Assembly: GCF_009729855.1 (NCBI RefSeq)
Contig: NZ_WODA01000023.1
Location: 62,001-126,000, forward strand
Reading direction: 5' to 3'
DNA from: Agromyces luteolus
GTDB taxonomy: Bacteria; Actinomycetota; Actinomycetes; Actinomycetales; Microbacteriaceae
DNA: 64,000 bases
The position numbers were made by a program, and so were the translations under genes. Of the stretch, positions 1 to 64,000 are shown piece by piece. Each line of letters begins with the position of its first letter. Position 1 is the first letter of the stretch. The notes beneath the pieces were generated by a model. That model made no database searches. It saw only the letters and a list, made by a program, of their open reading frames with translations, and was not told the DNA's origin.

Positions 1-829
1 AGACCGCGACGGTGGCGCCGTAGTCCGACGTGGAGGTCTGGTCGTTGTAGAGGCGCAGGGCGACCGGGAGCGGGTACTGCTCGGGACTGTTGACGTAGAG
101 CAGCGGGCCGAGGAAGTCGTTCCAGGTCCAGATGAAGGTGAAGATCGCGGACGTGATCAGGGCGGGCTTGATCAGCGGCAGGATGATCGAGAAGAACGTG
201 CGCCAGTGGCCGGCCCCGTCGATGCGGGCCGCTTCGTCCATGTCGCGCGGGATGTTGCGGATGAACTGCACGATCAGGAACACGAAGAACGCCTCGGTGG
301 CGAGGAACTTCGGCAGGATCAGGGGCCAGTACGTGTCCACGAGTTCGAGCTTCTGGAACATGATGTACTGCGGGATGATCACGACGTGGAACGGCAGCAG
401 CAGGGTGCCGATCATCGCGGCGAAGAGGATCCCGACGCCCTTGAACTGCACCCGGGCGAACGCGTACGCGGCCAGGGCCGAGGAGAACAGGGTGCCGATC
501 ACGGCCATCACGGCGATGAAGGTCGAGTTCGCGAAGAACCGCCACAGCGGCACCCCGGCGATGCCCTCGAGCACCTTGAAGTAGTTGTCGATCGTGGGGT
601 TGTCGGGGATGAGGCCGGGGTTCTGGCCGAACTCGCTGGACGGCTTGAACGTGGCGATGAAGAGCCACACGAGCGGGTAGAGCACGATCGCGGTCAGGAT
701 CGCGAGGACCACGAACCAGATGATCGTGTTGATGGTCTTGCGCTTGATGCGGCGCCGCTCGACGGGCTTCTGGTCGAGTTCGATCTCGAGGAACTCGGGA
801 CGGGCGATCTCGCTGGTCGAGGTGCTCAT
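1..829 (-). CDS. Carbohydrate ABC transporter permease, MalG/AraQ type (partial)
   Basis: This is an inner-membrane permease of a binding-protein-dependent sugar importer. The gene runs off the left edge, so only about 276 N-terminal residues are visible. They show a charged cytoplasmic N-terminus, a first membrane helix at about residues 35-60, further helices, and the EAA loop (EAARIDGAG, about residues 199-207) that docks on the ATPase. It starts inside the stop of the upstream permease (ATGA overlap), so the two are co-translated. With the MalF-type permease and the binding lipoprotein it forms one operon. No ATPase gene is present here, which is usual for actinobacterial CUT1 importers that share an MsiK-like ATPase. 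The substrate is not evident from sequence; neighbouring genes suggest a plant-derived oligosaccharide. Confidence 0.93.
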   Translation of the reverse strand, partial: MSTSTSEIARPEFLEIELDQKPVERRRIKRKTINTIIWFVVLAILTAIVLYPLVWLFIATFKPSSEFGQNPGLIPDNPTIDNYFKVLEGIAGVPLWRFFANSTFIAVMAVIGTLFSSALAAYAFARVQFKGVGILFAAMIGTLLLPFHVVIIPQYIMFQKLELVDTYWPLILPKFLATEAFFVFLIVQFIRNIPRDMDEAARIDGAGHWRTFFSIILPLIKPALITSAIFTFIWTWNDFLGPLLYVNSPEQYPLPVALRLYNDQTSTSDYGATVAV

Positions 830-1821
830 CGGTTGTCTCCCGCGTAGTGGACCCACGACTTCTGGGTCTTGAAGAGGATGGCGGCGATGATCGCGACCAC
901 GATCACGAGGACCCACGCCATCGCGGCGGCGTAGCCCATCTGCAGGTCGGCGAAGCCGCGCTTGTACAGGTAGACGGTGTAGAAGTTCGTCATGCCCGCC
1001 GGGCCGCCCGAGCCGTTGGAGATGATGTAGGCCGACGCGAACACCTGGAACGCGTTGATCAGCTCGAGCAGCAGGTTGAAGAAGATCACCGACGAGAGCA
1101 TCGGGAAGGTCACCGACCGGAACTTCCGGATCGGGCCGGCCCCGTCGACCTCGGCCGCCTCGTACAGTTCGCGCGGCACCTGCTTCAGGCCCGCGAGGAA
1201 GATCACCATCGGGGCGCCGAACTGCCACACCGCCAGCAGGATCATCATCGGCAGCACCAGTGCGACGTTGCCGACCCACCCGCCGATGTCGAGGCCGAAG
1301 AACGAGAGCGTGTTGTCGACCGGGCCGTCGGTGGAGAACATCGCCCGCCACACGATCGCGACTGACACCGACGCGCCGATCAGCGACGGGGCGTAGAACG
1401 ACGAGCGGAAGAACGTCGAGCCGCGGTCGCGGTAGTTCAGCAGCATCGCGACCGCGAGCGCGGCGGCGAGCTTGATCGGGGTGCCGATCAGCACGTACAC
1501 GAGCGTGATCTGCACCGACTGGATGTACTGCGGGTCCTCCGTGAACATGCGCACGAAGTTGTCCAGCCCGATCCACTTGGGCTCGGTGAACAGGTTGTAC
1601 TTCGTGAACGCGAGGTACAGCGAGTAGACCATCGGGCCGAGGGTCAGGCCCAGGAACCCGATCATCCACGGGAGGAGGAAAGTGTAGCCCGTCGCCGTCT
1701 CGCGACGGTTGCGGACCTTCAGTCCGTGCCGCGTGGGGGTGTCGGGGCCGCGACGGCCGAGGAGGCGCGGACGGCCTTCCTTGTCGGCCGTGACGATCGC
1801 TCTCGTCAGGGTGGTGCTCAT
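826..1821 (-). CDS. Carbohydrate ABC transporter permease, MalF/UgpA type
   Basis: This is the second membrane subunit of the sugar importer (331 residues). It has a positively charged N-terminal tail of about 45 residues, roughly six hydrophobic segments, and an EAA loop near the C-terminal third (LYEAAEVDGAG) typical of CUT1 permeases. The ATG at 1821 is preceded by a GGGAGAGAG Shine-Dalgarno sequence. The stop overlaps the start of the next permease by four bases (ATGA). A strong hairpin separates it from the binding-protein gene upstream, a common way to give more binding protein than permease. Family assignment is secure; substrate is unknown. Confidence 0.94.
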   Translation of the reverse strand: MSTTLTRAIVTADKEGRPRLLGRRGPDTPTRHGLKVRNRRETATGYTFLLPWMIGFLGLTLGPMVYSLYLAFTKYNLFTEPKWIGLDNFVRMFTEDPQYIQSVQITLVYVLIGTPIKLAAALAVAMLLNYRDRGSTFFRSSFYAPSLIGASVSVAIVWRAMFSTDGPVDNTLSFFGLDIGGWVGNVALVLPMMILLAVWQFGAPMVIFLAGLKQVPRELYEAAEVDGAGPIRKFRSVTFPMLSSVIFFNLLLELINAFQVFASAYIISNGSGGPAGMTNFYTVYLYKRGFADLQMGYAAAMAWVLVIVVAIIAAILFKTQKSWVHYAGDNR

Positions 1822-1854
1822 GGTCTCTCTCCCGGGTTCCGTGCCGAGGGTACC

Positions 1855-1885
1855 CCGGGTCCGGGCCGCCTGGGCCCGGACCCGG
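1855..1885 (-). terminator. Intra-operon hairpin between binding-protein and permease genes
   Basis: There is a 13-bp perfect GC-rich inverted repeat (arms 1855-1867 and 1873-1885, 5-base loop) directly after the stop of the binding-protein gene and before the permease start. No U-tract follows. It probably acts as a partial terminator or 3'-end stabiliser that favours expression of the binding protein; that role is inferred from position. Confidence 0.6.
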
Positions 1886-1892
1886 AGGATCC

Positions 1893-3194
1893 CTACTGGT
1901 TCAGGACGACGTCCATCTCCGCGAAGAACTGGCTCACGGCCTCGTCCACGGTGAGGGTGCCGAAGCCGAGCTCCGTGCCCAGCAGGCGGAACTTCTCCTC
2001 GAGCTGGCCGTAGCCGACGATCGGCACGGGCGGGGCGTCGCCGAGGCGGTCGCTGATCGACTCCTCGTAGGCGCGGATCTGCTCGCCCAGCGGGTCGAGC
2101 TCGGCGCCCTCGAGCATGGTCTCCGACGCGGGCAGGCCGCGGTTGGTGCCGAAGATCTCGCCGGCCTCGGGGCTGTTCACGAGGAAGTTCACGAGGGTGG
2201 CGGCCGCCTCGGGGTGGTCGGTCGACGCGGCGATCGAGTGCAGCATCGAGGGCTTGAGGTAGAGGTCCTTCGCGCCCTCCTCGGTGACGGGCGGGGCGAC
2301 GAGGCCGAGCTCGGTGTAGCCCTCACCGAGGTTGCCGAGGTAGCCGGCGCCGAAGTTGTCCCAGGTCAGCTCGCTCGCGGTCTTCGCCGCGTCGAAGCCC
2401 GAGACCGGGTAGATCTCCTCGAGCTCCTGCTGGCTGATGACGGTGCCGTCCTCGCGGATCGAGTCGCCCTGCTCCCAGAAGGCGGCGAGGTCCTCCTCGG
2501 TGAAGTTCGGCTCGCCCTCGTCGGTGAAGAGGTCCTCACCGGCGGCGCGCTGCTGGATCTCGAAGTTCTGGATGCGGCCGGTCCAGTCGGTGCCGCCGTA
2601 GACCGCTCCGCCGGAGGCCTCGGTGACCTCGGCCATCCAGTCGTTGTAGTCCGCCCAGCTGCCGCCGGCGAAGTCCTCGACGCCGGCCTGCTCGAGCAGG
2701 ACCGGGTTCGTGAACATGCCCCACGCGTTGGTCGAGGTCGGGATGCCGGTGGTCTCGCCGTTCACGACACCGATCGAGAGGATGTTCTCGCTGAGCGGCT
2801 CGGTGTCGATGATGTTGCCGAGGTAGGGCTCGAGGTCGAGGAGGAGCCCGTTCTCGGAGTACTGGCGGAGGTAGGAGTAGTCGAACTGCATGACGTCGGG
2901 GAGGCCGCCGCCGGCCGCCTCGGTCTGCCGCTTCTCCCAGAACTCGGGGAAGCCGAGGAAGGAGGAGTTCACCGTGATGTTCGGGTACTCCTCGTTGAAC
3001 GCCGCGATCGCCTGGTCGTACAGGTCGGCGCGGACGTCGTTGCCCCAGAAGGCGAGGTTGAGGGTCACTTCCTCGTCGGGGTCGTAGGTCGCGGCCGGCT
3101 CGGAGCCGCCGGAGCAGCCCGTCAGCACGAGCGCCGCGCTCGCCGTGACCGCCGCGGCGGCGAGGGCCGCGCGTCGGGTGCGAATGTTGAACAT
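1893..3194 (-). CDS. Extracellular solute-binding lipoprotein (family 1, sugar)
   Basis: This is the substrate-capturing lipoprotein of the ABC importer, anchored outside the membrane. From the start chosen here it has 433 residues. It begins with an arginine-rich n-region, a hydrophobic alanine stretch and the lipobox LTGC, followed by a Gly/Ser spacer. The remainder has the two-lobe layout of SBP family 1 proteins that bind oligosaccharides. The ATG at 3194 follows a good GGGAGGACAACG ribosome site; an in-frame ATG at 3233 would put extra polar residues before the signal peptide and is disfavoured. It is the first gene of the operon, with a promoter and LacI-type operator just upstream (3244-3290). 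Confidence 0.93.
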   Translation of the reverse strand: MFNIRTRRAALAAAAVTASAALVLTGCSGGSEPAATYDPDEEVTLNLAFWGNDVRADLYDQAIAAFNEEYPNITVNSSFLGFPEFWEKRQTEAAGGGLPDVMQFDYSYLRQYSENGLLLDLEPYLGNIIDTEPLSENILSIGVVNGETTGIPTSTNAWGMFTNPVLLEQAGVEDFAGGSWADYNDWMAEVTEASGGAVYGGTDWTGRIQNFEIQQRAAGEDLFTDEGEPNFTEEDLAAFWEQGDSIREDGTVISQQELEEIYPVSGFDAAKTASELTWDNFGAGYLGNLGEGYTELGLVAPPVTEEGAKDLYLKPSMLHSIAASTDHPEAAATLVNFLVNSPEAGEIFGTNRGLPASETMLEGAELDPLGEQIRAYEESISDRLGDAPPVPIVGYGQLEEKFRLLGTELGFGTLTVDEAVSQFFAEMDVVLNQ

Positions 3195-3243
3195 CGTTGT
3201 CCTCCCGGAAACGTCTCTGTCTGCCTGGTGCATTCACGCTGGG

Positions 3244-3290
3244 TGGGAAAGCGCTTCCCCAAATGTAGCCCCATCGACGCGAATGGTCAA
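3244..3290 (-). promoter_or_regulatory. Promoter with LacI-family operator for the ABC importer operon
   Basis: On the minus strand a -35 TTGACC (3285-3290) and -10 TACATT (3262-3267) are 17 bases apart. They are followed at the expected start of transcription by the near-perfect palindrome GGGAAAGCGCTTCCC (3245-3259). This is the classic position and sequence type for repression by a LacI/GalR protein. The same core recurs at 7182, 21485, 23276 and 30305. Confidence 0.8.
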
Positions 3291-3309
3291 TGCGGGGAGG
3301 AAAATCGTT

Positions 3310-4278
3310 TCAATCCGTGATCGAACCGAGATCGACCGGGGCGTCGCGATCGCAGGTCAGCACGCCGTCGACGACCTCGAGCGGAGCGGCGAAGATCGCG
3401 CTGCGGCGCGCGGATGCGGCATCCGTCGACCCCAGTTCCGAGCCGTCCCAGTGCGGGTGCGTGAAGTAGAACAGGATGCCGCGGCCGCGGCCGGCCACGA
3501 CGTCGCCGTGCCGTCCGAAGGTCGCGTCCCCGCGCCGCCGACCGGGCGCACCGAGGATCACGTCGTCGGGCCCGCCCTGGCGTTCCCAGGTCACGGCATC
3601 GGCCGACCGGTGCACGCCCATGCCGCGCCACTCGTCGACGAGCATCCACCACCAGCCGCCGAGCTCGAACACGTTCGGACCCTCGTGCGGACGCCCGCCG
3701 ATCGCTCGGCCCTCGACCCGCCAGGAGCGCGGCGCGAGGTCGTCGCTCGCCGCGACCCACGTGGTCGAGTCATCCGCCTCGTCCTTGACCCACATGCGCC
3801 AGAGCCCGTCGGGGCAGCGCGAGACGCACGCGTCGATCACGCGGTCGGAGCTCAACGGGACCTCGCCGACCAGCCGCCACGACGCGAGGTCGTCGCTGAC
3901 GTACTCGACGATGCGGCGCGCGTGCCCCTCCCAGCGGTCGGGGATGCCGTCGATCACGGTGAGGTACATGCGGTAGCGCTCGCCGTCGAAGATCACCTCG
4001 GGGGCCCAGTGCGTCTCCGTCCACTTGCCGGCGTCGTCGCCGAGACGCAGGTCGTCGACGGTGCCGTCGAAGCGCCAGCGCACCCCGTCGACCGAGCGCG
4101 CGACGCCGATGCGGCTGCCGTGCACCCACGCGACGCCCGGTTCGTCGACCGACGCCCGCCGTTGCGTGTAGTACATCCACCACTCCCCCGTCAGGTGATG
4201 ACGGATCACGGTCGGGTCGGTCGCGCCGTCGTGCACCGGGTCGTGGAACAGGGCGTCGTCGTATCGCCGCGAACTCAT
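3310..4278 (-). CDS. Five-bladed beta-propeller glycosidase-like protein (GH43/GH32 fold)
   Basis: This is a 322-residue cytoplasmic protein without a signal peptide. Repeated aromatic-rich strands (WWMYYTQRR, ERYRMYLTVID, LWRMWVKDEADD, WWWMLVDEW, ILFYFTHPHW) with an early HDP motif and later acidic residues match the five-bladed propeller fold shared by GH43, GH32, GH62 and GH130-type enzymes. I cannot fix the catalytic triad or the substrate by eye, so the call is at fold level: it probably hydrolyses or phosphorolyses a glycoside. The ATG at 4278 overlaps the stop of the oxidoreductase gene (ATGA). It is the last gene of the operon 7113-3310. Confidence 0.75.
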   Translation of the reverse strand: MSSRRYDDALFHDPVHDGATDPTVIRHHLTGEWWMYYTQRRASVDEPGVAWVHGSRIGVARSVDGVRWRFDGTVDDLRLGDDAGKWTETHWAPEVIFDGERYRMYLTVIDGIPDRWEGHARRIVEYVSDDLASWRLVGEVPLSSDRVIDACVSRCPDGLWRMWVKDEADDSTTWVAASDDLAPRSWRVEGRAIGGRPHEGPNVFELGGWWWMLVDEWRGMGVHRSADAVTWERQGGPDDVILGAPGRRRGDATFGRHGDVVAGRGRGILFYFTHPHWDGSELGSTDAASARRSAIFAAPLEVVDGVLTCDRDAPVDLGSITD

Positions 4279-5390
4279 CGCCGCAGGTCGACGATCGGGC
4301 TCTCGAGGCTGCGCATCCGGTCGGCGTCGTCGCGCAGCGACGCGCGCTCGACCGTGCGTCCGCTCGTCGCCGAGGAGTAGATCGCCGTGACGATCTCGAA
4401 CGAACGCGCCGGGTCGGTCGCCGTCGAGGGAAGCGGCGCACCCGTGGCGAGCGCGCGGTAGATGTCGCGCACGAGCGGGTCGTGGCCGCTCGGCTCCTCG
4501 TCGGCGGGCAGCGCCGACCACGCGTCGACGACGGCCGGGTCGACGCCCGGCGCCGGCGTGATGCGCCAGTGCTCGTGACCGTGGCCGTAGAGGTGGTCGA
4601 CGGTGATGGTCGCGAGCTCGGTGTCGATGCGGATCGAGCTCGTCTCGCGGGGCGACAGCGCACTCGTGATCACCGACGCCACGACCCCGTTCTCGAACGC
4701 GACGGTCGCGGTCGAGACGTCCTCCATCTCGGTCTCGCGCGCGAGCCTCCAGAGCTGCCCGTTCACGCTCGCCCAGTCGCCGAGCAACCACGCGAGCAGG
4801 TCGATCTGGTGGATGCCGAGCCCCAGCGTCGGCCCGCCGCCCTCGGTCGCCCACTTGCCGCGCCACGGCACCGCGAAGTACTCGGGGGCGCGGTACCAGA
4901 GCGTCTGGCAGGTCGCCACGAGCGGCCGGCCGAGCGCGCCCGACTCGAGCAGTCCCTTGACGTGCGCCGCGGCCGTGCCGGTGCGCTGCTGGAACACGAC
5001 GGCCAGTCGCCGGTCGTTGCGGGACGCGGCATCCGTCATCGCGTCGAGCTCGTCGAGTGCGAGCGCCGCGGGCTTCTCGCACACGACGTGCACGCCCGCG
5101 TCGAGCGCGGCGATCGCCTGCTCGGCGTGAACGCCGGGCGGCGTGCAGATGTGCAGCACGTCGATCGCGCCCGTCGCGAGGAGTGTCTCGAGCGAGTCGG
5201 CGACCGCGGGCCCGCCCCAGCGGTCGGCGAAGGCCTGCGCGTGGTCCAGGTGACGGTCGAGCACGGCGACGAGCTCGCCGTCGGGCGTGGCGCGAAGGGC
5301 CTGCGCGTGCGCGTCGGCGATCGCGCCGGTGCCGATGATCGCGGCGCGCAGCGGGGTGGTCGGGGTGGCCTGGCCGGTCTGGTCGGTCAT
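4275..5390 (-). CDS. Gfo/Idh/MocA family oxidoreductase
   Basis: This is an NAD(P)-dependent sugar or sugar-derivative dehydrogenase of 371 residues. The N-terminal Rossmann motif (GTGAIADAHAQ) and the family EKP motif (VVCEKPAAL), whose lysine is catalytic in related enzymes, are both visible. The C-terminal half has the substrate-binding alpha/beta layout of the family. The ATG at 5390 has a GGAGGAGCCCG ribosome site; the longer reading frame adds an arginine-rich extension without support. ATGA overlaps link it to the cupin gene upstream and the propeller gene downstream. The substrate is unknown. Confidence 0.92.
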   Translation of the reverse strand: MTDQTGQATPTTPLRAAIIGTGAIADAHAQALRATPDGELVAVLDRHLDHAQAFADRWGGPAVADSLETLLATGAIDVLHICTPPGVHAEQAIAALDAGVHVVCEKPAALALDELDAMTDAASRNDRRLAVVFQQRTGTAAAHVKGLLESGALGRPLVATCQTLWYRAPEYFAVPWRGKWATEGGGPTLGLGIHQIDLLAWLLGDWASVNGQLWRLARETEMEDVSTATVAFENGVVASVITSALSPRETSSIRIDTELATITVDHLYGHGHEHWRITPAPGVDPAVVDAWSALPADEEPSGHDPLVRDIYRALATGAPLPSTATDPARSFEIVTAIYSSATSGRTVERASLRDDADRMRSLESPIVDLRR

Positions 5391-6145
5391 CGGGCTCCTC
5401 CGAGGGGGTCGATGTCGGGGTCGATGGTCGTGTCGTAGCGCTGCAGTCGCCCGCACATGCCGAAGGCGGGGGCGACGGATGCCTCAGCCACGCGCGCCTC
5501 GCCGAGGCCCGGGTCGCCGCCGCTCGCGAGCGCGTCGAGGCGGTGGCCGGTCTCGCGGGCGACGGCGAGTGCGCCGGCCTCCCAGCGTGCGCGCCAGTCG
5601 GCGACGCGCGGGCGCGCCAACTCGGCCGCGCGGGCATGCAGGCGGGCGAGACGGTCGGCGTCGACCGTGCCGTCGCCGACGTCGCGGAAGAGCGCGAGGT
5701 ACCCCTCGACCGCGAGGTCGCGGCGCGCGTGCGCGGCGGCGAGTCGATCGGCGTCGGATGCCGCGGCGCCCGGCAGCCGTGCGGCATCCGCGTATCGCCC
5801 GGCGTCGGCGAGCACGTCGTCGGGGAACGTCATCACGGCGTCGCCCGCCTCCGGGAGGCCGGCGTTCTGCATGATGACGCGCACCTCGAGGCCACCGTCG
5901 TTGATCGCGCGGTGGATGACGCCGGGCGCGAACCAGACGAGGTCGCCCGGGGCGAGCGCGCGCTCCTCGAACGCGCCGGCGCCGTCGATCGTGTGCAGGC
6001 GTCCGAGGCCGGCGACCACGAGGTACGCCTCGGCGGAGACGAGGTGCAGGTGCGGCGTTCCGCCCGCGAGCCCGTCGGGTGCGACGCCGTCGTAGACCTC
6101 GAGCGAGCTGACCGAGGTCGCGCCCGGGAAGCCTGGGATGGTCAC
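5387..6145 (-). CDS. Cupin-domain protein with helical C-terminal extension
   Basis: This is a 252-residue protein. The first 110 residues form a cupin barrel: PHLHLVSAEAYLVVAGLG supplies the first metal-binding motif (two His and a Glu), and APGDLVWFAPGVIHRAIND the second (one His). The C-terminal 130 residues are alanine- and arginine-rich and predicted helical, with no family I recognise. The start is a GTG at 6145 overlapping the stop of the DUF6807 gene (GTGA), so there is translational coupling. Sugar-operon cupins can be isomerases, epimerases or metal-dependent lyases; the reaction here is unknown. Confidence 0.75.
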   Translation of the reverse strand: MTIPGFPGATSVSSLEVYDGVAPDGLAGGTPHLHLVSAEAYLVVAGLGRLHTIDGAGAFEERALAPGDLVWFAPGVIHRAINDGGLEVRVIMQNAGLPEAGDAVMTFPDDVLADAGRYADAARLPGAAASDADRLAAAHARRDLAVEGYLALFRDVGDGTVDADRLARLHARAAELARPRVADWRARWEAGALAVARETGHRLDALASGGDPGLGEARVAEASVAPAFGMCGRLQRYDTTIDPDIDPLGGAR

Positions 6146-7113
6146 GGCGCGCCCCGGGTTTCGGCGGCAGCGGGCCCGAGCAGGGCGGGCAACCGCTCGG
6201 TCGCGAGCGCGGCGAGCTCGGCGGCGCGCGCCGGGTCCGACGCGCCATCCGCGATCACGACGCCGTATCGCAGCGCCATCGTCGCGCCCGGCTCGATCAC
6301 GTGCTCCTCGCTGAAGAACGGCGCGGGGCACAGGCACGCGAACTCCTCGCTGCGCGCGAACCACTGCGGCGGGTGCTGGAGGTTGCCGGGGTCGTCGACC
6401 ATGACGATCGTCGACGCCGTGCCCGTCTCGTCGTGGCGGCCGGTGAAGCCCATCCACGGCGCGCGAATTCCGCGGAGCTCGTCGCCGCCCGCGACGCCGG
6501 GCGCGAGCACCTGCCCGCCCGTGAACGAGCGCGGTCCGCGCCAGAACAGGCCGCCGTAGCCCGCGTTCTCGCGGCCGCGGGTCGTGGGCGAGCCGATCGG
6601 GATGGCGCGGCCGGTGATGTTGGTGAGCGCGGTCGCGAAGCCGAGCAGCCACGCGTCGTCCGCGATGACGGATGCCGCGAGCGTGCGCTCCTCGCGGAAG
6701 ATCGTCTCGCCCGCCTGGGTGACCCAGTCGAGGCGCTCGCGGATGCGGGCGCGGCCGCCGTTCGAGCTGCCGCCGGCCGCGGCATCCGTCTCGCCGTTCT
6801 CGAACGCGACGTGCCGCTGCTCGCCGTTGTTCGGCAGCTGCACGTAGCCCTCGCCGCGCACGAACGTCGGCCCGCCCCAGAAGTTCTCGTCGCCGACGAC
6901 GGGCAGCGACCAGGCGATGCCCTTGTGCCAGACGTGGTCGTGCGGGCGGTACAGCGAGACGGTCTCGCCGCCGAGCGTGCGGATCGGGCTGAGGTACGGG
7001 CGCGGCGACTCGAACGTGGGGTGGTCGGGGCGGAAGACGTACTCGGCGAGCACGTCGCCGTCGGCGTGGATCATCAGGCGGTCGTCGTCGCGGGCGATGC
7101 GGAGGTCGGGCAT
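6142..7113 (-). CDS. DUF6807 (PmoA-like) protein
   Basis: This is a soluble protein of 323 residues resembling the family named PmoA or DUF6807, which has nothing to do with membrane methane monooxygenase. Typical signs are the HDHVWHKG region (PHDHVWHKGIAW), the aromatic-rich NFWGGPTFVRGEGYVQ segment, and the later GENAGYGGLFWRG and WMGFTGRHD motifs, consistent with a beta-sandwich related to sugar-binding folds. It is the first gene of a four-gene operon with a LacI-type operator 70 bp upstream. Members are repeatedly found beside Gfo/Idh oxidoreductases and glycosidases. The biochemical role is not established. Confidence 0.8.
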   Translation of the reverse strand: MPDLRIARDDDRLMIHADGDVLAEYVFRPDHPTFESPRPYLSPIRTLGGETVSLYRPHDHVWHKGIAWSLPVVGDENFWGGPTFVRGEGYVQLPNNGEQRHVAFENGETDAAAGGSSNGGRARIRERLDWVTQAGETIFREERTLAASVIADDAWLLGFATALTNITGRAIPIGSPTTRGRENAGYGGLFWRGPRSFTGGQVLAPGVAGGDELRGIRAPWMGFTGRHDETGTASTIVMVDDPGNLQHPPQWFARSEEFACLCPAPFFSEEHVIEPGATMALRYGVVIADGASDPARAAELAALATERLPALLGPAAAETRGAP

Positions 7114-7180
7114 CGGGCTCCTTCGGGGTCGTCGTCGATCCGGGATGCGGCGCTGGGCTCTCGCACTGCCTTCCTCGATT

Positions 7181-7198
7181 CGGGAAAGCGCTATCCCG
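7181..7198 (-). promoter_or_regulatory. LacI-family operator upstream of the DUF6807 operon
   Basis: The near-palindrome CGGGAAAGCGCTATCCCG has the same core as the sites at 3245, 21485, 23276 and 30305. It lies 68 bases before the first gene of the operon and is expected to repress it in the absence of an inducing sugar. Confidence 0.75.
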
Positions 7199-7209
7199 AG
7201 CCTACACCG

Positions 7210-7575
7210 TCAACCGGGATCGCGCACGAACGCCCGGAGCTCGTCCGGCGCCGGGAACCCGATGGCGAAGAACACCTGCGGCGCGCCGACCGCCTGGGCG
7301 CTGCCGTCGTCCTGCTTCAGGCGGATGCCGCGGGGCGACGCCTCGGTGATCCGCACCCGGATCCACTCCCCCGTCTCCAGCCGCAGCTCATGCGGATCAC
7401 CGAGGTAGCCGATGCCGAGCGCGTCGAGCGCCTCCTCGGCCGCGAGCCAGTCGAGCGCTCCGGTTCGCGGACGGCCCAGCAGGTCGATCGCGACGAAGCC
7501 GTCGCCCGCCGGCTCCATCCAGCCGATGAGCTCGCCGTCGATGCCGCGACGGTGCTCGATCCAGTCGGGGTCCAT
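7210..7575 (-). CDS. Hypothetical protein, 121 residues
   Basis: This is a small soluble protein with no recognisable family. It is rich in acidic residues and tryptophan (DPDWIEHRRG, GELIGWMEPAGDGF), has no signal peptide or membrane segment, and reads as alternating short strands. The ATG at 7575 has a GACACT hexamer six bases upstream and no ribosome site, which suggests a leaderless transcript. It diverges from the HTH regulator at 7660. The coding case rests on codon use and clean ends. Function is unknown. Confidence 0.7.
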   Translation of the reverse strand: MDPDWIEHRRGIDGELIGWMEPAGDGFVAIDLLGRPRTGALDWLAAEEALDALGIGYLGDPHELRLETGEWIRVRITEASPRGIRLKQDDGSAQAVGAPQVFFAIGFPAPDELRAFVRDPG

Positions 7576-7623
7576 CGGGCCAGTGTCGCACGGTCGGAAC
7601 TTCTCCGCGTGAGTCGTGGAGGT

Positions 7624-7653
7624 CTTGACAATTTTCTTTGTCAAGCGTAGTTT
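7624..7653 (+). promoter_or_regulatory. Promoter and operator of the HTH/SRPBCC operon (leaderless)
   Basis: -35 TTGACA (7625-7630) and -10 TAGTTT (7648-7653) are separated by 17 bases. Transcription should therefore start at or beside the ATG at 7660, giving a leaderless mRNA. The -35 box lies in a perfect 7-bp inverted repeat, CTTGACA-N8-TGTCAAG (7624-7645), a size and position typical of ArsR-type autoregulation by the first gene product. Confidence 0.75.
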
Positions 7654-7659
7654 GGCCTC

Positions 7660-8235
7660 ATGAACGAGCTGCGGGTCCTTGCAGACGGCGACGCCGTCGA
7701 GGTCGCGCTCGACCCGATCCGGGCGTCGATCCTCGACGCGCTGGCCGAGCCGGGGTCGGCGACCACGGTCGCCGCGAAGATCGGGTCGACGCGGCAGAAG
7801 GTGAACTACCACCTGAAGTCGCTCGAGGCGCACGGGCTCGTCGAACCGGTCGAGACGCGCGCGTGGGGCGGCATCAGCGAACGCTTCGTGCGTCGCTCCG
7901 CTCGGCATCTCGTCGTCTCGCCGAACGTGCTGCAGCCCACCGCGGTCGATCCCGATGCGATCGCCGATCGCCTCTCCGCCGCGTACCTGATCGCGGTGAA
8001 CGCCCGAGCCGTGTCGGAGGTCGGGGCCATCGCGAGCGGCTCGGCGCCCGAGGCGCGGGTGCCCACGCTCACCGTCGACACGGTGATCGGGTTCGCATCG
8101 CCCGACGACCGAGCGGCGTTCGCCGGCGAACTGCAGTCGGCGATCGCCGCGCTCGCGGCGAAGTACCACCACGACGACGGCCGACCGCATCGCCTGACCG
8201 TCTCGTCCTATCCACGACCGAAGGAGTCGTCATGA
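7660..8235 (+). CDS. ArsR-like winged-helix transcriptional regulator
   Basis: This is a DNA-binding protein of 191 residues. Residues about 15-75 form a winged helix (DPIRASILDALAEPGSATT, then KVNYHLKSLEAHGLVEPVE) close to the ArsR/HTH_20 group that senses small molecules or acts with a partner enzyme. The C-terminal half, about residues 95-185, is a separate alpha/beta region with no metal-binding cysteines. The gene overlaps the SRPBCC gene by ATGA. A regulator coupled to an AHSA1/SRPBCC protein is a recurrent actinobacterial pair. A palindrome at its own promoter suggests autoregulation. Confidence 0.9.
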   Translation: MNELRVLADGDAVEVALDPIRASILDALAEPGSATTVAAKIGSTRQKVNYHLKSLEAHGLVEPVETRAWGGISERFVRRSARHLVVSPNVLQPTAVDPDAIADRLSAAYLIAVNARAVSEVGAIASGSAPEARVPTLTVDTVIGFASPDDRAAFAGELQSAIAALAAKYHHDDGRPHRLTVSSYPRPKESS

Positions 8236-8759
8236 ACACGCCCGATCCCGACCGCGTCGAACACCGGATGGAACGCACCTACGACCTCGTCGCCACGCCC
8301 GAACAGGTGTGGAAGACGATCGCGACCGCCGACGGGATCTCGTCGTGGATGGCGCCGGCTCGACTCGAGCCGCGGGTCGGCGGCGAGATCTCGTTCGACC
8401 TCGGCGAGTTCACGTCGGCCGGCACGGTCACCGCGTACGCGCCGAACCGGCGATTCGCCTACGAGGAGCCGTGGCCGATCGGCACTCGGCCCGAGGACCT
8501 GCCGCCGGACATGGCCGAGTGGTTCGAGTCGATCGGCGCGCCGCTCTCCGAGGTCTACGCCGGCCTCGACCGGATCACGCCGATTGCCACGGAGTTCCTG
8601 ATCGAGGCGGCGTCCGGCGGCACGTGCGTGCTCCGCGTCGTCACGAGTGCCTATGGCAGCGGCGCCGACTGGGAGAACGAGTTCTTCGACCAGATGGTCC
8701 GCGACCTCGTCCCGATCCTCGACCGCCTCGCGACCCGCTTCCCGGTCGCGGCGGGCTGA
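8232..8759 (+). CDS. SRPBCC (AHSA1/START-like) domain protein
   Basis: This is a 175-residue protein with the SRPBCC helix-grip fold, which makes a deep pocket for hydrophobic ligands. The N-terminal strand and helix (MERTYDLVATPEQVWKTIAT), the ISSWMAP turn and the C-terminal long helix ending at DLVPILDRLATRF match the AHSA1-like branch. It is translated from an ATG that overlaps the stop of the regulator gene. The ligand and role are unknown; pairing with the HTH protein suggests that it binds or removes the regulator's effector. Confidence 0.88.
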   Translation: MNTPDPDRVEHRMERTYDLVATPEQVWKTIATADGISSWMAPARLEPRVGGEISFDLGEFTSAGTVTAYAPNRRFAYEEPWPIGTRPEDLPPDMAEWFESIGAPLSEVYAGLDRITPIATEFLIEAASGGTCVLRVVTSAYGSGADWENEFFDQMVRDLVPILDRLATRFPVAAG

Positions 8760-8848
8760 CCGACGGAGGATGCACCATGACCGCTGCGGTCTCGGCCCAC
8801 GGACCACCGAGCGCCGTAGTCGCTCGTCTCCCGCGGGATGATGGAGCC

Positions 8849-9286
8849 ATGCCTGCCGTCCACCGCCCCGGTCTTCGGGTCGACGCGCGCCTCACGATCC
8901 CGGAGTCGGAGCTGTCGTGGCGGTTCTCGCGGTCGTCGGGTCCGGGCGGACAGGGCGTGAACACCGCCGACTCCCGAGCGGAGCTCGTGTGGGACGTGGC
9001 CGGTTCGGCCGCGCTCTCGGCCGTCCAGCGGGAGCGACTCGTCACGAGCCTGAGCGGTCGCCTGGTCGACGGCGTGCTGACCATCACCGCATCCGAGCAC
9101 CGCTCCCAGTTGCGCAACAGGGATGCCGCGCGAATGCGACTCGCCACCCTCGTGGCCGACGCGCTGCGTCCGCCCTCACCGGTGCGCCGACCGACCAAGC
9201 CCAGTCGCGGGTCCAGGGAACGGCGTCTGGAAGCCAAGAAGCGACGCACCGACGTCAAGCGCCTGCGCCGCCCACCCGGCGACTGA
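8849..9286 (+). CDS. arfB: ArfB/YaeJ-like peptidyl-tRNA hydrolase (class I release-factor domain)
   Basis: This is a ribosome-rescue factor of 145 residues that frees peptides from stalled ribosomes lacking a stop codon. Residues about 20-40 carry the catalytic GGQ motif in the context SSGPGGQGVNT. The C-terminal tail is very basic (SRERRLEAKKRRTDVKRLRR), the part that enters the empty mRNA channel in E. coli ArfB. I chose the ATG at 8849 because family members begin shortly before the release-factor domain; an in-frame ATG at 8777 with a GGAGGA site would add 24 residues. The two class I release-factor codon-recognition domains are absent, as expected. Confidence 0.9.
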   Translation: MPAVHRPGLRVDARLTIPESELSWRFSRSSGPGGQGVNTADSRAELVWDVAGSAALSAVQRERLVTSLSGRLVDGVLTITASEHRSQLRNRDAARMRLATLVADALRPPSPVRRPTKPSRGSRERRLEAKKRRTDVKRLRRPPGD

Positions 9287-9322
9287 TCGGACGGCTAGGC
9301 GGCGGCCGGTCGGCGCGTCCCG

Positions 9323-9997
9323 CTAGGCAGGGTCCCTCAGGGGCTCGAGGGCGGCGAGGACGAGGTCGAGGCCGAAGCTGAACTCCTCCGCGGGGTCGTA
9401 GCCGGCAGCGACGAGCGCGGCGGCGGACTCGTTGAGGTAGGGGAACTCGTCAGGCGGCAGCTGGGGCAGGAAGACGTCCTCGGCCAGCTCCGCGAGCTCG
9501 TCGGCGGTGTCGAAGGGCAGGCTGGATTCCTGCAGGGCGAACCCGTAGACGTAGCTGTCGAGCACCCAGTTGGCGTGCGTCGCCATCAGGACCGGGAAGC
9601 CGGCCCTTCGCAGGCAGGCGGTGACCGCTTCGCGATGCCGGAGGTTCGCGGGCCCCGGCGATGTCCGCGATTCGATCAGCCCGATCGCCCACGGATGGCG
9701 CGCCAGAACCTGTCGGGCGGAGACCGCCCGCCGTCGCATCGCGGACTGCCAGTCGGTGTCGTCGGGCGGGAGCTCGATCTCCTCGAACACGACGTCGATC
9801 ATGGCGTCCAGCAACTCGTCCTTGTTCGCCACGTAGTGGTAGAGCGACATCGCGCCCAGTCCGAGCTCAGCGGCAAGCCGGCGCATGCTCAGCCCGTCGG
9901 CGCCGTCGCGGTCGGCCAGACGGACCGCCTCGGCCACGACCAGCCGAGTACTCAGCCCCGCTCCTGACGCGACCTGGCGTTGTTCCCTCGCTGACAC
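9323..9997 (-). CDS. TetR/AcrR family transcriptional regulator (TetR_C-type ligand domain)
   Basis: This is a 224-residue repressor. The N-terminal helix-turn-helix is clear (SMRRLAAELGLGAMSLYHYV, then NKDELLDAMID), and the C-terminal helical domain resembles the TetR_C family that binds tetracycline-like or other small ligands. The start is the GTG at 9997, with a GAGGAG site. The longer frame would run back through the operators and is rejected. It diverges from the membrane protein at 10129, with three palindromes between, so it probably represses both that gene and itself. Confidence 0.88.
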   Translation of the reverse strand: MSAREQRQVASGAGLSTRLVVAEAVRLADRDGADGLSMRRLAAELGLGAMSLYHYVANKDELLDAMIDVVFEEIELPPDDTDWQSAMRRRAVSARQVLARHPWAIGLIESRTSPGPANLRHREAVTACLRRAGFPVLMATHANWVLDSYVYGFALQESSLPFDTADELAELAEDVFLPQLPPDEFPYLNESAAALVAAGYDPAEEFSFGLDLVLAALEPLRDPA

Positions 9998-10023
9998 GGG
10001 TCTCCTCGCTCGCTCGAACGGCT

Positions 10024-10076
10024 TGACAATCGTACAGTGTACGAGCATAGTACAGCGTACGACGTACGGTGTACGA
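10024..10076 (+). promoter_or_regulatory. Divergent promoter with three TetR-type operators
   Basis: Three copies of a GTAC-N3-GTAC palindrome occupy 10031-10045 (TCGTAC-AGT-GTACGA), 10051-10061 (GTAC-AGC-GTAC) and 10064-10076 (CGTAC-GGT-GTACG). The first two overlap a plus-strand promoter with -35 TTGACA (10024-10029) and -10 CATAGT (10047-10052), 17 bases apart. Binding of the adjacent TetR protein there would block transcription of the membrane-protein gene. Confidence 0.8.
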
Positions 10077-10128
10077 ATCAACCGCCGCCACTCAGGCGGA
10101 CGGACCGCTCCTCTCGAAAGATGAACCG

Positions 10129-10617
10129 ATGACCATCCGGACCGAAACCCCGAACCTGCTCGACGAGTCACCGATCCCCGTGCGGGCCAAGCTCGCCGCC
10201 GCATGGACCAGCTTCATGTTCCTGTACATCTACGTGGACTACTACCACCTCTACAGGCCCGGCACGATCGACGACATCCTGGCCGGCGTCGTCTTCGAGT
10301 TCGACATCAGCCCGGTGCTGATGACCGCGTTCCTCGCACTGATCGCGATCCCCGCCCTGATGGTGGTGCTGTCCGTGACGCTCCCGGCCCGGGTGAACCG
10401 CGCTGCGAACCTCGTCGTGGCATCGCTGTACATCCCCGTCACGGTGTTCAACGCCGTCGGGGAGACCTGGGCCTGGGCCCCCTTCTACGCCCTCTCCATC
10501 GGAATCGAGCTGCTGCTCCTGGCCTTCATCCTGCGCTCGGCCTGGGCATGGCCCCGAACCCCCGCCGTTCCGGCCGGGCCCGCGACGTCCGACCTTCGAC
10601 AGGACGTGCGGCGGTAG
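10129..10617 (+). CDS. Small integral membrane protein (DUF6326-like)
   Basis: This 162-residue protein has four predicted membrane helices, at about residues 22-42, 62-84, 92-112 and 118-140, with a short cytoplasmic C-terminal tail. The layout and the FLYIYVDYYHLYRPG segment fit the DUF6326 group, an assignment made from memory. The ATG at 10129 is preceded only by a weak GAAAG site. Control by the divergent TetR regulator suggests induction by a small compound, perhaps as part of a stress or efflux response. No transport motif is visible. Confidence 0.8.
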   Translation: MTIRTETPNLLDESPIPVRAKLAAAWTSFMFLYIYVDYYHLYRPGTIDDILAGVVFEFDISPVLMTAFLALIAIPALMVVLSVTLPARVNRAANLVVASLYIPVTVFNAVGETWAWAPFYALSIGIELLLLAFILRSAWAWPRTPAVPAGPATSDLRQDVRR

Positions 10618-10716
10618 GCGCGGTGCGGCGACGGCGACGGCGACGGCAGGGCGACGACGACGGCGATGCGAGAGGGCCACGCCCGACGACGGGGCGCTCG
10701 AAGCGGCTGCGCCGCG

Positions 10717-11802
10717 TCAATCGCGTCGCAGATCCCGGGGCCGCGCGCGCCCGGCGACCGTGACCGTCGGCCAGCGCGGGTCGAGTGTGAGCACCTCGAT
10801 CCCGTCGGAGCCGACGAGCACGGTGTCCTCGACCTTCGCGCCGGGCGCGGTGGGGTTCCACGCGAACGGCTGGCCGAGCTGCACGACGTCGGGGAGGCCG
10901 GGGACGGCGCGCGGGTCGCGGCCGGCGTAGCCGGCCGCGCCGCCCTGGTGGTGCCGCGTCCATTCGTGCGGGTCGAAGCCGTGCGACGCGTACGCAGCGG
11001 TGCCGGTCGCGAAGACGTCGGCGAGGCGAGCGCCGGGCACGGTGGCGTCGAGGAAGGCGGCCTCGACGTCGAGGATGCGGCGCTCGGCATCCGTCTCGGC
11101 GGGGTCGGCGGGGCCGAAGCGCACCCACCGGGTCGCGTTCGCGATGAGGCCGTGGCGGCGGCCGCAGACGACCAGCATGGCGCGATCGCCGAGGGGCGCG
11201 TCGGTGGGCAGCGGATGCCGGTGGGCCAGCCGGGAGCGTCCGGCCACGAGCGTCACGAGCGGGTCGATCCCCCGCGCAGCGAGGTCGCCCGACAGGCGTG
11301 CGGCCACGGCGCGCTCGGAGTCGTCGGGCGACGCGGCGAGCGCGGCATCCGTCATCGCCTCGGCGACCTCGCGGGAGAGGGCGCGGTAGCGCGCGAGCTC
11401 GGCCGGCAGCAGCGCGGCGCGGGCCGCGCGCAGGTCGGCCGCGGCATCCGTCTCGTCGAGGGCACCGAGGGCGTCGAGCCCGGCCGGCACGAGTGGCTCG
11501 TGCCACGGCACGCGGACGACCTCGAGGTCCGACGCGTCGCCGAGTTCCTCGGCGAGCAGGCGGTCGGCCTCGTTCGCGAACACGAACAGCGATTCGCCGC
11601 TCGGGCGCACGACGACCGCGGCCACCGGATCACCCGCGAGCGACACGTGCGTGCGCGCGCCGTCGAGGTACCACGCGACCGCGGTGTGCGACCGGAGCAC
11701 GATCGCCGAGGCACCGCGCCGCTCGAGCAGGTCGAGCACGCGGGCGCGCTTGGCCGGGCGATCCGATCCGAGAGCGGATGCCACGGGCGCGACCCCGTTC
11801 AC
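10717..11802 (-). CDS. M24-fold (pita-bread) peptidase homologue, probably catalytically dead
   Basis: This 361-residue protein has an N-terminal creatinase-like domain and a C-terminal M24 (Xaa-Pro peptidase/methionine aminopeptidase) fold. In active members five metal ligands (D, D, H, E, E) are conserved. Here the first Asp is replaced in MLVVCGRRHG, the second is Asn in ANATR, and the first Glu is lost in AWNPTAP. Only a His in HHQGG and the final Glu in KVEDTVLV remain. It starts at a GTG overlapping the stop of the LacI gene (GTGA), so it is co-expressed with the sugar-acid regulator. It may be a pseudoenzyme or binding protein. Its role is unknown. Confidence 0.82.
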   Translation of the reverse strand: MNGVAPVASALGSDRPAKRARVLDLLERRGASAIVLRSHTAVAWYLDGARTHVSLAGDPVAAVVVRPSGESLFVFANEADRLLAEELGDASDLEVVRVPWHEPLVPAGLDALGALDETDAAADLRAARAALLPAELARYRALSREVAEAMTDAALAASPDDSERAVAARLSGDLAARGIDPLVTLVAGRSRLAHRHPLPTDAPLGDRAMLVVCGRRHGLIANATRWVRFGPADPAETDAERRILDVEAAFLDATVPGARLADVFATGTAAYASHGFDPHEWTRHHQGGAAGYAGRDPRAVPGLPDVVQLGQPFAWNPTAPGAKVEDTVLVGSDGIEVLTLDPRWPTVTVAGRARPRDLRRD

Positions 11803-12827
11803 GCGCGCGCCCCGACGGCCGCCGGCGCCGCGGTGCTCTCGCGCGCCTCGAGCCGGGGGCGGTAGAGCACGGTGTGCTCGATCGGTCCGCCGCCGATCAG
11901 GGTGCGCAGCCGCGCCCAGACCTGCGCGCCGATCTCGGTGCGCGGCACCGACATGCTCGTGAGGCGCGGCGTCGCGTACCGCGCCATGGGCACGTCGTCG
12001 AAGCCCGCGACCGAGAGCTCCCCGGGCACGTCGACGCCGAGCTCGCGCAGGCGCGCCAGCAGGCCCAGCGCGACGAGGTCGTTGAACGCGATGACGGCCG
12101 TGACGCCCGCGCGGTGCACTTCGACGACGGCGGGCGCGACGGCCTCGCCGTCCTCCGGACGCGAGCCGCCCGGGATGCGCTCGATCCGCACCGACGGATG
12201 CATCGCCAGCGCCTCGTCGACCCCGCGCAGCCGCTCGGCGTTCGACGCGCTCGTCTCCGGGCCGGTGACGTACGCGAGGCGCCGGTGCCCGAGCCCGACG
12301 AGGTGGTCGACGAGGTCGCGGATGCCGCGGACGTAGTCGACGCCCACGATCGGCACGTCGAGGTCGGGCAGCGGGCGGTTCACGACGACGACCGGAGCGA
12401 CGCGCTCGACGAGCCGGCGCAGCTTCGCCTCGGGCATGCGCGGCGCGCAGAGCACGAGCGCGTCGCAGCGCTGCCGCGCCTCGACCGCGATCGCCTCCTC
12501 GTCGTCGACGCGCTCGGCCGTGTCGGCGACGAGCACCCGGTAGCCGTCGTCGGCCGCGGCGAGGCTGAGCCCCTTCAGGATCCCCTGGAACAGCGGGTTC
12601 TCGAGGTCGGGCACGACCATCGCGACCGTCGTGTTGCGCCCGTGCACCAGGCTGCGGGCGACGAGGCTCGGCGAGTAGCCGAGTGTCGCGATCGACGCCT
12701 GCACCTTCCGCACGATCTCGGGGTCGACGCTCGCCCGGCCGTTCAGCACGCGCGACACCGACGCCGGCGAGACGCCCGCGTGCGCGGCGACGTCGGAGAT
12801 CGTCACGCCCCTGCTTCGGTCGCCCAT
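11799..12827 (-). CDS. LacI-family transcriptional regulator of the sugar-acid locus
   Basis: This 342-residue repressor has an N-terminal helix-turn-helix (TISDVAAHAGVSPASVSRVL) with the hinge helix that follows, then a periplasmic-binding-protein-like sensor domain (VAMVVPDLENPLFQGILKG; dimer and effector core around GVDYVRG and GFDDVPMARY). The ATG at 12827 has a GGAAGGGG site. It diverges from the epimerase/kdgD operon, and two matching palindromes (12928 and 12994) lie between, so it most likely represses both directions until a uronate or hexarate binds. The M24-like gene overlaps its end. Confidence 0.93.
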   Translation of the reverse strand: MGDRSRGVTISDVAAHAGVSPASVSRVLNGRASVDPEIVRKVQASIATLGYSPSLVARSLVHGRNTTVAMVVPDLENPLFQGILKGLSLAAADDGYRVLVADTAERVDDEEAIAVEARQRCDALVLCAPRMPEAKLRRLVERVAPVVVVNRPLPDLDVPIVGVDYVRGIRDLVDHLVGLGHRRLAYVTGPETSASNAERLRGVDEALAMHPSVRIERIPGGSRPEDGEAVAPAVVEVHRAGVTAVIAFNDLVALGLLARLRELGVDVPGELSVAGFDDVPMARYATPRLTSMSVPRTEIGAQVWARLRTLIGGGPIEHTVLYRPRLEARESTAAPAAVGARA

Positions 12828-12927
12828 GCGTCCCCTTCCGGATGCCTCGGCCCGCGCGATGCGCGTCGAGGCCGTGCCGCGCGTGGACCGGTTCCGGCTC
12901 GGCGCGGCCGACACGCGTCGGCGCGTC

Positions 12928-12949
12928 GGGAAATCGGTTCCTCAGTGTA
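12928..12949 (-). promoter_or_regulatory. LacI operator and -10 box of the regulator gene
   Basis: The palindrome GGAAATCGGTTCC (12929-12941) lies next to a minus-strand -10 hexamer TACACT (plus positions 12944-12949). The centre AAATCGNTT is shared with the site at 12994 but differs from the GGGAAAGCGCT class elsewhere in the window, so it is probably read by the local LacI protein as autorepression. The -35 is weak. Confidence 0.65.
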
Positions 12950-12958
12950 GCGCCCGGG

Positions 12959-13009
12959 TTGCCGGGCCTCGCACGACTCGCGTAGGCTTCACCGAGAAAT
13001 CGCTTTCTC
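12959..13009 (+). promoter_or_regulatory. Promoter and LacI operator of the epimerase-kdgD operon
   Basis: -35 TTGCCG (12959-12964) and -10 TAGGCT (12983-12988) are 18 bases apart. The palindrome GAGAAATCGCTTTCTC (12994-13009) covers the predicted start of transcription. It matches the operator in front of the divergent LacI gene. Confidence 0.75.
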
Positions 13010-13029
13010 CATCACCTGCAGGAGCATCG

Positions 13030-14082
13030 ATGCGCGTCGTCGTCACCGGGTCGTCCGGCCGCCTCGGGCGTTCGCTCGCGACCGGGCTCGCCGAGCTCGG
13101 GCACGAGGTCGTCGGCCTCGACCGCGCCCCGGCCGGGCTGGTCGGCGTCGACGAGCGCACGGTCGACCTCGCCGTGCCCGGCGCCGCCGCCCGCGTGCTC
13201 GACGACCTTCGCCCCGACGCGCTCGTGCACCTCGCCGGCATCGCCGTGCCGTTCAGCGCGCCCGAGCGCGACATCCTGCTCACCAACACGGCGCTCGCGC
13301 ACGACGTGCTCTCGGCCGCGGCATCCGCCGGCGTCGCCCGGGTGCTCGCGGCGTCGAGCCCGACGCCGATCGGGTACTCCTCCCCCGCGTGGCGGGCCGC
13401 GGCCGTGCCGATCGACGAGACGCATCCGCTCGCGCCCGCGAACGCGTACGCCCTGTCGAAGGTCGTCATCGAGGAGACCGTGCGGATGTTCGCGCGCACC
13501 GCGCCGGGCGCGTTCGGGTTCTTCCGCCCCTGCTACGTGATCTCGCCGGAGGAGTGGGCGGGCGCGCCCACCCAGCAGGGGCACACCGTCGCCGAGCGGC
13601 TCGCCGACCCCGCCCTCGCGGCGGTCAGCCTCTTCAACTACGTCGACGCGCGCGACGTCGCCGGGTTCGTCGATGCCTGGCTCGCCGCGCCCGCCGACGC
13701 GATCGACGGCGAGGGCTTCTTCGTCGGCGCCGCCGACGCGCTGGCCGAGCGACCGGTCGCCGAGCTGTGGCGCGAGTACGCGCCCGCGCTCGGCCCCGCC
13801 GCCGACGCGCTCACGGGCACCGCCTCCGTCTTCTCGATCGCCAAGGCACGGCAACGCCTCGGCTGGTCGCCGACCCGCGACTGGCGCTCCGAGCTGGCCG
13901 CCGCCGCCGCGGCATCCGCCCCGGAACTCCACCCCGCCGAAACCGCCGCCGGATCGCCGAGCGCGTGTACATCCGACGAGCGCAATTGCGGAGACACTCG
14001 CGCTCGTCGGATGTACACGCGCTCGGCGGAATCGGCAGACGGCACCACGCCCACCACCACCACCAGAACGAGGACCGCATGA
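13030..14082 (+). CDS. NAD-dependent epimerase/dehydratase (extended SDR), possible uronate dehydrogenase
   Basis: This sugar-nucleotide-epimerase-like SDR has 350 residues as read. The Rossmann motif GSSGRLG and the active-site YxxxK in NAYALSKVVIEE are present. In this operon it could oxidise a hexuronate to the hexaro-lactone, the step before the enolase-type dehydratase; that is inferred from context. The catalytic part ends near residue 305. The last 45 residues are low-complexity and include codons read through a perfect 29-bp inverted repeat (13955-14028). The stop then overlaps the kdgD start (ATGA). The ATG at 13030 has an AGGAG site. Confidence 0.85.
   Translation: MRVVVTGSSGRLGRSLATGLAELGHEVVGLDRAPAGLVGVDERTVDLAVPGAAARVLDDLRPDALVHLAGIAVPFSAPERDILLTNTALAHDVLSAAASAGVARVLAASSPTPIGYSSPAWRAAAVPIDETHPLAPANAYALSKVVIEETVRMFARTAPGAFGFFRPCYVISPEEWAGAPTQQGHTVAERLADPALAAVSLFNYVDARDVAGFVDAWLAAPADAIDGEGFFVGAADALAERPVAELWREYAPALGPAADALTGTASVFSIAKARQRLGWSPTRDWRSELAAAAAASAPELHPAETAAGSPSACTSDERNCGDTRARRMYTRSAESADGTTPTTTTRTRTA
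13955..14028. repeat. Perfect 29-bp inverted repeat (palindromic element) inside the epimerase 3' end
   Basis: The arms 13955-13983 and 14000-14028 are exact reverse complements over 29 bases, separated by a 16-base loop. No U-tract follows. The element is read in frame as part of the epimerase tail, so transcription continues into kdgD. An arm match of this length is unusual for a terminator and looks more like an inserted palindromic repeat (REP or MITE-like) or a folded RNA processing signal. No target-site duplication is obvious. Confidence 0.9.
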
Positions 14083-15077
14083 CCGCCCCCACCCGCCGCC
14101 TCGACTTCGACGGGGTGCTGTTCTTCCCCGTCACCCCGTTCGACGCCGACGGCCGCGTCGACCTCGACGTGCTCGGCGAGCATCTCGAGACGCGGCTGCC
14201 GTTCGGCCCCGGCGGCGTGTTCCCGGCGTGCGGCACGGGCGAGTTCCACGCGCTGTCGGCGCGAGAGGCCGTCGACGTCGTGCGCACGAGCGTTGACGTC
14301 GTCGCCGGTCGCGTGCCCGTGATCGCCGGGGCGGGCGGGCCGCTCGGCCACGCGATCGAGCTCGCGCGCGGCGCGGCCGAGGCCGGCGCCGACGGGCTGC
14401 TGCTCCTGCCGCCCTACCTCGTGTCGGGCACCACCGACGGACTCGTCGCCTGGGTCGAGGCGGTCGCCGCGGCATCCGACCTGCCCGTCATCGTCTACCA
14501 CCGCGGCACGGCCCGCTACACGGCCGACGCCGTCACGCGCCTCGCGGCGAACCCGAAGGTCGTCGGCTTCAAGGACGGCACGGGCGATATCGGCCTCGCG
14601 CAGGAGATCGTGCTCGCCGCCGAGGCCGCGGGCCGCGACGACTGGGCGTTCTTCAACGGCCTGCTTACCGCCGAGCTCAGCCAGGGCGCGTACCGCGGCA
14701 TCGGCATCCCGCTGTACTCGTCGGCCGCGTTCGCGATGATCCCCGAGCTCGCGACCATGCACTACCGGGCCTATGCCGACGGCGACGAGACGACGCGGAT
14801 GTCGCTGCTGCGCGAGTTCTACACGCCGCTCGTGCGCCTGCGCGACGAGACACCGGGCTTCGGGGTGTCGCTGATCAAGGCGGGCCTGCGCCTGCGCGGC
14901 CTGCCGGTCGGATCCGTGCGTCCTCCGCTCGTCGACCCGACGCCCGAGCAGGAGCGGCGGCTCGCGGCGATCCTGGACTGCGGGCTCGCGCTCGTCGAGC
15001 TCGGTGGCACGCGTCCGGCCGCGTCGGCCTGCCCGTCGACGGCGCTGGCGGATGCCGCGGGGGCCGCGTCGCGGTGA
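14079..15077 (+). CDS. kdgD: 5-dehydro-4-deoxyglucarate dehydratase
   Basis: This cytoplasmic class I aldolase-fold enzyme (332 residues) of the DapA family converts 5-dehydro-4-deoxyglucarate to 2-oxoglutarate semialdehyde with loss of water and CO2. The Schiff-base lysine is in VVGFKDGTGD (Lys165) and the catalytic tyrosine in VIVYHRG (Tyr140). The GTGEFHAL motif near residue 52 and the overall length fit KdgD better than plain DapA. It overlaps the epimerase stop (ATGA) and the dehydratase start (GTGA), placing it in the middle of the hexarate operon. Confidence 0.9.
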   Translation: MTAPTRRLDFDGVLFFPVTPFDADGRVDLDVLGEHLETRLPFGPGGVFPACGTGEFHALSAREAVDVVRTSVDVVAGRVPVIAGAGGPLGHAIELARGAAEAGADGLLLLPPYLVSGTTDGLVAWVEAVAAASDLPVIVYHRGTARYTADAVTRLAANPKVVGFKDGTGDIGLAQEIVLAAEAAGRDDWAFFNGLLTAELSQGAYRGIGIPLYSSAAFAMIPELATMHYRAYADGDETTRMSLLREFYTPLVRLRDETPGFGVSLIKAGLRLRGLPVGSVRPPLVDPTPEQERRLAAILDCGLALVELGGTRPAASACPSTALADAAGAASR

Positions 15078-16186
15078 CCGCGACCATCGCGCGCATCGCG
15101 ACGCGCCCGATCCGCATCCCGCTGCTCCGCCCGTGGGGTCCCGACGTCCGCGACCTCTCGGTGATCGAGGTCGAGGTCGAGGACTCCGGCGGCGCCGTCG
15201 GCTGGGGCTTCTCCTGGACGCCCACGATCGGCGCCGCGGCCGTGCGGGCGCACCTCGACCACGACATCCGTGCCTTCGCGCTCGGGCGCGAGGCCGAGGC
15301 ATCCGCCCTCTGGGACCCGCTCTGGACGCACCTGCACGAGGGCGGCAGCGGCGGCATCACGACGATCGCGATGGCCGGGCTCGACCTCGCGCTGTGGGAC
15401 CTCGCCGCGCGCCGCACGGGCGTCGGCGTCACCGACCTCATCGGCCGCCGCCACGAGGCCGCGACCGTGTACGGCAGCGGCGTGAACCTGCACTACCCGC
15501 TCGACGAGCTCGTCGCGCAGGCGTCGCGCTGGGTCGAGACCGGCTTCGACGCCGTGAAGGTCAAGGTCGGCAGTCCCGAGCTCGCGCGCGACGTCGAGCG
15601 CATCGCCGCGGTGCGCGACGTGCTGGGCCCCGATCGCGGGCTCATGATCGACGCGAACCAGCGCTGGAGCCTCGAGCAGGCCGAGCGCGCGATCGGCGAG
15701 CTCGCCGCGTTCGACCTGACGTGGATCGAGGAGCCGCTCCGCACCGACGACCTGCCCGCCCACGTCGAGCTGCGCCGCCGCATCGAGGTGCCCGTCGCGC
15801 TCGGCGAGAACCTGCACACGCGCTACCGGTTCGCCGAGTTCATCGACGCCGGCGCCGTCGACCTCGTGCAGCCGAACGCGGTGCGGGTCGGCGGCATCAC
15901 GCCGTTCCTCCGCATCGCCGACCTCGCCGCCGGCCGCGGCGTCGGCCTCGCGCCGCACCTGCTGCTCGAGCTCTCCGCGCAGCTCGCGCTCGCGCTGCCC
16001 GGCGAGCAGCTCGTCGAGTCCGTCGAGGACGCCTCGTTCGCCGCGCTCGGCGCACTCGCCACTCCGTCGCCCGTGGCTGTCGCGGGCGCCACGGTGTGCA
16101 CGACGGGGCAGCCGGGCCTGGGCATACGCTTTTCTGACGAGCTGACGGATGCCGCGGCATCCGTCTCACCCACGGAGGACCGATGA
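15074..16186 (+). CDS. Mandelate racemase/muconate lactonizing-type sugar-acid dehydratase (enolase superfamily)
   Basis: This 370-residue enolase-superfamily enzyme would dehydrate a hexarate (glucarate, galactarate or talarate) or open its lactone to feed KdgD. Seen in sequence: KxK at 162-164 (VKVKVG), metal ligands Asp193 (MIDAN), Glu219 (WIEEP) and Glu245 (LGENL), and a His295/Asp263 pair (APHL, VDLVQPN). This is the mandelate-racemase subgroup pattern with general bases on both faces. The start is a GTG overlapping the kdgD stop. The exact substrate cannot be read from sequence; galactarate/talarate dehydratase is one candidate and a cycloisomerase another. Confidence 0.88.
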   Translation: MTATIARIATRPIRIPLLRPWGPDVRDLSVIEVEVEDSGGAVGWGFSWTPTIGAAAVRAHLDHDIRAFALGREAEASALWDPLWTHLHEGGSGGITTIAMAGLDLALWDLAARRTGVGVTDLIGRRHEAATVYGSGVNLHYPLDELVAQASRWVETGFDAVKVKVGSPELARDVERIAAVRDVLGPDRGLMIDANQRWSLEQAERAIGELAAFDLTWIEEPLRTDDLPAHVELRRRIEVPVALGENLHTRYRFAEFIDAGAVDLVQPNAVRVGGITPFLRIADLAAGRGVGLAPHLLLELSAQLALALPGEQLVESVEDASFAALGALATPSPVAVAGATVCTTGQPGLGIRFSDELTDAAASVSPTEDR

Positions 16187-17700
16187 CCGACACCGCCGCA
16201 CCCGACCGCGCCCGCGCCGCCGCACCCGCGACGACCGGCGACACGACGCGCGAGGAGCTCGACGCGATCGCCGCCGCGGCGCGGCGCGCGTTCGCGGTCA
16301 CGGTCGCCTCGACCGCCGCCGAGCGTGCGACGTGGCTCCGCGCCGCGGCCGACGCCCTCGACGCCGCACGCGACGAGCTCGTGCCGATCGCCGACGAGGA
16401 GACGCACCTCGGCACCGCGCGCCTGAACGGCGAGGTCGCCCGCACGACCGCGCAGCTGCGGCTCTTCGCCGACGCGATCCTCGAGGGCTCGTACCTCGAG
16501 GCCACCGTCGACCACCCCGACGCCACGACCATCCCCCCGCGCCCCGACCTCCGCCGCATGCTGCGCCCGCTCGGGCCGGTCGCCGTGTTCGGCGCGTCGA
16601 ACTTCCCGTTCGCGTTCTCGGTCGCGGGCGGCGACACCGCGTCCGCGCTCGCGGCCGGCTGCCCGGTCATCGTGAAGGGCCACCCCGCGCACCCGCGCCT
16701 GTCCGCACGTACCGCCGTGGTCGTCGGCGACGCGCTCGTCGGCGCGGGCGCACCAGAGGGGATCTTCGCGCACGTCACCGGCCACGAGACCGGCGTCGCG
16801 CTCGTGCAGCACCCCGAGATCCGCGCCGTCGGGTTCACCGGCTCGCTCGGAGGCGGACGCGCCCTCTTCGACCTCGCGCAGCAGCGCCCCGACCCGATCC
16901 CGTTCTACGGCGAGCTCAGCGCCGTGAACCCCGTGCTCATCACGCCCGCCGCGATCGCGGCACGCGCCGACGAGCTCGCCACCGGTCTCGCCGGGTCGTT
17001 CACGCTCGGCGTCGGACAGTTCTGCACGAACCCCGGCGTCGTGCTCGTGCCCGCCGGGTCGGGTTTCGGCGAGCGCGTGCGCGCCGCGCTCGACGCGGCA
17101 TCCGCCGGCCCCGCGCCGATGCTCACCGACGGCATCGCGGGCGCCTTCGCGTCGGGCATCGCACGGCTCGGCGCCCACGACGGCGTCGAGGTCGTCGCGG
17201 GCGATCCGGCGGCGCAGGTGGACGGCACCGGTGCGCCCGTCGTCCTCCGCACCACGACCGCGGCCGTGATCGCCGACCCCGGCACGCTGATGCACGAGTG
17301 CTTCGGGCCGTCGACCCTGATCGTCGAGTACGCGGATGTCGCCGACGCCCTCGCCGCCGTCCGCGCCGTGGGCGGCAGCCTCACCGCGACGGTGCACGCC
17401 GAGCCGGGCGACGAGTTCGGCCCGATCATCGACGTGCTCTCGGAGATCGCGGGCCGCGTGCTGTTCGCGGGCTGGCCGACCGGTGTCGCCGTCAGCTGGG
17501 CGCAGCAGCACGGCGGGCCGTGGCCGTCGACCACGTCGATCCACACGTCGGTCGGCGTGACGGCCATGCGCCGGTTCCTGCGGCCCATCGCCTTCCAGGA
17601 CGCACCGGATGCCGCGCTGCCGCCGGAGCTCCGCGACGGCAACCCGCTCGGCATCCCGCGTCGCGTCGACGGGGTGCTGGTGCGGCACGCGGCCGGCTGA
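16183..17700 (+). CDS. Aldehyde dehydrogenase, 2,5-dioxovalerate (2-oxoglutarate semialdehyde) dehydrogenase type
   Basis: This 505-residue NAD(P)-dependent aldehyde dehydrogenase is expected to oxidise 2-oxoglutarate semialdehyde to 2-oxoglutarate, the last step of oxidative hexarate breakdown. The catalytic residues are visible: Asn140 (GASNFPF), Glu244 (FYGELSAVNP) and the nucleophile Cys281 (GQFCTNPG). The GELSAVNP and CTNPG context is typical of the KGSADH branch. The ATG overlaps the dehydratase stop (ATGA) and follows a GGAGG site. Together with kdgD it makes a complete route from hexarate to the TCA cycle. Confidence 0.92.
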   Translation: MTDTAAPDRARAAAPATTGDTTREELDAIAAAARRAFAVTVASTAAERATWLRAAADALDAARDELVPIADEETHLGTARLNGEVARTTAQLRLFADAILEGSYLEATVDHPDATTIPPRPDLRRMLRPLGPVAVFGASNFPFAFSVAGGDTASALAAGCPVIVKGHPAHPRLSARTAVVVGDALVGAGAPEGIFAHVTGHETGVALVQHPEIRAVGFTGSLGGGRALFDLAQQRPDPIPFYGELSAVNPVLITPAAIAARADELATGLAGSFTLGVGQFCTNPGVVLVPAGSGFGERVRAALDAASAGPAPMLTDGIAGAFASGIARLGAHDGVEVVAGDPAAQVDGTGAPVVLRTTTAAVIADPGTLMHECFGPSTLIVEYADVADALAAVRAVGGSLTATVHAEPGDEFGPIIDVLSEIAGRVLFAGWPTGVAVSWAQQHGGPWPSTTSIHTSVGVTAMRRFLRPIAFQDAPDAALPPELRDGNPLGIPRRVDGVLVRHAAG

Positions 17701-17708
17701 GCCGCCGC

Positions 17709-18878
17709 GTGGGCGTCGCCTCCTACCTCGTCGCCGCCACCCCGCCGCGACTCGCCGTCGGCGGGATCACGATCGCGATCCCCGTGCTCGCGGTCGAGCA
17801 GGGCGTGGGCGTCGCGGTCGGCGGACTCCTGGCCTCGGCCGCCCTCGGACCGAGCATCGTCGCGGCGCCGATCGCCGGCGCGATGCTCGACCGCAGCCGC
17901 CGCCCGGGCGCGCTCGTCGCCGGTGCCGGGCTCGTGATCGCGGCCGCCTACGCGTTCGCGGCCTTCCTCGGCCCGATGCCCGCGTGGGCGATCGCGATCG
18001 CGCTCGTCGCCGCCGGCACCGTCACGCCCTTCGTCTTCGGCGGGCTGTCGAGCTTCGTGACCGAGGGCATCCCCGACGAACGGCGCGCGTACGCGATCGA
18101 CGCGCTGGCCTACAACCTCGGCGCGGTCGCCGGTCCGGCAGCGGTCGCCGCCGCCTCGGCCCTCGGATCGGCGCGCATCGCGACGATCGCGATGGCCGCG
18201 AGTGCACTCGCGGGCGCCATCGCCACGGTGCTGCTGCGGCTGCATCCGGCCGCGGCATCCCCGCACGACCGCCCGTCGTTCCTCGGCACGATCGCCGCCG
18301 GATTCCGGCACATTACGACGCATCGGCCGCTCGCGATCATCACGTGGAGCGGCACGCTCAGCCAGTTCGGCTCGGGCGGGCTCGCGATCGCCGCGGTCGC
18401 GCTCTCGGTCTCGCGCACGGGCGACGCGGGCGAGGGCGCGGTCATCGTCACGTCGTTCGCCATCGGCGGCCTCGTCGGCGCGCTGTGGAACTCGCGCCGC
18501 CCGCCGCGCCGCTCGCCCGAGTGGGTGATGGGCTGGGGCTTCGCCGCGACGGGCCTCTGCACGGTCGTCGCCGCGTTCGACCTCGGCCCGGCGTGGGCGA
18601 TCGCGGCGGTCGGCGCCTCCGGCCTGTTCACGGCGCCGAGCGCGGCAGCGATGCTGCTCATCCGCAAGCAGCAGAGCCCGCCCGCCCTGCGGTCCCAGGT
18701 CTTCACGGTCGGCGCGGGCCTCCGCGCGGCGGCCGCCGCCGCGGGCGCGGCGGTCGCCGGCCTCGCCGCGGGCGTCGGCGCCGAAGCGCTGATCGTGGCC
18801 ATCGGCGTCGTCTGGATCGCCTCAGGCGCGATGCTGCTCGCGTACCCGAAGCACGCCCCCGCCATCGACGGCAGCTGA
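17709..18878 (+). CDS. MFS transporter
   Basis: This integral membrane protein of 389 residues has about 12 hydrophobic helices and the loop signature LDRSRRPG between helices 2 and 3, as in the major facilitator superfamily. It begins 8 bases after the dehydrogenase stop. The only reasonable start is GTG at 17709, without a good ribosome site, so translation may depend on coupling. As last gene of the hexarate operon it could import or export a sugar acid, although drug-exporter-like members look similar. Substrate unassigned. Confidence 0.82.
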   Translation: MGVASYLVAATPPRLAVGGITIAIPVLAVEQGVGVAVGGLLASAALGPSIVAAPIAGAMLDRSRRPGALVAGAGLVIAAAYAFAAFLGPMPAWAIAIALVAAGTVTPFVFGGLSSFVTEGIPDERRAYAIDALAYNLGAVAGPAAVAAASALGSARIATIAMAASALAGAIATVLLRLHPAAASPHDRPSFLGTIAAGFRHITTHRPLAIITWSGTLSQFGSGGLAIAAVALSVSRTGDAGEGAVIVTSFAIGGLVGALWNSRRPPRRSPEWVMGWGFAATGLCTVVAAFDLGPAWAIAAVGASGLFTAPSAAAMLLIRKQQSPPALRSQVFTVGAGLRAAAAAAGAAVAGLAAGVGAEALIVAIGVVWIASGAMLLAYPKHAPAIDGS

Positions 18879-18885
18879 ATCCCGC

Positions 18886-19959
18886 CTACTGCGGCACGTT
18901 GGTGAAGATCACGTCCTCGTACTCGAACGACGGCGCCGTCTGCATCGTGAGCGAGCCGGAGTCGGCGACCGACCACGCCTCGCTCCACGTGATCGACTCG
19001 CCGGGCAGGATCGCAGTCGTCGGCGGGATGCCGACCTGCCCGCCCTCGGCGCCGACGTCGAAGATGCGCGTGGCCTCGGTGCCGCCCGACGAGAGCTGCG
19101 AGAACACGACCGGCTGCACGTTCTCGCCGGAGTCGTTCTGGATCGTGAGCGTGAAGACGATGTTCTCGGCCTGGTCGGCACCGGCCGACAGGTCCGACGG
19201 CGTGAACGGCTCGGGCGCGGAGACCGTCATCGAGACGCCGTTGCTCCACACCATGGTCTCGCCGAAGGCGAGCACCTGCCCCTGGCCTGCCTCGTCGCCG
19301 GACTCCTCGCCGGATCCCTCGTCGGCGGGTCCGGTCGGCTCGCCGAACTCCTCCTCGAGCTGTCGGTCGATCTCGTCCTGGATCACTCCCGAGTCGACGA
19401 TCTGCCCGAACACCCCGAGCGCGACGACCGCGAAGACGATCGTCCCGATGATCCCGCCCACGACCGAGAGGATGAGGCCGGTGATCGCGGGCCACTTCCT
19501 GCCCTTGAGGAAGAGGGCGATGATCGCCAGCACGAACGCGATCGGCAGGAGGATGAGGCCGACGACCTGCACGAACGGGATGACCGCGAACACGAACCCG
19601 ATCGCGGCGATCACGAGGGCGACGATGCCGAGCACGTTCGTGCCGCCGGGCTCGGGCGGTGCGCCCGGAGCGCCCGGAGCGGCGCCGAAGGGGGCGTACC
19701 CCGTGTAGCCCGCCGGCGGGGCGCCGCCGGAACCGGCGGGGCCGTCCGTCGGCAGCCCCGCGAACGGCGTCGTGTCCGCGTACGGCGACGAGCCGGGCGA
19801 CGAGTCGCCCGCGAGCGCGGCCGTGTCGTACGGCCGCGTCGCATCCTGTGCTCCGTACAGCGGCGCCGTGTGCTCGGTCCACTGCGTGCCGTCCCAGTAC
19901 CGCTGCTGTCCGCGCCCGTCGTCGTACCAGCCCGGAGGCGCGCTCGTCGGATCGCTCAT
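18886..19959 (-). CDS. DUF2510 membrane protein with extracytoplasmic DUF4352-like domain
   Basis: This 357-residue protein has three parts. Residues about 6-38 are a DUF2510 motif (PPGWYDDGRGQQRYWDG, conserved tryptophans). A Pro/Gly/Ala-rich linker follows to about 110. Three hydrophobic segments span 115-200, and an acidic spacer leads to a beta-rich extracytoplasmic domain with a DUF4352-like pattern (TIQNDSGENVQPVVF) to the C-terminus. A GATCAT hexamer seven bases before the ATG and no ribosome site suggest a leaderless mRNA. It is convergent with the MFS gene and unrelated to sugar metabolism. Function unknown. Confidence 0.85.
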   Translation of the reverse strand: MSDPTSAPPGWYDDGRGQQRYWDGTQWTEHTAPLYGAQDATRPYDTAALAGDSSPGSSPYADTTPFAGLPTDGPAGSGGAPPAGYTGYAPFGAAPGAPGAPPEPGGTNVLGIVALVIAAIGFVFAVIPFVQVVGLILLPIAFVLAIIALFLKGRKWPAITGLILSVVGGIIGTIVFAVVALGVFGQIVDSGVIQDEIDRQLEEEFGEPTGPADEGSGEESGDEAGQGQVLAFGETMVWSNGVSMTVSAPEPFTPSDLSAGADQAENIVFTLTIQNDSGENVQPVVFSQLSSGGTEATRIFDVGAEGGQVGIPPTTAILPGESITWSEAWSVADSGSLTMQTAPSFEYEDVIFTNVPQ

Positions 19960-20078
19960 GGTCGTGATGATCCCAGCACCCCGAGGCATCCGCTCGGGTA
20001 CTAAGCCCCACGAGCACCGACGGTGCGAAGGCCGACGGATGCCGCGGGCGGATGCCGCAGCTGGAGGCCGCGGCGCGG

Positions 20079-21428
20079 TCAGACGCCCAGGTCGAGGTCC
20101 GCGATCCGCACCGGCTCACCGGTCTCGAGCGAGCGGTTCCCGGCGATCCCGACCGAGACCGCCCGAACGCCGTCGGCGTAGCCGGCGACGCGGCCGAGGG
20201 GCGCGTCATCCGTCACCCGGTCGAACAGGTGCTGCAGCAGGTACGCGTCGCCGCCGCCGTGGCTGCCGATGCCCTCGGGGATCGGCACCACCTGCGCGCC
20301 CTCCCAGTGCCGCTGCAGCACGAGCCGCTCGCTGTCGGGGCGCACCTCGTCGACCGGCGAGTGGTCGGGGTGCATGCTCGGGTCGACGACCACCCGGCCG
20401 TCCTCGCCGATGAGGACGGCGCCGCGCTCGACGACCTCGAGCTCGGCGCGGCCCTCGGTGCCGTTCACGGTGACGCGGTAGCCCTCCCACGGCGCGTGCG
20501 CGTTCAGCGAGTAGCTGAGCGTCGCGCCCGAGTCGTAGTCGACGAGGGCCGCGAGGTTGTCCTCGATCGTGATGCCGTCGTCGAACACGTCGCGGTCGCG
20601 CAGGTAGCCGTCGTGGTGCTCCTGGTCGAGGTAGAGCTCCGTGAGGCGCGCGTCGGCGGCGAGGTCGAGCGAGAACGGCCCGCCGGCCTCGCCCGCGCCC
20701 GTACCGCGGGACGGCCGGTCGCCGAGCCCGCGCGCCGCGGCGTTCTCCGCACCGTAGAAGCGGAGCCCGCCGCTCGCGAAGACCCGCACGGGGGCCGCGC
20801 CGATCCACCAGTTGACCAGGTCGAAGTGGTGCGAGGCCTTGTGGATGAAGAGGCCCCCCGAGTTCGCCTTGTCGCGATGCCAGCGGCGGAAGTAGTCGGC
20901 ACCGTGCACGGTGTCGAGCGCCCACTCGAAGTGCACGCTCGTGACCTGTCCGATGCGGCCCTCGGCGATCACGCGTCGCAGCGTCGAGTTGCGCGGGCTG
21001 TAGCGGTAGTTGAACGTCGTGATGACCTCGCGGCCGGTCTCGGCGATCGCGGCGCCGATGCGACGCACGCTCTCGGCGTCGATCGTGAGCGGCTTCTCGA
21101 CGACGACGTCGGCGCCGGCGCGCAGCGCGCGCACGATGAACTCGGCGTGCGTGAAGTCGGGCGTGGTGATAACGACCCGGTCGAGCCGCTCGTCGGCGAT
21201 CATGCGCTCGAGGTCGTCGACGGCGTAGCGGGCGGGCGCCGGATGCCCCGCCGCCACGACCTCACGCTCGTACACGCCGAGCCGGCCCGGGTTCACGTCG
21301 GACCAGGCGACGAGCTCGGCGACCTCGGGCACGCGCTCGGCGCCGAGCACGGTGCCGCTCATCGCCCCGATGTACATGCCGGCGCGGCTGCCCGCGCCGA
21401 TCAGTCCGTACCGTTCCCGCTGCGTCAT
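20079..21428 (-). CDS. Gfo/Idh/MocA family oxidoreductase
   Basis: This 449-residue NAD(P)-dependent dehydrogenase is longer than usual because of inserts in the C-terminal domain. The Rossmann motif GLIGAGSRAGMY and the EKP motif (VVVEKPLTID) are present, and FIHKASHHFDLVNWW carries the likely active-site histidine. The ATG at 21428 has a GTGGAG site; the longer frame is unsupported. It diverges from a LacI regulator with a GGGAAAGCGCT operator between them, so both are probably under that regulator. The substrate is unknown, presumably a cyclitol, sugar or sugar acid. Confidence 0.92.
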   Translation of the reverse strand: MTQRERYGLIGAGSRAGMYIGAMSGTVLGAERVPEVAELVAWSDVNPGRLGVYEREVVAAGHPAPARYAVDDLERMIADERLDRVVITTPDFTHAEFIVRALRAGADVVVEKPLTIDAESVRRIGAAIAETGREVITTFNYRYSPRNSTLRRVIAEGRIGQVTSVHFEWALDTVHGADYFRRWHRDKANSGGLFIHKASHHFDLVNWWIGAAPVRVFASGGLRFYGAENAAARGLGDRPSRGTGAGEAGGPFSLDLAADARLTELYLDQEHHDGYLRDRDVFDDGITIEDNLAALVDYDSGATLSYSLNAHAPWEGYRVTVNGTEGRAELEVVERGAVLIGEDGRVVVDPSMHPDHSPVDEVRPDSERLVLQRHWEGAQVVPIPEGIGSHGGGDAYLLQHLFDRVTDDAPLGRVAGYADGVRAVSVGIAGNRSLETGEPVRIADLDLGV

Positions 21429-21483
21429 CGCTGCTCCACTCGCCAGTCGTGCTCCCGGATGCCGCGAGTCCGCGCGAACACGC

Positions 21484-21501
21484 CGGGAAAGCGCTATCTC
21501 A
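21484..21501. promoter_or_regulatory. LacI-family operator between oxidoreductase and LacI gene
   Basis: The imperfect palindrome GGGAAAGCGCTATCTC (21485-21500) carries the core shared with the sites at 3245, 7182, 23276 and 30305. It lies 57 bases before the oxidoreductase start and 126 bases before the LacI start, well placed to control both divergent genes. Confidence 0.7.
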
Positions 21502-21625
21502 CTACGGTAGCATTGCGTCATCCGGGCGCCCCGCGGCCGCGACCACCGTGGCATCCGCCGCCCTCGGCGATAGCATGGGTCGCCCGCCAGAGCCTCGCGA
21601 GAGTGCCTCACGGAACGGAGGACGC

Positions 21626-22669
21626 ATGACCGACGACGCCGTCGAGACCCGGCGCACCGCCCCCGCGACCCTGCACGACGTCGCCCGCGAGGCGGGCGTC
21701 TCCCTGGCCACCGCGTCCCGTTCGCTGAACGGCAGCACCCGCAAGGTCAACGAGGAGTACCGCCAGCGCGTGCTGGCGGCCGCCGCGAAGCTCAACTACT
21801 CCCCCAACCTCTCGGCCCAGGCCGTCGCCCGGGGCTCGACGACGACCGTCGCGCTCCTCGTCGCCGACATCGCCGACCCGTACTTCTCGCAGATGGCGGC
21901 CGGCGTCGTCCGAGAGGCCGATCGGGAGCGGCTCATCGTCACGATGGCCGCGACCGAGCGCGACACCGAGCGCGAGCTCGACCTCGTCCGCACGCTCCGC
22001 GGCCAGCGGCCCCGCGTCATGATCCTCGCCGCCTCGCGACGGGAGGACGACCCGAACAACGACGCCCTCGAGGCCGAGCTGCAGGCCTTCGAGTCCAACG
22101 GCGGACGCGTCGCGTTCGTCAGCAGCGCCGCCGGCGCCTTCCACGCCGTGCAGCTCGACAACCGCGCCGGCGCCGAGGCGCTCGCGCGCGAGCTCATCGG
22201 CCTCGGGTACCGCCGCTTCGCCGCGGTCACGGGCGCCGAGGGCATCCGCACCGCCGACGAGCGCCTCGCCGGCTTCCGCGCCGGGCTCGAGGCGGGCGGC
22301 GGCACGCTCGACCGCATCGTCCGGCCCGCGTTCACGCGCGACGGCGGCTACGAGGGCATGACGCAGCTCATCGAGGAGGGCCTCGACGGCATCGAGCTCG
22401 TCTTCGCCGGCAACGACGTCATGGCCGTCGGCGCGATGTCCGCCATCCGCGACGCCGGCCTCACCCCCGGCACGGATGTCGCGGTCGCCGGCTTCGACGA
22501 CATCCCCACGGTGCGCGACGTCACCCCGCCGCTCACGACCGTCCGGATCCCGCTCGAGGAGGTCGGCCGCCGCGCCCTCCGCCTCGCGCTCGACGAGCCG
22601 GGCGCCGCCGACGAGTCCCCGGTGCACACCGAGGTCGTGCTCCGCGACTCGACGCCGCGCCGCGGCTGA
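21626..22669 (+). CDS. LacI-family transcriptional regulator (candidate reader of the GGGAAAGCGCT operators)
   Basis: This 347-residue repressor has a helix-turn-helix (TLHDVAREAGVSLATASRSL), hinge and sugar-sensing domain (VALLVADIADPYFSQMAAGV; GFDDIPTVRDVTPPLTT). The ATG at 21626 has a CGGAGGACGC site. An operator of the GGGAAAGCGCT class lies in its own upstream region, and the same class controls the ABC importer, the DUF6807 operon and the downstream oxidoreductase operon. It is therefore the most economical candidate for the regulator of that set. The effector is unknown. Confidence 0.92.
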   Translation: MTDDAVETRRTAPATLHDVAREAGVSLATASRSLNGSTRKVNEEYRQRVLAAAAKLNYSPNLSAQAVARGSTTTVALLVADIADPYFSQMAAGVVREADRERLIVTMAATERDTERELDLVRTLRGQRPRVMILAASRREDDPNNDALEAELQAFESNGGRVAFVSSAAGAFHAVQLDNRAGAEALARELIGLGYRRFAAVTGAEGIRTADERLAGFRAGLEAGGGTLDRIVRPAFTRDGGYEGMTQLIEEGLDGIELVFAGNDVMAVGAMSAIRDAGLTPGTDVAVAGFDDIPTVRDVTPPLTTVRIPLEEVGRRALRLALDEPGAADESPVHTEVVLRDSTPRRG

Positions 22670-22751
22670 CACCCGCTCGCGCCGCCCGCCTGCTGACGCG
22701 CGCGCTCGCGCTGCGTCGGTGGCGGGCCGCCGTGCACGGCCGACCCACCCG

Positions 22752-23202
22752 GTCGCGAAAACAGGACCAGCCACCCGATGCCGCCGCCACCGGCACCATG
22801 ACCCGTCTCATCCTGCGAACTCGAGCCGCCCCGCGCCATCCGCTCGCCGCCGCACCCCAGCCCGGCGACCCAGGCGAACGCGACAACAGGACCAGCCGCC
22901 CGATGCCGCCCCCACCGACACCGTGACCCGCCTCATCCTGCGAACTCGATCGGGCCAGCGCCATCCGCTCGCCCGGCGGCCGCCAGGCCCGCGACGAAAA
23001 CAGGACCAGCCGCCCGATGCCGCCGCCACCGGCACCATGACCCGTCTCGTCCTGCGAACTCGATCGGGCCAGCGCCATCCGCTCGCCCTGCGGCCGCCAG
23101 GCCCGCGACGAAAACAGGACCAGCCGCCCGATGCCGCCGCCACCGGCGCCATGACCCGCCTCATCCTGCGAACTCGATCGGGCCAGCGCCATCCGATCGC
23201 CC
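22752..23202. repeat. Tandem repeat, four units of about 114 bp
   Basis: The word ACAGGACCAGCC recurs at 22761, 22886, 23000 and 23114, giving periods of 125, 114 and 114 bp. Units 3 and 4 are nearly identical; unit 2 is slightly diverged; unit 1 is the most diverged and carries an 11-bp length difference. Each unit ends with a conserved GCGAACTCGATCGGGCCAGC segment. 114 equals 38 codons, so all frames stay in phase. It is not a CRISPR: units are contiguous, with no unique spacers. Confidence 0.92.
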
Positions 23203-23244
23203 GCACCCGCGTCGCTGCAGCCGCAACCACCCGCACCCGGGGTG

Positions 23245-23292
23245 TTGCGCGAACCGCGCACCGTGCCATACACTCGGGTAAACGCTTTCCCG
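23245..23292 (+). promoter_or_regulatory. Promoter and LacI operator of the Gfo-DUF993-isomerase operon
   Basis: -35 TTGCGC (23245-23250) and -10 TACACT (23269-23274) are 18 bases apart. The palindrome GGGTAAACGCTTTCCC (23276-23291) begins just after the -10 box and so covers the start of transcription. It is a variant of the GGGAAAGCGCT class. Confidence 0.75.
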
Positions 23293-23361
23293 CAGCGGCG
23301 CGGCGTCCACGACACAAGGTCAGGGCCAGTCGACCGCTCCCGGCACCGAAGAGGAACCACC

Positions 23362-24600
23362 GTGGCAGACGCGACGACCCCGCAGACCATCGGCATCATC
23401 ATGAACGGCGTCTCCGGCCGCATGGGCTACCGCCAGCACCTCGTGCGCTCGATCCTCGCGATCCGCGACCAGGGCGGCGTACTCCTCGCCGACGGCGAGA
23501 CCCGCGTGCAGGTCGAGCCGATCCTCGTCGGCCGCAGCGAGAAGAAGCTCGCCGAGCTCGCGGCGAAGCACGGCATCGAGCACTGGACGACCGACCTCGA
23601 CGAGGCCCTCGCCGACGATCGCTGGCAGGTCTACGCCGACTTCCTCGTCACGAAGGCCCGGGCGAAGGCCATCACCAAGGCCATCGCGGCCGGCAAGGCG
23701 ATCTACACCGAGAAGCCGACCGCCGAGAGCTATGCCGAGGCGCTCGAGCTCGCGCGGCTCGCGCAGGACGCGGGCGTCAAGAACGGCGTCGTGCACGACA
23801 AGCTCTACCTGCCGGGCCTCCGCAAGCTCAAGCGCCTCGTCGACTCGGGCTTCTTCGGGCAGATCCTGAGCGTGCGCGGCGAGTTCGGCTACTGGGTGTT
23901 CGAGGGCGACTGGCACCCGTCGCAGCGCCCGAGCTGGAACTACCGCGCCGAGGACGGCGGCGGCATCGTCGTCGACATGTTCCCGCACTGGAACTACGTG
24001 CTGGAGAACACCTTCGGCCGCGTCGAGTCCGTCTACGCGAAGGCCGTGACCGAGATCGCCGAGCGCGTCGACGAGAAGGGCGAGCGCTACACCGCGACGG
24101 CGGATGACGCCGCGTACGCGATCTTCGAGCTCGAGGGCGGCGTGACCGCGCAGCTCAACTCGAGCTGGACCACGCGCGTCAACCGCGACGAGCTCGTCGA
24201 GTTCCAGGTCGACGGCACGCTCGGCTCCGCCGTGGTCGGCCTGTTCGGCTGCAAGATCCAGCCGCGCAACGCGACGCCGAAGCCGGTGTGGAACCCCGAC
24301 CTCGCCGACGACCACGACTACGCGCGGGACTGGATCGAGGTGCCGACGACGGAGGAGTTCGAGAACGGCTTCAAGACCCAGTGGGAGGATTTCATCCGCC
24401 ACGTCGTCGAGGACGCCCCGAACACGTACGACTTCCTCGCGGGCGCCCGCGGCATGCTGCTCGCCGAACTCGGCCTCGAGTCGTCGAAGACGGGTCGGCG
24501 CATCGACGTCCCCGAGGTCACGCTCGGCAGCGGCGTCGACGCGGCGGATGCTGCGGCATCCGGCACCGACGAGGCGAGCGAGCTGACGGGGGCGCGCTGA
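23362..24600 (+). CDS. Gfo/Idh/MocA family oxidoreductase
   Basis: This 412-residue protein has the NAD(P)-binding fold. The nucleotide-binding turn is unusual (IIMNGVSGRMG rather than GxGxxG), but the EKP motif (IYTEKPTAES) and the downstream region GGGIVVDMFPHW fit the family. The start is a GTG at 23362 after GAAGAGG. It is the first gene of an operon with a DUF993 protein and a sugar-phosphate-isomerase-like protein, a set I associate with sugar or cyclitol catabolism in actinobacteria. The precise reaction is unknown. Confidence 0.9.
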   Translation: MADATTPQTIGIIMNGVSGRMGYRQHLVRSILAIRDQGGVLLADGETRVQVEPILVGRSEKKLAELAAKHGIEHWTTDLDEALADDRWQVYADFLVTKARAKAITKAIAAGKAIYTEKPTAESYAEALELARLAQDAGVKNGVVHDKLYLPGLRKLKRLVDSGFFGQILSVRGEFGYWVFEGDWHPSQRPSWNYRAEDGGGIVVDMFPHWNYVLENTFGRVESVYAKAVTEIAERVDEKGERYTATADDAAYAIFELEGGVTAQLNSSWTTRVNRDELVEFQVDGTLGSAVVGLFGCKIQPRNATPKPVWNPDLADDHDYARDWIEVPTTEEFENGFKTQWEDFIRHVVEDAPNTYDFLAGARGMLLAELGLESSKTGRRIDVPEVTLGSGVDAADAAASGTDEASELTGAR

Positions 24601-24602
24601 CC

Positions 24603-25838
24603 ATGACCACGCTCACGCTGCTGGGGGCGGATGGCGCGACCCGCGCCGACCTGCTGAACCCGGCGCCCGCCTTCGCCAAGCCGCGGAAGCCGCTCGCGTC
24701 GCGCGTCGCGTACGCCGCCGCGCACGTCGTGCCGAAGGCCCACGCCGACAACACGCCGGGGCAGCCGGCCGAGATCGACTGGGACGCGACGCTCGCCTTC
24801 CGCCACCACGTCTGGTCGTGGGGCCTCGGCGTCGCCGACGCGATGGACACCGCGCAGCGCAACATGGGACTCGACGCGGCAGCCACCCGCGAGCTCATCT
24901 CGCGCAGCGCCGCCGAGGCGGCGTCGGCCGGCGGGAGCGTGGTCGTCGGCGTCAACACCGACCACCTCGACGACGAGGTCGTCTCGCTCGAGCAGGTCAT
25001 CGACGCCTACAAGCTCCAGCTGCACCACGCCGAGGATGCCGGCGCCGGCGCCGTCCTGATGGCGAGCCGCCACCTCGCGCGCGCCGCGCAGAACGCCGAC
25101 GACTACCGCCGCGTCTACCGCGAGGTGCTCGCCGCCGCCGCTTCGCCGGTCGTGCTGCACTGGCTCGGCACCGCGTTCGACCCGGCGCTCGAGGGCTACT
25201 TCGGGTCGACCGACACGGATGCCGCGGCCGGCACACTCCTCCAGGTCATCGAGGCGAACCGCGAGAAGGTGCAGGGCGTCAAGATGAGCCTGCTCGACGC
25301 GGACGCCGAGATCGCCGTGCGCCGCCGCCTGCCGGAGACCGCCCGCATGTTCACGGGCGACGACTTCCACTACGTCGGCCTCATCGAGGGCGACGACGAG
25401 GGCCACTCCGACGCGCTGCTCGGCGCGTTCGCGGCGCTCGCGCCGAACGCGTCGGCCGCGATCCAGTCGCTCGACCGGGACGACGTCGACGAGTACCGCC
25501 GCATCCTCGGCCCGACCGAGGAGCTCTCGCGCCAGGTCTTCGCCGCGCCGACGTACTACTACAAGACGGGCGTCGCGTTCCTCGCCTGGCTCAACGGCCA
25601 CCAGCCCGCGTTCCAGATGGTCGGCGGCCTGCACGCCGCGCGCAGCCTCCCGCACCTCTCGCGCATCGTCGAGCTCGCGAACGGCTCCGGTGCGCTCGAG
25701 CGCCCCGAGTTGGCGGCGGCACGCTGGCACGAGCTGCTCACGATCAACGGCGTCGACACGACCCGGGCGGATGCCGCGTCCGCGACGCCCGCGGACGCGC
25801 CCGCCGCGACACAGCCCTCCGAGGCGGTCCCGGCATGA
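24603..25838 (+). CDS. DUF993 protein (DapA-like TIM barrel)
   Basis: This is a 411-residue cytoplasmic protein. The stretches VVVGVNTDHLDDEVVS, SPVVLHWLGTAFDP and VKMSLLDADAEIAVRR read as consecutive strands of a barrel like that of dihydrodipicolinate synthases. Lys in GVKMSLLD sits about where the Schiff-base lysine would be, which suggests an aldolase or lyase. The start ATG lies 2 bases after the oxidoreductase stop, and its own stop overlaps the isomerase start (ATGA). The family has no established reaction as far as I know. A role in cleaving the keto-sugar made by the neighbours is inferred. Confidence 0.85.
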   Translation: MTTLTLLGADGATRADLLNPAPAFAKPRKPLASRVAYAAAHVVPKAHADNTPGQPAEIDWDATLAFRHHVWSWGLGVADAMDTAQRNMGLDAAATRELISRSAAEAASAGGSVVVGVNTDHLDDEVVSLEQVIDAYKLQLHHAEDAGAGAVLMASRHLARAAQNADDYRRVYREVLAAAASPVVLHWLGTAFDPALEGYFGSTDTDAAAGTLLQVIEANREKVQGVKMSLLDADAEIAVRRRLPETARMFTGDDFHYVGLIEGDDEGHSDALLGAFAALAPNASAAIQSLDRDDVDEYRRILGPTEELSRQVFAAPTYYYKTGVAFLAWLNGHQPAFQMVGGLHAARSLPHLSRIVELANGSGALERPELAAARWHELLTINGVDTTRADAASATPADAPAATQPSEAVPA

Positions 25839-26737
25839 GCGCGCACCCCCGCCTCTCGCTGAACCAGGCGACGATCAAGCACGCCACCCTCCAGGAGGCG
25901 CTCGACGTCACCGCCGCCGGCGGGTACCAGGCCATCGGCCTGTGGCGCGAGCCCGTCGCCGAGGTCGGCCTCGCCGAGGCATCCGCTCGCCTGAGCGACT
26001 CGGGGCTGCGCTTCACGAGCCTCTGCCGCGGCGGCTTCTTCACGATGCCCGAGGGGCCGGAACGGCGCGCGTCGATCGACGACAACCGTCGCGCGATCGA
26101 GGAGACCGCGACGCTCGCCGCGGCCGGCGCGCCCGGATCGACGGCCGTGCTCGTGCTCGTCGCCGGCGGCCTCCCCGAGGGCTCGGACGACCTCGTCGGC
26201 GCGCGGGCGCGGGTGGCCGACGCACTGGCAGAGCTGGTTCCGGATGCCGCGGCCGCGGGCGTGCAGCTCTCGATCGAGCCGCTCCACCCGATGTACGTGT
26301 CCGACCGCGCGGTCGTCTCGACGCTGAAGCAGGCGCTCGACCTCGCCGCGGCGTTCGCGCCGGAGACCGTGGGCGTCGAGGTCGACACGTTCCACGTCTG
26401 GTGGGACCCGGAGGTGCTCGACCAGGTCGCGCGCGCAGGCCGCGAGGGCCGCATCGCGAGCTACCAGGTGTGCGACTGGAAGACCCCGCTGCCCGCCGAC
26501 GTGCTGCTCGCCCGCCACTACCCCGGCGACGGCGTGATCGACTTCGCGGCCTTCACCCGCGCCGTCGAGGCGACGGGGTACGACCGCGACATCGAGGTCG
26601 AGCTCTTCAACGCCGACATCTGGGCGACGTCGTACGCCGAGGTCGTCGCCCGCACCGCGGCATCCTTCGACCGGGCCGTGGCCCCGCACCTCGCGGGGGC
26701 GAACGCGCCCGCCCCCGCCCCCGCCCCAGCCGGCTGA
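25835..26737 (+). CDS. Sugar phosphate isomerase/epimerase (xylose-isomerase-like TIM barrel)
   Basis: This 300-residue protein is of the AP-endonuclease-2/IolE/IolI type. Metal-binding residues of the family appear in LSIEPLHPMY (Glu), VGVEVDTFHVWWDP (Asp, His), YQVCDWKTP (Asp) and IEVELFN (Glu). It would isomerise or epimerise a keto-sugar or inosose in the cytoplasm. It is the last gene of the operon, coupled to DUF993 by ATGA. A strong hairpin follows 20 bases after the stop. The tail is Ala/Pro-rich and probably disordered. Confidence 0.9.
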   Translation: MSAHPRLSLNQATIKHATLQEALDVTAAGGYQAIGLWREPVAEVGLAEASARLSDSGLRFTSLCRGGFFTMPEGPERRASIDDNRRAIEETATLAAAGAPGSTAVLVLVAGGLPEGSDDLVGARARVADALAELVPDAAAAGVQLSIEPLHPMYVSDRAVVSTLKQALDLAAAFAPETVGVEVDTFHVWWDPEVLDQVARAGREGRIASYQVCDWKTPLPADVLLARHYPGDGVIDFAAFTRAVEATGYDRDIEVELFNADIWATSYAEVVARTAASFDRAVAPHLAGANAPAPAPAPAG

Positions 26738-26757
26738 GCCGGTAGCCTGCCCCCACC

Positions 26758-26808
26758 CGTCGTCCCGGACGCCCGCCTCGCTCGCCGAGGCGCGCGTCCG
26801 GGATGACG
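26758..26808 (+). terminator. Hairpin terminator after the Gfo-DUF993-isomerase operon
   Basis: The arms 26758-26780 and 26786-26808 pair over 23 bases with two mismatches and a 5-base loop. There is no U-tract, which is common for actinobacterial terminators. The position directly after the operon supports the call; read-through into the arabinofuranosidase gene remains possible. Confidence 0.7.
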
Positions 26809-26843
26809 CACATCCGGAACCGACCAGGAAGCGCAGCACCGCG

Positions 26844-28379
26844 ATGACGCAGACCGCCCGCATCACCGTCCACCCGTCGTTCGTCGTCGGCGAGATCGAC
26901 CGCCGCATCTTCGGCTCGTTCGTCGAGCACCTGGGCCGCGCGGTGTACACGGGCGTCTTCGAGCCGGGCCATCCGACGGCCGACGCCGACGGCTTCCGCG
27001 GCGACGTGATCGACCTCACGCGCGAGCTCGGCACCAGCCTCGTGCGCTACCCCGGCGGCAACTTCGTCTCGAACTACGCCTGGGAGGACGGCGTCGGCCC
27101 CGTCGAGGACCGCCCGACGCGCATCGACCTCGCCTGGCGCACGATCGAGCCCAACACGTTCGGCACCGACGAGTTCATGCGCTGGGCGCGCAAGGCCGAC
27201 GTCGAGCCCATGATGGCCGTCAACCTCGGCACGAGGGGGGCGGATGCCGCGGCGAACCTCGTCGAGTACTGCAACGTGCCCGGCGGCACCGCCTGGAGCG
27301 ACCGCCGCCGCGCGAACGGCGCCGAGGAACCGTACGGCGTGAAGCTGTGGTGCCTCGGCAATGAGATGGACGGCCCGTGGCAGATCGGCCACAAGACCGC
27401 CGAGGACTACGGCAAGCTCGCGAGCCAGGCCGCGCAGGCCATGCGCCGGGTCGACCCGTCGATCGAGTTCGTGGTGTGCGGGTCGTCGAGCCGCGAGATG
27501 CCGACGTTCGGCGAGTGGGAGCGCGTCGTGCTCGAGCACACGTTCGACGACGTCGACTACATCTCGGTGCACGCGTACTACCAGGAGCGCGACGGCGACC
27601 GCCGCTCCTTCCTCGCGAGTGCGGCCTCCTTCGAGGCGTTCATGCACGAGGTCGTGGCCACCGCCGACGCGGTCGCCGCACGCCGCCACTCCCCCAAGCG
27701 CTTGAAGCTCTCGGTCGACGAGTGGAACGTCTGGTACATCTCGGAGTTCCCCGGCGAGGAGAACCTCGCCCTGCTCGAGGAGCCGCGGCTCATCGAGGAC
27801 GTCTACTCGGGCCTCGACGCGGTGGTCGCGGGCGACCTGCTCGCGACGCTCGTCCGCAACGCCGACCGCGTGGCCGTCGCGTGCCTCGCGCAGCTCGTGA
27901 ACGTCATCGCCCCGATGCTCACCGAGCCCGGCGGCGAGGCGTGGAAGCAGACCACGTTCCATCCGATCGCGCTCACCGCCGCCCACGCGCGGGGCGTCGC
28001 GCTCGACGCGCGCATCGACGGGCCGACCCTGGCGACCGACAGGCACGGCGAGGTCGCCGGCGTCTCCGGCACCGTGACATGGGATGCCGCGTCCGGCTCG
28101 CTCGTCGCGATCCTCGTGAACCGCACGGCCGAGCCGGTCGACGCGGCCGTGGAGCACCTCGGCTTCGCCGACGTCGCCCTCGCCGAGGCATCCGTCATCG
28201 TCGCCGACGACAACGTGCGCGGCGCCTCGTCGACGGATGCCGCGGCCGACCTCGCCGCGCGCGGCGCAGCCGCCGCACCGCGCCCGCTGGAGGGCGTCTC
28301 GACCGCGGGCGACGTCACGACCGTGCCGCTCCCGCCCGAGTCGTGGGCGCTCGTGCGCCTCACCGCGCGCGTGGCGTAG
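26844..28379 (+). CDS. abfA: Alpha-L-arabinofuranosidase, GH51
   Basis: This 511-residue enzyme removes terminal arabinofuranosyl residues from arabino-oligosaccharides. The acid/base Glu174 is in LGNEMDG and the nucleophile Glu293 in SVDEWNVW, both in the expected (beta/alpha)8 barrel context. The C-terminal 150 residues form the usual beta-sandwich. There is no signal peptide, so it acts on imported oligosaccharides inside the cell. It follows a hairpin after the isomerase operon and so may have its own promoter or depend on read-through. It ties the surrounding sugar genes to hemicellulose arabinose. Confidence 0.95.
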   Translation: MTQTARITVHPSFVVGEIDRRIFGSFVEHLGRAVYTGVFEPGHPTADADGFRGDVIDLTRELGTSLVRYPGGNFVSNYAWEDGVGPVEDRPTRIDLAWRTIEPNTFGTDEFMRWARKADVEPMMAVNLGTRGADAAANLVEYCNVPGGTAWSDRRRANGAEEPYGVKLWCLGNEMDGPWQIGHKTAEDYGKLASQAAQAMRRVDPSIEFVVCGSSSREMPTFGEWERVVLEHTFDDVDYISVHAYYQERDGDRRSFLASAASFEAFMHEVVATADAVAARRHSPKRLKLSVDEWNVWYISEFPGEENLALLEEPRLIEDVYSGLDAVVAGDLLATLVRNADRVAVACLAQLVNVIAPMLTEPGGEAWKQTTFHPIALTAAHARGVALDARIDGPTLATDRHGEVAGVSGTVTWDAASGSLVAILVNRTAEPVDAAVEHLGFADVALAEASVIVADDNVRGASSTDAAADLAARGAAAAPRPLEGVSTAGDVTTVPLPPESWALVRLTARVA

Positions 28380-28430
28380 CGCGCCACGCCCGACCCCACC
28401 GACCCGCCCGAGCCCCCCCGGCCCGACCCC

Positions 28431-28448
28431 ACCCGGGCCCACCCGGGT
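28431..28448. terminator. Short hairpin between convergent genes
   Basis: A perfect 7-bp inverted repeat ACCCGGG-CCCA-CCCGGGT lies in the 177-bp gap between the convergent arabinofuranosidase and ABC exporter genes. It may end transcription from either side; the evidence is position only. Confidence 0.35.
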
Positions 28449-28556
28449 GCACGGCGAAGGAGTTCTCTGGCGACACGCCGCCGACTCGCCGCCGGCAGGT
28501 ACGAGACTCCTTCCATGCGCGCGCCGGCCGTGCGAGCCGGGGAGCAGACACGCCCC

Positions 28557-30326
28557 CTACGCCGACTGCACCCGATGCAGCTCGGCGTACCGCCCGCCGC
28601 GCGCGACGAGCTCGTCGTGCGACCCGATCTCGACGACGCGCCCGCGCTCGAGCACCACGATGCGGTCGGCCGAGCGGATCGTCGAGAGCCGGTGCGCGAC
28701 GACGAGCGTGGTGCGCCCGCGCATGAGGCGCCGGAGCGCGTCGCGAACCTTCGCCTCCGATGCGGGGTCGAGCGCGCTCGTCGCCTCGTCGAGGATCAGC
28801 ACGCGCGGGTCGCGCACGAGCGCCCGGGCGATCGAGAGCCGCTGCCGCTGCCCGCCCGAGAGGCGCGCTCCGCGTTCGCCCACGACGGTGTCCCAGCCGT
28901 CAGGCTGCGCCTCGACGATCTCGAGCGCGTTCGCATCGCGCAGGGCCGCGAGCACCCGCTCGTCGGAGACCTCGCCGAGCCCGTAGACGATGTTGTCGCG
29001 GATCGTGCCCTCGAAGAGCACCGACTCCTGCGGCACCACCGACACGAACCGGCGGAACGTGCGGAGGTCGAGCTCCTCCATGTCGACGCCGTCGAGCAGC
29101 ACGTGCCCGCGCGTCGGGCGCAGGAAGCCGAGCACGAGGTTCAGCAGGGTCGACTTGCCCGACCCCGACGACCCCACGAACGCGACGGTCTCGCCCGGGC
29201 GGACATCGAGGTCGATGCCGTCGAGCGCGGGCGGTTCGCCGAACTCGTACCGCACCTCGGCCCCGTCGAGGCGGATGCCGCCGACGACGCGGTCCACGGC
29301 GCGCTTGCCCTCGTTGAACTCCAGGTCGGGCTCCTGCAGCACCTCGGCGATCGAGCGGATCGACTCGGTGCCGCGCGCGATGATCGGCAGCAGCATGAGC
29401 AGCCCGGTCGCCGCCGACGTGAGCAGCGCGAAGTAGGAGCTCAGCAGCACTACCTGCCCCGCCGTGATGGGCAGCCACCCGGCGATCGAGATCCAGGCGG
29501 CGAGCACGAGGCATCCGACCCCCAGCAGTTGGAGCGTGACCCACGACAGCGACGCGAAGCGGCCGTTCAGCAGGTCGAGCCGAAGTCCGGCCGACCGCAC
29601 GCCCTCGGCCCCCGTCGCGACCCGGTCGACCGCGACGTGCTCGAGCCCGTGCGCGCGGGTGATCGGCAGCAGCGTCGCCATCTCGCCGACGCGCGCGGAG
29701 AACTGCTCGACCTCGAGCCGGAACCGCTCGTTGCGCACGCGGCTGCGCCGGTTCAGGATGGCGCGGAGCAGCACCGCGAGCGGGATCGCCAGCGCGTACA
29801 CCGGCAGGAACTGCGGCACGTTGATCGCGGTCATCACGATCGCGCCGATGAGCACCATGGTCGCCGAGAGCAGCGGGTGCGCGGTCTGCTGCAGCATGAC
29901 CTCGATGTTCTCGACGTCGCGGACCACCTTGGTCTGCACGATCGCCGAGTTCGACCGCGTGTGGAACCCGATCGAGAGCGCCTGCAACCGCGCGGCGAGC
30001 GCGTTGCGCAGGTCGCGGCCGATGTCCCGCACGGCGCCCATGAAGAGCTTCGTGTACGCGACGTGGTTCGGGTAGTTCTGCAGCAGCGCGACGATCGCGA
30101 TGCCCGCCCAGAGCGCGAGCTCGCGGAGCGGGCCGCCGGCGACGACCACGTCGATGATCTCGGCGGTGACGGCGGGCATGAGCCAGAGCGGCGTGTCCTT
30201 CAGGGCGAAGAAGACGACGGATGCCGCGACCCGGCGCCCGTGCATGCCGAGCAGCCGCAGGACCGAGCGACCCGGTCGTCGTCCGTCGATCGCTCGCTCG
30301 ATCTGGGAAAGCGCTTGCCCGTGCAT
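28557..30326 (-). CDS. ABC transporter, fused membrane and ATPase domains (exporter type)
   Basis: This 589-residue half-transporter should act as a dimer. Six membrane helices fill about residues 30-310. The ATPase domain follows with Walker A (GSSGSGKST), signature LSGGQRQRL and Walker B (VLILDEATSALD), then the H-loop (VVAHRLSTI). The ATG at 30326 is preceded by AGGAGG 12 bases away. A later in-frame ATG at 30245 has no ribosome site. A LacI-type palindrome lies within codons 3-8. The substrate is unknown; the sugar-catabolic setting allows export of an oligosaccharide or toxic intermediate, but drugs or lipids are equally possible. Confidence 0.9.
   Translation of the reverse strand: MHGQALSQIERAIDGRRPGRSVLRLLGMHGRRVAASVVFFALKDTPLWLMPAVTAEIIDVVVAGGPLRELALWAGIAIVALLQNYPNHVAYTKLFMGAVRDIGRDLRNALAARLQALSIGFHTRSNSAIVQTKVVRDVENIEVMLQQTAHPLLSATMVLIGAIVMTAINVPQFLPVYALAIPLAVLLRAILNRRSRVRNERFRLEVEQFSARVGEMATLLPITRAHGLEHVAVDRVATGAEGVRSAGLRLDLLNGRFASLSWVTLQLLGVGCLVLAAWISIAGWLPITAGQVVLLSSYFALLTSAATGLLMLLPIIARGTESIRSIAEVLQEPDLEFNEGKRAVDRVVGGIRLDGAEVRYEFGEPPALDGIDLDVRPGETVAFVGSSGSGKSTLLNLVLGFLRPTRGHVLLDGVDMEELDLRTFRRFVSVVPQESVLFEGTIRDNIVYGLGEVSDERVLAALRDANALEIVEAQPDGWDTVVGERGARLSGGQRQRLSIARALVRDPRVLILDEATSALDPASEAKVRDALRRLMRGRTTLVVAHRLSTIRSADRIVVLERGRVVEIGSHDELVARGGRYAELHRVQSA
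30305..30320 (-). promoter_or_regulatory. LacI-type operator inside the start of the ABC exporter gene
   Basis: The palindrome GGGAAAGCGCTTGCCC belongs to the same class as those at 3245, 7182, 21485 and 23276. It overlaps codons 3-8 of the exporter if translation starts at 30326, and would be in the leader if it starts at 30245. It could work as a transcription roadblock. Confidence 0.6.
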
Positions 30327-30376
30327 CCCACCATTGTGCCTCCTGTGGGCGCGCACCGCCACGTCCGGACGAACGC

Positions 30377-30391
30377 TGGGAGCGCTCTCCC
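30377..30391. promoter_or_regulatory. CebR-like LacI operator between exporter and sugar-importer genes
   Basis: TGGGAGCGCTCTCCC closely resembles the TGGGAGCGCTCCCA box of streptomycete CebR-type LacI regulators, with one extra base in the right arm. It lies between the divergent ABC exporter (start 30326) and the importer operon (mini-ORF at 30459). No LacI gene is adjacent. Confidence 0.55.
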
Positions 30392-30458
30392 GCATGCATT
30401 CCGGGAGTTACGGAAGCGTTACCAACATTTGTTGGGCTCCCCGGGCAATAGGAGGAAC

Positions 30459-30533
30459 ATGGCCCGTGCCACCGCCGACGATGACGATGGCACCCGGAGG
30501 GGTCGACCTCACCTTGCTAGGGGAGAGACATGA
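30459..30533 (+). CDS. Putative 24-codon upstream ORF coupled to the binding-protein gene
   Basis: This short frame has the best ribosome site of the region (AGGAGGAAC before ATG). It encodes a charged peptide starting MARATADDDDG, and its TGA overlaps the ATG of the binding-protein gene (ATGA). It may be a leader peptide that tunes translation of the importer. The composition gives no hint of an amino-acid sensor. It may not encode a stable product. It is supported only by start-site quality and exact coupling. Confidence 0.45.
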   Translation: MARATADDDDGTRRGRPHLARGET

Positions 30534-31600
30534 GAACGACATCCTTGGCCTCCGCCGTCGCGATCGCGGGCGCGTCCGCCCTGCTGCTGGCGGCCTGTGC
30601 GAGCGGTGATTCCGATGGCGGTTCCGACGGGGGTGGCGATGCCGTCGCCGCCCGCGCGTGCGTGATCCTGCCCGACGCGGCGTCGTCGCCGCGGTGGGAG
30701 AACTTCGACCGCAAGTACCTCGAGGAGGGCCTCTCGGAGGCCGGCTTCGAGACCGACATCCAGAACGCGCAGGGCGACACGAGCATGTACGCCACGATCG
30801 CGGACCAGCAGCTCAGCAAGGGCTGCGGCGTGATGATCCTCGTCGACTACAACGGTGCGGGCGCGGCGGTGGCCGAGCAGGCGTCGGCCGAGGGCATCCC
30901 GGTGATCGCGTACGACCGCTCGATCGAGGGCGCCGACTACTACGTGTCGTTCGACAACGTCGAGGTCGGCCGACTCGAGGGCCAGTCGATCCTCGACGGC
31001 CTCGAGGCCGCGGGCACGGACCCGGCCGAGGCGATCGTGGTGTACATGGGCGGCGACCCGTCCGACAACAACGCCGCGATGTTCAAGGAAGGCGCGGTCG
31101 AGGTGATGGAGGCTGCGGGCATCACGCCTGCCGCCGAGCCGCCGGGCGTGTGGGACGGCGACAAGTCCGCGACGAACTTCGAGCAGGCGCTGACCTCGCT
31201 CGACGGCCAGGTCGACGCCGTGTGGGTCGCGAACGACACCAACGCCGCAGGCGTGATCACGATCCTCGACAAGAACAACCTCGTCGTGCCGGTCTCCGGC
31301 CAGGACGCGTCGATCGCAGGCCTGCAGAACGTGCTCCTCGGAAAGCAGACCGCGACGGTGTACAAGCCGGTCGCGCTCGAGGCCGAGGCCGCGGTCGAGC
31401 TCGCGGTGCAGCTGCTGAACGGCGAGACGCCGGCCGACCCCGGCCTGGAGGACCCGTACGGCACGCCGTACATCGCGGTCACCCCGCAGCTGGTCGGACC
31501 GGACGAGGTCATCACCGTCGTCGAGGCCGGCGACGCCGACCCGGCCGAGCTCTGCCAGGGCGAGGTCGAGGCCAAGTGCGCCGAGTACGGCATCGAGTGA
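30530..31600 (+). CDS. Sugar ABC transporter substrate-binding lipoprotein (XylF/ribose-binding type)
   Basis: This 356-residue lipoprotein has a signal peptide ending in the lipobox LAAC, a Ser/Gly/Asp linker, then the two-domain periplasmic binding protein 4 fold of pentose and monosaccharide importers (VMILVDYNGAGAAVAEQA; GIPVIAYDRSI; DAVWVANDTNAAG; VSGQDASIAGLQ). These motifs resemble XylF and ChvE. The start at 30530 has an AGGGGAGAGAC site and overlaps the mini-ORF stop. A hairpin after the gene separates it from the ATPase and permease genes. Confidence 0.94.
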   Translation: MRTTSLASAVAIAGASALLLAACASGDSDGGSDGGGDAVAARACVILPDAASSPRWENFDRKYLEEGLSEAGFETDIQNAQGDTSMYATIADQQLSKGCGVMILVDYNGAGAAVAEQASAEGIPVIAYDRSIEGADYYVSFDNVEVGRLEGQSILDGLEAAGTDPAEAIVVYMGGDPSDNNAAMFKEGAVEVMEAAGITPAAEPPGVWDGDKSATNFEQALTSLDGQVDAVWVANDTNAAGVITILDKNNLVVPVSGQDASIAGLQNVLLGKQTATVYKPVALEAEAAVELAVQLLNGETPADPGLEDPYGTPYIAVTPQLVGPDEVITVVEAGDADPAELCQGEVEAKCAEYGIE

Positions 31601-31640
31601 CCACCGATCGCGCCGGGCACTAGCTCGTCGCACCACGGAG

Positions 31641-31673
31641 GCCCGGGTCGCGGTACGTCGCCGCGACCCGGGC
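31641..31673 (+). terminator. Hairpin between binding-protein and ATPase genes
   Basis: A 13-bp perfect inverted repeat (31641-31653 and 31661-31673, 7-base loop) lies between the binding-protein stop and the ATPase start. As in the first importer operon it probably limits read-through and stabilises the upstream message. Confidence 0.65.
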
Positions 31674-31747
31674 CCCGATTCCCCTTCCCGGCGGAGCGCC
31701 GCACGTGCCACGCTGGGAGCGACGACGACGATGTCGGAAGGAACGCC

Positions 31748-32500
31748 ATGGACGCGCCACTCATCGAACTCAGCGGGATCCTGAAGAGTTTCGGCCCGGT
31801 CAGCGTGTTGAAGGGGGTCGACCTCAAGGCCTACCCGGGCAAGGTCACCGCGCTGGTCGGCGACAACGGGGCCGGGAAGTCGACGCTGATCAAGGGGCTC
31901 GCCGGTGTGCAGCCCTACGACGACGGCGTCGTCAAGTTCGACGGCAAGCCCGTGGCGCTCCATTCACCGCGCGAGGCCGCGCGCCTGGGCATCGAGGTCG
32001 TCTACCAGGACCTCGCGCTCTGCGACAACCTCGACATCGTGCAGAACATGTTCCTCGGTCGGGAGGAGACCGAGTTCGGCACGTTCGACGAGGGCCGCAT
32101 GGAGAAGGACGCCTCCGACACGCTCCGCTCGCTGTCGGTTCGCACCGTGAAGTCGGTGCGCCAGAAGGTGTCGAGCCTCTCCGGCGGTCAGCGGCAGACG
32201 GTGGCCATCGCCCGCGCGGTACTGAAGAACGCCCGCCTCGTGATCCTCGACGAGCCGACGGCAGCGCTCGGCGTCGCGCAGACCGAGCAGGTGCTGCACC
32301 TGGTCAGTCGCCTCGCCGAGCAGGGCGTGGCGGTCATCCTGATCAGCCACAACCTCGCCGACGTGTTCGAGGTCGCCGACCACATCGACGTCCTCTACCT
32401 CGGCCAGATGGTCGCGCACCTCGATGCGCGCGAGACCACTCGCGACGACGTCGTCGGCTACATCACCGGTGCGAAGGTCCAGCAGGAGGCGACGGCGTGA
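31748..32500 (+). CDS. Sugar ABC transporter ATP-binding protein (XylG-like, single domain)
   Basis: This 250-residue ATPase drives the importer. Walker A is GDNGAGKST, the signature LSGGQRQTVAIARA, Walker B LVILDEPTAALG, and the H-loop is ISHN. Many pentose importers (XylG, RbsA) have two fused ATPase domains; this one has a single domain, as in the FrcA-type group. It starts at an ATG after GGAAGGAACGCC, and its TGA overlaps the permease GTG. Confidence 0.94.
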   Translation: MDAPLIELSGILKSFGPVSVLKGVDLKAYPGKVTALVGDNGAGKSTLIKGLAGVQPYDDGVVKFDGKPVALHSPREAARLGIEVVYQDLALCDNLDIVQNMFLGREETEFGTFDEGRMEKDASDTLRSLSVRTVKSVRQKVSSLSGGQRQTVAIARAVLKNARLVILDEPTAALGVAQTEQVLHLVSRLAEQGVAVILISHNLADVFEVADHIDVLYLGQMVAHLDARETTRDDVVGYITGAKVQQEATA

Positions 32501-33786
32501 GCACGCAGAAGACCCCGTCGACGACCGGTCCGGCACCGGACACGAGTGTCCACGACGTCGAACTCATCGGCAGCGGCCAGGAGGGCACGATCGGGGATCA
32601 GGCACGGGCCTACTTCCAGCGCCTGCAGCACGGCGACATGGGCGCCCTGCCCGCGGTGGCCGGGCTGGTCGTGCTCACGATCCTGTTCAGCTTCCTCAGC
32701 CCGTTCTTCCTCACCGAACGCAACTTCGCCAACCTGCTCACCCAGGCCGCGACGCTCGTCATGCTCGGCATGGCGCTCGTGTTCGTGCTCCTGCTGGGCG
32801 AGATCGACCTGTCGGCGGGCGTGACCAGCGGTATGACGATGGCCCTGTTCATCGTGCTCGTCAACGTGCACGCGGTGCCCTGGGTCCTGGCACTCGTCAT
32901 CGCGTTCGCCGCCGGCATCCTCACCGGTACGTTCATCGGCTTCTTCGTGGCGAGGGTGGGGATCCCGTCATTCGTCGTGACACTGGGCCTGTTCCTCGGG
33001 TACCAGGGCCTGACCCTGCTGATCATCGGGTCGGGCGGTCTCTATCGGGTGCAGATCCCCGAGATCCGCGACATCCAGAACTCGAACATGCCCGTGTGGG
33101 CCGGCTGGGCGATGCTCGGCGTCATCCTGCTGATCTCGGCGGGCATGTCGTTCTGGGACCGCGCCCGCCGCACCCGCGCCGGTGTGCCCAACCGCACCAT
33201 CACGCTCGTCTGGATCAAGCTCGGCGTGATCGCGGTGATCGGCGGCGCCGCCGTCGCGGTGCTGAGCCGCAATCGCGGGCAGTCGGTCGGCGTGGTCGAG
33301 GGCGTGCCCATCGTCGTGCCCATCGTGCTCGTGATCCTCTGGATCGGCACGTTCGTGCTCGACCGCACCCGGTTCGGGCGATACCTCTACGCCATCGGCG
33401 GCAACGCCGAGGCGGCCCGCCGCTCGGGCGTCAAGGTCATGCTGATCAGGTGGACGGCGTTCATCGTCTGCTCGACGCTCGCCGTCGTCTCCGGGCTGTT
33501 CTCCATCAGCAAGGTCGGTTCGGTCGATGCCGCGGCCGGTCGCGAGATCGTGCTCTCCGGTGTCGCCGCGGCCGTGGTGGGCGGCGTGAGCCTCTTCGGC
33601 GGTCGCGGACGCCTGCTTCACGCCGCGATCGGCGCCCTGGTGATCGCGGTCATCACGAACGGACTCGGGCTGCTGAACCTCGGAGCCGGCGTCAACCTCA
33701 TGGTCACCGGCGGCGTCCTCATCCTCGCCGCCACCGTCGACGCCGTGTCGCGGGTCCGCTCCGGCGGGAGCCTCATGAGGACCTGA
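32497..33786 (+). CDS. Sugar ABC transporter permease (XylH/RbsC type)
   Basis: This 429-residue membrane protein has a soluble N-terminal tail of about 50 residues and then about 10 hydrophobic segments. The conserved features of the CUT2 permeases are present: LLGEIDLSAGVTSGMTMAL in the first third, the VARVGIPSFVVTLG helix start, and the YAIGGNAEAARRSGV loop that contacts the ATPase. The start is GTG at 32497, coupled to the ATPase stop. With the two preceding genes it forms a complete pentose/monosaccharide importer. Confidence 0.93.
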   Translation: MSTQKTPSTTGPAPDTSVHDVELIGSGQEGTIGDQARAYFQRLQHGDMGALPAVAGLVVLTILFSFLSPFFLTERNFANLLTQAATLVMLGMALVFVLLLGEIDLSAGVTSGMTMALFIVLVNVHAVPWVLALVIAFAAGILTGTFIGFFVARVGIPSFVVTLGLFLGYQGLTLLIIGSGGLYRVQIPEIRDIQNSNMPVWAGWAMLGVILLISAGMSFWDRARRTRAGVPNRTITLVWIKLGVIAVIGGAAVAVLSRNRGQSVGVVEGVPIVVPIVLVILWIGTFVLDRTRFGRYLYAIGGNAEAARRSGVKVMLIRWTAFIVCSTLAVVSGLFSISKVGSVDAAAGREIVLSGVAAAVVGGVSLFGGRGRLLHAAIGALVIAVITNGLGLLNLGAGVNLMVTGGVLILAATVDAVSRVRSGGSLMRT

Positions 33787-33851
33787 GGACGGGCTCCGGC
33801 GGTCCTCACGTCCTCAGCTCCGGCCGAGCCGAGCCTCGGTAGGCTGGATCG

Positions 33852-35282
33852 GTGTCGTTCGAACCCCGCTCCATCCCGGTCGATCCCGATGCCAAGGGCG
33901 CACTCGCGTCGAAAGGGCTCGACTACCGCCTGATCGACCCGAGCGACACCGGGGCGCTCGACGGCTGGATCGACGCCGACCACCGCGGGTTCCACCACGC
34001 CCGTCCGCGCGAGGTCACGCGCGAGTACGAGCGTCGCGTCATGGGCGAGCGACGGCTGCACGGGGTCTTCGACCCCGGCGTGCCCGACCCGAACGTGCCG
34101 GTCGCCACGGTCTCGAGCTGGCCGACCGGACTCAGCGTGCCCGGGGGTCGGAGCGTCGACGGCTGGGCGGTCAGCTCGGTCACGGTCTCGCCCACCCATC
34201 GTCGTCGCGGGATCGCCCGCGCGATGATGGAGGCCGAGCTCCGCTCGGCCAAGCAGGCCGGGGCCGCGGTGGCGATGCTGACGGTCACCGAGGCGACGAT
34301 CTACGGCCGCTACGGGTACGCGCCCGCGGCGCGTGCGGCCACGATCGAGATCGATCGGCGGCGGGCGAGGTGGATCGGGCCGAGCTCGCCCGGTCGCGTG
34401 CACTTCGTCGAGCCGGCGGCGCTCCGCGATGCGGCCGCGGCGATCTCCCGCCGCGCCGTGGCCCGCACGCCCGGCGAGATCGACCGCTGGTCCGGCATCC
34501 TCGACCGGATGCTCGGTCTCGTCGATCCCGACTCCGACGCGTCGCGCGCGCTGCGCGCCATCCGCTACGACGACGAGCACGGCCAGCCCCAGGGCTTCGC
34601 GGCCTTCCGCGTGACCCGCGAGCCGAACGAGCCCGGCTGGGCCGAGTTCGACGTGCTCGCGGCGGCGACCGACGACGCCGAGCGAGCGCTCTGGCGGGTG
34701 CTCGTCGAGCAGGACTTCGTCTCCGGCGTCCGAGGCCGCCTGCGTTCGGTCGACGAGCCCATCGAATGGCTGCTCGAGGACCCGAGGGCGGTCCGCGTGA
34801 CCGAGGCGTCCGACCACCTGTGGGTGCGCATCGTCGATGCGGCCGCGGCGCTCGGCGCCCGACGCTACGGCGCCGCGGGCGAGCTGGCGCTGGACATCGA
34901 GGATCCGCTCGGGTACGCCGCCGGCCGCTACACCCTGCTCGCCTCGGCCGACGGCCGCGCGGTCGTGCACGTCCCCCGCGCCGACGGGTCGACGGACGGC
35001 GCGGGCGCCGGCTCCTCGGGAACGACGGCCGCGCCGAAGCGCGAACGCTCCCGCGCGCGCGCGAGCGCCGAGGGCTCGGGCTCCCGTTCCGCCGCCCGCG
35101 CCGCGGAGCCGCGATCGCTGAAGCTCGACGTGCGCGACCTCGCCTCGATCTACCTCGGCGGCGTGCGCCCGTCGGTCCTCGCGCGGGCCGGTCGGATCAC
35201 CGCGTCGTCGAACGGCGCCCTCGAACTCGCGGACCGGATGTTCGCGTCGACGCGCGCGCCGCACCTCAGCATCTGGTTCTGA
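33852..35282 (+). CDS. Eis-like GNAT family N-acetyltransferase
   Basis: This 476-residue protein has the three-part layout of Eis. The N-terminal GNAT domain has the acetyl-CoA loop (VTVSPTHRRRGIARAMM). A second degenerate GNAT-like domain covers about 190-320, and a C-terminal sterol-carrier-like domain follows whose last residues place the catalytic carboxylate (ends SIWF). Ser/Ala/Arg-rich low-complexity sequence (about 375-415) interrupts the C-terminal domain. Eis enzymes acetylate amines of aminoglycosides or peptides; the native substrate here is unknown. The GTG start has TAGGCT six bases upstream and no ribosome site, suggesting a leaderless mRNA. Confidence 0.9.
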   Translation: MSFEPRSIPVDPDAKGALASKGLDYRLIDPSDTGALDGWIDADHRGFHHARPREVTREYERRVMGERRLHGVFDPGVPDPNVPVATVSSWPTGLSVPGGRSVDGWAVSSVTVSPTHRRRGIARAMMEAELRSAKQAGAAVAMLTVTEATIYGRYGYAPAARAATIEIDRRRARWIGPSSPGRVHFVEPAALRDAAAAISRRAVARTPGEIDRWSGILDRMLGLVDPDSDASRALRAIRYDDEHGQPQGFAAFRVTREPNEPGWAEFDVLAAATDDAERALWRVLVEQDFVSGVRGRLRSVDEPIEWLLEDPRAVRVTEASDHLWVRIVDAAAALGARRYGAAGELALDIEDPLGYAAGRYTLLASADGRAVVHVPRADGSTDGAGAGSSGTTAAPKRERSRARASAEGSGSRSAARAAEPRSLKLDVRDLASIYLGGVRPSVLARAGRITASSNGALELADRMFASTRAPHLSIWF

Positions 35283-35289
35283 CGAGTCG

Positions 35290-36423
35290 TCAGGCGGCGT
35301 CCTGCCGCGGGAAGATCACCTTCTCCACGATGATGATGAGCGACGCGGCGACCGGGATGGCGACGAGCGCGCCGAGCACGCCGCCGAGCGTTCCGCCGGC
35401 GACCGCGGCGATCACGACGAGCGCACCCGGCACCGCGACCGCGCGGCTCATGATGCGCGGGCTCAGCACGTACGCCTCGAGCTGCATGTAGACGAGGTAG
35501 TAGATCGCCGCGGCGAGGCCCGTCGCGGGCGAGGCCGCGAGGCAGATCAGCGAGATGATCACGGCGCCCGTGAGCGTTCCGATGAGCGGCACCAGCGAGC
35601 CGAGGAAGGCGATGAACGCGAGCAGGATGGGCGCGGGCGCGCCGATGATCGTCAGGAAGACGAGGCTCAGCACGCCGTTGACCGAGGCGAGGCTGATCTG
35701 GCCGATGACGTACCGGCCGACCGATCCGGTGATCTCCTGCGAGACGTCGACGAAGCCGTTGCGCGACGAGGCGGGGACGAACCGGGCCGAGTAGCGCTTC
35801 ATCGCGTCGAGTGACGCGAGGAAGTACAGCGTCAGGATCAGCACGATCGTCGCGCCCGTGAACCCCCCGGCGATGCCGGCGCCGACCGCGAGGATGCCGC
35901 CCGTGAGCGCCCCGATGTTCGAGGGATCGGCGAGCCAGTCGCCGATCGCGGAGATCGAGTCGGCGAGCCAGGTGCTGCTGCCCGTGATGGAGCCGATCCA
36001 GGCCACGAGGTCGCTGTTCTGGAAGTCCTGGACGATCTGCTCCCAGTTCGTGACGACCTCGGTGATCTGCGTCACGACGATCGGCACGATGGTCGCGATC
36101 AGTCCGATGAAGAGGCCGATGACGGCGGCGAACACGATGAGGATCGCGACCCAGCGCGGCATCCCCCGTCGCTGGAGCCAGCTCACGATCGGGTCGAGGC
36201 CGAGCGCCAGGAACAGCGCGAGGGCGATGTAGAGGATGACCGTGCTGAGCTGGCCGACGATGCCGCCGAGGAACAGCGCGAGCAGCACGCCGATCGCGCC
36301 GACGAAGCCGATCCGGAACGCGCGGACGCGCACCTCGGGGGCGTTCGGGTCCCGATCGGCGGTCACCTCGGCCTGCACGGTCGGCTCGGGCTTCCGGATG
36401 GCGCCGGCCACTCGTCTCCACAT
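35290..36423 (-). CDS. AI-2E family transporter (membrane protein)
   Basis: This 377-residue membrane protein has seven to eight hydrophobic segments. The stretch from LGLDPIVSWLQRRGMPRW to the C-terminal PVAASLIIIVEKV is typical of the AI-2E/YdiK/PerM family. Members are described as quorum-signal exporters or as Na+/H+ antiporters, and most are uncharacterised. A TAGCGT hexamer sits seven bases before the ATG and no ribosome site is present, suggesting a leaderless mRNA. It is convergent with the Eis-like gene, with stops 7 bases apart. Confidence 0.92.
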   Translation of the reverse strand: MWRRVAGAIRKPEPTVQAEVTADRDPNAPEVRVRAFRIGFVGAIGVLLALFLGGIVGQLSTVILYIALALFLALGLDPIVSWLQRRGMPRWVAILIVFAAVIGLFIGLIATIVPIVVTQITEVVTNWEQIVQDFQNSDLVAWIGSITGSSTWLADSISAIGDWLADPSNIGALTGGILAVGAGIAGGFTGATIVLILTLYFLASLDAMKRYSARFVPASSRNGFVDVSQEITGSVGRYVIGQISLASVNGVLSLVFLTIIGAPAPILLAFIAFLGSLVPLIGTLTGAVIISLICLAASPATGLAAAIYYLVYMQLEAYVLSPRIMSRAVAVPGALVVIAAVAGGTLGGVLGALVAIPVAASLIIIVEKVIFPRQDAA

Positions 36424-36531
36424 GGCTGCGACGCTACGCCCGCGACCCGCGCGGGGCGGATCGGCGCGCCGCGAGGACCGGCGCCGCGGCCCGCGACCTC
36501 GCGGTGCCGGGCGGAGGCGCCTCGACGGCCG

Positions 36532-37785
36532 TCACCCGATGAGCCCTGTGCTCGCCGCGATGCCCACGACGATCGCGATGCCGATGCCCAGGACGCCGAG
36601 CACGATCCCCGCGATGCCCGCATGCCGTCTCCGCCGGTCGGCCCCGGCGACGGCGTCACCGGTCGCGCGCGCCCAGACGGGGATGCGCCCCTTGCGCACC
36701 TGCTTCTCGAGGATCATCAGGCGGATGATGTCGCGCATGGTGCTCGCGACGTCGTGGGCGTTCGGGCGGACGGCCGGATCGTCCGCGGTCATGGCACCGA
36801 GGATCGATCGCCACTCGGCGCCGAGGTCCTCGGGGATGGCCGGTGGCCGGTGCAGCCGCGCGAGTGCGGCCTCGATCGGCGTGCCCGTGTACTCGCGTTC
36901 GCCCCGCAGCGCCTCGAGGAGCACGAGGCCGAGCGAGTAGATGTCGGTCGCCGCGGTGACGTCCTCACCCCGCGCCTGCTCGGGCGAGATGTACGCGGCG
37001 GTGCCCATGATCGTCCCGTGACCGGTGAGCCTAGTGCCGTCGACGAACTGCGCGACGCCGAAGTCGGCGAGGCGGGTCATCAGCGTGTACCCGAAGGTCG
37101 GCACCTCGCTGACGAGGATGTTCTCGGGCTTGACGTCGCGATGGATCACCCCGCGACCGTGCACGTAGCTGAGGACGTCGGCGACCTGCGCGCCGATGTC
37201 GGCGACCTGGCGGGGCTTCAGCGGGCCCTCCGCGATGCGGTGCGCGAGCGAGAGCCCGTCGATGAGCTCCATCACCAGGTAGCGACGCTCGATGCCGGCG
37301 TGGACGAGGCGGCCGGCGTCGTGGACGGGGACGAGTCCGACGTGGGTCAGGCCGCTCAGCAGGTTGATCTCCCGCTCGCGGCGCTGCTGGTCGGCGACCG
37401 TCTCCTCGCCGTCGCGGAAGAGCTTGACGGCGACGTGGCGACCGAGCTCGTTGTCGCGGGCGCGGTAGACGTCGGCCATGCCACCGGACCCGATGTGCTC
37501 GAGGAACTCGTAGCGGGGCGCGGGTTCCGCCGACGTCGCGGCCGCCGGCTCGGCAGCGGCGTCGTAGCCGGGCGCCGGGACCGGTCGGGGGGTCACCGCC
37601 GGCACCACGGGCATCGCGCTCGGGTCGGTGCGGACGGCCGGATCGGAGTACGGCACCTGCCCGGAGTCGGTCCGGTTCGGATCGGCGCGACGCGTCGGGT
37701 CGGTGCGGACGCCGACGCCGGGCATGCCCGCCGGCACGGAGCCCGGCGGTCCGAAGGGACCGTCGTTGGGGGTCGACCCGTGCAT
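36532..37785 (-). CDS. Serine/threonine protein kinase with C-terminal membrane anchor
   Basis: This 417-residue Hanks-type kinase (PknA/B-like) has a Pro/Ala-rich N-terminal region of about 90 residues. The kinase domain at about 91-355 has the glycine loop IGSGGMADVYRAR, Lys121 in VAVKLF, HRDVKPEN with Asp217, DFG at 241 and a TAAYISPEQ P+1 loop. One membrane helix (about 391-415) ends just before the C-terminus, so there is no extracellular sensor such as PASTA repeats. The kinase is thus membrane-attached and faces the cytoplasm. Its N-terminal extension may carry phosphorylation sites. Substrates unknown. Confidence 0.94.
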   Translation of the reverse strand: MHGSTPNDGPFGPPGSVPAGMPGVGVRTDPTRRADPNRTDSGQVPYSDPAVRTDPSAMPVVPAVTPRPVPAPGYDAAAEPAAATSAEPAPRYEFLEHIGSGGMADVYRARDNELGRHVAVKLFRDGEETVADQQRREREINLLSGLTHVGLVPVHDAGRLVHAGIERRYLVMELIDGLSLAHRIAEGPLKPRQVADIGAQVADVLSYVHGRGVIHRDVKPENILVSEVPTFGYTLMTRLADFGVAQFVDGTRLTGHGTIMGTAAYISPEQARGEDVTAATDIYSLGLVLLEALRGEREYTGTPIEAALARLHRPPAIPEDLGAEWRSILGAMTADDPAVRPNAHDVASTMRDIIRLMILEKQVRKGRIPVWARATGDAVAGADRRRRHAGIAGIVLGVLGIGIAIVVGIAASTGLIG

Positions 37786-37839
37786 CCGCGGCCTCTTCTC
37801 TTCGGCCGTCGAGGCCGATCCATGCGCTGTGGCGATTTC

Positions 37840-37858
37840 GCTAGTTTATCTAACTAGC
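37840..37858. promoter_or_regulatory. MarR-like palindrome upstream of the kinase gene
   Basis: GCTAGTT-TATCT-AACTAGC is a perfect 7-bp inverted repeat. Its CTAG half-sites are echoed at 38547-38559 before the MarR gene. It may be an operator for that MarR protein. No binding data can be inferred from sequence alone. Confidence 0.5.
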
Positions 37859-37860
37859 AT

Positions 37861-37886
37861 CTTCTCGGACAACTCCTTCCGAGAAG
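37861..37886 (-). terminator. Hairpin between MarR and kinase genes
   Basis: The 9-bp perfect arms CTTCTCGGA and TCCGAGAAG enclose an 8-base loop, immediately beside the CTAG palindrome. It may terminate the MarR transcript or form part of the kinase leader. The role is uncertain. Confidence 0.45.
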
Positions 37887-37962
37887 TATCAGCGACCGTA
37901 CTCCGCGCAACAATTTCCGCCGGCAGGCTTGACAGGCCGCGGATTCTCCGAGTGGGCGCGCG

Positions 37963-38520
37963 TCAGGAGCCCGTGGCGGACCGGGAGGCGTCGATCGCCG
38001 TCACCGTGGCCGCCGGCGCCTCGTCGCCGGCCGCGTCGCGCACCGAGTCCACCGCATCGCGCATCGCCTCGAGGAATTCGAGGACGACCATCGCCTGCTC
38101 CCCGTCGAGGCCCTCGGCGACGTCGATCATGCGGCGGTGCATCTCGCCGAGCGTCGCCCGGACCTCGTCGTCGCTCGCGATCGTGGGCGCGATGACGAGC
38201 GCTCGCCGATCGGTCGGGTGGGGCCGACGCTCGACGTGCCCGCTGCGCACCAGCCGGTCGATGAGCACGGTCGTCGACGCGGACGAGATCCCGAGGTGCG
38301 CGGCCAGGTCCTTCGGGCTCACCGACCGGCCCTCGCCCTCGCGCTTCAGCAGGTACCGGATGGCGAGCAGGTCGGTCTCGCCCATGCGCATCGCCGATCT
38401 GGTTCGTCGACGCATCGCCGCCTCGGCCGCGCGATAGTCGCGCAGCGCGTTCAGGACCGCGACCCCCCTGCGGGTGCGATCGGCGGAATACCAGTACCCC
38501 GAGGATCGCTCGTCAGACAT
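37963..38520 (-). CDS. MarR family transcriptional regulator
   Basis: This 185-residue winged-helix dimer has a core at about residues 45-130 (LLAIRYLLK, then VSPKDLAAHLGISSASTTVL, then the wing RRPHPTDRRALVI). An N-terminal extension of about 30 residues and an alanine-rich C-terminal tail flank it. A TAGTAT hexamer seven bases before the ATG without a ribosome site suggests a leaderless mRNA, and a CTAGA-CGC-TCTAG palindrome just upstream is a likely autoregulatory site. The kinase gene lies downstream on the same strand with a second CTAG palindrome in between. Confidence 0.9.
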   Translation of the reverse strand: MSDERSSGYWYSADRTRRGVAVLNALRDYRAAEAAMRRRTRSAMRMGETDLLAIRYLLKREGEGRSVSPKDLAAHLGISSASTTVLIDRLVRSGHVERRPHPTDRRALVIAPTIASDDEVRATLGEMHRRMIDVAEGLDGEQAMVVLEFLEAMRDAVDSVRDAAGDEAPAATVTAIDASRSATGS

Positions 38521-38546
38521 CCACCTGATACTACAGGAACTCGTTA

Positions 38547-38559
38547 CTAGACGCTCTAG
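38547..38559. promoter_or_regulatory. CTAG palindrome upstream of the MarR gene
   Basis: The perfect inverted repeat CTAGA-CGC-TCTAG lies about 27 bases before the MarR start and overlaps the expected promoter spacer. The half-site is shared with the palindrome at 37840-37858. Confidence 0.5.
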
Positions 38560-38598
38560 CGAATCCCGCCCGGCGCGGCGAACGTGATCACCCCTCCG

Positions 38599-39312
38599 TC
38601 AGAAGGAGTGCAGGTACACCCACGGCAGCCGATCCATCATCAGCCGGTGCCGAGGACCGTCGGCGTCCGGCCCGTCATCGGGAACCGCCCGGTGCGCGCG
38701 GTCGTCGGTGTGGAAGTGCTCGTCCTCCTGCCAGTAGAGCGTCGTCCGGTCGTCGTCGAACCGCCCGACGTACGCGCGCAGCTCGTGCGCCTCGAGCGCC
38801 GCGAGCGCCGCGTCGACGTCGGCCGCGTTCCGGAGCTCGTGGAGGGTCACCCAGGTCGGCGGGAAGAGGGTCATCGCGCCGTCGGCGTGGTGCTCGAGCG
38901 CCTCGGTCGGCGTCAGCCACTCGACCTGGACGAGCTCGTCCGTCGCGGGACGGACCTCGGCGACGGGCGCGCGGGCCGCGAAGAAGCGCGTCCGCATCCG
39001 CTTCGGCACGCCCTTCGGCGGGTTCCAGAGCGCGAACTCGACGAGGTCGTCGACAGCGATCTCCAGCCCGACCTCCTCGAAGGTCTCGCGCACGGCGGCC
39101 CGGCGCGCCGCCGGTGCGGAGTCGATCGGATCGCCAGCGGCATCCGCCTCGTCGACGGCGCCGCCGGGGAAGACCCACGCGCCGGCGAACGAGCCGCGGT
39201 GCGGCCGCTCGCCGAGGAGGACCTCGACGCCACGTGCGCCCTCGCGCAGGATCACCACGGTCGCCGCCGACCCGACGGTCGGCTGGCCATCGGAATCCAC
39301 CTCGACGTGCAT
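38599..39312 (-). CDS. NUDIX hydrolase (NUDT19-like)
   Basis: This 237-residue pyrophosphohydrolase has the NUDIX box in an extended form: the GG of WVFPGGAVDEAD is followed by an insertion before the catalytic REtFEEvGL helix. Such an insertion and the WNPPKGVPKR segment are features of the NUDT19/NUDT7-like group, which cut CoA or related diphosphates; the substrate here is not proven. TATCCT lies seven bases before the ATG, so the mRNA is probably leaderless. It diverges from the metallo-beta-lactamase gene, with only 36 bases between. Confidence 0.9.
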   Translation of the reverse strand: MHVEVDSDGQPTVGSAATVVILREGARGVEVLLGERPHRGSFAGAWVFPGGAVDEADAAGDPIDSAPAARRAAVRETFEEVGLEIAVDDLVEFALWNPPKGVPKRMRTRFFAARAPVAEVRPATDELVQVEWLTPTEALEHHADGAMTLFPPTWVTLHELRNAADVDAALAALEAHELRAYVGRFDDDRTTLYWQEDEHFHTDDRAHRAVPDDGPDADGPRHRLMMDRLPWVYLHSF

Positions 39313-39348
39313 GCCGAACAGGATACGCCGGTGGCTACACTTCGGAAC

Positions 39349-40161
39349 ATGGCCGAGACCGCCGACGCTCCCCCGCTCCCCGACGGCGTGACCCTCGTCC
39401 GCGCACCCAATCCGGGACCGATGACGCTCGACGGGACGAACTCGTGGGTCCTCCGCGGCGAGGGCGCGACCGGCTCGGCCGTCGTCGATCCGGGGCCGAC
39501 GGATGCCGCGCACCTCGCGCGCCTCGCCGAGGGCGGCGTCGAGCTGGTGCTCGTCACCCACCGCCATCCCGACCACACCGACGCGGTCGACGCGTTCGCC
39601 GAGCTCACGGGTGCGCCCGTGCGCGCGATCGACGTCGCGTGGTGCCGCGGGGCCGATCCGCTCGCCGACGGCGAGGTCATCGCGGCGGGCGGGTTCCGCC
39701 TGGAGGTGCTGGCGACGCCGGGCCACACGTCGGACTCGATGTGCGTCGTCATCCGGGGCGCCGAGGCGACCGACGACGCGCCCCTCGGCGTCCTCACGGG
39801 CGACACCGTGCTCGGCCGGGGCACCACGATCATCGCCCACCCCGACGGCGCGCTCGGCCCCTACCTCGAGTCGCTCGATCGGCTGCTCACGATCGGCATC
39901 ACCGCCGCCGACGCCTCGGGCGCCGTGGCGGTGCTCCCCGGGCACGGCCCGGTGCTCCCGGACCTCGCCGCGATCTGCGACGCCTACCTCGCGCATCGCG
40001 CCGAACGGCTCGACCAGGTGCGCGCGGCACTCGCCCACCTGGGCGACGCCGCGACGCCCGAGGCCGTGACCGACGTCGTGTACGCCGACGTCGACCCCGC
40101 CGTGCGGGGCGCGGCCGAGGCATCCGTCAGGGCGCAGCTCGACCACCTGCGCGGCGCCTGA
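39349..40161 (+). CDS. Metallo-beta-lactamase fold hydrolase (LACTB2-like)
   Basis: This 270-residue hydrolase has the zinc motif HxHxDH in THRHPDH (His71, His73, Asp75, His76), further metal ligands in ATPGHTSDSM and LTGDTVLG, and a C-terminal winged helix-like region. The order and the opening PNPGPMTLDGTNSW resemble the LACTB2/RNase-Z-like group, which may act on RNA or thioesters. TACACT lies seven bases before the ATG with no ribosome site, indicating a leaderless mRNA. The divergent NUDIX gene shares its promoter region. Confidence 0.92.
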   Translation: MAETADAPPLPDGVTLVRAPNPGPMTLDGTNSWVLRGEGATGSAVVDPGPTDAAHLARLAEGGVELVLVTHRHPDHTDAVDAFAELTGAPVRAIDVAWCRGADPLADGEVIAAGGFRLEVLATPGHTSDSMCVVIRGAEATDDAPLGVLTGDTVLGRGTTIIAHPDGALGPYLESLDRLLTIGITAADASGAVAVLPGHGPVLPDLAAICDAYLAHRAERLDQVRAALAHLGDAATPEAVTDVVYADVDPAVRGAAEASVRAQLDHLRGA

Positions 40162-40189
40162 GGCGTACGCGCAGGCCTGCCGAAACGGC

Positions 40190-40996
40190 TCAGTCGCGCG
40201 ACGCCGGCTCGAGCGCCGTGCCGGTGTCGTCGACGTACTGCTGGTGCAGGTGCACGGGTTCGACGGGCTTCTCGCCCGCGCGCTTGCGCTTGCGCGCCGC
40301 GGCGGCGAGGTTCAGCGCCTCGACGAAGATCGCGAACGCCATCGGCACGTAGATGAGCGCCTTGTCGATCTTGACGCCGAAGCCGTCGGCGACGAGGAAC
40401 ACGCCGATCAGCAGGAGGAACGACAGCGCGAGCATCTTCACGGTCGGGTGCCGGTTGACGAACGCGAAGATGTAGCGCGCGGCGAACAGCATGATGCCGA
40501 ACGAGAGCACCACGACCGTGATGATCACGATCATGTTCTCGGTCATGCCGACCGCCGTGATCACGGAGTCGAGCGAGAACACGATGTCGAGCGCGAGGAT
40601 CTGGGCGATCACGGCGCCGAACGTCGCGGTGCCCGCACCGGTCGTGTGCTCCTCGTCGCCCTCGAGCTTGTGGTGGATCTCGGAGACGGCCTTGTAGACG
40701 AGGAAGATGCCGCCCGCGATGAGGATCAGGTCACGCCCGGAGAAGCCCATCCCCCAGATCTCGAACAGGTCCTCCTTCAGCGTGATGATCCAGCCGGCCG
40801 CGAAGACGAGGCCGACGCGCATGAGCATCGCCAGCGTGAGGCCGAGGTTGCGGGCCCTCGCCTGCTGCTCGACGGGCAGCTTCGCGGCGAGGATCGAGAT
40901 GAAGATCACGTTGTCGACGCCGAGCACGACCTCGAGCACGAACAGGGTGAGGAACACGGCCAGCAGGTCGGGCGTGAACTCGAGGGAGAAGTCCAT
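40190..40996 (-). CDS. TerC family integral membrane protein
   Basis: This 268-residue protein has seven membrane helices and acidic residues within the membrane (LEVVLGVDNVIFI and LDIVFSLDSVITAVG), the hallmark of TerC/Alx proteins, which export Mn2+ or support metal loading of secreted proteins. The C-terminal tail is polar. A second in-frame ATG three codons upstream (41005) sits too close to the GGGGAG site, so 40996 is preferred. Regulation by a manganese riboswitch, as in E. coli alx, is not apparent. Confidence 0.92.
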   Translation of the reverse strand: MDFSLEFTPDLLAVFLTLFVLEVVLGVDNVIFISILAAKLPVEQQARARNLGLTLAMLMRVGLVFAAGWIITLKEDLFEIWGMGFSGRDLILIAGGIFLVYKAVSEIHHKLEGDEEHTTGAGTATFGAVIAQILALDIVFSLDSVITAVGMTENMIVIITVVVLSFGIMLFAARYIFAFVNRHPTVKMLALSFLLLIGVFLVADGFGVKIDKALIYVPMAFAIFVEALNLAAAARKRKRAGEKPVEPVHLHQQYVDDTGTALEPASRD

Positions 40997-41051
40997 GCCG
41001 CCCATTCTCCCCGACGCGCGGCTGTGTCCATGCCGTGAGGCGCATGACGAT

Positions 41052-42620
41052 TCAATCGACCTCGTCCCGGTCGTCGTGCGCGGCGTCGTCGAGCGAGATC
41101 GGTGGGATCGCGAGGCCGAGCGGATGCCGCATCCACACCTGCCGCGTCCGACGGTGCTCCTCGCGCGTGCTGAACCGGTAGAGCTCCGTGCGGGCCCGCA
41201 CCGAACGCGGTCGCGCGCCGCCGAAGGGGTCATGCGCGAGCAGGCGCAGCGTCGCGGCATCCGCCTCGAGCAGCCGCTCGAGGAACCGCAGGAACCATGC
41301 CTCCTCGAGGCGGCCGAGCGGCAAGAACCACATGAGCCAGTCCAGCCGCAGGTGGTACGGCGCGAACTGGCGCGGGATCCGCCGCGGATCGCCGGGCTTG
41401 CCCTTGAAGGCGTACTCGCGCCACTCCGCGGCCGGGTCGCGCGGGTCGTCGGACGTGCCCTCGACGACGACCTCGACGCGCTGCCGGGTCACGGACCCGA
41501 ACGCGCCGTATGCGTTGACGAGCATGTACCGGTCGAAGCTCGCGTTCATCAGCTGCCGCTTCGAGAGCAGGTTCATGAGCGGATGCCGGCTGAGCCAGAG
41601 GACGAGCGCGGTGACGAGCAGCACGATCGCGATCCACCACGGCGGGCTCGCGGCATCCGTCGGCGCCTCGATCGCGTCGAGCGGCAGCCACGGGAGCAGC
41701 CACTGCACCACGTCGTCGCCGACCGCGCCGAAGGCGAGCACGATCGTGATCCAGTTCAGCCACGCGAAGTTGCCCGTGATGACGAGCCAGAGCTGCGTCC
41801 CGATGATGATCGCGGCCGCGATCGTGCGGACGGGCTGCGGCGCGAACAGCAGGAACGGCACGACGAGCTGCGCGGCGTGGTTCCCGAGCACCTCGAGCCG
41901 GTGGAACCACGTCGGCAGGAGGTGCGCCTGCCGGCTGAGCGGGCCGGGCATGGGCTGGGTCTCGTGGTGGTAGGAGAGCGCCGTGAGGTCGCGCCAGGCA
42001 CGGTCGCCGCGGATCTTGATCATGCCCGCACCGAACTCGAGCCGGAAGACGAGCCACCAGACGAGCACGATCGTCGGCAGGGGCGGCGGCACCTCGCGCG
42101 AGCCGAGGAAGGCGACGAGGAACCCGGCCTCGCAGAGGAGCATCTCCCACCCGAAGCCGTAGAACGTCTGGCCGACGCTCACGATCGAGAGGTACAGCGC
42201 CCACAGCGCGAGGAACGCGAGCATCGGCGCCCACGGCGGGCCGAGCTGCGGCAGCCCCAGGACGAGGGATGCCGCGAGCACCATGCCGACCGCGCAGACC
42301 GCGACGAGCCGCGAGTCGCGGTACTCCCACCGGCGGAAGATCGTCGGGCCGAGGAAGCCTCGCCGTCGGGTGCGCCCGAGTCGGCCGACCTTCTCGCCGG
42401 CGCGTTCCGCGCGTTCGCGGATGCGCCGTTCGGCGTCGTCGACCGCGCGCAGCAGGCTCGGCACCGGCAGGAGCCCGTGCTCCCCGAGCAGCGGGCGGAA
42501 GTGGTTCAGCGTCGAGAGGAACGCGACGAGGAAGAGCGCCGCGATGCCGCGCTGGAGGACCTCGCGCGCGAGCTCGGCGTCGCGGGCGTCGAACCAGGCG
42601 AACCAGGCTGGCCAGTCCAC
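41052..42620 (-). CDS. Lipase maturation factor family protein
   Basis: This 522-residue membrane protein is related to LMF1. It has about eight hydrophobic segments, the conserved FYGFGWEMLLCEAGFLVAFL region and FRLEFGAGMIKIRGDRAWRD with the LMF signature, and a C-terminal soluble domain (APYHLRLDWLMWFLPL). In vertebrates LMF1 helps fold lipases in the ER; bacterial members are uncharacterised and may act in membrane redox or folding. It starts at a GTG with TAGCGT six bases upstream, so the mRNA is probably leaderless. Confidence 0.9.
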   Translation of the reverse strand: MDWPAWFAWFDARDAELAREVLQRGIAALFLVAFLSTLNHFRPLLGEHGLLPVPSLLRAVDDAERRIRERAERAGEKVGRLGRTRRRGFLGPTIFRRWEYRDSRLVAVCAVGMVLAASLVLGLPQLGPPWAPMLAFLALWALYLSIVSVGQTFYGFGWEMLLCEAGFLVAFLGSREVPPPLPTIVLVWWLVFRLEFGAGMIKIRGDRAWRDLTALSYHHETQPMPGPLSRQAHLLPTWFHRLEVLGNHAAQLVVPFLLFAPQPVRTIAAAIIIGTQLWLVITGNFAWLNWITIVLAFGAVGDDVVQWLLPWLPLDAIEAPTDAASPPWWIAIVLLVTALVLWLSRHPLMNLLSKRQLMNASFDRYMLVNAYGAFGSVTRQRVEVVVEGTSDDPRDPAAEWREYAFKGKPGDPRRIPRQFAPYHLRLDWLMWFLPLGRLEEAWFLRFLERLLEADAATLRLLAHDPFGGARPRSVRARTELYRFSTREEHRRTRQVWMRHPLGLAIPPISLDDAAHDDRDEVD

Positions 42621-42669
42621 GACGTCACGCTAGCCCGCGTGCGATGGCCGATCCGGGCCGAACGGCCTC

Positions 42670-42882
42670 TCAGGCGGGAGGATTCGCGGGGTCGACCGTC
42701 TCGATCGTCTCCTCCTCGACCTCGTTGTCGGCCTCGAAGTCGTTCGCGTCGGGAGCCGGGAAGGCGTCGCGCAGTCCGATCGTGTTGATCGTCCCGGTCA
42801 GGTCCGGGCTCTCGGCGTTGAGGTCTCCGGCGGGTCCCAGTCGGTCCTGCCCCTCCCACGGGTTCAGCGGGTCGCCGTTCAT
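42670..42882 (-). CDS. Small acidic hypothetical protein, 70 residues
   Basis: This short soluble protein starts MNGDPLNPWEGQDRLGPAGD and ends in a glutamate/aspartate-rich tract (EADNEVEEETIETVD). It is probably disordered. The ATG at 42882 has an excellent GGGAGGAGCACGAC ribosome site, which supports it as a real gene; the longer frame upstream is arginine-rich noise. There is no family match from memory and no operon partner. Confidence 0.65.
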   Translation of the reverse strand: MNGDPLNPWEGQDRLGPAGDLNAESPDLTGTINTIGLRDAFPAPDANDFEADNEVEEETIETVDPANPPA

Positions 42883-43006
42883 GTCGTGCTCCTCCCGGCG
42901 TTGTCGCTTCCGGGATCGCGGTCGGGCACCGCGGTCCGTCGTCTCCACGTTCCTCCCGCGCGACCGGAGAGTCAACGGGTTGCGTCGGCGTGGCTCCGAC
43001 GGCACG

Positions 43007-43042
43007 CGCGACGCCCCGGGCCGGAGGCTCCGGGGCGTCGCG
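43007..43042 (-). terminator. Hairpin terminator after the reductase gene
   Basis: A 13-bp perfect GC-rich inverted repeat (43007-43019 and 43030-43042, 10-base loop) begins 15 bases after the stop of the reductase gene on the minus strand. No U-tract follows. Confidence 0.7.
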
Positions 43043-43057
43043 CAGGGCGGGATCGGG

Positions 43058-43633
43058 TCACGCGACGAGCGCGACGCCGGCGTTCCAGCCGACCTTCTCC
43101 TGCACGGCGAGCGTGAGCTGCAGGAACCCCACCGACTCGAGCTCGCGGGCCCGCGAGAGGGCGCCGGCGTCGATTGCGTTCACGCCGCCGGCGCGCACGA
43201 CGTCGACGAGCGCACGCTTGGCCAGCTCGTCGTCGCCCGCGACCAGCACCGTGGTGGGCTGCGCGCCGCCGACGGTCTTCGCGGCGAGCGTCGCGGCGAA
43301 GTTCGTGTTGAACGCCTTGAGCACGCGCGACTCGGGGAGCGCGGCCGCGATGACGGCGGCGGCCGACCCGTCCGCGGGGACGACGAGCGAGTCGAACGTC
43401 GCGAAGTCGAGCGGGTTCGTGATGTCGACGACGACCTTGCCGGCGAGCTGGTCGCGCCGCGCCTCGATGATCTCGCCGACGGCGGGGTACGGCACGGCGA
43501 GGACGACGATGTCGCCCGTGATCGGCTCGGCCGCGTCGCGGCCCACGTACTCGACGGTGCTGCCCCCGGCCGCCACGATGCCGCCGATGGCGGTGCCCAT
43601 GTTGCCGTTCCCGATGATGCTGACGGTCGTCAT
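43058..43633 (-). CDS. NADP-dependent F420 reductase-type oxidoreductase
   Basis: This 191-residue Rossmann protein has the nucleotide motif GNGNMGTAIG, a following strand with VEYVGRD, and VVVDITNPLDF. It resembles the F420H2:NADP+ oxidoreductase (FNO) and ProC-like short dehydrogenases. It has a GGAAGGACATC ribosome site. It diverges from a MarR regulator with three palindromes between them, so it is probably repressed by that MarR and induced by a redox or electrophile signal. Whether it uses F420 is not certain. Confidence 0.88.
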   Translation of the reverse strand: MTTVSIIGNGNMGTAIGGIVAAGGSTVEYVGRDAAEPITGDIVVLAVPYPAVGEIIEARRDQLAGKVVVDITNPLDFATFDSLVVPADGSAAAVIAAALPESRVLKAFNTNFAATLAAKTVGGAQPTTVLVAGDDELAKRALVDVVRAGGVNAIDAGALSRARELESVGFLQLTLAVQEKVGWNAGVALVA

Positions 43634-43664
43634 GATGTCCTTCCCGCGCCGTCCGACGCGATCA

Positions 43665-43732
43665 CTTGTCGAAACAAGGTTGTTGCGACAACCAACACGA
43701 TAGCCGCATTCAGTTGTCGCGTCAACTGAATG
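43665..43732. promoter_or_regulatory. Three tandem MarR-type operators and the MarR promoter
   Basis: Three perfect palindromes lie in 68 bases: CTTGT-CGAA-ACAAG (43665-43678), GGTTGT-TGCG-ACAACC (43678-43693) and CATTCAGTTG-N6-CAACTGAATG (43707-43732). All share a TTGT/ACAA-type core. The third overlaps the -35 (TTGTCG, 43714-43719) of the MarR gene, whose -10 is probably GAGAAT (43736-43741). Both divergent genes would be repressed by MarR. Confidence 0.8.
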
Positions 43733-43747
43733 TGCGAGAATGACGAC

Positions 43748-44269
43748 ATGACGGATGACACACGCTGGCTCGACACCGAGGAATCGGCCGCCTGGGTGCG
43801 TCTCGTCGCGCTCACCGAGCTCCTCCCGGGAGTGCTCGACCAGCAACTCCTCCAGGACGTGCAGCTCACGCACTTCGAGTACGCCGCCCTGATGGCACTG
43901 GCGTCGGCCCCCGACCGGACCATGCGGATGACGGCGCTCGCCGCCCGCACGAACGCCACCCTTCCGCGCCTCTCGCACGTCGCGCGCCGGCTCGAGGAAC
44001 GCGGACTGATCCGACGCTTCCCCTGCCCCACGGATCGCCGCGCGACCAACGCGACGATCACCGACGCCGGACTCGGACTCATCGACGAGGCGGCGCCGGG
44101 CCACGTCGAGACGGTCCGGCAGTACGTGCTCGACGCGCTGTCGCCCGAGCAGCTGCGGCAGCTCTACGAGATCGCCGGTGCGGTGCTCGGTCGCCTCGAC
44201 CCCGACGAGCGCCTCACCGCGACGGCCTGCCAGTTCAGCGAGGGTCCCGCGATCGCTCGCGCGGGCTGA
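43748..44269 (+). CDS. MarR family transcriptional regulator
   Basis: This 173-residue winged-helix regulator has the typical MarR core (LTHFEYAALMALASAP; MTALAARTNATLPRLSHVAR; wing RRFPCPTDRRATN). The start at 43748 is preferred to 43730 because the -10-like GAGAAT lies six bases upstream, which predicts a leaderless mRNA. The 43730 codon lies inside an operator. It diverges from the F420-type reductase, with three operator palindromes between, so it probably represses both. No cysteine-based redox switch is obvious beyond one Cys in the wing. Confidence 0.9.
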   Translation: MTDDTRWLDTEESAAWVRLVALTELLPGVLDQQLLQDVQLTHFEYAALMALASAPDRTMRMTALAARTNATLPRLSHVARRLEERGLIRRFPCPTDRRATNATITDAGLGLIDEAAPGHVETVRQYVLDALSPEQLRQLYEIAGAVLGRLDPDERLTATACQFSEGPAIARAG

Positions 44270-44436
44270 GATCCACCCCGAGAGGCGTCGCTCGGCCGCC
44301 GATCGCCGTCGCGATCCGGCGTGCATGGCCCTAGTTCGTGGGTCGTGGCGCGAGCGGCGCGTGGTTAGCATGAGCGCAGCCGTGACCCGAGCGGCAATTC
44401 CGCCGCGCCGGATCACCCCGGCTCCAGGAGGTCAGG

Positions 44437-45654
44437 ATGAACGCGGTTCGCTCGCTCGGAACGCTCGCCGCCGTCGCCGCGGCACTCATGCTCGGATTGG
44501 GGGCGACGACGCTGAGCGCGGCCGGGGATGATCCCGAGACCCTCCGATTGCATCTCGGCTCGGACGGCACCCGGTTCGTCTACAGCAACTCCGGTTCGCC
44601 GATCACGCAGCCGATCAGCGCCTCGAAGAACTGCCTCATCTCGGCGGACGGCCCGCTGGCCACGATCGACGGCAGCGACAAGGGGCCGGGCATGAAGGAC
44701 GGCTCGATCGGCATCAAGTCGGGCGGCTCGACGGGCGTGCCCTGCGCCAGGGTGGACAGCACCGAGGACCTCGCGGTCGAACTGACCGGCGTGCCCGACG
44801 CCGTGACCGCCTCGCTCGACCTCGAGTTCAAGGGTGCGGTGCGAGTCGACATCGTCGTGTGGAAGGGCGGCACCGAGGTCGACGCGTTCCAGGTGCGCGC
44901 CGGTGGCGGGATCGTGCCCGGACAGGGCGTCGACGGCAGTTCGGCCGTGCCGTACACCGCGACGGTGACCCACGCGCAGCCCATCGCGAACTGCCGCAAC
45001 GCCTCCGACTCCGGGCCCGATTCCGGACCGAACGACAACTGCTACGTGACGGTCGAGCCGACCGCGTCCTTCGACTCCATCACGTTCGCGCCGGTGATGG
45101 GCGAGATGTCGCTCGAGGGCAGCTGGGACTTCGGCAACAACCCCGCATTCGACACCATCTTCACCCTCGAGGAGTACGACGGCGAGCTCGGCTGCACCGA
45201 GGAGAACAGCACCGCCACGATCGACGAGGGCACCGTCTACGGCAGCTTCACGCGCCTGCAGAACACCGACGGCTCCGAGTGCGTGCTGAAGCCGTACACG
45301 CTCGACGTCGACGTCGAGGCCGAGACGCTGAGCTTCGTCCCGATCGACATCGGGGCTCCGCAGCCGGCGGCCTACGAGGGGACGGTGGCGTTCGCCCCGA
45401 AGCCGTCGACCAACCCGTTCACGAGCCGGCTCGAGTACGACCAGGACGACGACGGCCCGCTCGACTTCGTCGACATGCCGTGGTGCGCGGGCGACCCGTA
45501 CGCGACGCCCGACGTGCCCGGCTCGATCGACACGTCGGTGATCCCGTTCGGCCACACCTGGTGCATCGTCCAGGAGAGCACGGGCATCCACTCCGCCACG
45601 CAGATCCGCACCACGTGGGACGTGGTGGGCATCGGGGACCCGAAGATGCGATGA
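44437..45654 (+). CDS. Secreted protein of unknown function, 405 residues
   Basis: A Sec signal peptide (about residues 1-29: basic start, alanine/leucine core, cleavage near LSAAG) is followed by an acidic, glycine/serine-rich beta protein with several cysteine pairs (KNCLIS, VPCARV, NCRN...DNCY, LGCTE, SECVL, MPWCAG, TWCIV). That pattern suggests a disulphide-stabilised extracellular or cell-wall protein. An AGGAGGTCAGG site precedes the ATG. I do not recognise the family. The gene is convergent with the cyclase gene, and a perfect hairpin lies just past both stops. Confidence 0.85.
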   Translation: MNAVRSLGTLAAVAAALMLGLGATTLSAAGDDPETLRLHLGSDGTRFVYSNSGSPITQPISASKNCLISADGPLATIDGSDKGPGMKDGSIGIKSGGSTGVPCARVDSTEDLAVELTGVPDAVTASLDLEFKGAVRVDIVVWKGGTEVDAFQVRAGGGIVPGQGVDGSSAVPYTATVTHAQPIANCRNASDSGPDSGPNDNCYVTVEPTASFDSITFAPVMGEMSLEGSWDFGNNPAFDTIFTLEEYDGELGCTEENSTATIDEGTVYGSFTRLQNTDGSECVLKPYTLDVDVEAETLSFVPIDIGAPQPAAYEGTVAFAPKPSTNPFTSRLEYDQDDDGPLDFVDMPWCAGDPYATPDVPGSIDTSVIPFGHTWCIVQESTGIHSATQIRTTWDVVGIGDPKMR

Positions 45655-45671
45655 CCCGCCGGAGCTGACCG

Positions 45672-48600
45672 TCACCCGCGAGGGCTCGGCGCGGTGCCGA
45701 CCACGCCGAGCCCTCGCAGGACCTCTTCCGCCTCTTCGCGGATGGCGTGCGCCGCCGAGACGTCCTCCGTGAGGTCGGCCTCGATGAGCCGGAGCTGCGC
45801 GACCTCGAAGGCGAGCCCCTGCTCGCGCGCCTGCGCCAGCCCGGATGCGACGGCATCCCTCGCCTCCTCGGTGCGGCCGAGCGCGGCGAGGGCCAGCCCT
45901 CGGGTCCGCGCGATCGTGCTGCCGTAGAGCTCGGCCTCTCCCCCGGCCCGCTGCTCGGTCTCCGCCAGCGTGTCGAGCGCCTCCTGCGGGTCGCCCGCGA
46001 GCACGAGCCCGTGGGCGACGAGGATCGCCGCCTCGATCGCCGACTGGACCTGGCCCGTCCGGACCGCCTCGGCACGGAGCGCGACCAGCCGCTCCATCGC
46101 CCCGTCGTCCCCCCGGAGCAGGTGCAACCGCGCCAGCTGGATCTCGGCGAAGATCGCGGCATCCACCAGGCCGTGCGCCCTGAGCACGCGGACCGACGGC
46201 ACGAGGACCTCCTCCGCGTCGCCGAACCGCGCCTGGCTGACGAGCACCTCGCCGATGTTCGCACCGCAGGTGGCCGCCTCCGCTTCGTTGCCGGCGCGCA
46301 GGAAGGCGTCCCGGGCGCGGGCGTAGTAGCCCACCGCCTCCTCCCACTCCCCCTGCCAGTAGGCCTGGCCGCCGAGGTTGTTCGTCACGACGGCCGTGCC
46401 GGGGAGGTCTCCGAGCTCCTCGTAGATGGCGAGGGCGCGTTCGCCGTAGACCGCCTTCGCGGAATGGCCCAGCATCACGTAGGCGGCGTCGAGCACCTGG
46501 TACGACCGGGCGAGGGCCTCGCGCTCGCCCGAGGCCTCCGCCTCGACCATCGCCTGCTCGGCGAGGCGCACCGCGGCGGGCATGTGCTCCTGCAACTGGC
46601 GGATCTGGGCGTTCAGCGCATCCAGGCGCGCGGTCGCACGGAGCGCCTCGTCGCTCCCGATCTCGGCGACGAGGCGCCGACCGATCGTCAGGTCCCGATA
46701 CGCCGGGGCATAGGCGCCCGTGCGCGCTCGCGCCCGAGCGCGCTTGAGCAGGACGTCTGCGGAGCGGATGGGTCGGTCCCGGACGAGGCGGCCGGCCTGC
46801 CGGTACGCGTCGACGGACTCCTCGAACATGCCGGCCTGCTCGAGCACGTCGCCGAGGGCCTCCGAGACGTCGGCGACCTGCGCGGGCGCGAGGTCCGGGA
46901 CGTAGCGCGAGGCGTTCAGCGCGCGCCGGTAGAAGGTCGCCGCTTCGAGGTTGGCGTAGATCTCCTTCGCGTGTTCGCCCGCATCGCGCGAGGAGGTCCA
47001 CGCCTCCGGCCACCGATGCGCCTCCGAGTAGTGGATCGACAGGAGCTCGACCTGGCCGGAGGGGTGGTCGGCGGACGATGCGGCGATGGCGTCGCCGACC
47101 TGCGCGTGCAGTGCGCGACGCGTCTTGAACGGCAGGCCCGCGTACGCGACGTCCCGGATCAGGCTGTGCTGGAACTGCACCCAGCCGTTCGCATCGACGG
47201 AGAGGAATCCGCCGAGGCGTCGGAGGATCTTCACCTGCCGGCCGACATCGGTCGCGGTCACGCCGAGGACGGCCGGCATGTGCTCCTGCCGGAAGCCGGC
47301 GCCGAGCACCGCGAGGCGCCGCAGGAGGTTGCGCTCGGCCGGGGGCAACCGGTCGATGCGCGCGGCGATGAGTCCCTCGATGGACTGCGGGAGGTAGTCG
47401 ACCGCGGCGCCGGCGCGGAGCACCTGGAGGAGCTCGAGCAGGAAGAGCGGACTCCCCTCCGCTCTCGCGGCGAGCGCGGCCACCTGGTTCGGAAGCAGGG
47501 GGGTGCCGAGCGTGGCGCGCTGGATCAGCACCGTGGCCTGGGCGAGGTCGAGCGGCGGCAGGTCGACGTGGGTGACCGCCGGTCCCTCGGCCGCCACGAA
47601 GCCCTGGTCGCCGGGCTGCCGGCTGACGATGACGAGCCACGGCACGTCCTCGACCTCGGCGATGAGCGCTCCCAGGAGGTCCCTGGACGCCTCGTCCATC
47701 CACTGGCCCTCCTCGATGAGGAAGAGCGTGGGCTCGCGGACGGTGGCGCGGAGCAGCTCCGCGATCGCGGAGCGGGTGCGGGCGGGGCGGAACTGGTCGT
47801 CCAGCTGCGCGACCTCCGCCGATTCCGGCAGGGTGAGTCCGAGCGGCGTGCCGATGAGGGCGAGCCAGGGCTCGAGACCGGGCGCGTGCGTGCGCACCAC
47901 CTCGGCGAGCGCGACCCCGGTCGACTCCTGATCGAGGCCCTCCAGCTTCCACGCCGCCCGGAGCAGCGATCGGAACGGGAAGTACGGCGTCGCCAACTGG
48001 TAGAGCCGGCACTCGGCGGTGATCACCCGCTCGGGCTTGGCGGCGGCGAGCAGTTCCGCGAGGAGGCGTGACTTGCCCATGCCCACGTCGGCCGTGACAT
48101 CGATCATCCGGCCGCGCCCCTCGCGGGCATCGGCCCATGCCCCGGTGAGGATCGCCAGCTCGGCATCGCGGCCGATCAGCGGGGTCGCGCCGAACTGCTC
48201 GCCGGTGCGGCTCCCCCTCGGCTCGCCCACCGAGTACGCCTGCACCGGCTGCTGCTTGCCCTTGACGGCGAACGGCTCGCACTCGGTGATCCGGAAGGTC
48301 GTGCGCGACGCCTCGAGCACGTCGCTCGTGACGAACACCTCACCGGCCGGCGCCGCGGCCATGATGCGGGCGGCGAGGTTCACCGCGTCGCCCATGATCG
48401 TGTAGGTGCGCCGGTAGGCGGGGCCGACGGCCCCGGCGAAGACGTGCCCGGACGTGATGCCCATCCGGACGGGAAGGTCGCGGGGCGCGGCGTGTCGGAT
48501 CGCCCGCGCGGCGAGCAGCATCTGCTCCTCGTTGTTGCCCGCGGTGTCTGGAACGCCCGCGGTGAGGATGATCTTGCCGCCGTCGGGAGCGATGTCGGTC

Positions 48601-49493
48601 GCGAGGAAGGTGACGCCGCGGTCGTCGGCGCACCGCTGCACTTCCGCGACCAGCTCGTCGAGCACGCCGGCCGCGTGCGTCGGATCCTCCGCCACGAGCC
48701 GGTCGAACCCCGCATAATGCAGGAAGGCGATGGCCGCAGGCCGATGCTCCGGGTCGATGGTGCCGGACTCCAGCGTCCGCCGGAGCCCGACGGGCACGAA
48801 CTGCCGCAGGTCGACCTCGGGCGACTCGGCGGCGAGGAATCCCGACTGCTCGACCTGCGGTCCGCGGCGCAGCAGGCGGCCGGGCCCGCGCACGGCGCCC
48901 ACGCTCGAGCGCGGCAGCAGGGCTGCGGTCTCCGGGCTCAGCAGGATCTGCGATGCGGTCGCCGCGCCCTCCATCTGCACCGTCCGCGTCGCGCCGGGCC
49001 CGGCGACGATGAACTCGCGATGCGAGCCGCCGACGAGGAAGAAGTCGAACGAGCCGCTGTGGATCCCGACCGACATCCGCAGGCTCACGTTGCCCGCGCT
49101 CGTCGCGAACCCGTCGATCCGCCGCAGCTCTGCGCGCATGTCGTGCGCGGCGACCGCGGCCCGGAGGTGGTGGTCCTCGCCCGTGAACAGCAGCAGCTGC
49201 GCGTCGCCGCCGAACTTGAGCAGGTTCGCGCCGAACGCGTAGGCGGCCGGGAGCAGTCGATCGAACGTGCCGTCGATCACCTCCGTGACCTCCTCGGCCC
49301 CGACGTCGCCGTGCCGCGCGAGCCGCTCGGACATGCGCGTGAATCCCGAGATGTCGACGAGCACCATCGTGCCCTCGACGGCCTGGTGCAGCAGGCCCGG
49401 GTGCTCCGCGTCCCAGTAGCGCACCAGCCGGGGCACGTACGGCTGCAGCACACCGGTCGTGCCGGTGTCCGCTGGCGAGCCGGGCGCGTTCAT
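45672..49493 (-). CDS. Class III adenylate/guanylate cyclase with AAA-type ATPase and TPR domains (soluble-AC-like)
   Basis: This 1273-residue protein has two cyclase domains, an ATPase and TPR repeats, as in mammalian soluble adenylyl cyclase. Domain 1 (about 40-200) keeps both metal aspartates (Asp47 in VDISGF, Asp97 in FGGDAQ) but lacks the NxxxR segment. Domain 2 (about 250-400) lacks them (His259, Lys307) but keeps GDAVNLAARI. They thus look like complementary halves of one active site. The ATPase has Walker A 468-475 (first Gly is Ala), and repeats from about 850 to the end look like TPR. The ATG at 49493 has a GGAGG site. The signal it senses is unknown. Confidence 0.9.
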   Translation of the reverse strand: MNAPGSPADTGTTGVLQPYVPRLVRYWDAEHPGLLHQAVEGTMVLVDISGFTRMSERLARHGDVGAEEVTEVIDGTFDRLLPAAYAFGANLLKFGGDAQLLLFTGEDHHLRAAVAAHDMRAELRRIDGFATSAGNVSLRMSVGIHSGSFDFFLVGGSHREFIVAGPGATRTVQMEGAATASQILLSPETAALLPRSSVGAVRGPGRLLRRGPQVEQSGFLAAESPEVDLRQFVPVGLRRTLESGTIDPEHRPAAIAFLHYAGFDRLVAEDPTHAAGVLDELVAEVQRCADDRGVTFLATDIAPDGGKIILTAGVPDTAGNNEEQMLLAARAIRHAAPRDLPVRMGITSGHVFAGAVGPAYRRTYTIMGDAVNLAARIMAAAPAGEVFVTSDVLEASRTTFRITECEPFAVKGKQQPVQAYSVGEPRGSRTGEQFGATPLIGRDAELAILTGAWADAREGRGRMIDVTADVGMGKSRLLAELLAAAKPERVITAECRLYQLATPYFPFRSLLRAAWKLEGLDQESTGVALAEVVRTHAPGLEPWLALIGTPLGLTLPESAEVAQLDDQFRPARTRSAIAELLRATVREPTLFLIEEGQWMDEASRDLLGALIAEVEDVPWLVIVSRQPGDQGFVAAEGPAVTHVDLPPLDLAQATVLIQRATLGTPLLPNQVAALAARAEGSPLFLLELLQVLRAGAAVDYLPQSIEGLIAARIDRLPPAERNLLRRLAVLGAGFRQEHMPAVLGVTATDVGRQVKILRRLGGFLSVDANGWVQFQHSLIRDVAYAGLPFKTRRALHAQVGDAIAASSADHPSGQVELLSIHYSEAHRWPEAWTSSRDAGEHAKEIYANLEAATFYRRALNASRYVPDLAPAQVADVSEALGDVLEQAGMFEESVDAYRQAGRLVRDRPIRSADVLLKRARARARTGAYAPAYRDLTIGRRLVAEIGSDEALRATARLDALNAQIRQLQEHMPAAVRLAEQAMVEAEASGEREALARSYQVLDAAYVMLGHSAKAVYGERALAIYEELGDLPGTAVVTNNLGGQAYWQGEWEEAVGYYARARDAFLRAGNEAEAATCGANIGEVLVSQARFGDAEEVLVPSVRVLRAHGLVDAAIFAEIQLARLHLLRGDDGAMERLVALRAEAVRTGQVQSAIEAAILVAHGLVLAGDPQEALDTLAETEQRAGGEAELYGSTIARTRGLALAALGRTEEARDAVASGLAQAREQGLAFEVAQLRLIEADLTEDVSAAHAIREEAEEVLRGLGVVGTAPSPRG
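45679..45716. terminator. Bidirectional hairpin between convergent genes
   Basis: 13-bp perfect arms (45679-45691, 45704-45716) with a 12-base loop lie at the junction of the convergent secreted-protein and cyclase genes, inside the last codons of the latter. It probably stops transcription in both directions. Confidence 0.7.
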
Positions 49494-49607
49494 TGCGGGG
49501 ACCTCCCTCCGTGTCAATCTAGGCCACGACCCCGCTCGCTGCCGTGAGCAGCGCTGCCGTCGGCGGCATCCGTCCCGCGATCCCGCGACGCGGCGCAGGC
49601 TGGGGTC

Positions 49608-50231
49608 ATGACCGATCGAGAGTCCCCACTCGTCCAGCCCATCGACGCCGAACTCACCCGGCGGCTCTTCCACGAGCGCGTCATCGTGCTCGGCGACGAG
49701 CTCGACCAGGCCGGCGGCAACCGCATCTGCGCCCAGCTCGTCGCGCTCGCCGCCGACGATGCGCGCCGCGACATCCGCTTCTGGATCAACTCGCCCGGCG
49801 GGTCGGTGCCCGCCATGCTCGCGATCCACGACGTGATGCGCGCGATCCCGAACGACGTCGCGACGATCGCGGTCGGCATGGCCGCGAGCGCCGGGCAGTT
49901 CCTGCTCACGGCGGGCACGCCCGGCAAGCGCGCGGCGCTGCCCCACTCGCGGATCCTGCTGCACCAGGGTTCCGCGGGGATCGGCGGCACCGCGGTCGAC
50001 GTCGAGCTCCAGGCCGACGACCTCCGGTACACGCGCGACACCGTGCTCGGGCTGATCGCGCGCTACACCGGCCAGTCCGTCGAGCGCGTCCGCGAGGACT
50101 CGCTCCGCGACCGCTGGTACACCGCGGAGGCCGCCGTGGACTACGGGTTCATCGACCACGTGACCGAGCGGCTCGACGAGCTGTTCCCGCTGGAGCCGCG
50201 CGCGGTCGCGGGGCTGGGGGTGTCGGCATGA
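49608..50231 (+). CDS. clpP: ClpP-like ATP-dependent protease proteolytic subunit (catalytic)
   Basis: This 207-residue serine peptidase assembles into a ring chamber fed by Clp ATPases. The triad is intact: Ser94 in GMAASAGQ, His119 in LPHSRILLHQ, Asp168 in SLRDRWY. There is no clear propeptide. Its stop overlaps the start of a second clpP gene by ATGA, so the two are coupled and likely form mixed rings. This looks like an accessory pair, like streptomycete clpP3-clpP4; the housekeeping pair usually sits beside tig and clpX, not seen here. A convergent ClgR-like gene follows. Confidence 0.93.
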   Translation: MTDRESPLVQPIDAELTRRLFHERVIVLGDELDQAGGNRICAQLVALAADDARRDIRFWINSPGGSVPAMLAIHDVMRAIPNDVATIAVGMAASAGQFLLTAGTPGKRAALPHSRILLHQGSAGIGGTAVDVELQADDLRYTRDTVLGLIARYTGQSVERVREDSLRDRWYTAEAAVDYGFIDHVTERLDELFPLEPRAVAGLGVSA

Positions 50232-50854
50232 GCTCGTACACGATCCCCTACGTCGTCGAGAAGCGCAGCGGGGTCGAGCGCTCGCTCGACGTGTACAGCC
50301 GACTGCTCTCGGAACGCATCGTCTACCTCGGCACCGAGATCGACGACGGCGTCGCGAACGTGCTCATCGCGCAGTTCCTCCACCTCGCGTCCGACTCGAG
50401 CGAGTCGCCCATCAGCCTGTACGTGAACTCGCCGGGCGGCTCGCCGAGTGCGGCGCTCGCGGTCTACGACACGATGCGGCACATCAGGCCGGATGTCGCG
50501 ACCACGTGCGTCGGGAGGGCGGGCGGGCCGGCCGCGGTCCTCCTCGCCGGCGGCGCGCCGGGGCAGCGCTCGATGCTGCCGCACAGCACGGTGACGCTGC
50601 ACCAGCCGTCCACGCAGGGCCGCGGCACCGTCCCCGACCTGATCCTGCACGCCGACGAGGTGCTGCGTGTCCGCGCCGAACTCGAGGCGGCGCTCGCGGC
50701 GGACACCGGCCGATCGGCCGAGGCCATCCGCCTCGACACCGACCGCGACCTCATCCTGCCCGCGCGGGCCGCCGTCGACTACGGCCTCGCCGACCACGTG
50801 CTCGCGGCGCAGGCGGCCGTCGGCCTCGGGCCCGGTCAGGCGGCGAGGAGGTAG
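50228..50854 (+). CDS. ClpP-like subunit lacking the catalytic serine
   Basis: This 208-residue ClpP homologue keeps the YVNSPGGS strand, the His (LPHSTVTLHQPS, His125) and the Asp (TDRDLILPA, Asp174). In the nucleophile loop CVGRAGGPAAVLL, however, Gly100 sits where Ser is expected (compare GMAASAG in the partner). It should therefore be inactive by itself, like the ClpR subunits of plant and cyanobacterial Clp complexes, and may set the shape or docking surface of a mixed ring. The ATG overlaps the upstream clpP stop. The 3' end overlaps the convergent ClgR-like gene by 19 bases. Confidence 0.88.
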   Translation: MSSYTIPYVVEKRSGVERSLDVYSRLLSERIVYLGTEIDDGVANVLIAQFLHLASDSSESPISLYVNSPGGSPSAALAVYDTMRHIRPDVATTCVGRAGGPAAVLLAGGAPGQRSMLPHSTVTLHQPSTQGRGTVPDLILHADEVLRVRAELEAALAADTGRSAEAIRLDTDRDLILPARAAVDYGLADHVLAAQAAVGLGPGQAARR

Positions 50855-51249
50855 GCGTTCGTCGGCGTCGGGGCGCCGCTCCACGGGGCGGTCGCCGGCG
50901 CCGGCGACGCGGCCCGATGCAGCCCCGCGACCTCGCTCGACGGCGCCTCGTGCACCCCGCGCACCGCGAGCCTGCCGGCGACGCGGCCCACGACGTCGAG
51001 GAGTTCGAGCCCCAGCGCGTCGGCGACCGCGCCGAGCACCTCGGACGACGCCTCCTTCCGGCCGCGTTCGACCTCCGACAGGTACTGTGGCGACACCCCT
51101 GCCGTCCGCGCGACCTCGGTCAGGATGCGCTCCTGGTCGAGCCGCTCGTCGCGCAGCACCGCGCCGAGCACGTCGCGCCACAGCGGCCTCGCTCGACGCG
51201 GACGACTCTGGTCGGTGCGCTCGCCCGGGAACTCGATCGTCTCGCCCAT
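50836..51249 (-). CDS. clgR: ClgR/PopR-like XRE-family regulator with C-terminal LAA degron
   Basis: This 137-residue protein has a helix-turn-helix at about residues 35-95 (LTEVARTAGVSPQYLSEVER, then GRKEASSEVLGAVADALGL). That matches the ClgR group of Clp gene activators in actinobacteria. It ends in YLLAA. In Streptomyces and Corynebacterium ClgR-type proteins are themselves degraded by Clp through C-terminal alanines, so a feedback loop with the neighbouring clpP pair is likely. It is convergent with clpP and overlaps its 3' end. A TAGCCT hexamer six bases before the ATG suggests a leaderless mRNA. Confidence 0.88.
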   Translation of the reverse strand: MGETIEFPGERTDQSRPRRARPLWRDVLGAVLRDERLDQERILTEVARTAGVSPQYLSEVERGRKEASSEVLGAVADALGLELLDVVGRVAGRLAVRGVHEAPSSEVAGLHRAASPAPATAPWSGAPTPTNAYLLAA

Positions 51250-51343
51250 GAGCCGAGGCTACGCAGGCGGGTCGGCGCGCGACAGGCCGATCCGCTCACA
51301 GCAGAACGGGCGGGCGCGGTCGAGGCCGGTCGCGAGCCGGCGG

Positions 51344-51646
51344 CTACGCCGTCTGGTAGGTGAGGCAGTCCGCGTCGTCGGCGCCCGGCCCGATGCGGAC
51401 TGCGGCCGCGTGGCACTCGAGCGCATCGTTGTGGATGCACTCCGCACGCTGGCAGGCGCCGACGTGGGTGACCACCTTGTCGAGCCCGCCCTTCGTGCCG
51501 AGCGGGATGAACGTCGCGCACTCGGCGTCCCCGACGCTGCCCGCGATCGTGACCGCCGCGGCATGGCAGTGCGAGTGGTCGTTGTAGGAGCAGCCGGCGA
51601 CCGAGCACTCGGTGACGGCAGGCAGTTCATCGAGGGTCATGCTCAT
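51344..51646 (-). CDS. DUF1540 protein with two Cys-rich repeats
   Basis: This 100-residue protein is made of two similar repeats, each with four cysteines and a histidine pair region (CSVAGCSYNDHSHCHAAAV ... C and CQRAECIHNDALECHAAAV ... C), the pattern of DUF1540. Such Cys/His sets are likely to bind zinc. The ATG has a perfect AGGAGGTCGCC ribosome site, so it is well expressed when transcribed. Function unknown; a metal store or small regulatory protein is possible. Confidence 0.88.
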   Translation of the reverse strand: MSMTLDELPAVTECSVAGCSYNDHSHCHAAAVTIAGSVGDAECATFIPLGTKGGLDKVVTHVGACQRAECIHNDALECHAAAVRIGPGADDADCLTYQTA

Positions 51647-51755
51647 GGCGACCTCCTGAGGCGGTGTCGGTCCGGCAGTGCCGCGATGCTACTCCTGCCC
51701 CGCGCGGACGGCCACCCCGCTCCCGCGTGTCCGACGACGGGCACGCTGCGCGGGC

Positions 51756-52514
51756 TCAGAGCAGCCACGGGTCGATGCCGGGATCGTCGGCACGCGGGGG
51801 GTCGGCGAGCACCGGCGGCGGCGGCGTCCGTCGTCGCACGCGCCCGGTCATCCACCCGCGCACGAGTCCCGGCGCGCCGGTCGACCCCGCCCCCAGCCTC
51901 ACGAACCCGCGCACGTCGGGCCCGGTCGGGATCTGCTTCGGCAGCGACGCCGACGCGACGATCCAGCCCGGCATCCCGAGCAGGCCCAGCACGCGCGCGA
52001 GTCGCTCCGACTCGAAGACGCTCTCCGAGTCGAGGGGCTCCGCGAGCACCTCCTCCAGCTCGGCCGCCGAATCGGGGCGGCCGGCCGCCGCCGCGAACGC
52101 CGCGGCGTGCTCGGCGCCGAAGGGCTCGTCCAGCACCGCCTCGTCGGCGCCCGGTTCCAGCGACGGGTCGCTCGAGTAGCGCCCGAGCTCGTCGGCGCCG
52201 TCCCACGCGGCGACCACGAGCTGGCGGTCCAGCCGCACGCGCAGCGCGAACACGGCGGCCGGCAGCGCCTCGGCGAGCGCGGCCGCGGCCCCGAGCACGC
52301 CGCGCCGCCCGGCCGCGATCGTGCCGTCGCCGGGAACGGCGAGCGCGACGACCCAGTCGTCGGTCGGCGGTGCGAGCCATCCCGTGAAGCCGAGACCGCG
52401 CAGCGCGCGTTCGACGGCGTCGGGCGCCGCCGAGGCCGGCACGAGCAGCGCCGCGTAGGTGTCGCCGCCCGGCTCGTCGGATTCGGCGGGGACGCCGGGC
52501 ACGGGGAGGGTCAT
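51756..52514 (-). CDS. Hypothetical protein, 252 residues
   Basis: This soluble alanine/leucine-rich protein begins MTLPVPGVPAESDEPGGD and has a middle part of alternating strands and helices (GWLAPPTDDWVVALAVPGDG; AVFALRVRLDRQLVVAAWDG). The tail is proline/arginine-rich and ends DDPGIDPWLL. There is no signal peptide, membrane segment or family I recognise. A GATGAT hexamer six bases before the ATG suggests a leaderless mRNA, so it is probably a separate unit although it lies after the alpha-galactosidase gene. It is annotated on coding bias only. Confidence 0.75.
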   Translation of the reverse strand: MTLPVPGVPAESDEPGGDTYAALLVPASAAPDAVERALRGLGFTGWLAPPTDDWVVALAVPGDGTIAAGRRGVLGAAAALAEALPAAVFALRVRLDRQLVVAAWDGADELGRYSSDPSLEPGADEAVLDEPFGAEHAAAFAAAAGRPDSAAELEEVLAEPLDSESVFESERLARVLGLLGMPGWIVASASLPKQIPTGPDVRGFVRLGAGSTGAPGLVRGWMTGRVRRRTPPPPVLADPPRADDPGIDPWLL

Positions 52515-52569
52515 GCCCCGATCATCCCGCAGCACGGCCGTCGACGTCAGCCCCGGGGCGCCGGCGGGC

Positions 52570-54711
52570 TCAGGCCGACACGAACTCGAGCACGATCGCG
52601 TTCTCGGGTGCGAGCAGCGGCATCGGCAGTCCGACCTCGCCGAGCACGCGGCCGGGCAGCCGGACCTCGCCGGCGGCGAACCACGGCGGGTCGGCGTCCT
52701 GCACCGTCGGGCTCGGCCCGAGGTCGAGCCGTCGCACGAGGTAGTCGGCGTCTGGGTCGAGCCCGGGCACGCGCACGGCGGGCGGCAGCGCGGCGACGGG
52801 GGTGCCGGCGACCGCGATCGACACGACCGCGTGCCGGCGGTCGGGCGCCACGACGCCGTGCACGACCTGGGCGGGGTCCGCGGAGTCGGCGCGGACCACG
52901 CGCCCCGAGTGCAGCAGCCCGCGCAACCGGCGGTACGTCGCGGTCCAGGCGGCGACCGCGGCGAGCTCGGACTCGGAGGCCGTCGCCAGGTTCCACTCGA
53001 TGCCCGCGCTGCCGAACAGCGCGGTCGCGAGGCGGAACGAGAGCTCGGAGGTGCGGGCGGTGGTGTGCGCTCGGGCGGTGCCGAGGTGCGAGCCGAGGTA
53101 CTCGGGCGGCACGACGAGGCCGGTGTACCGCTGGATCCACTGGCGCTCGAGCGGATCGTTGGTGTCGCTCGTCCACACCCGGTCGGTGCGCTCGAGGATC
53201 CCGAGGTCGATGCGCGCGCCGCCCGAGGCGCACGACTCGATCTCGACGCCGGGGTGCGCGGCCCGCAGCCGGTCGAGCAGCGCGTAGAGCGCGCTGGTCT
53301 GCGCGTGCGCCGACCCGCCGAGCAGGTCGCGGTTGTGGTCCCACTTGAGGTAGCGGATGTCGTGGCCTGCGAGCAGCGCGTCGAGCGCGGCGAACACGTG
53401 GTCGGCCGCACCCGGCGCGGAGAGGTCGAGCACGCGCTGCCAGCGCCACTCCGGGTCGTCCCCGCGCCCGAGCACCCATTCCGGATGCGCGCGGGCGAGC
53501 TCGGAGTCGGCGCTGATCATCTCGGGCTCGACCCACAGCCCGAACTCCATGCCGGCCGCGGCGACGCGGTCGACCAGCGGCGCGAGCCCGGCGGGCCAGA
53601 CGTCGGGATCGACGGTCCAGTCCCCGAGCGCGCGGCGATCGTCGCGGCGGCCGAGGAACCAGCCGTCGTCGAGCACGAACCGTTCGACGCCGACCCGCGC
53701 GGCGGCGTCGATCAGGGGCTCCAGCCGCTCGAGGGACTGGTCGAAGTAGACGGCCTCCCACGTGTTGAGCGTCACCGGCCGCGGTCGTCCGGCGATCGTC
53801 GACCACGACCGGACCCAGGGGTGGAGCCGGTCGGAGACGCCGTCGAGCCCGTTGGCGGAGTGCACGGCGACGAGCCACGGAGACCACGTCGACTCGCCCG
53901 GGCCGAGCACGACCTCGCCCGGCGCGAGCAGCTCGCCGCCGCCGAGCGTCGCCGGGCCGAGCGGACTCCGCTCCGCCCACGCCTCGGTGTCGCCCGACCA
54001 CGCGACGTGCATCGCCCAGACCTCGCCGTGCCCGAACCCGAAGCCCGGCGTGCCTGCCGCCGTCAGGAAGGCGTCGTCGTGTCCGCCGCGCCCGTGCCGG
54101 GACTCGCGGGCGTGCACGCCGTGCTCGAGCGATCGTCGGATCGGCCGCCGCTCGCGGGCCCACAGCCCGCTGAAGTCGAGCAGCTCGCTCGCCCGCGCCG
54201 GTACCGGGAGGATCGGGGCGAGCCGCCCGACAGCGAGCGCGCCCTCGCCCCGGTTGGCCACGCCGTGACGGATGCGCAGGACGCCCTCGGGAGTGAGTTC
54301 GAGACGGGTCGCGACGGCTGCGCGGGCCTCGTCGTCGACGACCTCGAACGCGATCGCGCCGACCGCGGCATCCGTCGTCGCCTCGACCTCGACCGACCCC
54401 GGCACCAGCCGGAAGCGCGGCGCCCGCAGCGCCGACGCGGCGAGCGGCCCGTCGGCCGCGGCCGGGTCGCGGGAGAGCTGCACGCCGGGGCGCCCCGACC
54501 AGCCCTCGCCGAGCGTGGGGAGGAGGCTCGGTCGGAGCGGCGTGTCGATCGACGACGGCGGCACGGCGGGCACGGATGCCTCGGCGAGCGCCTCGAGCAC
54601 GGTCGGGTCGAGCGGGCCGAGGTCGCTCCCCCAGTGCAGCACCGCGGGCACGGCCGTGCCGCGGGCGTCGACGATGAGGCTGACGCCCGCGGCACGGAGG
54701 TGATGGATCAC
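52570..54711 (-). CDS. Alpha-galactosidase, GH36
   Basis: This 713-residue enzyme cleaves terminal alpha-galactosyl residues from raffinose-type sugars and galacto-oligosaccharides. The N-terminal beta-supersandwich covers about 1-300. The (beta/alpha)8 barrel has the nucleophile Asp458 in YLKWDHNRDL and acid/base Asp516 in VWTSDTND, with the CASGG binding motif near 495. A C-terminal beta-domain ends the protein. There is no signal peptide, so it acts on imported sugar. The start is a GTG at 54711, 10 bases after the binding-protein stop, in the galactoside operon. Confidence 0.94.
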   Translation of the reverse strand: MIHHLRAAGVSLIVDARGTAVPAVLHWGSDLGPLDPTVLEALAEASVPAVPPSSIDTPLRPSLLPTLGEGWSGRPGVQLSRDPAAADGPLAASALRAPRFRLVPGSVEVEATTDAAVGAIAFEVVDDEARAAVATRLELTPEGVLRIRHGVANRGEGALAVGRLAPILPVPARASELLDFSGLWARERRPIRRSLEHGVHARESRHGRGGHDDAFLTAAGTPGFGFGHGEVWAMHVAWSGDTEAWAERSPLGPATLGGGELLAPGEVVLGPGESTWSPWLVAVHSANGLDGVSDRLHPWVRSWSTIAGRPRPVTLNTWEAVYFDQSLERLEPLIDAAARVGVERFVLDDGWFLGRRDDRRALGDWTVDPDVWPAGLAPLVDRVAAAGMEFGLWVEPEMISADSELARAHPEWVLGRGDDPEWRWQRVLDLSAPGAADHVFAALDALLAGHDIRYLKWDHNRDLLGGSAHAQTSALYALLDRLRAAHPGVEIESCASGGARIDLGILERTDRVWTSDTNDPLERQWIQRYTGLVVPPEYLGSHLGTARAHTTARTSELSFRLATALFGSAGIEWNLATASESELAAVAAWTATYRRLRGLLHSGRVVRADSADPAQVVHGVVAPDRRHAVVSIAVAGTPVAALPPAVRVPGLDPDADYLVRRLDLGPSPTVQDADPPWFAAGEVRLPGRVLGEVGLPMPLLAPENAIVLEFVSA

Positions 54712-54720
54712 GGCGTGAGG

Positions 54721-56052
54721 TTACTCCGCGACGGGGATGGACTGGGCCTCGAGCGCGTCGATGGTCGACGCCTGGCCCTTCTCGAGCGCCTCACCGAGGG
54801 TGCTGCTGCCCGACGCGGCGGCCTTGAAGCCGTCCGACACGTCCGCGTAGGTCTGCGTCATGGTCGGGCCCCACACGAAGTCGGGGCTGACCTGCGCCGC
54901 CGCCTCGGCGAACACGTCGTAGATGGGCTGGCCGCCGTAGAACTCGACGCCCTCGGTGAGCGTCGGCAGCTCGAGGCCGGCCTCGGTCGCCGGGTAGATC
55001 GCCGCCGTCTGGTTGAGCGACGTGAGCGCCTCCTCGGAGGTGTTCAGCCAGAGCGCGAACTTCGCCGCCTCGTAGAGGTGGTCGGTGCCCTTGAACACCG
55101 CGATCGACGAGCCGCCCCAGTTGCCGGCGGCGCTGTCGCCCGACTCCCACTGCGGGGCGAGCGCGACGGACCAGTCACCGGCCGTGTCGGGCGCGCCCGA
55201 GGCGATCGAGTTGGCGCCCCAGACGGCGGAGTTCCAGCTCCAGACCTCACCGGAGTTGTAGGCGTTGTTCCACTCGTCGGTCCACGCCGGGTAGGTCGCG
55301 ACGAGGTCGTTCTCGATGAGGTCCTGCCAGTAGTCGGCCACCGTCATCGACTCGTCGCTCGTGAGCTCCACGGTCCATGCGTCGCCGTCGTTGGCGAACC
55401 ACTGGCCGCCGGCCTGCCAGACGAAGCCCGCGAACTGGTTGATGTCGGTCTGCGAGAAGTTGGTGATGTAGCCGCCCTGCTCGCGGATCGTCACCGCCGC
55501 CTCGCGGTACTCCTCCCACGTGGTCGGCACCTCGATGCCGGCCTGCTCGAACAGGTCGCTGCGGTAGAACAGCGCCATCGGGCCCTGGTCCTGCGGGACG
55601 CCGTAGACCTCGTCCTCGGTGCCCAGCGTGACCTGCCCCCAGGTCCAGTCGAGGAACTGGTCCTGGGCGGCGACGACGTCCTCGCACGCGGCGAGGTCCT
55701 CCAGGCCGTCCTGCACGCGGAAGTTCGGCAGCGCGTCGTACTCGATCTGGCCGAGGTCGGGGGCGTTGCCCGCCTCGAGCTGGTTGAAGAAGTTCTGGTA
55801 GGTGCCGGCGTTGCCCGACGGACCGGTCTGCACTTCGACCTGGATGTCGGCGTTGGCCTCGTTCCAGATCGCGACGGCATCCTCGATGCCGGGGATCCAG
55901 CTGGTGAACGTGAGCGTGACGTCCTCGCCCGCGGGCTCGCAGGATGCCGCGTCGCCGCCGCCCGATCCGGAGTCGCCCGCGGCGCAGCCCGTCAGGGCGA
56001 GCGCGGCGGACGTGAGCAGGGCTGCGGTGACCGCTCGTTTCGTGTGACGCAT
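54721..56052 (-). CDS. Extracellular solute-binding lipoprotein (family 1, sugar)
   Basis: This 443-residue lipoprotein has a signal peptide with lipobox LTGC, a Gly/Ser/Asp spacer and then the family 1 binding fold (VTLTFTSWIPGIEDAVAIWN ... GIEVPTTWEEYREAA), matching CUT1 importers. In this operon it likely binds alpha- and beta-galactosides. It follows the two permease genes and precedes the alpha-galactosidase gene. An AGAAGGAAAG ribosome site precedes the ATG at 56052. Confidence 0.94.
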   Translation of the reverse strand: MRHTKRAVTAALLTSAALALTGCAAGDSGSGGGDAASCEPAGEDVTLTFTSWIPGIEDAVAIWNEANADIQVEVQTGPSGNAGTYQNFFNQLEAGNAPDLGQIEYDALPNFRVQDGLEDLAACEDVVAAQDQFLDWTWGQVTLGTEDEVYGVPQDQGPMALFYRSDLFEQAGIEVPTTWEEYREAAVTIREQGGYITNFSQTDINQFAGFVWQAGGQWFANDGDAWTVELTSDESMTVADYWQDLIENDLVATYPAWTDEWNNAYNSGEVWSWNSAVWGANSIASGAPDTAGDWSVALAPQWESGDSAAGNWGGSSIAVFKGTDHLYEAAKFALWLNTSEEALTSLNQTAAIYPATEAGLELPTLTEGVEFYGGQPIYDVFAEAAAQVSPDFVWGPTMTQTYADVSDGFKAAASGSSTLGEALEKGQASTIDALEAQSIPVAE

Positions 56053-56102
56053 GAGCTTTCCTTCTCTCGGTGGTGGTCCCGGATGCCGCCGGGTCGGGGG
56101 TC

Positions 56103-57050
56103 TCACTTGATCGCGCCGGAGCCGAGGCCCGTGCGCCAGTACCGCTGGAGCAGCAGGAACGTGACGATGAGCGGCACGATGGACAGCAGCGAGCCGACGA
56201 GCACGAACGTGCGCAGCTCGGGGAACTGGTTGATCGTCGAGTTCCAGGCGTAGAGGCCGAACGTGACCGGGAACAGCTCCTCGCTCCGCAGCATGATGAG
56301 CGGCAGGAAGAAGTTGTTCCAGATGGTCACGAACTGGAACAGGAACACGGTGATCAGCGCCGGGAACATGAGCCGGATCGACACGGTGAAGAACGTCCGG
56401 AGCTCGCTCGCGCCATCCAGCCGGCTCGCCTCGAGCAGTTCCTCGGGCACGGATGCCTCGGCGAACACGCGCGAGAGGTAGACGCCGAACGGGCTCACCA
56501 CGCTCGGCAGGAACACCGCCCAGAACGTGTCGGTCAGCTGGGCGCGGCTGAAGAGCAGGAACAGCGGCAGCGCGAGCGCGGTGGCGGGGACGAGGACCCC
56601 GCCGAGCACGATGTTGAAGATCGTCTCGCGTCCGGGGAACCGGTACTTGGCGAGTGCGTAGCCGCACATCCCCGCGAGCACGGTCGCGACGACCGCGCCG
56701 AGACCGGCGTAGAGGAGGCTGTTCAGGATCCACTTGAGGTAGACGCCGTCGCGGTACGCGAAGAGGGCGCCGATGTTCTGGAAGAGCTGGAAGTCGGCGA
56801 ACCAGAGCGGGTTCGTGCTGAACAGCTGCCCGCGCGACTTCGTCGATGCCACGAGGAGCCACCAGATGGGGACCAGGAAGTACAGCGTGAAGATCGCCAT
56901 GACCAGCATGGCCCCGGAACGCGAGAGGAGGCTCTCGCGCGGGCCGCGGGCGCGCCCCGCGCCCGGGTGGGTGTCGCCGCCGCGGCCGATCCCGCGCGGG
57001 TTCACCGCGGCCATCGCCGACGTCGCGTCGGGTTCGATCGAAGTGCTCAT
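56103..57050 (-). CDS. Carbohydrate ABC transporter permease, MalG type
   Basis: This 315-residue membrane subunit has a soluble N-terminal tail of 45 residues, six membrane helices and the EAA loop EELLEASRLDGAS, followed by the helix RLMFPALITVFLFQFV typical of MalG permeases. The ATG overlaps the MalF-type stop (ATGA). It belongs to the galactoside importer with the two flanking genes. There is no ATPase in the operon. Confidence 0.94.
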   Translation of the reverse strand: MSTSIEPDATSAMAAVNPRGIGRGGDTHPGAGRARGPRESLLSRSGAMLVMAIFTLYFLVPIWWLLVASTKSRGQLFSTNPLWFADFQLFQNIGALFAYRDGVYLKWILNSLLYAGLGAVVATVLAGMCGYALAKYRFPGRETIFNIVLGGVLVPATALALPLFLLFSRAQLTDTFWAVFLPSVVSPFGVYLSRVFAEASVPEELLEASRLDGASELRTFFTVSIRLMFPALITVFLFQFVTIWNNFFLPLIMLRSEELFPVTFGLYAWNSTINQFPELRTFVLVGSLLSIVPLIVTFLLLQRYWRTGLGSGAIK

Positions 57051-57997
57051 GAGTCTGCTCCGGCCCGTCGGGTGAATCTCAGGAAGGCGAACGACAGCAC
57101 GAACGTCGCGAGGGCGAGGACGACCGAGAACGCCGCGGCGAGCGAGACGTTCGGGATCGAGCTCGTGGCGTAGATCGTCATGTTCGGCGTGTAGGTACTC
57201 GTCACGGCCGAGCTGAACGACCGGAACGTCTGCGGCTCGGCAAGCAGCTGGAGCGTGCCGATGATCGAGAGCACTGCCGTGAGCACGAGCGCCGGCCGCA
57301 CCAGCGGGATCTTGATCGACCACGCGATGCGCGCCTGGCCGGCACCGTCGATGCGGGCCGCCTCGTAGATCTCCTGCGGGATGGCGAGGAGCGTCGAGTA
57401 GATGATCAGCATGTTGTAGCCGACGAACACCCAGGTGACCACGTTCGCGATGGCCCAGAGGACGAAGTCGGCCGACAGCAGGTCGACCCGGCTCGTGAGC
57501 GCCTCGAACGGGGAGAGGTTCGGGGAGTACAGGAAGCCCCACATGATCGCGGCGATGACGCCGGGCACGGCGTACGGCGCGAAGAACGCGAGCCGGAAGA
57601 ACTTCTTGCCGCGGATGAGCGGGGAGTCGAGCAGCAGGGCGAACAGGAGCGCGAGGCCGAGCATCACGGGGACCTGGACGATGCCGAACAGCAGCACTCG
57701 CCCGACCGAGGTCCAGAACGCCTCGTTCTGGAAGACGAGCACGTACTGCTGCAGGCCGCCGAACACCTCGCGCGCCTCGCCGAAGGTGCCCTCGCGCTCG
57801 ACGACGAGCAGCGACTGCCAGATCGCGACCCCGATCGGCACGAGGTAGAACAGCACGAACAGCGCGGCGAAGGGCGCGACGAACGCGACGATCGACCAGG
57901 GGTGCTGCACGCGGCGTCGCCTGCGCACTTCGGTGCCCGAGCCGCCGCCGCGCGCTGCGCTGCGCGTGCCGGACGCGGTGGTGATGGGTGCGGTCAT
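57047..57997 (-). CDS. Carbohydrate ABC transporter permease, MalF/UgpA type
   Basis: This 316-residue membrane protein has a basic N-terminal tail (TEVRRRRRVQHP), six hydrophobic helices, and the EAA loop QEIYEAARIDGAGQAR. A GGAGGGAGCGGA ribosome site precedes the ATG at 57997, which overlaps the beta-galactosidase stop (ATGA). It forms the importer channel with the MalG-type subunit encoded next. Confidence 0.94.
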   Translation of the reverse strand: MTAPITTASGTRSAARGGGSGTEVRRRRRVQHPWSIVAFVAPFAALFVLFYLVPIGVAIWQSLLVVEREGTFGEAREVFGGLQQYVLVFQNEAFWTSVGRVLLFGIVQVPVMLGLALLFALLLDSPLIRGKKFFRLAFFAPYAVPGVIAAIMWGFLYSPNLSPFEALTSRVDLLSADFVLWAIANVVTWVFVGYNMLIIYSTLLAIPQEIYEAARIDGAGQARIAWSIKIPLVRPALVLTAVLSIIGTLQLLAEPQTFRSFSSAVTSTYTPNMTIYATSSIPNVSLAAAFSVVLALATFVLSFAFLRFTRRAGADS

Positions 57998-60063
57998 TCC
58001 GCTCCCTCCTCTCTGATCACGCGGACGGCGCCGCCCGGCACCGTGAGGCGCCCGCCGACGATCGCTCCGGTCACGAGCTCGGTGCCGTGGACGTCGACCT
58101 CGACGTCGTCGGCGCCGTGGTTGACGACGAACAGGTACGAGCGGTCGTCGGCGGATCGGCGGGTGACCTCGACGTCGGCCGAGGCGCCCGGAACGGATGC
58201 CACGCCCGCCCCCTCGAGCGCCCGGCCGACGAGGTCGAGCAGGTCGTCCCGCGCGAGCAGCGTCGCCAGGTACCACGCGTCGCCGGATCCGCCGGCGCCC
58301 GCGCGGCGGGTCACGGCGGGTCGCCCGGCGGCGGGGCCGTTCGCGAAGCGGTCGAGCACCGCGGCATCCGTCGCCTCGAGGCGTTCGGACCAGAGCGACG
58401 CGTCGGCGCCCGATTCGAGCTCGAGGGTCGTGCCGGGGAGCACGGGCGCGAACTCCTCGACGCGGACGCCGAGCAGGTCGCGCCACGCCCCGGGGTAGCC
58501 GCCCGGGCGCACCCGGTCGTGCTCGTCGGCGATGCCGCTGTAGAAGGTCACGAGGGCGTGGGTGCCGGATGCCACGGCCGCGTCGAGCGCGGCGGCATCC
58601 GCATCGGAGACGAGGTACAGGCCGGGGACCACGACGAGTCGGTAGCCCGTGAGGTCGGCGCCGGGGCGGACCACGTCGACCGTGGCGCCGAGGTCGTGCA
58701 GGGCACCGTAGAGCGCGTGCACCTGGTCGAGGTACTCGATCGCGTGGGTCGGTCGGTTCTCGGCGTCGGAGGCCCACCACGACTCCCACGAGAACAGGAG
58801 CGCCACGTCGGCGTGCACGCGCGTGCCGGCGACCTCGTCGAGTGCGCCGACGACCCGGCCGAGCTCGACGACCTCGCGCCACAGGTCGGAATCGGTGCCC
58901 GCGTGGGGGACGAGCGCGGAGTGGAACTTCTCGGAGCCCTGCAGCGACGCGCGCCACTGGAAGAAGCAGACCGCGTCGGCACCGCGCGCGACGTGGGCCA
59001 GCGAGTTGCGGAGCAGCTGGCCGGGCTCCTTGGCGAGGTTCACGGGCTGCCAGTTGACCGAGCCGGTCGAGTGCTCCATGAGCAGCCACGGCTCGCCGCC
59101 CGCGAGGCCGCGGGTGAGGTCGGCCGCGAAGGCGAGCTCCGTGCGCGGCTCGCCCAGTCGGTGGTCGAGGTAGTGGTCGTTCGCGATCACGTCCATCTCG
59201 GGCGCCCACGCCTGGTAGTCGAGGTCGCGGATGTGCGCGGTGACCATGAAGTTCGTCGTGATCGGCAGCGCGCTGCGCCGGCGGATGGCCTCGGCCTCGG
59301 CCCGGTAGTAGTCGAGCAGCTCGTCGGAGGAGAACCGCTGGAAGTCGAGCACCTGGCCCGGGTTGCGGCTCGAGAGCGTGAGCTTCGGCGTCAGGATCTC
59401 GTCCCAGTCGGTGTAGCGCTGGCTCCAGAAGCTCGTGCCCCACGCCCGGTTGAGCTCGTCGATGGTGCCGTGGCGCTCGCGCAGCCAGCGCCGGAAGGCC
59501 CGGGTGCTCTCGTCGCAGTGGCAGAGCGCGTTGTGGCAGCCGATCTCGTTGGAGACGTGCCAGAGCTCGACGGCCGGGTGCTCGCCGTACCGACGGGCGA
59601 CCGCCTCGACGAGCGCGAGGGCGTACCGGCGGAAGACGGGCGAACTCGGGCACCACGCCTGGCGGCCGCCGGGGTAGCGCGTCGTGCCGTCCTCCACCAC
59701 CGGGAGGATCTCGGGGTGCTGCGTCGTGAGCCAGGGCGGCGGCGACGAGGTGCCGGTGCCGAGGTTGATCCGGATGCCGGCGGCGTGGAGCAGCTCGATC
59801 ACCTCGTCGAGCGCGGTGAAGTCGTAGGCGCCGTCGGGGCCCTGGAGCGATGCCCAGCCGAAGACGTTGATCGCGACGAGGTCGACGCCCGCCTGACGCA
59901 TGAGCGCGACGTCCTCGCGCCACACCTGCGGTTCCCACTGCTCGGGGTTGTAGTCGCAGCCGAACGCGATGCCCTGGTGCTGGAAGCGCGGGCGAGCGGC
60001 GGCGGGCTGAGGCTCGGCCTGCAGCGGCGGGATCGGCGCCAGCGTCGTCGCGGGGTGGTCCAC
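57994..60063 (-). CDS. Beta-galactosidase, GH42
   Basis: This 689-residue enzyme hydrolyses beta-galactosides such as lactose or plant galacto-oligosaccharides. The GH42 barrel has the acid/base Glu173 in HVSNEIGCH and nucleophile Glu330 in LLMEHSTGSVNW. Four cysteines (138, 176, 181, 183) sit where GH42 enzymes bind structural zinc. The trimerisation and C-terminal domains follow. There is no signal peptide. The start is the GTG at 60063 with a GGGAG site; longer frames run through the operators. It is the first gene of the galactoside operon, with paired operators 26 and 71 bases upstream. Confidence 0.94.
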   Translation of the reverse strand: MDHPATTLAPIPPLQAEPQPAAARPRFQHQGIAFGCDYNPEQWEPQVWREDVALMRQAGVDLVAINVFGWASLQGPDGAYDFTALDEVIELLHAAGIRINLGTGTSSPPPWLTTQHPEILPVVEDGTTRYPGGRQAWCPSSPVFRRYALALVEAVARRYGEHPAVELWHVSNEIGCHNALCHCDESTRAFRRWLRERHGTIDELNRAWGTSFWSQRYTDWDEILTPKLTLSSRNPGQVLDFQRFSSDELLDYYRAEAEAIRRRSALPITTNFMVTAHIRDLDYQAWAPEMDVIANDHYLDHRLGEPRTELAFAADLTRGLAGGEPWLLMEHSTGSVNWQPVNLAKEPGQLLRNSLAHVARGADAVCFFQWRASLQGSEKFHSALVPHAGTDSDLWREVVELGRVVGALDEVAGTRVHADVALLFSWESWWASDAENRPTHAIEYLDQVHALYGALHDLGATVDVVRPGADLTGYRLVVVPGLYLVSDADAAALDAAVASGTHALVTFYSGIADEHDRVRPGGYPGAWRDLLGVRVEEFAPVLPGTTLELESGADASLWSERLEATDAAVLDRFANGPAAGRPAVTRRAGAGGSGDAWYLATLLARDDLLDLVGRALEGAGVASVPGASADVEVTRRSADDRSYLFVVNHGADDVEVDVHGTELVTGAIVGGRLTVPGGAVRVIREEGAE

Positions 60064-60088
60064 GGTGCTCCCGGTGATCGTCGTTGAT

Positions 60089-60106
60089 TCTGTGAACGTG
60101 CACAGA
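60089..60106. promoter_or_regulatory. Galactoside-locus LacI operator 1
   Basis: The palindrome TCTGTG-AACGTG-CACAGA lies 26 bases before the beta-galactosidase start. It is repeated, with longer arms, 46 bases away at 60134-60153. The class differs from the other LacI operators in the window. Confidence 0.8.
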
Positions 60107-60133
60107 TTCGGCCGGTCGAAACCTCGCGGCAAT

Positions 60134-60153
60134 TTCTGTGAACGTACACAGAA
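60134..60153. promoter_or_regulatory. Galactoside-locus LacI operator 2
   Basis: TTCTGTG-AACGTA-CACAGAA is a 7-bp-arm palindrome between the divergent beta-galactosidase and LacI genes. Two sites about 4.4 helical turns apart would allow cooperative or looping repression of both directions. Confidence 0.82.
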
Positions 60154-60204
60154 TGCCATCCGGCCTCGCTCGTGTCAACACCCCGCCGCAGTACAGTGAG
60201 TCGC

Positions 60205-61227
60205 ATGACGACGAAGCCGGCCCGCTCCAAGCGGGCCACCGTGCACGACGTCGCGCTCGAGGCGGGGGTCTCGCGCGGCACCGTGAGCCGCTACGTCAAC
60301 GGCGAGCGCTACGTCTCCGCGGCGGCGCGCGAGGCGATCGAGGCGGCCATCGCGAAGGTGGGCTACGTGCCGAACACCGCGGCGCGCAACCTCGTCATGC
60401 AGCGCACCCAGGCCGTCGGCTTCATCGTGCACGAGCCGCATTCGCTGTTCGTCGAGGACCCCAACATCGGCGAGATCCTGCTCGGCGCGAACACCCGGCT
60501 CTCCGAGGCCGACCACCAGATGGCCGTGCTGATCGTCGACACCGAGCGCGACACCGACCGGGTCGCGCGGTACCTCTCCGGCGGGCTCGTCGACGGCGTG
60601 ATCATCGTCTCGGCGCGCGCCGACGACCCCATCACGCGCGTCGTCGAGCGGCTCCAGCTGCCCGCCGCCTACGTCGGCCATCCGCCCGGCGCCGCGAGCA
60701 CCGCGTCGTTCGTCGTCATCGACAACCGAGGTGCCGCACGCTCGATCACCGAGCGCCTCGCCGCCACCGGACGGCGTCGCATCGGCATGATCGCCGCGGC
60801 ACTCGACCGCGACTCGGGCGCCGACCGGCTCGCGGGCTTCCGCGAGGCGCTCGGCGACGCGTTCGACGAGGCGCTCGTCGAGCCCGTGCCGCTGTACTCG
60901 TACTCCGCGGGCCGCGACGGCATGCGCCGCCTGCTCGAGCGCGCGCCCGACCTCGACGGCGTCTTCGCGGCATCCGATGCGGTCGCCGCCGGCGCGATCG
61001 AGGCGATCAAGGAGTCGGGGCGGCAGGTGCCCGACGACATCGGCGTGGTCGGCTTCGACGACAGCGCCTGGGCGCGCCGCACCACCCCGCCGCTCTCGAC
61101 CGTCAGCCAGCCGGCGGCCGGCCTCGGTGCCGGCGCGGCCGAGCTCGTGCTGGCGCGCCTGCACGGCGAGGACCCGCCTGCGGAGCGCCGCCTCGACTGC
61201 GAGATCGTCTGGCGCGGTTCCGCCTGA
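60205..61227 (+). CDS. LacI-family transcriptional regulator of the galactoside locus
   Basis: This 340-residue repressor has the helix-turn-helix TVHDVALEAGVSRGTVSRYV and a sugar-sensing domain (VGFIVHEPHSLFVEDPNIG; GVVGFDDSAWARRTTPPLSTV). The ATG at 60205 has TACAGT seven bases upstream and no clear ribosome site, which suggests a leaderless mRNA. It diverges from the beta-galactosidase operon, with two TCTGTG-N6-CACAGA operators in between, so it is the expected galactoside-responsive repressor of the locus. Confidence 0.92.
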   Translation: MTTKPARSKRATVHDVALEAGVSRGTVSRYVNGERYVSAAAREAIEAAIAKVGYVPNTAARNLVMQRTQAVGFIVHEPHSLFVEDPNIGEILLGANTRLSEADHQMAVLIVDTERDTDRVARYLSGGLVDGVIIVSARADDPITRVVERLQLPAAYVGHPPGAASTASFVVIDNRGAARSITERLAATGRRRIGMIAAALDRDSGADRLAGFREALGDAFDEALVEPVPLYSYSAGRDGMRRLLERAPDLDGVFAASDAVAAGAIEAIKESGRQVPDDIGVVGFDDSAWARRTTPPLSTVSQPAAGLGAGAAELVLARLHGEDPPAERRLDCEIVWRGSA

Positions 61228-61234
61228 CCGCAGG

Positions 61235-62071
61235 TCAGGGGCGGAGGCGTCGCCGGTACGCGGCGGGGGGTTCCCCGCACCGTTCGCGGAATCGCGCGTA
61301 GAACTGGCTCTGCGAGCGGAACCCCGCCGCGTGCCCGACCTCCGGCACGGGCAGCTCGGTGGTCAGCAGCAGGTGCTGGGCGCGGGCCACGCGGCACTGG
61401 GCGAGGTACTCGCCGATGGTGATGCCGAGCGCACGTCGGAACACCGTCATCGCGTGCTGCGGCGCGAGGTGGACGTGGCGCGCCACGTCCGCCACCGGCA
61501 CGTCGTCGCCCGCATGTTCCGTGATCCAGGCGGCCATCGCCGCGGCATCGGGGCGGATGGCGCGGCCCGATTCGGCCGTCGGGGCGGACTCGCGCCCCCC
61601 GGCGACCGCGAGCGCCGCCCGACGCGCGAATCCCTCGATCTCGGCGCCGGCCGCCCGGCGCTCCTCGCCGCCCGACGCGAGCTCGACGGCCCACAGCGAG
61701 ACCCGGTCGGCGAGCTCGAGACCGGGCCGCTCGGACACGAGCGCGAACCCGCCGGCGAGGAGCCCGCCCACGAACCCGCCCGGAAGTCGCCAGCCCAGCG
61801 CCGTCCCGAGCGGCACGGTGAGCCACGACACGAGGCTGCGAGACGCATCGGTGACGAGCTGGTGGGGCCTGGCCGCCCAGAACACCGCGAGCGTGCGCGG
61901 CGGGATCCGCACCGACCGCCCGTCGACGAGGTAGTCGAGCGCACCGGGCGACACGTTGAACTCGAGGTCGTCGTGGCGGTGCGCGACCGTCATCGCGGTC
62001 GGCGCCCCCTGCCAGCACGCCAGCCCGAAGGATGCCGCGCCGTGGACGATGTCGAGCGAGTCGTTGCGCAT
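61235..62071 (-). CDS. AraC family transcriptional regulator
   Basis: This 278-residue activator has an N-terminal cupin-like ligand domain (about 1-150; HRHDDLEFNV supplies the conserved histidines) and two C-terminal helix-turn-helix motifs (VADVARHVHLAPQHAMTVFR; VPEVGHAAGFRSQSQFYARF). The ATG at 62071 fits the family start; the codon at 62092 adds 7 residues without a ribosome site. It is divergent from the phytanoyl-CoA-dioxygenase-like gene and is its likely activator, as such pairs are common in sugar and secondary-metabolite loci. Confidence 0.9.
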   Translation of the reverse strand: MRNDSLDIVHGAASFGLACWQGAPTAMTVAHRHDDLEFNVSPGALDYLVDGRSVRIPPRTLAVFWAARPHQLVTDASRSLVSWLTVPLGTALGWRLPGGFVGGLLAGGFALVSERPGLELADRVSLWAVELASGGEERRAAGAEIEGFARRAALAVAGGRESAPTAESGRAIRPDAAAMAAWITEHAGDDVPVADVARHVHLAPQHAMTVFRRALGITIGEYLAQCRVARAQHLLLTTELPVPEVGHAAGFRSQSQFYARFRERCGEPPAAYRRRLRP

Positions 62072-62160
62072 GATCCCGGAATCCTCGCACATCCGACGGG
62101 AAGAACTGCGTGATCCTCCGGCCTACGGTGGAGCACGACCCCACACCGGAAGGACCCGTC

Positions 62161-63105
62161 ATGACCCTCGTCGACCCGCCCGCGCCCGCCGCGGCATCCG
62201 TCGCCACCGACCACCGCCTGACGCCCGAGCAGGTGCGCTTCTTCGACGAGCACGGGTACCTCGTGCTGCGCGGACGCATCCCCGCCGCCATGCTCGAGCG
62301 CCTGCGGGACGCCGCCGACGCCTGGGTCGCCGACGGCCGCGCGCTCGCGGAGGACGACCCCGCGGCATCCGACTACCAGTGGGCCACGCGCGGCGGCGAG
62401 CGCCGCATGTTCCGCGTCGACTACCTCCACGCCAAGGGTCAGGCCGCCTCGCTCGAACTGCTCGGCAGCCCCGAGGTGCTCGGCATCGCGGAGAGCCTCG
62501 CCGGTCCGGACTTCGTGCCGACGTACGAGTCGCTCGTCTTCAAGGACGAGGGCGACGGCGCCGCGATCGACTGGCACCAGGACGCCGTGCATCCCCGGAC
62601 GCACCGCATCTTCAACGTCGACGTCTACCTCGACGCGTCGCGCGCGGGCGAGGGTGCCCTGCGCGTCGCGCCCGGGTCGCACCTCGCCCCGGTCGACGTC
62701 TGCCAGCTGCAGGAGGAGTACGGCTGGGATGCGCCGGGCGTCATCCAGGTCGAGCTCGAGCCCGGCGACGTCCTCGTGCACGACGTCATGGTCGTGCACG
62801 GCTCCGAGTCGGTGACGGGCAACCGCCTCCGCCGCACGATCTACTACGAGTTCCGCGCGGCCGAGCAGATCGCCGCCGAGGGCCCGTGGGACGCGGAGTG
62901 GATCGACCGTCGCCTCCGCCTGCTGCCCGTCGCGCTGCGCGAGCACGCCCGAGCCGACCCGGACGCCGCGCCGTTCGACTGGCGCATCGACCCCGCACTC
63001 GCACCCCGGTCGTCGGACGACGACGAGGCCGAGCTCCGCATCGCGCACCTCGTGCACTCCCCCGGCTCGTACTGCAGTGCGGGGAGCGTGCCGTTCACCG
63101 GGTGA
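62161..63105 (+). CDS. Phytanoyl-CoA dioxygenase family Fe(II)/2-oxoglutarate oxygenase
   Basis: This 314-residue oxygenase would hydroxylate a small substrate with O2 and 2-oxoglutarate. The iron-binding triad is visible: His139 and Asp141 in IDWHQD, and His213 in VMVVHGS. The 2-oxoglutarate-binding arginine is in NRLRRTIYYEF (about 222-225). A GGAAGGACCCGTC site precedes the ATG. It has no operon partner and lies divergent from an AraC regulator. The substrate is unknown; it uses the 2-oxoglutarate that hexarate breakdown elsewhere in the window would produce, though no direct link is shown. Confidence 0.92.
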   Translation: MTLVDPPAPAAASVATDHRLTPEQVRFFDEHGYLVLRGRIPAAMLERLRDAADAWVADGRALAEDDPAASDYQWATRGGERRMFRVDYLHAKGQAASLELLGSPEVLGIAESLAGPDFVPTYESLVFKDEGDGAAIDWHQDAVHPRTHRIFNVDVYLDASRAGEGALRVAPGSHLAPVDVCQLQEEYGWDAPGVIQVELEPGDVLVHDVMVVHGSESVTGNRLRRTIYYEFRAAEQIAAEGPWDAEWIDRRLRLLPVALREHARADPDAAPFDWRIDPALAPRSSDDDEAELRIAHLVHSPGSYCSAGSVPFTG

Positions 63106-63159
63106 GGCCCGACCGCCGGTCCCCGCGGCCGGGGCGCGGCCGCCGGGACGCGGCCGGAG

Positions 63160-63801
63160 TCAGCGCAGGGCGTCGGCGATCGGCGTTTCGCCGCGATTGA
63201 ACCGGATGGTGCGTCCGATCGTGGCGGGCTCGACGAGGCTCGCCGCGACGGTCGCCGCGACGTCCGCGCGGTCGACGTCGGAGCTCTCCTCGCCGGTCGT
63301 GTCGATGCGGCCGGTCCCGGGCCCGTCGGCGAGGGTCGACGGACCGAGGATCGTGTAGTCGAGACCCGACGCGCGCAGGTGCTCGTCGGCGTCGGCCTTG
63401 GCGTCGGCGTAGTGGCGGAACGCGCTGTCGGCGGGCACCCGGTGGTCGACGCGCGAACCGAAGTACGACACCATCACGTACCGGGCGACGCCCGCCTGCG
63501 CCGCGGCATCCATCGACCGGACCGCCGCGTCGTGGTCGACCGCGCGCGTGCGGACCGGGTCGCCGCCGCCGGCGCCCGCCGACCAGACGACCGCGTCGTG
63601 CCCGGCGATCACGTCGGCGAGCTCCGCGACGTCGAGGGCCTCGATGTCCGCCACGATCGGATTCGCACCGGTCGCGCCGACCTCCGCGGCGTGCTCCGGA
63701 TTGCGGATGACCGCGTCGACCTCGTCCCCGCGATCCGCGAGGATCCGCGCGAGCTGCAACGCGACCCGACCGTGTCCACCGATGACCAGCACCTTCGCCA
63801 T
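63160..63801 (-). CDS. NAD(P)H-binding (atypical SDR, NmrA/YwnB-like) protein
   Basis: This 213-residue Rossmann protein has the nucleotide motif GGHGRVALQLARIL and the strand-helix order of atypical short-chain dehydrogenases. The SDR YxxxK is recognisable as HYADAKADADEHL, though the assignment as catalytic is uncertain. The ATG at 63801 has a GGGGAGGCTGGTC ribosome site. Members act as NAD(P) sensors or flavin and quinone reductases. It is convergent with the oxygenase gene. Confidence 0.88.
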   Translation of the reverse strand: MAKVLVIGGHGRVALQLARILADRGDEVDAVIRNPEHAAEVGATGANPIVADIEALDVAELADVIAGHDAVVWSAGAGGGDPVRTRAVDHDAAVRSMDAAAQAGVARYVMVSYFGSRVDHRVPADSAFRHYADAKADADEHLRASGLDYTILGPSTLADGPGTGRIDTTGEESSDVDRADVAATVAASLVEPATIGRTIRFNRGETPIADALR

Positions 63802-63942
63802 GACCAGCCTCCCCGCCGTTCGACACACCCACGCTACTCACGCACGGGGCGCCGGGCCAGCGTCCGCGGATGCCGCTCCGATGCTGGCGCCGACGTCCGC
63901 CCCCGCGCCAGAATGAGGCAACGGACACACACGGAGGTGCGC

Positions 63943-64000
63943 ATGTCGGTCGAAACGGTGCTCTGGGGAGCGATCTTCGCGATCATGGCAGTCGGCGGCG
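63943..64000 (+). CDS. N-terminus of a probable membrane protein (partial)
   Basis: Only 19 codons are visible before the window ends. The ATG at 63943 has a good ACGGAGGTGCGC ribosome site, and the peptide MSVETVLWGAIFAIMAVGG is hydrophobic, like the first helix of a membrane protein. Nothing more can be said about its identity. Confidence 0.6.
   Translation, partial: MSVETVLWGAIFAIMAVGG

Follow-up and report, generated by a model that had tools for sequence, protein, structure and literature searches.

A serine-less ClpP4-type subunit in the clpP3-clpP4-popR module of Agromyces luteolus, and predicted one-sided loss of catalysis among its relatives

The system closest to the one described here is the clpP3 clpP4 popR module of Streptomyces, a naming that we take from papers and not from the annotation of the loci compared. 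According to those papers, Streptomyces PopR is both an activator and a ClpP1P2 substrate, two C-terminal alanines are reported as a degradation signal, and the S. lividans PopR operator occurs in tandem, as TCTGCC-3N-GGCGAATCTGCC-3N-GGCAGA (PMC9775585). For ClpP1P2, M. tuberculosis chaperones are reported to bind ClpP2 only, the subunit with the better conserved pocket and N-loop (PMC4416901). In S. hawaiiensis, ClpP2 S131A is reported to give full activity together with ClpP1, whereas activity is abolished when ClpP1 is the subunit that lacks its serine; changes to the ClpP2 pocket halted degradation (PMC9765437). Within the literature searched, which included PMC12607617, PMC9765437, PMC4416901, PMC9775585, PMC8182300 and PMC7966870, we found no biochemistry of a ClpP3P4 core and no mention that ClpP4 lacks triad residues, although a remark in Viala 2000 or Bellier and Mazodier 2004 is possible. 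Against that literature the module itself is known, and triad loss confined to one subunit across pairs is what was unreported.

The clpP pair and its serine-less subunit

We analysed a window of 64,000 nucleotides from Agromyces luteolus (contig NZ_WODA01000023.1), to which all positions refer unless another contig is named. On its forward strand lie clpP-A, a clpP3-type gene for the catalytic subunit (49608-50231; 207 aa; PF00574, 198.7 bits), and clpP-B, a clpP4-type gene for a serine-less subunit (50228-50854; 208 aa). The original prediction described a coupled pair with one complete and one incomplete triad. Alignment and sequence agree with it: the stop of clpP-A and the start of clpP-B share ATGA, and Ser94 (49887-49889), His119 (49962-49964) and Asp168 (50109-50111) of clpP-A, with the nucleophile loop GMAASAGQ, occupy the triad columns. 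The clpP-B product matches the whole PF00574 domain at 196.5 bits (cut-off 20.2), as expected for a member of the ClpP fold. Its loop reads GRAGGPAA against GQAASAAA in canonical ClpP, placing Gly100 (codon GGG, 50525-50527) in the nucleophile column, while His125 (50600-50602) and Asp174 (50747-50749, preceded by D172-R173) are retained, all at the residues and coordinates first proposed. Hence clpP-A has the Ser-His-Asp of an active peptidase and clpP-B, with Gly-His-Asp, does not. An AlphaFold model of clpP-B, built on a 63-row alignment, reached pLDDT 89.5 and includes the N-terminal hairpin (19 close homologs alone gave pLDDT 44); the top Foldseek match was 5e0s_B, from a ClpP1P2 crystal, and the TM score to a ClpP1P2 chain was 0.87. 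Four ClpP matches were found in the genome, namely this pair and a separate, fully catalytic canonical clpP1P2 (C18:281320-282553), near which lies a match (C18:279977) that we call ClpX-type from its length and place.

We asked whether clpP-B might be a sequencing error, as the original prediction allowed, or a decaying relic. In an alignment of the query with the best 120 of 6586 homologs found, the nucleophile column of the 121 rows holds Gly in 110, Ser in 10 and Trp in one; a close homolog is present in 50 of 60 genus genomes, counting its own, and the nearest named homologs among the matches listed are from Agromyces. Across 34 Agromyces loci (NG86, 561 pairs each), median dN/dS was 0.254 for clpP-B and 0.326 for clpP-A, values of which, in such GC-rich genes, only the comparison between the two counts. 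As judged from these sequences, clpP-B is under purifying selection within Agromyces, with constraint at least equal to that of clpP-A. The conserved glycine and this constraint together mean that the gene is neither a sequencing error nor a pseudogene. Some B loops in other loci carry a serine one residue later (GQAVASAA), which would suit a substitute nucleophile; however, GRAGGPAA contains no Ser, Cys or Thr anywhere, the median dN/dS is 0.254, and the docking residues described below are nearly invariant. A relic, or a subunit with a substitute nucleophile, is therefore very improbable. We conclude that clpP-B encodes a real, conserved and constrained serine-less ClpP4-type subunit of a PopR module.

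The PopR-type regulator and its operator-like sites

A popR-like HTH gene (50836-51249, minus strand; 137 aa) converges on the pair. With an accessory pair beside a housekeeping clpP1P2 and a convergent HTH gene, the locus is, by its gene content, the known actinobacterial clpP3-clpP4-popR unit. A clpP-B profile distinguishes accessory from housekeeping ClpP subunits. It found accessory B in 60 of 198 genomes of the order (E <= 3.3e-79) and a match in 83 of 296 genomes of the class (E <= 4.8e-87), one of which (G427) resembles a lone pair; the two genome samples overlap. A convergent regulator follows the clpP pair in 151 loci, mostly within 200 bases, and named members of this set come from Streptomyces, Nocardiopsis, Actinoplanes, Asanoa, Cellulomonas, Nocardioides and Sphaerisporangium. 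Five of the six named Streptomyces loci have the convergent order (L044, L045, L048, L049 and L051), and in the sixth (L046) the regulator is 3.3 kb away. At L178 (G124), which has a B of the Gly type, the regulator is not convergent but lies downstream, on the strand that carries the pair. A solitary clpP-like gene in a Streptomyces sp. (L072:3884-4612) has the loop GQAGPAAA, with Pro for Ser, and VIRQP, with Arg for His; the surrounding 8.6 kb hold no A partner or regulator, making it a triad-deficient ClpP outside the module.

The popR-like gene overlaps clpP-B by 19 bases (50836-50854), as originally noted. It had been suggested that this antisense overlap adds a regulatory layer, an idea that we rejected since the overlap is not conserved: it occurs in only 27 of the 151 loci, one of these being an overlong frame. 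The C-terminal LLAA (codons 50839-50850, minus strand) was also read correctly; 121 of 150 homologs end in LAA and 134 in AA. As a sequence motif, this Ala-Ala end is a known Clp degron type, and the proposed association of a serine-less ClpP and a catalytic partner with an Ala-Ala-ended regulator is supported. The name ClgR-like, in contrast, did not survive. Against the ClgR model NF041677 (cut-off 170) the regulator scored 75 (74.8) bits and the second HTH of the genome 99.8, both below the cut-off; this better fit of the other HTH, together with the PopR-type operators flanking the module, identifies the regulator as PopR, a paralog of ClgR. This second HTH, of the ClgR family (L296; G000:C24:211714-211953), ends in DADMMVR, without Ala-Ala.

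Counting palindromes without a preset motif, we found TCTGC-N5-GCAGA before clpP-A in 71 of 166 loci; across 30 shuffled sets, no palindrome exceeded a count of 8. The motif is that of the operator published for S. lividans PopR (PMC9775585). Two abutting, degenerate candidate palindromes precede clpP-A in the window: GCTGCCGTGAGCAGC (49538-49552, plus strand), 70 bases before the gene, and GCTGCCGTCGGCGGC (49553-49567, plus strand). With a position weight matrix (PWM) trained on upstream regions of clpP-A, the first scored 12.7, third of 63986 window positions, and the second 8.9. Each copy has 9 of 12 operator bases, and a level of nine or more was reached by 155 of 830 shuffles. Although these copies are degenerate, their tandem 15-base layout, which matches the published S. 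lividans one (PMC9775585), and their equivalent place in related Agromyces speak for them as putative operators. A very long minus-strand frame (45672-49493), judged by eye to be cyclase-ATPase-repeat-like and to start where given, is divergent from clpP-A, so that the tandem sites lie in a shared promoter region. At least 10 of 12 operator bases were present before clpP-A in 121 of the 162 loci of the triad set, compared with 20 of 830 shuffles and none of 22 canonical clpP1 genes, these controls belonging to a count over a different 166-locus set that includes L245 and L247-L249 and leaves out four loci with short upstream regions.

The highest PWM score in the whole window (18.0) belongs to a third operator-like palindrome, TCTGCTGTGAGCGGA (51291-51305, minus strand), 42 bases before the popR start. 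Beyond it, on the strand of popR, 51344-51646 encodes a 100-aa DUF1540 protein (PF07561). Among 145 loci, 82 have a pre-regulator site scoring at least 12, against 1.1% of shuffles; the site is present in 29/29 loci examined of the Agromyces locus's own family (f1), in 1/8 of family f37 and in 1/5 named Streptomycetaceae loci. Its presence in every f1 locus examined suggests that autoregulation by PopR is probably part of the circuit in Agromyces. Genome-wide searches for the operator were unspecific, with 146 matches at two mismatches against 464 in the reversed control, and 160 against 825 with a looser pattern; since the controls exceed the matches, we claim no regulon.

Triad loss in one subunit of the accessory pair

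We compared the catalytic residues in 166 accessory pairs, selected for the presence of both genes. The A triad was intact in all 165 readable rows, with one further row gapped. In contrast, the triad of B was incomplete in 112 pairs, lacking one or more residues, and complete in 54; Ser was lost in 87, His in 28 and Asp in 37, with Ser or His affected in 103 and Asp alone in nine. The triads of canonical ClpP1 and ClpP2 were both intact in 22/22 genomes. Given that B retains a full triad in 54 pairs, triad loss is not needed for function. The Asp-only changes need not inactivate, since Listeria ClpP1, which has an odd triad with Asn172, is reported to be active in a hetero-complex.

Several loci were set aside before the 166 were fixed: L252, L254 and L263, which belong to the 151 convergent-regulator loci and whose B reads Ser-His; L036, which is truncated (B Gly-His); duplicate loci; and L245, L247-L251, L253, L255, L257 and L259-L261, where the regulator is absent and score or place suggests the only pair. 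In this last group B reads Ser-His-Asp, with the Asp taken at column 170, not 174. L072, L256 and L258 have no A and stand outside the pair set, and the loci sampled exclude 17/50 accessory matches of the genus search, 2/60 of the order search and 9/83 of the class search.

Replacements differ between lineages. B of Streptomyces keeps Ser and has Gly for His in 6/6 named pairs and in 8/8 of a coded genus (g89) that groups with them. Glu stands at the Ser position in 9/9 loci of genus g107, Phe in one locus, and Trp in five Nocardioides-like loci (one named), whose genera g109 and g160 also include intact B. All eight f7 loci have Ala for Ser together with Arg for His. An in-frame TGA, and hence recoding, was considered for some B homologs whose search rows carry one TGA; for the f7 loci, whose open frames were compared, it was rejected, as the match overruns the C-terminal stop. 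By genus label (55, in which some named genera may duplicate coded ones), B is lost throughout in 32, intact throughout in 20 and mixed in three; Agromyces is over-represented, with 33 of the 166 pairs from its own genus code. Loss of Ser or His, mapped on a quick tree that was built from 102 B sequences with the trait columns left out, required six changes, five of them forced by starred (well-supported) branches, and a single clade of losers was rejected (p-AU 4.9e-6). When Asp was included, eight changes were needed and five forced. All trees were quick ones, of 192-210 columns. The residue after Ser in A was tried as a correlate of loss in B (raw counts: Ala with 65 lost and six intact B, Met with 23 lost and 56 intact) and dropped, as the tree offers too few independent pairs.

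The strongest claim that these sequences carry is a recurrent, one-sided loss of predicted catalysis in the ClpP2-derived subunit. On balance we favour a wider reading, that in the class Actinomycetes the ClpP2-derived docking ring of a PopR-controlled reserve Clp has turned dead, ClpR-like, at least five times, Streptomyces ClpP4 included. Ser would have given way to Gly, Ala, Trp, Glu or Phe, and His to Gly, Arg, Thr, Ser or Asp; half-active particles would then be common in this class, instead of being peculiar to photosynthetic lineages.

Descent, docking surface and comparison with known systems

Alignment with other actinobacterial ClpPs, which the original prediction had proposed, gave a placement. 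A quick tree was built from accessory subunits (25 A and 22 B) and from 10 sequences each of canonical ClpP1 and canonical ClpP2. Each group lay on one side of a branch, and the split of A with ClpP1 from B with ClpP2 had a support of 100. The accessory pair thus looks like a doubled clpP1P2 operon in which B is the ClpP2 copy. Two docking-pocket residues of clpP-B are Tyr65 (50420-50422) and His85 (50480-50482), which we take to be E. coli positions 62 and 82. The first is Tyr in 165/166 B and the second Phe, Tyr or His in 166/166. In A, position 82 is Phe in 14/166 and otherwise non-aromatic, mostly Leu, Ala or Ser, whereas canonical ClpP1 is aromatic there (Phe or Tyr) in 22/22 control genomes; the pocket contrast is therefore peculiar to A, which has gone further than ClpP1, and is not simply that of ClpP1 with ClpP2, which has been published for M. 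tuberculosis. The N-terminal hairpin Pro is present in 166/166 B against 29/166 A. At Asp172/Arg173, an acidic residue (Asp or Glu) is followed by Arg in 145/166 B, while Asp or Glu is found in only 49/166 A; the idea of this pair as an oligomerisation sensor comes from S. aureus work. Since the ClpP2 serine is dispensable in S. hawaiiensis ClpP1P2, its loss would have been a small step.

A retained docking pocket without a nucleophile would also be expected of a decoy, which would reduce proteolysis either by binding to Clp ATPases or by poisoning the rings of ClpP1P2, and ClpP-ADEP is reported to disrupt ClpP1 complexes in S. hawaiiensis (PMC12607617). However, the catalytic residues of A are complete wherever readable, in pairs chosen for having both genes, and a pure decoy would have no need of an active partner; we consider this explanation improbable. 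The original prediction raised a mixed ring. In such a ring the A:B ratio would tune how many sites are active. Cyanobacterial ClpP3 and ClpR are described as mixing in this way. Translational coupling through ATGA would also fit, as would the plastid R-ring, which is reported to combine ClpP1 with ClpR1-4 (PMC7966870). Nevertheless, A and B are only ~44% identical, differ in N-terminus and pocket, and on the tree belong to lineages that had parted before there was an accessory pair; moreover, Streptomyces ClpP1P2 is reported as a hetero-tetradecamer whose subunits have separate roles (PMC9765437). Mixing within a ring is thus improbable, and stacked homo-rings are likelier by analogy with ClpP1P2.

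Our preferred reading, which we consider probable, is that of a PopR-switched reserve Clp peptidase in which B forms a docking ring without catalysis, stacked on a catalytic A ring. The sequences show directly that Ser has become Gly, that this change is conserved and the gene constrained, that loss recurs in B only, that B keeps its docking residues, and that operator-like sites and a degron-like end are present; the assembly of A with B, the ATPase-binding face and activity we infer. PopR, bound to the tandem operators before clpP-A and to one before its own gene, would switch on the pair. A (ClpP3-type, on the ClpP1 side) would perform all cutting, and B (ClpP4-type, on the ClpP2 side), its nucleophile lost, would serve as docking and gating ring, binding the ATPase through its hairpin and hydrophobic pocket. 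Stacking of the B ring on the A ring would give a half-active particle with seven active and seven dead sites, which we regard as the likely form. Housekeeping ClpXP1P2 would destroy PopR via its LAA end, and we propose that the reserve pair would rise when ClpP1P2 fails. The pattern predicts that ClpP3 alone cuts and ClpP4 docks; homologs of B carry database names such as protease or proteolytic subunit. If true, the loss of one ring's active sites has been repeatedly tolerated or favoured. The pattern also matters for ClpP-directed drugs: a ligand that requires the active-site serine cannot label a ring without it.

The likeness to ClpP/ClpR drawn in the original prediction is probably one of function and not of descent. 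Like ClpR of cyanobacteria, plastids and apicoplasts, which is described as an incomplete-triad ClpP homolog, B stands beside an active ClpP. Unlike ClpR, it groups with actinobacterial ClpP2, which, on a tree without ClpR sequences, argues for a separate origin; the single cyanobacterial locus examined (L103) held only a ClpP with Ser, and no ClpR. In Listeria, too, one of the two ClpPs has an unusual triad, but the Asn172 of this ClpP1 reportedly gains activity in the hetero-complex, whereas Gly for Ser supplies no nucleophile. With the ClpP1P2 of M. tuberculosis and S. hawaiiensis the module would share a reported division of labour, in which ClpP2 docks the ATPase and, in S. hawaiiensis, ClpP1 catalyses; however, both canonical subunits keep their triads (22/22 pairs), and the loss in B is encoded in the gene. 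The S. lividans module is closest, with a two-gene clpP operon faced by a PopR-type regulator, an Ala-Ala end of the same type and tandem TCTGCC-3N-GGCAGA operators. It differs in B, which in Streptomyces keeps Ser and has Gly for His and in Agromyces lacks Ser, and in the site before popR, which Agromyces has and most of the Streptomyces loci compared lack.
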